In this document: piece by piece, positions 1 through 23,823 of the stretch
Layout: each line of letters begins with the position of its first letter
How positions within the stretch are numbered: the first letter of the stretch is position 1
Source: a virus
Length of the DNA stretch: 23,823 nucleotides
Virus record (IMG/VR): IMGVR_UViG_3300011113_000549
Coordinates: 1-23,823 of that record
Reading direction: 5' to 3' (one strand)
The notes under the pieces: model-generated
Told to the model about the DNA's origin: nothing
What the model saw: the letters and a program-made list of their open reading frames with translations, nothing else
Database searches by the model: none
Program-made: the position numbers and the translations under genes

Positions 1-2
1 CT

Positions 3-2252
3 GGAGCATCTGATACAGCAGTTACTGGTGGTACTGGGGCATCTGCTGCACCAATTTTTAGAAACGCATTATATACTGTTTCTGGTCTCTCTGGTGCTGC
101 AGGAAACTCAGTAAATGGACCTGCTAATAGTTCAACTCAGGCAAACCCATTCCAACCAACTGGTGGTGGATGAGGAGCATTTAATACTAATACTGGTGGT
201 AGTGGTCTAGCATATTATTATGGAAATACTTATACAAATGGTGGAAATGCTTCTGGTGCTTCTGGTTCTAATGGTATTCCCGGTTCTTATACTGGAAATA
301 TTGGTGGTGGAGGAGGTGGAGGAGGTGCATTATCCTCTGGATTTAACACTTGGATTAACAGAACATCTGGATTTACTAATGCTGTTATAAATCTTGCTTA
401 TGGGTCTAGTACTTATCTTGCGAATAATTCCATTGCTGGTGGTGGGGGTCTTAGAGGTTCTACTGATAGTATCAACTGGCAATTGAGAACCGCAGGATTT
501 GGTACAACTGCTATTGGTTCTATAACTTATTCTACTTTCAATAGTGGAGAATTTTTGGCGGGAGGTAGAGTAGAAACTGAAGTTTGGTCTCAAAGAACTT
601 CTGGCACTTCTGCTTCACTCAATTCTACAATGTATGATGGAACTAACTTTTTTGTTGGGGGAGCAAGTGGATTTTTAAGTGTATCAACTGATGGAATTTC
701 TTGGACATTAAGAACTTCTGGAACTGCATCAGCAATAGGTAGTGCAACTTTTGGTGGAAATGCACTACTTTATGCATCAGGACAGACATTTCCTTATGTT
801 TATTGGTCTGGAACAAATATATATTCAAGTTCAACAGATGGAATTTCTTGGACATTGAGAACTGCTGGACTTGCAACTCCGTATTCAATCGCCTTTGGTA
901 CATCTCCTGTGGCAACTTATGTTATTGGTGGAACTACTGGAAGAATAATGACCTCTACAAATAGTATTATTTGGGTTTTAAGAACTTCTAATACGACAAA
1001 TAATATTAATTCTATAGTTTATAATGATGCTGTTACAAATAAATATGTCGTTGCTGGTGAGGTTGGAATAGTAATTACATCAACAAATGCAATTCAATGG
1101 ACCTTAAGAACCTCTGGGAATGCTCTTACTTTTTACCAATCGATTTATGGAAGTGTTTTTGTTGCTTCTGGACGCAATGGAGTTCTTTCTACATCAACAA
1201 ATGCAGTTCAATGGACCTTAAGAACTTCTGGATTTGGCACAACAGTCTATGGTCTTGCTTATAATAATGGAATCTATATTGCTTCTGGTACTAATGGTTC
1301 TACTAGAAGTTCTACAGATGCAATTATTTGGACTTTAAGAACTTCTGGATTTGGAACAAGCGGCATTAATAACTCTGTTGCTGGAAATAATATTTTTATT
1401 AACGTTGGTAATGCTGGAACTCTTACAACATCCACTTATCAAAACTTAAGCAGTTATGGTGTTGGTGCTTTACTTCAGGCATCAACTGATTCTATTACTT
1501 GGACTGCAAGAACTACGAGTTTAAACACACAAACCATAACATCTCTTGGTTTTGGTGGTTCTTATGTCTTTGCTCACGGAACAAACTATATGGGTGAAGT
1601 TGGATTCTTAAATGTTTCTACTGATAATATTATTTGGGTCTCAAGAACTTCTGGATTTGGTTCAACAGCAATTACTGCATTTGGATATGGCGCATCAAGC
1701 CCAACTGCATATTATGTCGCACTTGGAAATAACCAGTTAAGTGCTTCAACTGATACAATTACTTGGGCAGCAAGAACAACTTCATTTGGTGCAAACGTAG
1801 TTAATGCTTTTGTTTATGGGGATAAGTATATTGCTGCTGGAGCTTCTGGAATAGTATCTTCTTCTACTGATACGATTACTTGGACTTTAAGAACTTCTGG
1901 ATTTGGAACCACTAATATTTCTTCTCTTGTTTATGGTAATAGTGTTTATGTTGCTGCTGGCGATGCTGGAACTTTAGCAAAATCGTCAGATGGAATTGTT
2001 TGGGAAAGACGAAATTCTGGTTTTGGTACAACAGCAATAGATGCTCTAATTTATGGAACTTCTTATGTTGCTGGTGGAGATAACGGAACTATAACCGTAT
2101 CTGCTGGTGGAACTTCTCAATCTGTAGCAGGAAATGGGGGGCATGGAACTCGTGGTGGTGGAGGAGGTGGGGGAGCATATTCTGTAGAGCAAGGTAAATT
2201 TGGAATTGGTGGAGAAGGTGGAGATGGTTATGTTAAAATAACCTGGTGGTAA
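3..2252 (+). CDS. Glycine-rich tail fibre/adhesin-like protein with Asp-box-like repeats (5' end outside window; in-frame TGA at 171)
   Basis: The reading frame is open from position 3 to the TAA at 2250-2252 apart from one TGA at 171-173. The N-terminal visible part is Gly/Ala/Ser/Thr/Asn-rich and ends in a run of eight Gly just before about 330. Then come about 14 units of 35-55 residues, each built around S-T-D-x-I-x-W-T-L-R-T-S-G followed by a Y-G-N-x-Y-V-A-A-G-type strand. This resembles BNR/Asp-box repeats (S-x-D-x-G-x-x-W) of beta-propellers. The end is again poly-Gly and closes with G-G-D-G-Y-V-K-I-T-W-W, a typical terminus of glycine-rich phage tail proteins. Likely role: distal tail fibre or host-surface/sugar-binding adhesin, inferred from composition and from the sugar-modifying operon downstream. 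Fold and receptor are unknown. Whether the TGA is read through, mutated or a sequencing error cannot be decided here. Confidence 0.6.
171..173 (+). other. In-frame TGA stop inside the glycine-rich tail protein
   Basis: Codons run GGT GGT GGA TGA GGA GCA TTT in one frame. Similar glycine-rich composition and the same reading frame continue on both sides, and no ribosome binding site or ATG restarts the frame nearby. A single TGG to TGA (or GGA to TGA) change would explain it. TGA terminates other genes here (for example at 3012 and 3668), so wholesale code reassignment is unlikely. Confidence 0.75.
345..2090 (+). repeat. About 14 degenerate tandem coding repeats (Asp-box/beta-propeller-like)
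   Basis: Protein-level repeats centred on W followed by x-x-R-T-S/T-G/S recur about every 110-170 bp. The tryptophans sit in the contexts N-T-W, I-N-W, E-V-W, I-S-W (twice), I-I-W (three), I-Q-W, V-Q-W, I-T-W (three) and I-V-W. At DNA level the segment agaacttctggatttgg is repeated almost exactly in several units. Fourteen units would fit two seven-bladed propellers, but this is only arithmetic. Confidence 0.7.
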
Positions 2253-2266
2253 AACTTGCCTAGATA

Positions 2267-2275
2267 TGCTATAAT
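2267..2275 (+). promoter_or_regulatory. Candidate extended -10 sigma70 promoter for the sugar operon
   Basis: TGCTATAAT (TG at 2267, TATAAT at 2270-2275) lies in the 45-bp gap between the tail protein and the first glycosyltransferase, 22 bp before the ATG at 2298. No convincing -35 box is present, so recognition would depend on the extended -10 element. It is the only gap in front of a seven-gene run of overlapping or abutting genes. Confidence 0.4.
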
Positions 2276-2297
2276 CATTAGTATCTGACTTTAATTT

Positions 2298-3014
2298 ATG
2301 CTTAATTATTCCAATCAACCGAAGAATGATTTTAAAGGAAAAACAATAGCATTTTGTCTTCCTGGATTTTCATATTCTGGAACTTTCATGACTCAGATGA
2401 TTCGTCTTTTGTTTGATTTAAATCAATTAGGAATCAACTTTTATATCTCGCAGAAATACAGTTCGATGGTAAACTTTGCCAGAACTGATTGTCTGCAGGC
2501 AGATAATTTTGCAGGAACATTATTGACTCCTTGGAGAGGTCAAGTTCCTTATGATTATATTATGTGGATTGATAGTGATATTATCTTTAAAACAGAAGAT
2601 CTTTTAGAACTTCTGCAGATGGATAAGGACATTTCAACTGGATGGTATGTTCAATCCAATGGAACTCCTATTACCAATCAATCAACAGTTGTTGTGAATA
2701 TGGATAAGAAACTTCTTTTGGAGAAGGGTTCTTATTATTTTGAAACGATTGAAGATATGCAACGCCGTTCGGAACCATTTAAAATTGAATACTGTGGATT
2801 TGGTTGGGTTCTGATGAAGAAAGGTATCTTCGAAAAAATTCCTTATCCTTGGTTTGCACCAAAGAAAGTTCAACTTATTCGTGAGGATGGAATCGTTTTG
2901 GAAGATATGTGTTCTGAAGATGTTGCTATGTGTGAAGATATTCGAGAGCACGGATTTGAGATCTGGTGCAATCCAAAAGTTCGTGTCGGTCATCAAAAAA
3001 TGGTAATCCTATGA
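2298..3014 (+). CDS. GT-A-type glycosyltransferase with DSD motif
   Basis: A 238-aa protein. M-W-I-D-S-D-I-I-F (about residues 90-98) is a DxD-type motif that binds nucleotide-sugar and metal in GT-A enzymes. The C-terminal S-E-D-V-A-M-C-E-D-I-R-E-H-G-F-E-I-W plus V-G-H matches the acceptor/catalytic region of small phage and bacterial GT2/Anp1-like enzymes. The start at 2298 follows the stop of the tail gene by 45 bp, with no strong Shine-Dalgarno sequence. The stop TGA overlaps the next start (ATGA at 3011-3014), so the pair is translationally coupled. The next gene is a divergent paralogue. Substrate is unknown; it presumably adds a sugar to a virion or host-surface glycan. Confidence 0.7.
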   Translation: MLNYSNQPKNDFKGKTIAFCLPGFSYSGTFMTQMIRLLFDLNQLGINFYISQKYSSMVNFARTDCLQADNFAGTLLTPWRGQVPYDYIMWIDSDIIFKTEDLLELLQMDKDISTGWYVQSNGTPITNQSTVVVNMDKKLLLEKGSYYFETIEDMQRRSEPFKIEYCGFGWVLMKKGIFEKIPYPWFAPKKVQLIREDGIVLEDMCSEDVAMCEDIREHGFEIWCNPKVRVGHQKMVIL

Positions 3015-3670
3015 TGCATTTTAATGTAGTAATTACGACTCCAGGAAGTAAAATGGAGTCTGCTTATGTCAGGTCTTTGCTTGGAACAATTCAAGCATTA
3101 GAAGCAAATAATATCACCTGGACTTATCAGAATGAGTATGCTTCTCTTGTAACAAATGCGAGAGAAGCAACCATTACTGGATCTAGGAATTTAGAAGTTT
3201 TTAATTCAGCACCAGGAAAAGGTCAATACACTTACGATAAACTTTTTTGTATTGATAGTGATATTGTTTGGAATCCTGAGCATTTTCTAAAACTTTATGC
3301 ATCGGATAAAGATGTAATTTCTGGTGTTTATTTTGAAGCACAGGGTGCTGATGCGATGATCCATCGTAATAAAGATGATTATCGCCCTATGACTAGACAA
3401 GAAATTGAACTCTTTCAACAAATTGGAGAACCATTAGAAGTTTATGGTGTTGGTCTTGGGTTTATGTGTGTAAAACAAGGTGTATTTGAAGGACTTAAGA
3501 GACCTTGGTATGGTTTGGGTAAAGTCGTTCAAGAAATTGATGGTATAGTTTATGAACTACCACTAGGTGAAGATCTTTATTGGTGCGATAGAGTTGCACA
3601 AAATGGACATCAAGTTTATGTTGATCCAACAGTTGTTGTTGGGCATGTGAAATCTAATATTGTAGTATGA
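3011..3670 (+). CDS. GT-A-type glycosyltransferase, paralogue of the preceding gene
   Basis: About 219 aa from the ATG at 3011, which overlaps the upstream TGA as ATGA. A second in-frame ATG follows at 3014, and the frame extends further upstream without a better start. L-F-C-I-D-S-D-I-V-W is the DxD motif, and G-E-D-L-Y-W-C-D-R-V-A-Q-N-G-H plus V-V-G-H near the end correspond to the same elements in the gene before. A tandem duplication is therefore likely. Y-G-V-G-L-G-F-M-C-V-K parallels Y-C-G-F-G-W-V-L-M-K in its neighbour. The stop overlaps the next ATG (ATGA at 3667-3670). The function as a sugar transferase is well supported; donor and acceptor are not known. Confidence 0.7.
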   Translation: MMHFNVVITTPGSKMESAYVRSLLGTIQALEANNITWTYQNEYASLVTNAREATITGSRNLEVFNSAPGKGQYTYDKLFCIDSDIVWNPEHFLKLYASDKDVISGVYFEAQGADAMIHRNKDDYRPMTRQEIELFQQIGEPLEVYGVGLGFMCVKQGVFEGLKRPWYGLGKVVQEIDGIVYELPLGEDLYWCDRVAQNGHQVYVDPTVVVGHVKSNIVV

Positions 3671-4377
3671 AAAAACTTGCAGTCTTTTATCATCTAGGGG
3701 CTATGAATAGTCTCTGGAATAAATTTGTGGATGAGCAATTAGGATTAATTAAGTCTTCTGGACTTGCAGATTCAGCAACTGTAAATATGTGCTATGCCGC
3801 TCCAGATCATGCAATTAATGAAATTAAAATTTATGTAAGGCAGAAATATCCTTTTGTGAATATTCTTTCTTCTAGAATCATTGAGGGAAAGGGGGAACAA
3901 GAAAACTTGTTTGAAGGGCAAACTTTAAAAGAAATTCAAACATATTCCAAAATAAATGATGGATATGTTCTTTATCTCCATTCAAAGGGAATGCTTCATG
4001 CAGTAAATTCGTATCAAACTGCTCCAACAACTGATTGGAGACATTATATGAATTACTGGTGTGTGGAAAGGTGGCAAGATTGTATTAAAAAGTTGGAAGA
4101 AGACCAGGTAGATTTAGTATCTACAAATTGGTCAAGAGATCCTTATCCACATTTTAAAGGAAATTTTTGGTGGGCAGATACGAATTATATTAAAACTCTT
4201 CCAAATGTTCTGAACCGAAGTTTATATTATGATGAGAAGTTTACAAAACAATTTGATGGACATAGATTTTGTTACGAAATTTGGGTTGCAACAAACAATC
4301 CAAAGGTAAGATCAATTCATTATAGTGCAGTTGATCATTATTATGCACTTTATCCGAGAGAGCGTTATGCAAACTAA
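3667..4377 (+). CDS. Single-domain member of a triplicated glycosyltransferase-like family
   Basis: A 236-aa protein that starts in an ATGA overlap. It consists only of the domain also found at the N-terminus of the next two genes: (I/L)-A-V-F-Y-H-L near the start, W-V/F-V-D-E-Q, T-V-N-M-C, Y-P-F-V-N-I-L, E-N-L-F-E-G-Q-T, D-G-Y-V-L-Y-L-H-S-K-G-M, D-W-R-H-Y-M, G-N-F-W-W-A. The H-S/N-K-G and W-R-x-Y-M features recall rhamnan-synthesis-F-like and related sugar transferases, so a glycosyltransferase role is plausible but not proven. It shares no DxD of the kind seen in the two genes before. It ends 11 nt inside the next gene. Confidence 0.55.
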   Translation: MKKLAVFYHLGAMNSLWNKFVDEQLGLIKSSGLADSATVNMCYAAPDHAINEIKIYVRQKYPFVNILSSRIIEGKGEQENLFEGQTLKEIQTYSKINDGYVLYLHSKGMLHAVNSYQTAPTTDWRHYMNYWCVERWQDCIKKLEEDQVDLVSTNWSRDPYPHFKGNFWWADTNYIKTLPNVLNRSLYYDEKFTKQFDGHRFCYEIWVATNNPKVRSIHYSAVDHYYALYPRERYAN

Positions 4378-5770
4378 AAATATTGCAGTCTTTTATCATC
4401 TTTTTATTCCTGATGTATCCACAACTTGGACATGGTGGGTAGATGAGCAGATGAGTTTATTGAAATCAACTGGACTTGCTGATGTATCAACAGTTAATAT
4501 GTGCATCACACTTCCTTTGGGAATTTGTGATGAAAAAAAAGATGTTAGATATGATGGATTGGTAATTAAATATATTACTGAAAATTATCCTTTTGTGAAT
4601 ATTTTGAACATAAGAGGAACTCATGAGGAAAATCTTTTTGAGGGGCAAACAGTCTCCCAACTCTATCAATACTGCTTAAAGAATGATGGATATGTTTTCT
4701 ATTTCCATAACAAGGGAATGAATTCTTATGCAACTCATATTCCATCTGCTCTCAAAGATTGGCGGCATTATATGCAATATTTTAATATTGAAAGATGGCA
4801 AGATTGTGTTGCTAAACTTGACGAGGGATATGATTGTGCTGGAGTAAGTTGGATTAAAAGAGAAGACCTAGCAGGAAACATTCCAACAGAAGGTAAAAGA
4901 TATATTGGAAATCATTTCTCTGGCAATTATTGGTGGGCAAGAAATGATTATATTCGCAGACTTCCAGATCCATTAAAAGTTGAGGAATATGTTCATATTC
5001 CATCAATGATGGACCACTTTAAGACATATCGTTATGCGTTTGAACTTTGGATTGGTGATGAAAATACTAAGTATTACTCATTCCATCAAAGTAAAACTCA
5101 TCATTATTTTGAACATTTTCCAAGAGAAAGATATGTATTAACTGATAGTCCAATAAAAACTCCTGAAATCAGTGTTTCAACTTTAATGCAAGAAGTTGGA
5201 AGTAAAAATCTTTTCAATTGGAGAGAGCATATTAAATTTGCTCAATGGATTGTGAAGAGAAAAAATCCAGATATTGTTGTGGATTTAGGTGTTGATTATG
5301 GATACTCTACTTTTTCTTTTGGACTTCCAAAGATTGGTAAAATTTATGGAATAGATAGTTTTGAAGGTGATAAACATGCAGGGGAAAGAGATACCTATAA
5401 TTATGTGATGGAAACCCAAAAGAAATTAGGATTGGATCATATTACTTTTATCAAAGGATATTTTGATGAGGTGGCAAAAATTTGGGACAAACCAATTGAT
5501 ATTCTTCATATTGATGGTCTTCATACCTATGAAGCAATCAAGAATGATTTTGATACTTGGTCAAAATTTTTGAAAAATGATGGTATAATTTTAATGCATG
5601 ATACTTGTGTTCAACATGCAGATTTTGGAGTTTATAAATTCTTTGATGAGATTAAATTACCAAAACTAAATTTTAAGGTTTCTCATGGGTTAGGTGTAGT
5701 CACTACTGATATAAAATTACTGGAAGAAATTAGAACTGAATTTAAGGAGACTCTAGATGAAAGATATTAA
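4367..5770 (+). CDS. Fusion: glycosyltransferase-like domain plus SAM-dependent methyltransferase
   Basis: 467 aa from the ATG at 4367. An upstream in-frame ATG at 4325 would overlap the previous gene by 53 nt, and the family start M-x-x-K-N-I-A-V-F-Y-H-L favours 4367, with gagag upstream. Residues 1-255 are the shared family domain (N-K-G at about 115, W-R-H-Y-M, G-N-Y-W-W-A). Residues 285-450 are a class I methyltransferase of the Methyltransf_24 type: V-D-L-G-V-D-Y-G-Y-S-T (about 305-315, SAM-binding loop), G-I-D-S-F-E-G (328-334), D-I-L-H-I-D-G-L-H-T-Y-E (378-389) and H-D-T (411-413). It probably O-methylates a sugar made or positioned by the operon enzymes. It overlaps the next gene by 14 nt. 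Confidence 0.65.
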   Translation: MQTKNIAVFYHLFIPDVSTTWTWWVDEQMSLLKSTGLADVSTVNMCITLPLGICDEKKDVRYDGLVIKYITENYPFVNILNIRGTHEENLFEGQTVSQLYQYCLKNDGYVFYFHNKGMNSYATHIPSALKDWRHYMQYFNIERWQDCVAKLDEGYDCAGVSWIKREDLAGNIPTEGKRYIGNHFSGNYWWARNDYIRRLPDPLKVEEYVHIPSMMDHFKTYRYAFELWIGDENTKYYSFHQSKTHHYFEHFPRERYVLTDSPIKTPEISVSTLMQEVGSKNLFNWREHIKFAQWIVKRKNPDIVVDLGVDYGYSTFSFGLPKIGKIYGIDSFEGDKHAGERDTYNYVMETQKKLGLDHITFIKGYFDEVAKIWDKPIDILHIDGLHTYEAIKNDFDTWSKFLKNDGIILMHDTCVQHADFGVYKFFDEIKLPKLNFKVSHGLGVVTTDIKLLEEIRTEFKETLDERY

Positions 5771-7448
5771 TGTATTTTACCACCTTTATATTCCAGATAC
5801 TTCTGGAATGTGGGTTTGGTGGGTTGATGAACAACTAGGAATTCTTGAGAAGTCTGGTCTTTCGGAAGTTGCAAAAGTCAATATGTGCATTACCATGCCT
5901 ACTGGATTGGTGGGTAGAATCAAAAGATTCAATCATACTGATAAGTTTGATCCATTAACTCAAGATTCTGAATATATTGAAAAAACATATGAAGAGACTG
6001 TTTTAGGATATATCATGCATAGATATCCATTTGTAAATATTTTGAATGTTCGTGGAATTAACGAAGAAAATATTTACGAAGGTCAAACTCTCAATCAAGT
6101 TTATGAGTATGCAAAGAAAAATGATGGATATGTTTTTTATTTTCACAGCAAAGGAGTTTTAGATTCTTTCTTTAAAGGATTTGGAATCTTTGGGCAAGAT
6201 AAAAAGTGGCGGCATTACATGCAAAAGCATTGCGTGGAAAATTGGAAAGAATGTGTTGCTAAATTAGATGAAGGGTATGATGCTGTAGGAACTCATTTTG
6301 ATAGTAATTATTATCCATTTGCTGGAAACTTTTGGTGGGCAACTACAGAACATATTAAAAGACTAGAGAATCCATTAAGACCAGAATTGTACAATGTATA
6401 TTATACGAAAGAAAATTATAGATATAACTTTGAATTATGGATTGGAACTAAAAATCCAAAAATATATTACATTGATACTTTGAATAAAGAAGAATCTGAA
6501 AAAGTTTATTTACACGCATATAACGCTATGAAAGATCATCCAGTAACTTCTTCTCCAAATAAAATGACAGATATTAAACAAAAAATGGAAATATTTACTG
6601 AAAATAAAAGATTTAATTTGTGTCGTATTGTACCTGATAATGGATTTTATATTCACTCAAATGTCTTTCATGAGATTGAGGCAGCGATGTTCTTCACTCT
6701 TCAACGAATGGGATATGAAGTCACCAATAGTGTGAATGAATTCAAAACAAATGCACGAAACATTGTATTTGGAATGCATCATTGCCCAGTGGATGTAGTT
6801 CGTCACGATATTCCAAAGGATACGATTGTTTATTCTTTGGAACAGATGAGAGATGGTCCTGAGTGTCTTCGCTGGTGCCGTAAGTATCGTGGTTTAGAAG
6901 TTTGGGATTATTCCATGAGAAATGTTGATGTTCTTCGTAAAGCAGGAGTTGAATATATAAAACACTGTAAGATTGGATACGTTCCAGAGATCTCTTATTT
7001 TGAAAGAAACAAACCTGAAGACCGTGACATTGATATTCTTTTCTATGGATCTCCATCGCCAAGAAGAGTTGCTATAATGGATGTTTTTGATAAAGATCCA
7101 AATATTAATTTTGTACATGTTCAATCAACTTATGGTGATGAACGTGATGAATATATCAAGCGAGCAAAACTAGTAATCAACTTACATAATCATGATAATC
7201 AAATCTTTGAAATGGTACGTGTATCTCATTTGATTCAAAATAAAGTTCCAGTTCTTTGTGAGAGAAATGTTTATACAGATTTTCCTCATTATATGGAAGG
7301 TGCAGTTTTTACTGCTCCTTGTCATGAGTTTGTAAAAAAAGCATATGAGATTTTGAGAAATCCAATAGAACTTGATGCTCAAGCAGAAAGAGGATTAGAA
7401 ATTTTCAAAAAATCTCCAATGGAAAACTTTCTTAAGGAAGTATTGTGA
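5757..7448 (+). CDS. Fusion: glycosyltransferase-like domain plus GT-B-like domain
   Basis: A 563-aa protein. A good Shine-Dalgarno sequence, AAGGAG (5744-5749), lies 7 nt before ATG 5757, inside the end of the previous gene. Residues 1-245 are the third copy of the shared domain (F-Y-H-L-Y-I-P-D, W-W-V-D-E-Q, Y-V-F-Y-F-H-S-K-G, W-R-H-Y-M, G-N-F-W-W-A). Residues about 285-563 look like a GT-B glycosyltransferase: an N-terminal half ending in the Y-S-L-E-Q region, then D-I-D-I-L-F-Y-G-S-P-S-P-R-R, L-V-I-N-L-H-N-H-D-N-Q-I-F-E-M-V-R and a late nucleotide-sugar-binding half with P-V-L-C-E-R. The C-terminal half resembles DUF-type GT-B proteins common in cyanophages. Substrate is unknown. Confidence 0.6.
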   Translation: MKDINVFYHLYIPDTSGMWVWWVDEQLGILEKSGLSEVAKVNMCITMPTGLVGRIKRFNHTDKFDPLTQDSEYIEKTYEETVLGYIMHRYPFVNILNVRGINEENIYEGQTLNQVYEYAKKNDGYVFYFHSKGVLDSFFKGFGIFGQDKKWRHYMQKHCVENWKECVAKLDEGYDAVGTHFDSNYYPFAGNFWWATTEHIKRLENPLRPELYNVYYTKENYRYNFELWIGTKNPKIYYIDTLNKEESEKVYLHAYNAMKDHPVTSSPNKMTDIKQKMEIFTENKRFNLCRIVPDNGFYIHSNVFHEIEAAMFFTLQRMGYEVTNSVNEFKTNARNIVFGMHHCPVDVVRHDIPKDTIVYSLEQMRDGPECLRWCRKYRGLEVWDYSMRNVDVLRKAGVEYIKHCKIGYVPEISYFERNKPEDRDIDILFYGSPSPRRVAIMDVFDKDPNINFVHVQSTYGDERDEYIKRAKLVINLHNHDNQIFEMVRVSHLIQNKVPVLCERNVYTDFPHYMEGAVFTAPCHEFVKKAYEILRNPIELDAQAERGLEIFKKSPMENFLKEVL

Positions 7449-9295
7449 TGAAAGTTATAGATAGTTTTTCATTTTTTAATGAGTTTGATATTCTTAAGTT
7501 AAGACTTGAATATCTTAAAGATGTTGTGGATTATTTTGTTATTTCTGAATGCAATTATACTCATGCTGGAAATCTAAAACCCTATTATTTGGATGATTTT
7601 CTTGATGAATTTGATGATGATCTAAAAAAGAAAATCATCAATGTTCGTTATGAACCAGATATTAGTGATTATGATTTCTCCAATCGTGATGAATGTAATT
7701 TTGAATCTGGTTTTTGGAAAATTGAAAGAGGTCAAAGAGAACATATCACTCAAGCACTTAAACAATTTTCTTCAAATGATTTGTTTATGGTAAGTGATGC
7801 CGATGAAATTCCTAGAATTGAGGCAATTAAGTATTTAAAAGAACAAACATTAGAAAAAGATTTTGCTGCCACATCAAATTGTGAGTTGTTTTATTATAAT
7901 TTTAATACTTTTTATGATATTAGATGGGGTGGAACTGTATTCACTCCAGTTGCAAATGCAATTGAAAAAGGATGTAATTTTCTTAGGGATCATTCTTACA
8001 AATTTCCTTTTGTTGAGAAGGGCGGTTGGCATTTTTCATATTTTGGAAATCCAGAAAGAATCAGAACTAAATTGCAATCCTTTGCTCATCAAGAATTTAA
8101 TAAAGATGCTATAATTAATGATCATAATATTCTGGATGCAATTTCATCTAAGAAAGATTTATTTGGAAGAAACGAAAATTTCCAATACTATAACTTTAAT
8201 AATTTCCCAGAAGATTTAAAACAAGTAATCGCTAAAATATTTCCAAAGGAGTATTACAAAATGTCAGAACCAGAAGTAATTACAAAACCAGAATATCTGC
8301 ATAATAACATGCCTCCTCTGTTGGAAGCTTCATTAAATCCTGATGGTACTGGGGGCACTGAGATTATGGGTCGTGCATGGCAAGATTTAGTTCTCCCTGC
8401 TGCTCCTGATCTTGCAGACTGGCACTGGTGCGTAATTCCTGGCGATAATGTAATTGCACCTGATAGTTCAAATATTGTTTGGTTGCATCCGCATCATAGA
8501 GAAGTTGGTCTTGAGCAACTGATGGATAAACAGTTTCAGAAACATTTCAAGGCATATGTGTTTGTTTCTGACTGGCAGTATGAAAGATTTGGTGAGAAGT
8601 TTAATCTTCCAATGGAAAAATGTTATGTTTTAAAGAATGCTATTCATCCATTTGAACCTCATAAGAAACCAAAAGGAAAACTTCAACTGATGTTCCACCC
8701 CAATCCAATTCGTGGATTGGATATTCTTTTGAATGCAATTAAACTCATTCCCGAAGAAGACTTTGATCTGCATATTTTTCACGAAATTGATCCTGATGAA
8801 AGAAAGAAACAATATGCTGAAGGATTACAAACTTATGAATATTCTCATGTCAATGAACAAGAAGAACAGTTCCTTCGTTATTGTTTAAGACTTGCTGTAA
8901 ATGATAAGAGAGTTGTTCGTCATACAAGAACGAATAATTCTAAAGTTCGTGAGCAACTTATGAATACACATATCTTTGCTTATCCTTCTTATTTTGAAGA
9001 AACTTCTTGCATTTGTTTGATTGAGGCACTTGCTGCTGGGTGTTCGGTTGTTGCTAGTAATCTTGCAGCACTTCCAGAGACTTCTCTAGGATTTGCTCGT
9101 CTTTATGGGTATATTCCTGATCGCCAAAAACACGTTGAAAGATTTGCAAGAGAATTGAAAAAAACAATTACTGAGTATCGTGAAGGTAAGTTTGATAATA
9201 CTCTTCAGGTTGAAGTGGTAAATAAATATTATAGTTGGGAAACACGAATTCAAGATTGGGTTCAGTTCTCGAAAGAACTTTGGAGGAAAGGTTAA
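7448..9295 (+). CDS. Fusion glycosyltransferase: GT17-like N-terminus and GT4-like C-terminus
   Basis: 615 aa from ATG 7448. A GTG at 7445 is directly in front, but AAGGA at 7434-7438 is better spaced for 7448, which also shares its A with the previous TGA. Residues 1-265 resemble GT17 enzymes: I-D-S-F-S-F-F-N-E-F-D-I-L-K-L-R-L, V-D-Y-F-V-I-S-E, then F-M-V-S-D-A-D-E-I-P-R. Residues about 272-610 are GT-B of the GT4 kind: G-G-T-E-I-M-G-R-A-W, V-F-V-S-D-W-Q, L-K-N-A-I, G-L-D-I-L-L-N-A, Y-P-S-Y-F-E-E-T-S-C-I-C-L-I-E-A-L-A-A-G-C (split here for brevity), with the conserved E-x7-E. An internal RBS and ATG lie exactly between the domains. It abuts the next gene (TAA then ATG). Confidence 0.7.
   Translation: MKVIDSFSFFNEFDILKLRLEYLKDVVDYFVISECNYTHAGNLKPYYLDDFLDEFDDDLKKKIINVRYEPDISDYDFSNRDECNFESGFWKIERGQREHITQALKQFSSNDLFMVSDADEIPRIEAIKYLKEQTLEKDFAATSNCELFYYNFNTFYDIRWGGTVFTPVANAIEKGCNFLRDHSYKFPFVEKGGWHFSYFGNPERIRTKLQSFAHQEFNKDAIINDHNILDAISSKKDLFGRNENFQYYNFNNFPEDLKQVIAKIFPKEYYKMSEPEVITKPEYLHNNMPPLLEASLNPDGTGGTEIMGRAWQDLVLPAAPDLADWHWCVIPGDNVIAPDSSNIVWLHPHHREVGLEQLMDKQFQKHFKAYVFVSDWQYERFGEKFNLPMEKCYVLKNAIHPFEPHKKPKGKLQLMFHPNPIRGLDILLNAIKLIPEEDFDLHIFHEIDPDERKKQYAEGLQTYEYSHVNEQEEQFLRYCLRLAVNDKRVVRHTRTNNSKVREQLMNTHIFAYPSYFEETSCICLIEALAAGCSVVASNLAALPETSLGFARLYGYIPDRQKHVERFARELKKTITEYREGKFDNTLQVEVVNKYYSWETRIQDWVQFSKELWRKG
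8245..8263 (+). promoter_or_regulatory. Internal ribosome binding site and ATG at a domain junction
   Basis: AAAGGAG (8245-8251), a 9-nt spacer and an in-frame ATG at 8261 sit at residue 272 of the GT17-GT4 fusion, just where the second enzyme domain begins. Initiation here would give a free-standing GT4 protein of about 344 aa. Confidence 0.45.
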
Positions 9296-9487
9296 ATGGA
9301 ATCTATTTCAGAGCAATGGACTTTGATGCATCTTTATCATGCAACTCATGATGGTGCAAATACTGGTTATACATTAGATGAATTGAGAGTAATGATGGAC
9401 GAGCACGGACCAGATTATATTATAGAAGCAACAGTAACTATTCCTGTTTCTGAAAATACACCAGAGACCTTTGACATTCCTCAGTAA
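9296..9487 (+). CDS. Small conserved-type hypothetical protein, last gene of the sugar operon
   Basis: A 63-aa acidic protein. A strong Shine-Dalgarno GGAGG (9282-9286) precedes the ATG, which follows directly on the TAA of the fusion glycosyltransferase. The first half is helical-looking with Y-T-L-D-E-L-R-V-M-M-D-E-H-G, and the second half has Y-I-I-E-A-T-V-T-I-P-V strand character. No signal peptide or membrane segment is seen. Its last codons contain the -35 box of the downstream sigma70 promoter (9471-9476). I do not recognise the family. Confidence 0.7.
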   Translation: MESISEQWTLMHLYHATHDGANTGYTLDELRVMMDEHGPDYIIEATVTIPVSENTPETFDIPQ

Positions 9488-9499
9488 ATCCCTTATAAT
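9471..9499 (+). promoter_or_regulatory. Perfect-consensus sigma70 promoter
   Basis: TTGACA (9471-9476), 17-bp spacer, TATAAT (9494-9499). Both hexamers match the bacterial consensus exactly with optimal spacing. The expected start of transcription is about 9505-9507, the exact beginning of the first stem of the structured segment that follows. Host RNA polymerase should use it, suggesting early expression. Confidence 0.75.
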
Positions 9500-9571
9500 A
9501 TCAAGGTCTTCAACGTCCTTGTATCTTTGGGATTGAAGACCCTCTTCGGTGGTGTGAAGAGGTGGAGTTGG

Positions 9572-9580
9572 TGGTATAAT
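9572..9580 (+). promoter_or_regulatory. Possible second extended -10 promoter (TGGTATAAT)
   Basis: TGG followed by TATAAT at 9575-9580 could start transcription within the terminator stem and so feed the glutaredoxin gene at 9642. There is no clear -35 element, so support is weak. Confidence 0.25.
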
Positions 9581-9582
9581 AG

Positions 9583-9607
9583 GGGGAGAGAAATCTCCTC
9601 TTTTTTT
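9583..9607 (+). terminator. Rho-independent terminator
   Basis: GGAGA (9585-9589), GAAA tetraloop, TCTCC (9594-9598), extendable by G-C and G-T pairs, followed by seven T (9601-9607). Confidence 0.75.
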
Positions 9608-9641
9608 CTTATATAAATTATTAATAAATCTTAATAACAAT

Positions 9642-9884
9642 ATGAATTTTACAGTGTATAGCAAAGAAAACTGCGAGTATTGCTTCAAAGTTAAAAAAGT
9701 ATTAGAATTGACAGGAAGTAACTTTGTGGTTTATAATCTAAACGAGCACTTTACCAAAAAAGAGTTTTATGCTGAGTTTGGTGAAGGTTCTACGTTTCCA
9801 CAAGTCGTTTGTGATGATCAAAAAATAGGAGGTTCAGTTGAGACCATCAAATTCCTCAAGGAAAAGCAAATCATCAAATCCTAA
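9642..9884 (+). CDS. Glutaredoxin
   Basis: An 80-aa protein, the usual size of phage and class I glutaredoxins. The active site is C-E-Y-C (residues 11-14), T-F-P at 51-53 supplies the cis-proline that contacts the substrate, and I-G-G at 62-64 binds glutathione. It acts in the cytoplasm as a thiol-disulfide reductant, probably for ribonucleotide reductase, in line with thyX downstream. It lies behind the candidate sRNA terminator and overlaps the next small gene by 47 nt. The codons for I-G-G provide that gene's ribosome binding site. Confidence 0.85.
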   Translation: MNFTVYSKENCEYCFKVKKVLELTGSNFVVYNLNEHFTKKEFYAEFGEGSTFPQVVCDDQKIGGSVETIKFLKEKQIIKS

Positions 9885-10056
9885 CCTAAATAAAAGTGAA
9901 GATCATTTCAATCGTGGTGTTGAATTGATATTAACTGGAGGAAAAAGAAAGCAGACTCAACCATTTCACATTATCTTTGAGAAGATAGTTTGCTTTCTGA
10001 ATCGGGAAGTCACTATCTATTTTGAATTTTCCTTAAAGTCAAGGAAAAAAAAGTAG
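9838..10056 (+). CDS. Small basic hypothetical protein (TTG start)
   Basis: 72 aa with a TTG start at 9838. It has an unusually good Shine-Dalgarno AGGAGG (9827-9832) 5 nt upstream, and no ATG or GTG is available in the frame. The protein is Lys/Arg-rich, with a Ser/Asn-rich N-terminus, a central G-V-E-L-I-L-T-G-G-K-R-K and a C-terminal alternating strand E-V-T-I-Y-F-E-F-S-L. It overlaps glutaredoxin by 47 nt in another frame. An 8-bp inverted repeat TTTTCCTT/AAGGAAAA (10027-10048) lies in its last codons. Family not recognised; it could be a small DNA- or RNA-binding protein by charge only. Confidence 0.5.
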   Translation: MRPSNSSRKSKSSNPNLNKSEDHFNRGVELILTGGKRKQTQPFHIIFEKIVCFLNREVTIYFEFSLKSRKKK

Positions 10057-10073
10057 TTTCCCGGAGAAAACAA

Positions 10074-10319
10074 ATGTTAGCAATCAGTTTAGTTTTTGGT
10101 TCTTTTCTAACGATCTTGTTTTTAATAATGGGAATGGTTATTGGTTGGGTAGGTCGTGAATATATGATGACTCACCAAGAAGGACCAAAACAAATTGCCT
10201 ACCATCCAGAGTTTTATGATAAGGATGGTGAGTTAATCGATCAAGAAATTGTATCAGTTAGATTTGAACCAGGATACTTTGAAGATGACTTTGAGATGGA
10301 AGAAGAGGACGAAACATAA
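10074..10319 (+). CDS. Small single-pass membrane protein
   Basis: An 81-aa protein. Residues 2-25 form one hydrophobic helix (L-A-I-S-L-V-F-G-S-F-L-T-I-L-F-L-I-M-G-M). A short basic/polar segment and a strongly acidic tail ending E-E-E-D-E-T follow. This predicts an N-terminal membrane anchor with the acidic part on one side. GGAGA 8-12 nt before the ATG is the likely Shine-Dalgarno sequence. Small membrane proteins of this pattern are common in cyanophages. Function is unknown. Confidence 0.7.
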   Translation: MLAISLVFGSFLTILFLIMGMVIGWVGREYMMTHQEGPKQIAYHPEFYDKDGELIDQEIVSVRFEPGYFEDDFEMEEEDET

Positions 10320-10361
10320 TCAATAAATAATTTCAACATAATTCAACATTCTGTTAATCAT

Positions 10362-10967
10362 ATGACAACGACAACTAAAGCAAAAACTGCTGTCAAAAAA
10401 ACTGCTCCAAAACCAAAAGTTGCAGAAGCACCAATTCCTGATCTTCCTGCAAATCCTTTTGTTTTTGAGATTCTGAATATTGTAATCAAACAGCGAAGCA
10501 ACGCTAAAAAGATTGAAGCACTTCAAAAGTTTGAACATCCTTGTCTGAAGGCAATTTTTATCTGGAACTTCGACGAATCAATCGTTTCAGCACTTCCTCC
10601 TGGCGATGTTCCTTATGCTGCCGTAGACGAAATGGATTCGTTCAAAGGTACTTTGAGTGAAAAGATTAATGATGCAGTTGAAAAAATGGGAGAACTTGGA
10701 TCAAACTCTTTGGGTTCTCAAGATCAAGGAAGATCCTCAATTCGCAAAGAATATACCAAGTTTTATAATTTCGTCAAGGGTGGTAATGACGGATTGAGTT
10801 CAATGCGTAGAGAGACAATGTTTATTAATACACTTCAGGGACTTCATCCACTCGAAGCAGAAATTCTTTGCCTTTGTAAAGATAAAAAACTGGAAACCAA
10901 GTATAAAATTAGTAAAGATATTATTTCGCAGGCATATCCTGACATTCAGTGGGGAGGTCGTAGTTGA
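10362..10967 (+). CDS. Conserved cyanophage protein, DUF6433-like
   Basis: A 201-aa protein. The first 25 residues are a Lys/Ala/Pro/Thr-rich disordered tail (T-K-A-K-T-A-V-K-K-T-A-P-K-P-K). The rest is helical with P-F-V-F-E-I-L, C-L-K-A-I-F-I-W-N-F-D, L-P-P-G-D-V-P-Y and H-P-L-E-A-E-I-L-C-L-C-K-D-K-K-L. This matches my memory of a protein conserved in T4-like cyanophages (DUF6433), but the assignment was not checked. A CAATAAATAA box (10321-10330) lies 31 nt upstream. The stop overlaps the TTG start of the next gene (TTGA), so the two are coupled. Confidence 0.6.
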   Translation: MTTTTKAKTAVKKTAPKPKVAEAPIPDLPANPFVFEILNIVIKQRSNAKKIEALQKFEHPCLKAIFIWNFDESIVSALPPGDVPYAAVDEMDSFKGTLSEKINDAVEKMGELGSNSLGSQDQGRSSIRKEYTKFYNFVKGGNDGLSSMRRETMFINTLQGLHPLEAEILCLCKDKKLETKYKISKDIISQAYPDIQWGGRS

Positions 10968-11317
10968 GCAAACTTCGTGATGTGGTAGAAAAAGCAAAGA
11001 ATACCGAAACTCTTATGGAAAACTGGACTCCCGCAGAAAAAGAAACTTGTAAGTCACGATATGGTTGTGACATTATGATCGAAAATGGTTCTTATGTGGA
11101 AGTTTGTACCAAAGAAGCACCTAGCGATGCTTATATTATAAAATATTTTGTTGACGATAAGATGTGTTTTGATTTAACTAGAGGATCAAAACTTCGTCTG
11201 TTTGATATGTATTGGGATAAGTTTCGTGAAAATCTAAACAGTATTGAATTTGGATATGGTAGAATCAATCCAAAACTTTGGGGAGTTAAACCACCTGAAA
11301 AGAAAAAGCGAAAGTGA
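10964..11317 (+). CDS. Conserved hypothetical protein (TTG start)
   Basis: A 117-aa protein. The TTG at 10964 overlaps the TGA of the gene before, and GGGGAGG about 7-14 nt upstream is a strong ribosome binding site, which decides this start. Contains four cysteines without a clear zinc pattern, central strands Y-I-I-K-Y-F-V-D-D-K-M-C-F-D-L-T-R-G and a basic end P-E-K-K-K-R-K. The neighbour upstream is the DUF6433-like gene, and transcription ends at the terminator 60-100 nt downstream. Family not recognised beyond its likely conservation in cyanophages. Confidence 0.65.
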   Translation: MSKLRDVVEKAKNTETLMENWTPAEKETCKSRYGCDIMIENGSYVEVCTKEAPSDAYIIKYFVDDKMCFDLTRGSKLRLFDMYWDKFRENLNSIEFGYGRINPKLWGVKPPEKKKRK

Positions 11318-11329
11318 TTTCCCAGATCG

Positions 11330-11357
11330 GGTAAAAAATTTTCCGGTAAAATTTTCC
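11330..11357 (+). repeat. Abutting pair of near-palindromic direct repeats
   Basis: GGTAAAAAATTTTCC (11330-11344) is followed immediately by GGTAAAATTTTCC (11345-11357). Each is nearly self-complementary. They lie between the stop at 11317 and the terminator. They could be protein-binding sites or a weak structure; nothing more can be said. Confidence 0.4.
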
Positions 11358-11372
11358 ACGCGATAGTTTTTT

Positions 11373-11419
11373 AAAAAAGTAGCGTACTGATACAATTTTA
11401 GTATCGGTTGCTACTTTTT
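11373..11419 (+). terminator. Rho-independent terminator, possibly bidirectional
   Basis: Stem GTAGC (11379-11383) and ACTGATAC (11386-11393), loop AATTTTA, then GTATCGGT (11401-11408) and GCTAC (11410-11414), T run 11415-11419. The A run 11373-11378 on the other side would serve the opposite strand. It closes the 9642-11317 gene group. Confidence 0.75.
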
Positions 11420-11436
11420 AAGTTTTATGCTACTAT
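11408..11436 (+). promoter_or_regulatory. Sigma70-like promoter in front of the riboswitch cassette
   Basis: TTGCTA (11408-11413), 17-bp spacer, TACTAT (11431-11436) preceded by TG (extended -10). The -35 box is embedded in the right arm of the preceding terminator. Expected transcription start is about 11443, only a few nucleotides before the aptamer. Confidence 0.5.
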
Positions 11437-11445
11437 ATACAGTAT

Positions 11446-11501
11446 CGTTTATTCGCTATTCGCAAATAGCGAACGGAAGTACCATTTGGGAAGAAACGCA
11501 C
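11446..11501 (+). promoter_or_regulatory. Glutamine riboswitch-like aptamer (Downstream-peptide/glnA type)
   Basis: P1 is CGTTT (11446-11450) with AAACG (11494-11498). P2 is a perfect 9-bp helix TTCGCTATT/AATAGCGAA (11452-11460, 11465-11473) with a CGCA loop. The conserved joining sequence CGGAAGTA (11474-11481) follows, then a short CC-ATTT-GG P3, then GAAG (11490-11493). Order and invariant stretches agree with the L-glutamine aptamers found in cyanobacteria and cyanophages, which typically precede very short ORFs. A 28-aa ORF follows 30 nt later. It most likely controls translation initiation of that peptide. Confidence 0.75.
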
Positions 11502-11530
11502 CAATACCCAAAAAGTAAAGGAGCAAATCT

Positions 11531-11617
11531 ATGGCACTTATTCTTATTAAACAAAAAATGTTGAAAGAAAAGCGTCTTCGTGAAGCACAAATGCATATGG
11601 CAAAAAAACTTGCCTGA
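11531..11617 (+). CDS. 28-aa downstream peptide controlled by the glutamine riboswitch
   Basis: ATG at 11531 with Shine-Dalgarno AAAGGAG 8 nt upstream, TGA at 11615-11617. The product is a basic amphipathic helix-like peptide rich in Lys, Leu, Met and Arg (begins M-A-L-I-L-I-K-Q-K-M, ends M-A-K-K-L-A). Its place directly after the aptamer and directly before a strong terminator makes it the only gene of its transcript, as known for the Downstream-peptide class (17-100 aa). Its target is unknown; inhibition or tuning of host glutamine/nitrogen metabolism is an inference. Confidence 0.7.
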   Translation: MALILIKQKMLKEKRLREAQMHMAKKLA

Positions 11618-11620
11618 TGT

Positions 11621-11648
11621 AAAGGAGGGTTGATTCCCTCCTTTTTTT
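11621..11648 (+). terminator. Strong rho-independent terminator
   Basis: AAAGGAGGG (11621-11629), loop TTGATT, CCCTCCTTT (11636-11644) continuing into a T run to 11648. It starts 3 nt after the 28-aa peptide stop. Confidence 0.9.
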
Positions 11649-11679
11649 ATGATAAAATAACCGAAGAGTACAATACCTA

Positions 11680-11844
11680 ATGGATCAAAATAAATTAAAA
11701 CTTATTATTCGTAATTTGGAACTTCTTGTTGATTCTTTAAAGGCAGAAGTTTATTCTGATCACTCTGCATACAAAAACTTTACACAACCAGAAGTAAGAA
11801 AGAGGCCAATTTTAGATTATGATGAAGTTTTTGAGGATGATTGA
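11680..11844 (+). CDS. 54-aa hypothetical protein
   Basis: ATG 11680 to TGA 11842-11844. The N-terminal half is an amphipathic helix (L-K-L-I-I-R-N-L-E-L-L-V-D-S-L-K-A-E-V-Y), and the end is acidic (L-D-Y-D-E-V-F-E-D-D). A TACAAT hexamer (11669-11674) lies just 5 nt before the ATG and GAAGAG is the only RBS-like run, so translation initiation signals are weak. It is separated by no bases from the next 54-aa ORF (the stop is directly followed by ATG), which suggests coupling in a small-gene string leading to thyX. Confidence 0.6.
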   Translation: MDQNKLKLIIRNLELLVDSLKAEVYSDHSAYKNFTQPEVRKRPILDYDEVFEDD

Positions 11845-12009
11845 ATGGGTAGAGCAAAACAACTAGTTAAACTACTTGAAAGAATGCTCAAACAAGATCA
11901 TTTATTTTCAAGAGACCAAATTGTAGAAATCAAACAACAACTACGAGTCGTCAAGAAAGAACTCGCAGAAGTTGAAGCACAAACATCAAAAGGATTTGGA
12001 AAGAAATGA
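11845..12009 (+). CDS. 54-aa helical hypothetical protein upstream of thyX
   Basis: ATG 11845 directly follows the previous TGA, and the end overlaps the thyX start as ATGA (12006-12009). The sequence is highly charged and helical: M-G-R-A-K-Q-L-V-K-L-L-E-R-M-L-K, then a long Lys/Glu/Gln helix with probable coiled-coil character and a basic end G-F-G-K-K. Proteins of this look are frequent next to metabolic genes in cyanophages. Function is unknown. The perfect coupling to thyX supports it as a real gene. Confidence 0.65.
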   Translation: MGRAKQLVKLLERMLKQDHLFSRDQIVEIKQQLRVVKKELAEVEAQTSKGFGKK

Positions 12010-12761
12010 AACCAATTAAAGCAAAAGATCTTCTTGAACTAGATAAAGAAATGAAAGTTGTGATGCTTCGACAGACACAACTTCCACAAACTCTTGTCTG
12101 GCAAGCGGGAAAGAATGATTACTCTGAGGAACCTATTCATACAAAATTCCCTCCGAATGAAACGGAATGTGGTAAATGGGTTATTGAGCAATTACTTGCA
12201 AATGAGCGTGGGCACTGGGGTCCGCTGGAACATCCTGCGATTGCTTTGGATTGTGTTGGATTTGTTCATAATGTAATGGTACAGGCAAGAACTCATCGTG
12301 TAGGAGTATCATTTGATGTTCAATCTCAACGTTATACTGGTCGTCGTGTTCTAAAGGTTGCTAAAGGTGAATTGAAACCACAAGAGGTTTATTATGTGCG
12401 CCCTGCTGGTCTCTATCTTGACCGTAAAGGGCACAAATACGAATGGACACAAGATGATTACGAAAGGCAGTTAAAGTTCTGTCTGGCGGCATCTGAGAGG
12501 TATGCAGAGGGGTATGAAAATCGTGGTATGGCGGAGGAACATCTTCGTGATTATCTCCCCCAAAATATTCGCCAAAACTTTGTAGTTTCATTCTCATTGA
12601 GAGCAGCACTTCACTTCCTCGACCTTCGTGCAAAACTTGATGCACAAATTGAGATTCAGGCACTTTGTGAAGGTATGGTTCCAGTGATTAAAAAATGGGT
12701 TCCAGAGATCTTTAGTTATTATGAAGAAAAGCGTCTTCATAAGGCACGGTTGAGTCCATAA
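12006..12761 (+). CDS. thyX: Flavin-dependent thymidylate synthase
   Basis: A 251-aa protein. The ThyX signature is clear: R95-T-H97-R98-V-G-V-S102-F-D-V-Q-S107-Q-R109-Y110, the segment binding FAD and dUMP, preceded by H-W-G-P-L-E-H-P (about 70-77). It methylates dUMP to dTMP with methylenetetrahydrofolate and NADPH, supplying thymidine for phage DNA synthesis. The ATG is fixed by the ATGA overlap with the 54-aa gene. Late in the protein, Q-A-L-C-E-G-M-V-P-V and the closing helix agree with the family. ThyX replaces ThyA in many cyanobacteria and is a core auxiliary gene of T4-like cyanophages. Confidence 0.93.
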   Translation: MKPIKAKDLLELDKEMKVVMLRQTQLPQTLVWQAGKNDYSEEPIHTKFPPNETECGKWVIEQLLANERGHWGPLEHPAIALDCVGFVHNVMVQARTHRVGVSFDVQSQRYTGRRVLKVAKGELKPQEVYYVRPAGLYLDRKGHKYEWTQDDYERQLKFCLAASERYAEGYENRGMAEEHLRDYLPQNIRQNFVVSFSLRAALHFLDLRAKLDAQIEIQALCEGMVPVIKKWVPEIFSYYEEKRLHKARLSP

Positions 12762-12764
12762 ATA
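12757..12764 (+). promoter_or_regulatory. Late-type promoter box CATAAATA
   Basis: Overlaps the thyX stop, 25 nt before the ATG at 12789; matches the T4-like/cyanophage late promoter (NATAAATA). Confidence 0.4.
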
Positions 12765-12788
12765 TTTTTGTGTTGAATTTATAACTTT

Positions 12789-13037
12789 ATGCCCGTATAT
12801 CCTGTTATCAATAAAATCACTGGCGAGCAGAAAGAAGTGGAAATGAGTATCCACGACTGGGATCAGTGGAAGAAAAATAACTCTGATTGGATTCGTGACT
12901 GGTCTGATCCTTCTACTTGTCCATCTCCCGGAGAGGTGGGTGAATGGAGAAACAAATTGATCAATAAGCATCCAGATTGGAATACTGTATTGGATCGTGC
13001 AAGTAAAGCGCCAAAATCAACTGTAAAGAAACTCTAA
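12789..13037 (+). CDS. Conserved-type hypothetical protein, 82 aa
   Basis: ATG 12789, no strong Shine-Dalgarno; TAA 2 nt before phoH. The start M-P-V-Y-P-V-I-N-K-I-T-G-E-Q-K-E-V-E-M-S-I resembles a short beta-hairpin like those that begin zinc-ribbon-type phage proteins, but the cysteine pairs are missing. Then H-D-W-D-Q-W-K and W-I-R-D-W-S-D, giving an unusually Trp-rich sequence (six Trp), and a basic tail ending S-K-A-P-K-S-T-V-K-K-L. The tight spacing to phoH implies a common transcript. Function unknown. Confidence 0.65.
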   Translation: MPVYPVINKITGEQKEVEMSIHDWDQWKKNNSDWIRDWSDPSTCPSPGEVGEWRNKLINKHPDWNTVLDRASKAPKSTVKKL

Positions 13038-13038
13038 A

Positions 13039-13797
13039 ATGGCAAGAAGAAAGAGAAGCACCGCAGACCAACCAATCGGAGTTGGTCTTACAGCAAAGCA
13101 GGCAAAAAGAAAGAAACCATTAAGTTCAGAGTATTTGGTTGATATAGAACCTCTTACAGACAATCAAAAGCGTCTGTTTGATTCTTACGCAGACGGTAAG
13201 CACATTGTTGCTTATGGTTGTGCTGGAACAGGTAAGACCTTTATCACGCTTTATAATGCTCTGGTGGATGTTCTAGATGAAAAAACTCCTTATGAGAAGA
13301 TTTATCTGGTTCGTTCTTTAGTCGCTACAAGAGAGATTGGGTTCTTGCCTGGAAGTCACGATGACAAGGCGGACATTTACCAGATTCCTTATAAGAATAT
13401 GGTGAAGTATATGTTCCAAATGCCGTCTGATGCTGATTTTGAGATGCTTTATGGAAATCTTAAATCGCAAGAAACCGTTAAGTTCTGGAGCACTTCATTC
13501 TTAAGAGGCACAACTCTTGATAATGCGATTATTATTGTAGATGAATTTCAAAACCTTTCGTTTCACGAATTGGATTCCATTATTACTCGTGTTGGTGAAA
13601 ATACCAAAATTTGTTTCTGTGGAGATGCTTCTCAATCAGATTTACAGAAAACGAATGAGCGTAATGGAATTGTAGATTTTATGAATGTGTTGCGTAAAAT
13701 GACTTCTTTTGATATAATTGAATTTGGTGTAGAAGATATTGTTCGTTCTGGACTTGTTAAGGAATACATTATCGCTAAATTGGATGCTGGTTTTTAA
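13039..13797 (+). CDS. phoH: PhoH-like ATPase
   Basis: A 252-aa protein, the normal length for cyanophage PhoH. The N-terminal 30 residues are basic. Walker A is G60-C-A-G-T-G-K-T67. Walker B is I-I-I-V-D168-E169-F-Q-N, followed by C-F-C-G-D-A-S-Q-S-D with the sensor-like G-D-x-x-Q. These define a PhoH-family P-loop NTPase, related to the helicase-like core. Its role in phage infection is unsettled; links to phosphate stress and RNA/DNA metabolism have been proposed. Its stop shares one base with the ATG of the exonuclease gene (TAATG). Confidence 0.9.
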   Translation: MARRKRSTADQPIGVGLTAKQAKRKKPLSSEYLVDIEPLTDNQKRLFDSYADGKHIVAYGCAGTGKTFITLYNALVDVLDEKTPYEKIYLVRSLVATREIGFLPGSHDDKADIYQIPYKNMVKYMFQMPSDADFEMLYGNLKSQETVKFWSTSFLRGTTLDNAIIIVDEFQNLSFHELDSIITRVGENTKICFCGDASQSDLQKTNERNGIVDFMNVLRKMTSFDIIEFGVEDIVRSGLVKEYIIAKLDAGF

Positions 13798-14474
13798 TGT
13801 TTAAACATATTGATATTGAACTCCCAAAGTTAGAGCGTGAGACAATCGATGGGGTCAGGTATTATAAAGTGCCTGATGATGAACAACTTCTTAAACTAGT
13901 TTCAATCACTTCTGTTACGAGTCATTTTAATCGTGAAATATTTGTCAAGTGGCGTAAAAAAGTCGGTGAAGAAGAAGCACAGAAGATTACTAAAGCGGCA
14001 ACGAATCGTGGCACGGATTTACATTCTCTCGTGGAAAACTATCTTTATAATAAGGATCTCCCGCCTGTTCCGCCGCTTCCGGATTTTCTTTTTAAGATTG
14101 CGAAAACGGAACTGAATAAAATTGATAATATTCATTGTTTAGAAGGTGCTTTGTATAGTAAAGTTCTTGGTGTAGCGGGAACGACGGATTGTATAGGAGA
14201 GCATAATGGTGAACTTGCAGTAATTGACTTTAAGACCTCTAAAAAACCCAAACCAAAAGAGTGGATTACGCATTACTTCGTTCAAGCAATGTTTTATGGT
14301 ATGGCATATTATGAAATGACTGGAACGCCAATCAAAAAACTTGTAATCATTATGGCGTGTGAAAATGGCGAATGTGTTCTTTACGAAGAAAGAGATTTAA
14401 AAAAATATATGAAACTTGTAGTTGAGTATATCAAAAAGTTTGTCAATGATCGTTTGGAACTTATGTCTAAATAA
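13797..14474 (+). CDS. PD-(D/E)XK exonuclease (RecB/MGME1-like)
   Basis: A 225-aa protein. Motifs in order: R-G-T-D-L-H75-S-L-V-E (typical of the RecB/Cas4/MGME1 nuclease branch), G-T-T-D131-C-I-G (motif II aspartate), A-V-I-D144-F-K146-T-S (motif III D-x-K) and Q163-A-M-F-Y-G-M-A-Y (motif IV Q/Y). This is a single-strand-specific or end-processing exonuclease acting in phage DNA replication/recombination or host DNA breakdown. It is translationally coupled to phoH (TAATG). It is followed by two hairpins and then the homing endonuclease insertion. Confidence 0.8.
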   Translation: MFKHIDIELPKLERETIDGVRYYKVPDDEQLLKLVSITSVTSHFNREIFVKWRKKVGEEEAQKITKAATNRGTDLHSLVENYLYNKDLPPVPPLPDFLFKIAKTELNKIDNIHCLEGALYSKVLGVAGTTDCIGEHNGELAVIDFKTSKKPKPKEWITHYFVQAMFYGMAYYEMTGTPIKKLVIIMACENGECVLYEERDLKKYMKLVVEYIKKFVNDRLELMSK

Positions 14475-14524
14475 AAGTGCCTGTCTGGGTCGCACTTTTC
14501 AGGTGGGGAGTTTTGTGCTCCCCT
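14473..14524 (+). terminator. Double hairpin after the exonuclease gene
   Basis: AAAAGTGC (14473-14480) / GCACTTTT (14492-14499) is an 8-bp stem ending in T's. GGGGAG (14505-14510) / CTCCCC (14518-14523) follows. An alternative long-range pairing exists: GGGTCGCA (14487-14494) with TGCGACCC (14537-14544), which would break the first stem. Confidence 0.6.
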
Positions 14525-14532
14525 TATAAATA
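14525..14532 (+). promoter_or_regulatory. T4-type late promoter TATAAATA for the HNH gene
   Basis: Exact T4 late consensus TATAAATA 24 nt before the ATG at 14557, directly after the terminator hairpins. Confidence 0.6.
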
Positions 14533-14556
14533 TTATTGCGACCCTGATAGAGAATA

Positions 14557-15372
14557 ATGAATTATCTAAAATATTATTGTAACCTTATAAGAAAAGCGGA
14601 GAACAGAACTCCTCCCGAAGGTTATACAGAAAAACATCACACATTTCCAAAAAGTGTCTTTGGAAAAAACAATAGAGTTGTTGTGCTTACATCAAGAGAA
14701 CATTATATAGCACATGCATTATTAGAAAAGATTTGCATTAAAAGATATGGTTTGACTGATTGGAAAACAATCAAAATGAACAAAGCACATATTTTGATGT
14801 CTGGTGATAAGTATGGAAATGAGAGATATTGCAATTCTAGATTATATGAAAGTGCTGTTATAAGAAGTAAAACTTTTTATAGAGGTAAAAATCATTTTAA
14901 TTATGGTAAAAAAAGACCAGACATTTCAATTATATTAAAAAGTGAAGAAAGTCATCTTAAAAATAAAGAGGTTGTGGAAAAAAGAAATGAATCATTGAAA
15001 AAACTTGGTGAAAAACATCCATCTAAAAGAAAATCTCATAGAGAAATGATGAAAGAAATGTGGATAAATAACAATCCAATGAAAAATATAACAACACTTG
15101 AAAAAAGAAGTGGTAAAAATCATTATTTATTTGGTGTAACTGGAGACAACCATCCTCTTTACGGGAGAGAAAGACCAGATAGTGAAAAAGAAAAAATTTC
15201 ACATTCAAAATGTAAAAATAATTATAAAATTTTAAATCCTAATGGAGAAATTTTTTATACTAAAAATCTAACAAAATTTTGTAAAGAACATAATTTGCAT
15301 CCAAGTGCTATGTCCAATGTTTTGAATAAAAAAGCAAAACATCATAAAAAATGGACGGTTGAAAAAATTTAA
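14557..15372 (+). CDS. HNH homing endonuclease (free-standing)
   Basis: A 271-aa protein. E-K-H27-H28-T-F-P-K-S with N-R-V-V-V-L-T-S-R-E-H49-Y-I-A-H53 is the HNH nuclease core near the N-terminus. The middle holds NUMOD3-like DNA-binding repeats (N-H-F-N-Y-G-K-K-R-P-D, N-H-P-L-Y-G-R-E-R-P-D-S-E-K-E-K-I-S). The end resembles a NUMOD1-type helix-turn-helix (L-T-K-F-C-K-E-H-N-L-H-P-S-A-M-S-N-V-L). It cleaves a specific site in phages lacking it and spreads by repair. It is more AT- and Lys-rich than its neighbours, a sign of independent mobility. It sits between the exonuclease and gp33 with its own terminator and late promoter upstream. Confidence 0.88.
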   Translation: MNYLKYYCNLIRKAENRTPPEGYTEKHHTFPKSVFGKNNRVVVLTSREHYIAHALLEKICIKRYGLTDWKTIKMNKAHILMSGDKYGNERYCNSRLYESAVIRSKTFYRGKNHFNYGKKRPDISIILKSEESHLKNKEVVEKRNESLKKLGEKHPSKRKSHREMMKEMWINNNPMKNITTLEKRSGKNHYLFGVTGDNHPLYGRERPDSEKEKISHSKCKNNYKILNPNGEIFYTKNLTKFCKEHNLHPSAMSNVLNKKAKHHKKWTVEKI

Positions 15373-15409
15373 AATTAATGATAAAATTATTATAAGTTTT
15401 GGTGTAAAA

Positions 15410-15733
15410 ATGTTATTGAATTTTTTTAATCTAGAAACAAATAGTTCAGAAGAAACCGAAAAATTAATGGAAAATAAAATAGACAAGGAACTAGAAAAAG
15501 TTATAGAAAATAAGTTTCTGACTCCTTCTAAGTTTGCTTTAGAAATAGAACATATTGCTGCTACAGAAGGACTAAATTATATTGATTCAATTTGCCATTT
15601 CTGTGAAATAAACAATCTTGAAGTGGAGTCAGTGACAAAACTGATTTCTAAACCACTGAAAGAAAAACTTAAGTATGATGCGATTAGTTTGAACTTTATG
15701 AAACGCACCTCACGGGCAAAACTTCCCCTATGA
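15410..15733 (+). CDS. 33: gp33-like late transcription co-activator
   Basis: 107 aa from ATG 15410 (T4 gp33 is about 112 aa). An in-frame ATG at 15467 would give 88 aa and a TTG at 15359 would overlap the HNH gene; no Shine-Dalgarno decides it. The conserved core is I-E-N-K-F-L-T-P-S-K-F-A-L-E-I-E, then I-D-S-I-C-H-F-C-E-I-N, then L-I-S-K-P-L-K-E-K-L-K-Y-D-A and the C-terminal T-S-R-A-K-L-P-L. In T4, gp33 links host RNA polymerase to the sliding clamp to activate late promoters, matching the late boxes in this window. The stop overlaps the gp59 start (ATGA). The HNH insertion may have replaced the original 5' leader. Confidence 0.8.
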   Translation: MLLNFFNLETNSSEETEKLMENKIDKELEKVIENKFLTPSKFALEIEHIAATEGLNYIDSICHFCEINNLEVESVTKLISKPLKEKLKYDAISLNFMKRTSRAKLPL

Positions 15734-16320
15734 GTCCATTTGAAGTTTATCAAAATTATCTTTCGTTAAAATCACACTTTACCAATCCAAAATACGATTA
15801 CTTTAAGTATGGTGCGAAGACTCGTGCCAGTATGACATCCTTCAATAAACGTAAGGACAAATACTGGTTTGAGAAGACAAGTCGCAAGTATAATGACAAA
15901 GAAGTCGTAGATTTTCTTGTATCAAACTTTGTAGAATCAGACACACCGGGCAATTTATGGATAGGTCAAGTTATCAATTCTGGAGAAAGAACATACACGG
16001 AGTGGATGCGACGACAGCAGAGTTTGACTTACTTATTCAAAGAGCAAAGCAACGAATTGTTCTCGGAGACAAAATTAGAGGATGCCTTGAACTGTTCCAA
16101 AGGACATCCACCAATTCTCAAAGGTTTTTTAAGCGGTAAAATTTACTTGGAAACTTTGGTGATCTATGATAGAATATTTCAGTTCAGCAAAAACTTTGAT
16201 AAGAAACTGCTAGACCCTGTGTGGGAAACCGTCAGTTTAAAGATTTTAAAGTATTCTCCTTTTCTAAATATTGACATATTCCAGTTTAAACGCATTTTAC
16301 GGGAAATTATAGATGAGTAA
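15730..16320 (+). CDS. 59: gp59-like helicase loader
   Basis: A 196-aa protein (T4 gp59 is 217 aa). The N-terminal M-S-P-F-E-V-Y-Q-N-Y-L-S-L-K-S-H-F and K-Y-D-Y-F-K-Y-G are followed by F-N-K-R-K-D-K-Y-W-F-E-K-T-S-R-K-Y, then a W-I-G-Q-V segment. This is the pattern of T4 gp59, which binds forked DNA and gp32 and loads the gp41 helicase. Position between gp33 and gp32 agrees with the T4 32/59/33 cluster. ATG 15730 overlaps the gp33 stop; the end overlaps the next gene by 8 nt. Confidence 0.8.
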   Translation: MSPFEVYQNYLSLKSHFTNPKYDYFKYGAKTRASMTSFNKRKDKYWFEKTSRKYNDKEVVDFLVSNFVESDTPGNLWIGQVINSGERTYTEWMRRQQSLTYLFKEQSNELFSETKLEDALNCSKGHPPILKGFLSGKIYLETLVIYDRIFQFSKNFDKKLLDPVWETVSLKILKYSPFLNIDIFQFKRILREIIDE

Positions 16321-16645
16321 CTTTTTTGATTCTGAAATTATTCAAGACGAACTGACAGAAATTAATCAGTTGCAAGAGGACATTTACGGAAGTATTTTGT
16401 CTTTTGGTATGATGTCCCGGGAAACTAAATTGGAACATATTGAAAAACTTGAAATGTTACTTGAAAAACAAAGAGTAATGTACACAAGACTATCTCTTTC
16501 TGACGATCCACAAGCGATTGTGATGAAAGAAAATTTGAGAAAATCAGTTGCTCTGATGGGATTTCCACCAGAAACTGATATGAATATCTTGTTTAAAAGT
16601 ATGACCCAGACAATTGAATCTCTCAAACAATTTATTGACGCTTGA
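16313..16645 (+). CDS. DUF1825-type protein of cyanobacterial kinship
   Basis: A 110-aa helical protein. It begins M-S-N-F-F-D-S-E-I-I-Q-D-E-L and continues with M-S-R-E-T-K-L-E-H-I-E-K-L-E-M-L-L-E-K-Q-R-V-M-Y-T-R-L-S-L-S-D-D and M-G-F-P-P-E. This is the layout of DUF1825 proteins encoded by cyanobacteria (F-F-D-S-E-I-V-Q start, L-x-x-L-M-x-x-Y/R-x-F-x-x-R-x-x-L-S-D). Its function is unknown. It overlaps gp59 by 8 nt, and its 3' end carries the sigma70 promoter of gp32. Likely acquired from the host or shared with it. Confidence 0.7.
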   Translation: MSNFFDSEIIQDELTEINQLQEDIYGSILSFGMMSRETKLEHIEKLEMLLEKQRVMYTRLSLSDDPQAIVMKENLRKSVALMGFPPETDMNILFKSMTQTIESLKQFIDA

Positions 16646-16663
16646 GAGAATCCCTGCTATAAT
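16635..16663 (+). promoter_or_regulatory. Sigma70 promoter for gp32
   Basis: TTGACG (16635-16640), 17-bp spacer, TATAAT (16658-16663). The -35 box lies in the last codons of the DUF1825 gene. A start near 16670 would give a leader of about 44 nt, A/C-rich and without obvious structure or Shine-Dalgarno sequence, for gp32. Confidence 0.7.
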
Positions 16664-16713
16664 AAAAAAGTCAATCCGACAAATCCAACTTATCCAACGC
16701 ATCTAAAAATCTT

Positions 16714-17637
16714 ATGTCGTTCGAAAATCTCAAAAAACAATCCAAACTTGGTTCGCTCACTGAAAAACTGGTGAAGCAAGTTGAAAAAATGAATAACTCC
16801 GAAAGTTCTAGTGACGATCGCTTTTGGAAATTGAGTGTTGATAAAGGCAATAATGGTTTTGCTGTAATTCGCTTTCTTCCTGCTCCCAATGGAGAAGACC
16901 TGCCGTTTGTCAAGGTTTATAGTCACGCATTTCAAGGACCTGGTGGTTGGTTGATTGACCAGTGCCTCACTACCATCAATCAAAAGTGTCCCGTGTGTGA
17001 GCACAACTCTGGACTCTGGAACAATGGCACTGATGCTGGTAAAGAAGTTGCACGTAAGCAGAAACGTAAACTGTCTTATATTAGCAATGTTTATGTTGTC
17101 AAAGACCCTGCGAATCCCGAAAACGAAGGTAAGGTCTTCCTATTCAAGTATGGTAAGAAGATCTTTGATAAGATTATGGAAGCAATGCAACCTGAATATG
17201 AGGACGAAACTCCTATCAATGCATTTGACTTCTGGCAGGGTGCTAACTTCAAACTGAAAGCAAAGAGTGTTGCTGGTTATCGTAACTATGATTCCAGTGA
17301 GTTTGCGACTCCTGGCGCTCTTCTGGACGATGATGACGCAATGGAAGCAATCTGGAAGAAGCAGTATTCTCTGACAGAATTTGTTGCTCCAGACCAGTTC
17401 AAGACTTATGAAGAACTGAAGAAGCGTCTTGACTCTGTGCTTGGTGCTAAGACTTCTACTCGTCTTGATGAAGAAGTTGAAGATGAAGATGATACTCGTG
17501 GTTCAGTTCGTGACCTTGATGATGATCTTCGTAGCGAACTCAATAATCTTCAACCCACTCGTCGTGCTGCGGTCGTTGAGGATGATGATGAAGATTCTGA
17601 CGCGATGTCGTATTTCGCAAAATTGGCGGAAGATTAA
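16714..17637 (+). CDS. 32: Single-stranded DNA-binding protein gp32
   Basis: A 307-aa protein (T4 gp32 is 301 aa). The basic N-terminus (M-S-F-E-N-L-K-K-Q-S-K-L) serves cooperative self-binding. The OB-fold core has zinc ligands H71, C84, C92 and C95 (S-H-A-F, D-Q-C, K-C-P-V-C-E-H). A very acidic C-terminus (D-E-E-V-E-D-E-D-D, E-D-D-D-E-D-S-D) is the docking tail for replication proteins. It coats ssDNA in replication, recombination and repair and works with gp59. It has its own sigma70 promoter, with a convergent terminator downstream. The unstructured leader may be where gp32 represses its own translation, as in T4. Confidence 0.93.
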   Translation: MSFENLKKQSKLGSLTEKLVKQVEKMNNSESSSDDRFWKLSVDKGNNGFAVIRFLPAPNGEDLPFVKVYSHAFQGPGGWLIDQCLTTINQKCPVCEHNSGLWNNGTDAGKEVARKQKRKLSYISNVYVVKDPANPENEGKVFLFKYGKKIFDKIMEAMQPEYEDETPINAFDFWQGANFKLKAKSVAGYRNYDSSEFATPGALLDDDDAMEAIWKKQYSLTEFVAPDQFKTYEELKKRLDSVLGAKTSTRLDEEVEDEDDTRGSVRDLDDDLRSELNNLQPTRRAAVVEDDDEDSDAMSYFAKLAED

Positions 17638-17646
17638 TATAAGATT

Positions 17647-17669
17647 GGAGGAGAGAAATCTCCTCCTTT
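17647..17669. terminator. Convergent intergenic terminator hairpin
   Basis: GGAGGAGA (17647-17654), GAAA loop, TCTCCTCC (17659-17666), then TTT. It lies between gp32 (plus) and gp53 (minus), in the 30-bp gap. The same GAAA-capped design recurs at 9585 and, on the minus strand, at 22854. Confidence 0.7.
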
Positions 17670-18360
17670 AAAATGGAATTGTAACTTTCGTATTTTCTGT
17701 CTTAATTAACTTATCACTCACATACTGCGATGATCTATCATAAATCATCGCTTTTCTTGTATCATTAATTACTTGTTGTAAGTATCTTGGTTTAAGAACA
17801 TAAATGCTTCTTTTATCATTATTCTTTAGAACTTCATATTCATAATTGCTAATACCTACAACTGGATCTGAAATACGAATGACATTTGCTCCAAGTTCAG
17901 ATGCATCATTTGTATAAAGATTTCCACCATAAGTATAATAAACTTTAAAGTCTTCATCGACAACTTGACCAGAGGGAAGAATTAAACGATCTTCTGGATC
18001 TTTAACTTCTGTTGTTTCATAATGATGAACAGCATTCAAATCATTTCCATAGATTGATTCAGCATAATCATAAACTTGCTTGTCAGAAAGTGGCCATTCG
18101 TCCCTGAGTCTTGTGATTCCTGCAGATACAATTACAACCCAATCATATTGAACACTTCCATAAAGTTCTTGTGCGACTAATTCTGGTCTTGACCCATCTG
18201 GAATCTGATACTTATCAAAAATAGTAAAGACATTTTGCAAATCATCACGAAGTTTGACTCTACGAAATAAGTTTTTAACCGTCAAATATTGATCGGAAGA
18301 TTTAGTTCCTGGTAAAAATGACTGGTATTGTAAATTTGGTAATTCCCGAAAATAAGTCAT
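17668..18360 (-). CDS. 53: Baseplate wedge protein gp53
   Basis: A 230-aa protein (T4 gp53 is 196 aa). The N-terminal Y-F-R-E-L-P-N-L-Q-Y-Q, then N-L-F-R-R-V-K-L-R-D-D and especially E-L-Y-G-S-V-Q-Y-D-W-V-V with D-E-W-P-L are characteristic of gp53. It joins baseplate wedges around the hub. Last gene of a four-gene minus-strand operon; its ATG shares one base with the gp48 stop (TAATG read on the minus strand). Confidence 0.82.
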   Translation of the reverse strand: MTYFRELPNLQYQSFLPGTKSSDQYLTVKNLFRRVKLRDDLQNVFTIFDKYQIPDGSRPELVAQELYGSVQYDWVVIVSAGITRLRDEWPLSDKQVYDYAESIYGNDLNAVHHYETTEVKDPEDRLILPSGQVVDEDFKVYYTYGGNLYTNDASELGANVIRISDPVVGISNYEYEVLKNNDKRSIYVLKPRYLQQVINDTRKAMIYDRSSQYVSDKLIKTENTKVTIPF

Positions 18361-19259
18361 TAGTATCCAACTCCGATTTTTCCTTCTTCTGTATCATAAT
18401 TTTCTGCATAAATTGGCGACAGTTCTTGAAACTGTAGTGTCAATTGCATATGAACCGGAGTTGCATCAGAATAAGATGCATACTGTGCAGATCCATTATA
18501 ATTTACGCTCATTTGTGTAAGAGCACAAGGTTTGAATCGATGTAAAAATGGATGTTGCTTTCCTCCACTCATATACTCTAATTTGAAAACATTTGGTGCT
18601 TTAATAAAAATACCATTTCCATTTATATCTGGTGTTCCTTTTCTGGGAGTCATATTTGTTTTAAATCTTCTAATAATTGTTTTAATTATTGCAGATTCAT
18701 CTGTAGATCTTGGAACCATATCAAATGTAAAGTTAAATGCTGGACGCATTGTAACTCCATTGAAGAGAAGTTCTACGTTTTCATTGAACACTTGTCCAGT
18801 TGCTCTTGATATGATTGAATTAATATTTCCTTGACCTAATGCTGCTTGAACTGCAGCAGCTGCAGATCCAGCTTGCAATGCTTTTTGCCCTTCACCAGTT
18901 GTAATAACAGCATTAATATTTACTCCAAACTTTTTAATTGATTGTAATATTGATGCTCCAACATTCTCAGATGCTACTGCAGAAGACGCAGCATTGGCAA
19001 GAGTTGCTACAATAGGATTCATCGTTCCAGATTGCCAATCTGCACCGTTATTATCTTGAATATTTGCTGGCATGGGCAAAATGATGGTTGTTTTAGAAGT
19101 TTTAATACTTTCTCGCAATGCATCTTCTGTGGTGTTAAGAGCAAAACTATTTTGTCCTTGCAATCCTAATCCTGGTTCTTTATATTCAAGAACTTGTATT
19201 TTGAAGTAATCATCTTGCGGACCAATGTTATTACGAGGATATCTTAATAATTCTGCCAT
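18360..19259 (-). CDS. 48: Baseplate tail-tube cap protein gp48
   Basis: A 299-aa protein. The start M-A-E-L-L-R-Y-P-R-N-N-I-G-P-Q-D-D-Y-F-K-I-Q-V-L-E-Y and the later F-N-F-T-F-D-M-V-P-R-S, I-I-K-T-I-I-R-R-F-K, P-C-A-L-T-Q-M-S-V-N-Y and H-M-Q-L-T-L-Q-F-Q-E-L match gp48/gp54-type tube-like folds. Gene order next to gp53 favours gp48. The middle (about 90-170) is low-complexity Ala/Gly/Asn. An ATAAATA box lies 14-20 nt upstream on the minus strand. The start is fixed by the M-A-E context and lack of other starts. Confidence 0.75.
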   Translation of the reverse strand: MAELLRYPRNNIGPQDDYFKIQVLEYKEPGLGLQGQNSFALNTTEDALRESIKTSKTTIILPMPANIQDNNGADWQSGTMNPIVATLANAASSAVASENVGASILQSIKKFGVNINAVITTGEGQKALQAGSAAAAVQAALGQGNINSIISRATGQVFNENVELLFNGVTMRPAFNFTFDMVPRSTDESAIIKTIIRRFKTNMTPRKGTPDINGNGIFIKAPNVFKLEYMSGGKQHPFLHRFKPCALTQMSVNYNGSAQYASYSDATPVHMQLTLQFQELSPIYAENYDTEEGKIGVGY

Positions 19260-19272
19260 TTACTTTTTTAAC

Positions 19273-19279
19273 TATTTAT
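19273..19279 (-). promoter_or_regulatory. Late-type box ATAAATA upstream of gp48
   Basis: Minus-strand AATAAATA-like box in the 22-bp gap between the unknown gene and gp48; spacing to the start codon is short (about 13 nt). Confidence 0.4.
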
Positions 19280-19281
19280 TG

Positions 19282-19863
19282 TCAGTTTTGTATTAATTTT
19301 CGATAAGGAACTGACCTCAATGTTTCAAATTCTTGTTGACTTAATTCATATAATCCACTGACTAATCGATCACCATCTTCAGTATTATATTGTCTAATTT
19401 TTCCAAGATGATAATTAAATCCTATAAATCCTTTTAGATAAGGACCTCCAGATTTAATTAAAGGATAACGATCATAAAGAATTCCTGGAGTTTTTGCATA
19501 GTAAATGTAAGTATAAAATCTTCCTTCTGATGGATATGATGTTTCTGTTCCACTCAATATTGATAAAATTTCATCCATTAATCTATCTGGTTTTTCACTT
19601 CCATTTAACGATTCTTTGAAATCTTTAAATCGATTTATGCGTATCTTTCCATCAATTCTTCTAGGTGCTTTTGGATTTGCCCCAATATAATCAGAGTCAT
19701 TTTTGATTAAACTGATTAATTGAGATTTTGGTAATCTTTGATATCCACTAATTCTACCTTGACCAGTTGCTGTTGTATAATAAACAGCATATTTTTCAGC
19801 AATCTCAACTAGTTCCTTTTGAGTGTATTGATCTAATGGTTTTTCGTATCCTGTGAGTGCCAT
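19282..19863 (-). CDS. Conserved-type structural-region protein of unknown function
   Basis: A 193-aa protein. Residues 1-60 look like a SAP/Rho-N-type helix-extended-helix (Y-T-Q-K-E-L-V-E-I-A-E-K-Y, L-P-K-S-Q-L-I-S-L-I-K), a small nucleic-acid or protein-binding module. The C-terminal half has G-R-F-Y-T-Y-I-Y-Y-A-K-T-P-G, Y-D-R-Y-P-L-I and G-F-N-Y-H-L-G-K-I-R-Q-Y, a strand-rich region. It is coupled to gp4 by TAATG. In T4 the gene next to gp4 is gp2 (DNA end protector), but I see no clear likeness, so no name is given. It is probably a minor virion or assembly protein. Confidence 0.6.
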   Translation of the reverse strand: MALTGYEKPLDQYTQKELVEIAEKYAVYYTTATGQGRISGYQRLPKSQLISLIKNDSDYIGANPKAPRRIDGKIRINRFKDFKESLNGSEKPDRLMDEILSILSGTETSYPSEGRFYTYIYYAKTPGILYDRYPLIKSGGPYLKGFIGFNYHLGKIRQYNTEDGDRLVSGLYELSQQEFETLRSVPYRKLIQN

Positions 19864-20300
19864 TATTTAATTCCCAATTCATGTTCGGTAATCACCTTGA
19901 ATTCATAACCTCTATCAGCACACCATTCTCGTGCTGCTTCCCACTTTGATTGATTCTTTGCATACTCATAAACTTCTGCAATATATTGTTTTGTTTGTCT
20001 CTTTGGTTTTGGTGGAGGAACTGTTTGTTTCGATGGTTTAATCTCAATCATATATTTTTTGATACTACCATCAGACTCTTTGACTTTGATAAGAAAATCA
20101 GGAAAATATCTATGAATCTTTCCGTCTAATGGGGAACGATAAGGAAGACATTTTTCTTCTGAAGACCATTCAATTATTTTTTCATTTGTGTCACAATAGA
20201 CACAAAACTTACGCTCCCATAAAGATCTATAGATGATGTTAGTGGGATCGCCGGAATATTTTTCTGGATATGATGGTTTATATTTTCCTTTGTATGACAT
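19863..20300 (-). CDS. 4: Head completion protein gp4 (TnsA-like nuclease fold)
   Basis: A 145-aa protein (T4 gp4 is about 150 aa). M-S-Y-K-G-K-Y-K-P, D-P-T-N-I-I-Y-R-S-L-W-E29, R-Y-F-P-D68-F and I-E86-I-K88-P-S-K-Q give the PD-(D/E)XK pattern E...D...ExK. The C-terminal K-W-E-A-A-R-E-W-C and I-T-E-H-E-L-G-I also match gp4. It completes packaged heads, perhaps trimming DNA ends, so that tails can join. First gene of the minus-strand operon, with a late box 33-39 nt upstream. Confidence 0.88.
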   Translation of the reverse strand: MSYKGKYKPSYPEKYSGDPTNIIYRSLWERKFCVYCDTNEKIIEWSSEEKCLPYRSPLDGKIHRYFPDFLIKVKESDGSIKKYMIEIKPSKQTVPPPKPKRQTKQYIAEVYEYAKNQSKWEAAREWCADRGYEFKVITEHELGIK

Positions 20301-20307
20301 CTAAATA
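20301..20307 (+). promoter_or_regulatory. Late-type box CTAAATA for gp54 (plus strand)
   Basis: CTAAATA 34 nt before the GTG of gp54. It is one arm of a perfect 9-bp inverted repeat TCTAAATAC (20300-20308) / GTATTTAGA (20332-20340). Confidence 0.5.
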
Positions 20308-20332
20308 CTTGTAACAATATACTCATAATAGG

Positions 20333-20339
20333 TATTTAG
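20333..20339 (-). promoter_or_regulatory. Late-type box CTAAATA for gp4 (minus strand)
   Basis: The mirror arm of the inverted repeat; read on the minus strand it lies 33 nt before the gp4 ATG. The two boxes form a back-to-back overlapping divergent promoter in a 40-bp gap. Confidence 0.5.
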
Positions 20340-20340
20340 A

Positions 20341-21168
20341 GTGGCGTTACCACGCAGAATATCAGATATAAAACCACTATTTACAAATCTTGCACAAACT
20401 TCTCATTATGAGGTTAAGTTTGGTGGACTTCCTGGAGAATTAGTAGGTTATTTGAGAACCAGAGGAGTCTCATCAAGATTTATTGCTGAGGATGCTGGTC
20501 TTTTATGCCATAATGCAGTGCTTCCAACAACACAACTTGCAACTGTAGATGTTGTTGGAAATTATATTGGTATCACAGAAACTTTTGCTCATAAAAGAAT
20601 TTATCAAGATATAAGTCTTGAGTTTTATGTTGATAATAATTATAATACATTGAAATTTTTAGAGCATTGGATGGAATTTATTGCAAGCGGGGCATCAAAT
20701 CCAATTGATGGAACTAATCTTCCAATTAATATGAATGTTGATGAGGGTTACTTTATAAGAATGCAATATCCAAAATATTACAAATCAAATCGAACGAAAA
20801 TTATTAAATTTGATCGTGATTATCAAAGAGAAATCGAATATACTTTTATTGGATTATATCCATATAATATTGCATCCATACCAGTTTCGTATGGGCAATC
20901 CGATATTTTAAAAATGCAGGTGACATTTAAAATTGATCGTTATGTAATTGGAAAATCTTATAGTATAGATTATAGTAGAAATTCTGATGGCAATAAGACC
21001 GTATCTCAACCACAAACACAAGCAGGACCACAACCATCAATAAGATTAGTTCCAAGATCTCCTGGATCTATACCATCAAATGGTGTAGAATTATTTGATT
21101 CTAATAAAACTACTTATGAAAATCTTTATGGTAGTAAATTAAAAGAGATTCGTCAAAGAATAATTTAA
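20341..21168 (+). CDS. 54: Baseplate tail-tube initiator gp54
   Basis: A 275-aa protein with a GTG start at 20341. The core F-G-G-L-P, A-G-L-L-C, A-V-L-P-T-T-Q-L-A-T and V-V-G-N-Y-I-G-I-T-E-T-F-A-H-K-R-I-Y (split), with L-E-F-Y-V-D-N-N-Y and F-L-E-H-W-M-E-F-I, is a tail-tube-like fold as in gp19 and gp54. The C-terminal 60 residues are Pro/Ser/Gln-rich. It sits on top of gp48 and starts tube polymerisation. T4 gp54 is somewhat longer (about 320 aa). gp48 is an alternative label, but the neighbour on the other strand fits gp48 better. Confidence 0.7.
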   Translation: MALPRRISDIKPLFTNLAQTSHYEVKFGGLPGELVGYLRTRGVSSRFIAEDAGLLCHNAVLPTTQLATVDVVGNYIGITETFAHKRIYQDISLEFYVDNNYNTLKFLEHWMEFIASGASNPIDGTNLPINMNVDEGYFIRMQYPKYYKSNRTKIIKFDRDYQREIEYTFIGLYPYNIASIPVSYGQSDILKMQVTFKIDRYVIGKSYSIDYSRNSDGNKTVSQPQTQAGPQPSIRLVPRSPGSIPSNGVELFDSNKTTYENLYGSKLKEIRQRII

Positions 21169-21176
21169 ATAACGCT

Positions 21177-21183
21177 CTAAATA
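21177..21183 (+). promoter_or_regulatory. Late-type box CTAAATA upstream of gp26
   Basis: CTAAATA 24 nt before ATG 21208, in the 39-bp gap after gp54. Confidence 0.45.
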
Positions 21184-21207
21184 ATATTATCTGATTTGTA
21201 AATAGAT

Positions 21208-21927
21208 ATGGTATTACCAAAAATTGCAACACCTTCATATTCTTTAGAAATTCCATCTCTTAAAAAGGAAATTAAATATCGACCATTTCTTGTAAAAGAG
21301 GAAAAAATTCTTATCATCGCAATGGAAAGCGAAGATCCAAAACAAATCGCAGAAGCGGTTAAAACTGTAATCAATAATTGTATTCTAACTAGAGGAATTA
21401 AAGTTGAACAACTTGCAACTTTTGATATTGAATATTTGTTTCTTAATATTCGTGGAAAGTCGGTTGGAGAAACAGTTGATGTTCTAATCACTTGTCCTGA
21501 TGATGGAAAAACTCAAGTTCCTGTAAGTATTAATCTTGACGATATTCAAATTAGTGTTGATAAAAAACATTCAAGAGATATTAAACTTGATGATAATTTG
21601 ACTTTAAGAATGAAATATCCATCAATGAATGAATTTATTAAATCTAATTTTGGTAATGATTTTAATATGAGTGTAGATGATACCTTCAGTTTGATTGTTT
21701 CTTGTATGGAGCAAGTTTATAGTGAAGAAGAATCTTGGTCTGCATCTGATTGCACTCAAAAAGAATTATCTGAATTTATTGAACAATTAAGTTCAAAGCA
21801 ATTTAAAGAGGTTGAAAATTTCTTTTCTACAATGCCTAAACTTTCTCATACTCTTAAGATTAAGAATCCAAATACTGAAGTTGAAAGCGAAGTATTGCTG
21901 GAGGGATTATCAAGTTTTTTCGCCTAG
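21208..21927 (+). CDS. 26: gp26-like baseplate hub/tail assembly protein (T4_baseplate family)
   Basis: A 239-aa protein. M-V-L-P-K-I-A-T-P-S-Y and K-Y-R-P-F-L-V-K-E-E-K-I-L are the family start; T-C-P-D-D-G-K and L-R-M-K-Y-P-S occur centrally. T4 gp26 is 208 aa and is needed for baseplate hub formation. The protein ends L-S-S-F-F-A-stop, where the last Phe-Phe codons are part of a T TTT TTC heptamer (21915-21921). The gp51-like sequence follows in the -1 frame, so this gene probably also makes a 296-aa frameshift product. The GIY-YIG element is inserted shortly downstream. Confidence 0.78.
   Translation: MVLPKIATPSYSLEIPSLKKEIKYRPFLVKEEKILIIAMESEDPKQIAEAVKTVINNCILTRGIKVEQLATFDIEYLFLNIRGKSVGETVDVLITCPDDGKTQVPVSINLDDIQISVDKKHSRDIKLDDNLTLRMKYPSMNEFIKSNFGNDFNMSVDDTFSLIVSCMEQVYSEEESWSASDCTQKELSEFIEQLSSKQFKEVENFFSTMPKLSHTLKIKNPNTEVESEVLLEGLSSFFA
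21900..21921 (+). promoter_or_regulatory. Candidate programmed -1 frameshift site
   Basis: Slippery heptamer T TTT TTC (21915-21921) in the gp26 frame, two codons before its stop. Shine-Dalgarno-like GGAGGG (21900-21905) ends 9 nt upstream, as in E. coli dnaX. No strong downstream stem-loop was seen. Confidence 0.65.
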
Positions 21928-22097
21928 CTCTTTCACATGAGAATCTCGAATCATTTTATAAGACAAACTTTTCTTTGATTCAACATCACGGTTGGTCTCT
22001 TACTGAAATTAATGAAATGATTCCATGGGAAAGAGAGATTTATATTGCTCTTCTCAAACAATATATTGAAGAAGAAAACTTAAAAAATCAAAGTTGA
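21921..22097 (+). CDS. 51: gp51-like tail assembly region, expressed by -1 frameshift from gp26
   Basis: 58 codons plus TGA (22095-22097) in the -1 frame of gp26: starts R-L-A-L-S-H-E-N-L-E-S-F-Y after the slip, then H-H-G-W-S-L-T-E-I-N-E-M-I-P-W-E-R-E-I-Y and the helix I-A-L-L-K-Q-Y-I-E-E-E. The frame is open only back to 21885 and holds no ATG, GTG, TTG or CTG before a TTG at 21975, so it cannot start conventionally without losing half of the conserved part. ATT 21906 or ATC 21909 starts are conceivable. The last 11 codons (22062-22094) are a recoded copy of the original end now found at 22932-22973. In T4 gp51 also follows gp26. Confidence 0.65.
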   Translation, partial: RLALSHENLESFYKTNFSLIQHHGWSLTEINEMIPWEREIYIALLKQYIEEENLKNQS

Positions 22098-22811
22098 TTT
22101 TTTAGATTTTTTAAGCCCAGCGATCCAACCTTCTCCTGGACATTCTATGGATCTTTTATTTTTATAACCATTATTCCACCATTTTTTACCATAAGCAGCA
22201 TTATTTTCTCCTTTATTCGCTTCACTTATTTTGATTCTGGTTTCCTCGGAGAGTGATTTTCCATATCTAGGGTGATTTTTACCACTATTTGCTTCGCTCA
22301 ATTTTTTTCTAGTTTCTTCGGAGATTGATTTTTTATAAAAAAAATGCTTTTCACCTTTCAGTGCTTCACTTATTTTTATTCTGGTTTCTTTGGATGGTGA
22401 TTTTCCATACATAGGATTATTTTTACCTTTATTTCTATTTTTGCTTGATATTCCTATTTTTTTCTTAGTTTCTTCTGATAATGTTTTGCCTTTGTGAATT
22501 TCACTAATTTTTTTCTTAGTTTCTTTACTATGAATTAATCCAGAGCAACCATCACCGCCATCAGTTCTATTATGAAGAATACCAGTTCCCAAATCTTTTC
22601 TACCAAAGACAGCAATCATATACTTTTCGTGCTTAAATGCTTCTTCTTCAGTTAAGTTTTGTTTTAGAAATATTATTCTTGATTTATTTTTGGGTGGTTT
22701 TGTTCCTTTATATTTTTTATATACTCTATTACCTTGTCCCTTACCAATGTAATAAGGAGTTTTATCTTCCCGCAAATATGCGTAAGTGTAAAACCTATTA
22801 TAGTTTACCAT
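22080..22811 (-). CDS. GIY-YIG homing endonuclease with NUMOD3 repeats
   Basis: A 243-aa protein. N-terminal nuclease: F-Y-T-Y-A-Y (GIY position), P-Y-Y-I-G-K-G (YIG), G-N-R, then the catalytic glutamate in F-K-H-E-K-Y-M-I-A and N-R in L-H-N-R-T-D-G-G-D-G. From about residue 95 about six NUMOD3-type repeats follow (E-E-T-R-K-K-L-S-E-A-N-S-G-K-N-H-P-R-Y-G-K), ending W-W-N-N-G-Y-K-N-K-R. It nicks or cuts a specific site and spreads by repair. It is inserted in the 3' end of the gp51 frame, in opposite orientation. Its last codons overlap the recoded gp51 tail (22080-22097). A late TATAAATA box lies upstream. It is Lys-rich and AT-rich like other mobile endonucleases. Confidence 0.9.
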   Translation of the reverse strand: MVNYNRFYTYAYLREDKTPYYIGKGQGNRVYKKYKGTKPPKNKSRIIFLKQNLTEEEAFKHEKYMIAVFGRKDLGTGILHNRTDGGDGCSGLIHSKETKKKISEIHKGKTLSEETKKKIGISSKNRNKGKNNPMYGKSPSKETRIKISEALKGEKHFFYKKSISEETRKKLSEANSGKNHPRYGKSLSEETRIKISEANKGENNAAYGKKWWNNGYKNKRSIECPGEGWIAGLKKSKKSTLIF

Positions 22812-22822
22812 AACTTCTCTTT

Positions 22823-22897
22823 AGTTGACTGCATTTAATATTTATAATTTAAAGGAGAGTATTTCTACTCCCCTACCCGTAGAGATTGCAGTCAACT
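22823..22897. repeat. 11-bp inverted repeat enclosing a hairpin
   Basis: AGTTGACTGCA (22823-22833) and TGCAGTCAACT (22887-22897) are perfect inverted copies. Between them lies a GAAA-capped stem on the minus strand (GGGGAGTA / TACTCTCC, plus-strand 22854-22873) followed on that strand by TTTAAATT, resembling a weak intrinsic terminator. The region lies inside the inserted element. Confidence 0.65.
22839..22846 (-). promoter_or_regulatory. Late promoter TATAAATA for the GIY-YIG gene
   Basis: Exact T4 late consensus on the minus strand, 27 nt before the ATG at 22811. Confidence 0.55.
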
Positions 22898-22920
22898 TCA
22901 GGCAGAATTATTTATTATAC

Positions 22921-22928
22921 CATAAATA
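22921..22928 (+). promoter_or_regulatory. Late-type box CATAAATA for the tape-measure-like gene
   Basis: CATAAATA 37 nt before ATG 22966, at the very edge of the inserted element, just before the gp51 remnant. Confidence 0.5.
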
Positions 22929-22931
22929 AAG

Positions 22932-22973
22932 TATATCGAAGAAGAAAACCTAAAGAACCAATCAAATGGCTGA
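22932..22973 (+). pseudogene. Detached original 3' end of the gp51 frame
   Basis: Codons TAT ATC GAA GAA GAA AAC CTA AAG AAC CAA TCA AAT GGC TGA encode Y-I-E-E-E-N-L-K-N-Q-S-N-G. The first eleven residues are identical to the present end of gp51 (22062-22094), with mostly synonymous third-base differences. It overlaps the ATG of the next gene (AATGGCTGA), the arrangement expected before the GIY-YIG insertion separated it. Confidence 0.8.
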
Positions 22974-23823
22974 GTTAGATCCTGAAAAAGTTGGCAGATT
23001 AGGTGTTGATCCGGGCACAGGGTCTCCTTTGTCTCAAGAAGTTCGTAATGCTCTTTTAAAAAAATCTACTATTGATGCATCTGTTTTTCAAAATATTGAA
23101 AGTAGAAGAACACAAACCGATGCACAAAACGCAGAATTGTCTAAAGGGCAGGAACAAGCTCTTTTAGGATTTAATTCAACTCTTCAATCTATAAGAACTG
23201 ATATTGTAAAACTGGGAACAGGTCTTTCTGGTATTGCTCTTCTTCTTCAGCAAGATGCGGCGGAAGATCAAAATAAAATTAGAGCAGATCAAGAAAAGCA
23301 AAGATTATTAACAGAACGCCAAGTTAGAGTCGGAAAAGAAAATGAAATAGAACAAAAAATTCAAAATGCAATTTCCGAACCTGTCCAGAGGTTAGTTCCA
23401 CAAGTAAATGATGTTTTTGGTAGAATCGGTGCAGCACTTGGAATTTTATTTGGTGGATGGTTAACGAACCAAACTGTTCAGGCAATAAAGGCATCTGAAG
23501 AAGGAAATACGAAATTATTCAATGAGATCCGATTTAATATTCTTAAAAATGTTGGAATAGCAGTTGGTGGATTGTTTGCAATCAGAGCAGGATTTTCATT
23601 AATTAAAAGAACAATTGGTGGTATTGCTTTAGGTCTAACTAAACTTTTAATTGCAAAACCTCTTGCACTTGCAGCATCGTTGATTCCTCGTCCTGGTGGT
23701 GGACCAAAACCAAGTGGACCAAAACCAAGTGGACCAAAACCAAGTGGAGGAGTTCTTGGTGGACTTGGAAAACTTCTCACAGGTCTTAGTTCAGCAATGA
23801 ATGCTAAAAATAAAGAATACACT
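22966..23823 (+). CDS. Tape-measure-like structural protein, N-terminal part (truncated by window end)
   Basis: An open frame of 286 codons from ATG 22966 to the window end without a stop. Residues about 25-140 are charged and helical with coiled-coil character (many Gln/Glu/Lys/Arg). Then F-G-R-I-G-A-A-L-G-I-L-F-G-G-W-L and V-G-I-A-V-G-G-L-F-A-I-R form hydrophobic segments, followed by L-I-P-R-P-G-G-G and three G-P-K-P-S repeats. Place directly after gp26/gp51 and the mixture of coiled coil with hydrophobic stretches suggest a tail tape-measure or large tail structural protein. The identity is not proven. The old ATG overlap with the gp51 end supports the start. Confidence 0.55.
   Translation, partial: MAELDPEKVGRLGVDPGTGSPLSQEVRNALLKKSTIDASVFQNIESRRTQTDAQNAELSKGQEQALLGFNSTLQSIRTDIVKLGTGLSGIALLLQQDAAEDQNKIRADQEKQRLLTERQVRVGKENEIEQKIQNAISEPVQRLVPQVNDVFGRIGAALGILFGGWLTNQTVQAIKASEEGNTKLFNEIRFNILKNVGIAVGGLFAIRAGFSLIKRTIGGIALGLTKLLIAKPLALAASLIPRPGGGPKPSGPKPSGPKPSGGVLGGLGKLLTGLSSAMNAKNKEYT
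23704..23748 (+). repeat. Three tandem 15-bp coding repeats
   Basis: CCAAAACCAAGTGGA repeated exactly three times, coding P-K-P-S-G linkers in the tape-measure-like gene. Confidence 0.9.

Follow-up and report, generated by a model that had tools for sequence, protein, structure and literature searches.

A predicted programmed −1 frameshift joins gp26 to a gp51-like extension in T4-like cyanophages and related T4-like phages

Introduction

The chaperone gene E/E′ of P2, a contractile-tailed phage, harbours the heptamer T TTT TTG, and the corresponding heptamer of lambda is G GGA AAG, unlike the T TTT TTC found in the cyanophage DNA described here.

In a 2016 review, the frameshift was described as widely conserved in long-tailed phages, with T4 as the exception (PMC5009743). 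According to the papers citing it, Vladimirov et al. (2022) have since identified chaperone genes in T4-like phages (PMC10885494, PMC12846349). As relayed by the first of these papers, some T4-like phages encode the two forms in separate genes, one short and one long and fused, in place of frameshifting (PMC10885494), and the second credits the same study with poly-T slip sites in T4-like TAC-N genes (PMC12846349). Since two-isoform genes and poly-T slip sites have already been reported for T4-like phages, as far as these citing papers convey, the system presented here is of a known kind. T4 gp26 and gp51 are both listed as chaperones of hub assembly; gp51, though required, does not form part of the final particle (PMC3004832). 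A literature search, with Vladimirov et al. (2022) outside its reach, returned no paper joining cyanophage, ribosomal frameshift and baseplate hub.

Results

A predicted slip site at the 3′ end of gp26

We analysed a 23,823-base IMG/VR virus record (IMGVR_UViG_3300011113_000549), here called the window, from a T4-like cyanophage near Synechococcus phage S-SRM01 (gp26 identity 97.9%). Around the site, the tail tube gene is followed by gp26 and the gp51-like frame; behind these come a minus-strand homing endonuclease gene and a further late gene (Table 1). The original prediction cited frameshifted chaperone pairs directly before the tape-measure gene as nearly universal in long-tailed phages. 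In the window, the endonuclease separates gp51 from the late gene behind it, and that gene gave no family match in our family search. In HTVC008M, a tape-measure-like gene follows the gp26/gp51 locus. Elsewhere in the window, we noted a glutamine riboswitch (RF01739, 11444-11502, plus strand, 46.5 bits) 5′ of small ORFs from 11680 and, by eye, a run of six large glycosyltransferase-like ORFs (2298-9295, plus strand) and an ORF resembling an HNH homing endonuclease (14557-15372, plus strand).

Table 1. Features at and around the predicted frameshift site in the window.
Feature	Position	Strand	Evidence or remark
Tail tube protein gene	20341..21168	+	Directly 5′ of gp26; PHROG 45 tail tube, E 6e-38; Pfam Phage_TTP_2, E 7e-19
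gp26, predicted short isoform (TAC-N), 239 aa; zero-frame stop TAG 21925-21927	21208..21927	+	Pfam T4_baseplate, E 4e-75; PHROG 150
GGAGGG, Shine-Dalgarno-like putative stimulator	21900..21905	+	9 nt separate it from the heptamer
Slippery heptamer T TTT TTC	21915..21921	+	In phase in 201/202 loci
−1 frame extension, gp51-like, 58 aa after the predicted slip; stop 22095-22097	21921..22097	+	PHROG 634 baseplate hub assembly catalyst, E 1e-27
GIY-YIG/NUMOD3 homing endonuclease at the gp51 3′ end	22080..22811	−	Pfam NUMOD3, E 1e-35; PHROG 314 homing endonuclease
Remnant second copy of the gp51 3′ end, located behind the inserted endonuclease and ahead of the following gene	22932..22962	+	Comparison with S-SRM01 and IMG/VR relatives
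Following late gene, truncated by the window end	22966..23823	+	In relatives its start overlaps the gp51 end (gap −8 nt)

The 3′ end of gp26 reads TCA AGT TTT TTC GCC TAG, so that the protein ends in S-S-F-F-A, and T TTT TTC lies in the X XXY YYZ phase that tandem −1 slippage needs. A single codon (GCC) separates TTC from TAG, and not two as first described. From 21885 up to its stop the −1 frame is uninterrupted, and scanning this stretch we found no ATG, GTG or TTG before the ATG within N-E-M-I-P-W-E. This agrees with the earlier view that the gp51-like frame lies in the −1 frame of gp26 without a canonical start, and the nine-nucleotide distance between GGAGGG and the heptamer was likewise recovered. 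ATT at 21906 and ATC at 21909 were rejected as gp51 starts, as they lie 0 and 3 nt from the Shine-Dalgarno-like (SD-like) element, an unsuitable spacing. The predicted fusion has 296 aa with the junction peptide S-S-F-F-R-L-A-L, and the few codons near the junction are dual-coding. Within the window, TTTTTTC is not over-represented (23 occurrences, 23.8 expected), and the single GAGG-N10-TTTTTTY (0.12 expected) is suggestive only. As the heptamer count is at chance level, the case rests on comparative evidence.

The heptamer is conserved at the nucleotide level

Related loci were collected through their homology to gp26 only; in annotated phage genomes, homology to either gp26 or gp51 qualified a locus. 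T TTT TTN was found in slip phase near the gp26 stop in 201 of the 202 usable loci, Vibrio phage D494 being the exception. Among eight further distant phages, seven harbour the heptamer, including KVP40, pf16, Stenotrophomonas BUCT608, Citrobacter Ci1, Agrobacterium OLIVR5 and Rhizobium Y68, and Vibrio GR28A lacks it. The conservation in related phages that had been put forward as a check is thus borne out. The proposal that gp26/gp51 forms the chaperone system of T4-like cyanophages is supported as well, but its restriction to cyanophages is too narrow, as the heptamer also occurs in T4-like phages of Pelagibacter, Methylophilales, Sinorhizobium, Rhizobium, Agrobacterium, Pseudomonas, Stenotrophomonas, Citrobacter, Aeromonas and Vibrio.

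Removal of near-duplicates left 118 loci, 117 of them carrying the slip site. In all 117, the first Phe codon is TTT (background 74%), while the second is TTC in 109 and TTT in seven. The codon before Phe-Phe ends in T in 117/117 loci, compared to 73.8 expected from codon usage, and is AGT, TCT, AAT, GAT, GCT, GGT or ACT, which together encode six amino acids. This pattern of a T-ending codon followed by TTT indicates selection on the nucleotides, beyond that on Phe-Phe alone.

In Rhizobium phage RHph_I1_18 (L089, 1501-2378), the slip site is T TTT TTA and lies farther 5′ of the gp26 stop, which gives the predicted short isoform a longer private tail. In Vibrio phages D494 (L090) and GR28A (L219), the heptamer is missing and TAATG joins gp26 to the gp51-like frame, possibly a switch to translational coupling. 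A scan of viral contigs with the Vibrio gp26 gave no matches. Replacement of the heptamer by an ATG-started gp51, an observation named beforehand as refuting a frameshift, was seen only in these two divergent phages; close relatives bearing an ATG retain the heptamer.

An SD-like element precedes the heptamer

The Glu codon that forms GAGG in the SD-like element is GAG in 87 of 99 non-redundant loci, compared to 28% elsewhere in gp26 (binomial P 8e-36, uncorrected for relatedness; the sequences are related, so that P values and formal probabilities overstate the evidence). No other Glu column of gp26 is as GAG-biased, the next best reaching 49/83. In 89/117 loci, 10 nt separate the longest anti-SD match from the heptamer. 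In loci without an ATG, the codon is still GAG in 21 of 23 Glu codons, and since the bias persists there, it does not reflect a ribosome binding site for a gp51 ATG. From the sequence pattern we infer that GGAGGG would stimulate slippage. A test for stem-loop structure in the RNA 3′ of the heptamer gave none better than shuffles (z 0.6). The strong selection on the upstream GAG codon would make this locus a clean case for SD-stimulated frameshifting in cyanobacterial hosts. We found no description of this selection or of a survey of this breadth, with the contents of Vladimirov et al. (2022) taken as the citing papers present them.

The −1 frame is maintained as a continuation of gp26

The extension is open in every locus except those cut by a contig end, and its first residue is Arg in 105 of 117 loci. 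The distance from the heptamer to the P-x-E (PWE) motif is 34 codons in 112/115 loci, nearly all loci show no indels in between, and pN/pS of the extension is about 0.09. Together with the fused T4 gp51 described below, the fixed spacing and the low pN/pS indicate that the −1 frame is selected as a continuation of the zero-frame protein.

The expectation that relatives would lack a gp51 start held for part of them only: 18 of 117 loci have no canonical start near the start of the extension, another 16 have GTG or TTG only, and in total 34 are without ATG, whereas 74 have an ATG shortly 3′ of the heptamer. In nine loci, a TAATG or TGATG overlap is present. In the start-like column, we counted 70 M, 42 L and 4 V. 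Public annotations either choose a later ATG for gp51 or omit the gene.

Fusion in all lineages could be accompanied by an independently started C-terminal gp51 protein wherever an ATG is present, a scenario compatible with frameshifting. It would account for the constant ATG position in most cyanophages and for the TAATG found alongside the heptamer in S-CRM01, KVP40 and Stenotrophomonas phages. However, in loci inspected by eye there was no SD at a useful spacing before the ATG, M is freely replaced by L or V, and such a product is impossible in the window itself, so that we consider this addition unlikely.

Far less probable still is that gp51 is solely a separate short protein, made by termination-reinitiation at the TAATG/TGATG overlap or a nearby ATG with no fusion needed. 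The ATG-bearing loci, the own start given in public annotations and the two Vibrio phages with TAATG and no heptamer fit this model, but the ATG-less loci and the window do not, and neither does the alternation of M with L and V. It also leaves unexplained why the heptamer is frozen, why the codon before it ends in T, why GAG prevails in ATG-less loci and why indels are absent, and T4 gp51 is one fused chain. Transcriptional instead of ribosomal slippage on the T run, which is six T long in every heptamer-bearing locus, hardly deserves credence, as six T are short for a polymerase, longer runs are unfavoured (see the second Phe codon), the codon phase is fixed and the selected SD-like element at constant spacing is readable by the ribosome only.

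T4 gp51 corresponds to the predicted fusion

When a profile of the predicted fusion was compared to T4-type gp51, 229 columns aligned with an E value of 6e-19, straight across the slip point. In T4 gp51, a complete PF12322 (gp26) domain and, behind it, the PHROG 634 (gp51) part share a single frame, and by homology to both families the window locus belongs to the T4 gp26/gp51 family. As both parts are in one T4 chain, an ordinary T4 gene encodes the long product that is predicted here for the cyanophage. The 3′ end of T4 gene 26 reads GAG TTC TTT GAG and has no heptamer; the only in-phase heptamers in this gene are two TTTAAA-type sites, none at the junction. The end-to-end alignment of T4 gp51 with the predicted fusion indicates that T4 holds the long form as a separate gene, with the heptamer lost. 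The earlier notion that T4 types lack such a system is therefore outdated: T4 itself has gp26 and a fused gp51, and chaperone genes of T4-like phages were identified in 2022, as reported by citing papers.

The N-terminal fold of gp26

A structural model of gp26 (pLDDT 86.7) matched best the HK97 tail assembly chaperone 2ob9 (Z 7.9, rmsd 4.2, 84 residues), followed by 3fgx (Z 7.7) and YqbN 3klu (Z 7.0). The phage-like element protein 5ir0 reached Z 4.7 and unrelated rows at most 4.0. The match is limited to gp26 residues 1-88, and Z values below 8 may mean merely a common arrangement; Foldseek gave a weak result for the same model (E 1.4, probability 0.72). Taken with the gene position and the homology to T4 gp26/gp51, the modelled fold supports the assignment of the N-terminal domain as TAC-N. 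A fold search with a T4-type gp51 model gave nothing above background, so that no fold was recognised for the extension, though one may exist.

A homing endonuclease is inserted behind gp51

The endonuclease gene, an insertion that is no part of the frameshift mechanism, adjoins the 3′ end of gp51 and is encoded on the other strand. It was found in seven loci, including the window, and is absent from the site in most relatives. In the carriers inspected, gp51 reads H-(G/N/H/R)-W-S, compared to H-K-Y-S in the endonuclease-free relatives inspected. The gp51 codons at about 21990-22030 are GGT TGG TCT CTT, compared to AAA TAY TCA TTG in endonuclease-free relatives. The target has apparently been recoded, which would fit cleavage by the endonuclease at this place with recoding of the carrier phages. 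L020 and L021 have kept the recoded gp51 and have only a remnant of the insertion with the endonuclease deleted; L015 also has the recoded gp51, on a contig that breaks off shortly behind it. No canonical gp51 start is present in the window, L015, L020 or L021, and all four carry the recoded allele, while other recoded loci retain the ATG. Without a gp51 ATG, frameshifting would be the sole canonical route to the gp51 part in these four.

The minus-strand leader of the endonuclease (22825-22895), 13 nt before its start, is folded as TTGACTGCAATCTCTACGGGT-hairpin-TATAAATA-TTAAATGCAGTCAA with a z-score of −5.2. In its inner hairpin, both sides change with pairing kept. An exact-stem scan of viral contigs found the element in 45 contigs, in more than half of them 11-15 nt before GIY-YIG-like genes. 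Comparison to Rfam gave no family at threshold. The leader contains TATAAATA, which resembles a T4 late promoter, and could make translation of the endonuclease depend on late transcription.

Discussion

We consider it highly probable that a programmed −1 frameshift at T TTT TTC, with the SD-like element as stimulator, produces a short and a long chaperone isoform. The heptamer, the SD-like element, the extension, the T4 gp51 comparison, the fold comparisons and the place right behind the tail tube gene all support the original prediction that such a frameshift fuses gp26 and gp51. Accepting this, gp26 and the gp51-like frame would be a single tail-assembly-chaperone gene. Most ribosomes would end at the TAG at 21925 and release the TAC-N of 239 aa. 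Pairing of GGAGGG with the 16S rRNA anti-Shine-Dalgarno would help to hold some ribosomes at T TTT TTC, where they may slip back by one base while tRNA-Phe re-pairs from TTT TTC to TTT TTT. Slipped ribosomes would make the 296-aa TAC-NC fusion, ...LSSFF-RLALSHENL.... By analogy to lambda gpG/gpGT, the short form may coat the tape measure, and the extension may recruit tail tube subunits. The sequence signals, their conservation, selection on the fused product, the T4 gp51 homology and the chaperone-like fold of the gp26 N-terminus are what the analysis shows; slippage in vivo and this lambda-like division of labour are inferred. Frameshifting would then be the expression mechanism for gp51 where annotation invents a start or omits the gene, for instance in S-CAM1, S-PRM1 and DSL-LC03.

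The cassette of SD-GAGG and T TTT TTC is, in our view, more likely than not ancestral for the two chaperone isoforms across the T4-like superfamily. In the T4 branch, a duplicated gene with a fused product (gp51) would have taken its place and the heptamer would have disappeared, while TAATG coupling would have taken over in at least one Vibrio branch. If the cassette is ancestral, gp51 entries with a separate start, several hundred in the databases, would be annotation artefacts. The frameshift itself would account for the pair of paralogous hub-assembly proteins in T4 and turn the exchange between frameshifting and gene duplication into an evolutionary event open to testing.

Compared to T4, where gp26 is the short paralogue and gp51 the full-length fusion, the window phage would obtain by frameshifting from one locus what T4 encodes in two genes. 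The T4-like chaperones of Vladimirov et al. (2022), as the citing papers describe them, comprise short and long isoforms like those predicted here. In the chaperone gene of P2, E/E′, the heptamer is nearly the same as T TTT TTC of the window, and the likeness lies in the heptamer and the gene role. In the chaperone genes of Vandenendeviridae and Andersonviridae, the −1 frame likewise runs through the locus uninterrupted and a poly-T site is conserved, but these are other families and their slip motif is GTTTTT, compared to TTTTTTC in the window (PMC12846349). In lambda gpG/gpGT, the −1 slip, like the one predicted here, occurs near the end of a chaperone gene; in lambda this gene is located between the tail tube and tape measure genes, and the long isoform is the minor one (PMC5009743).
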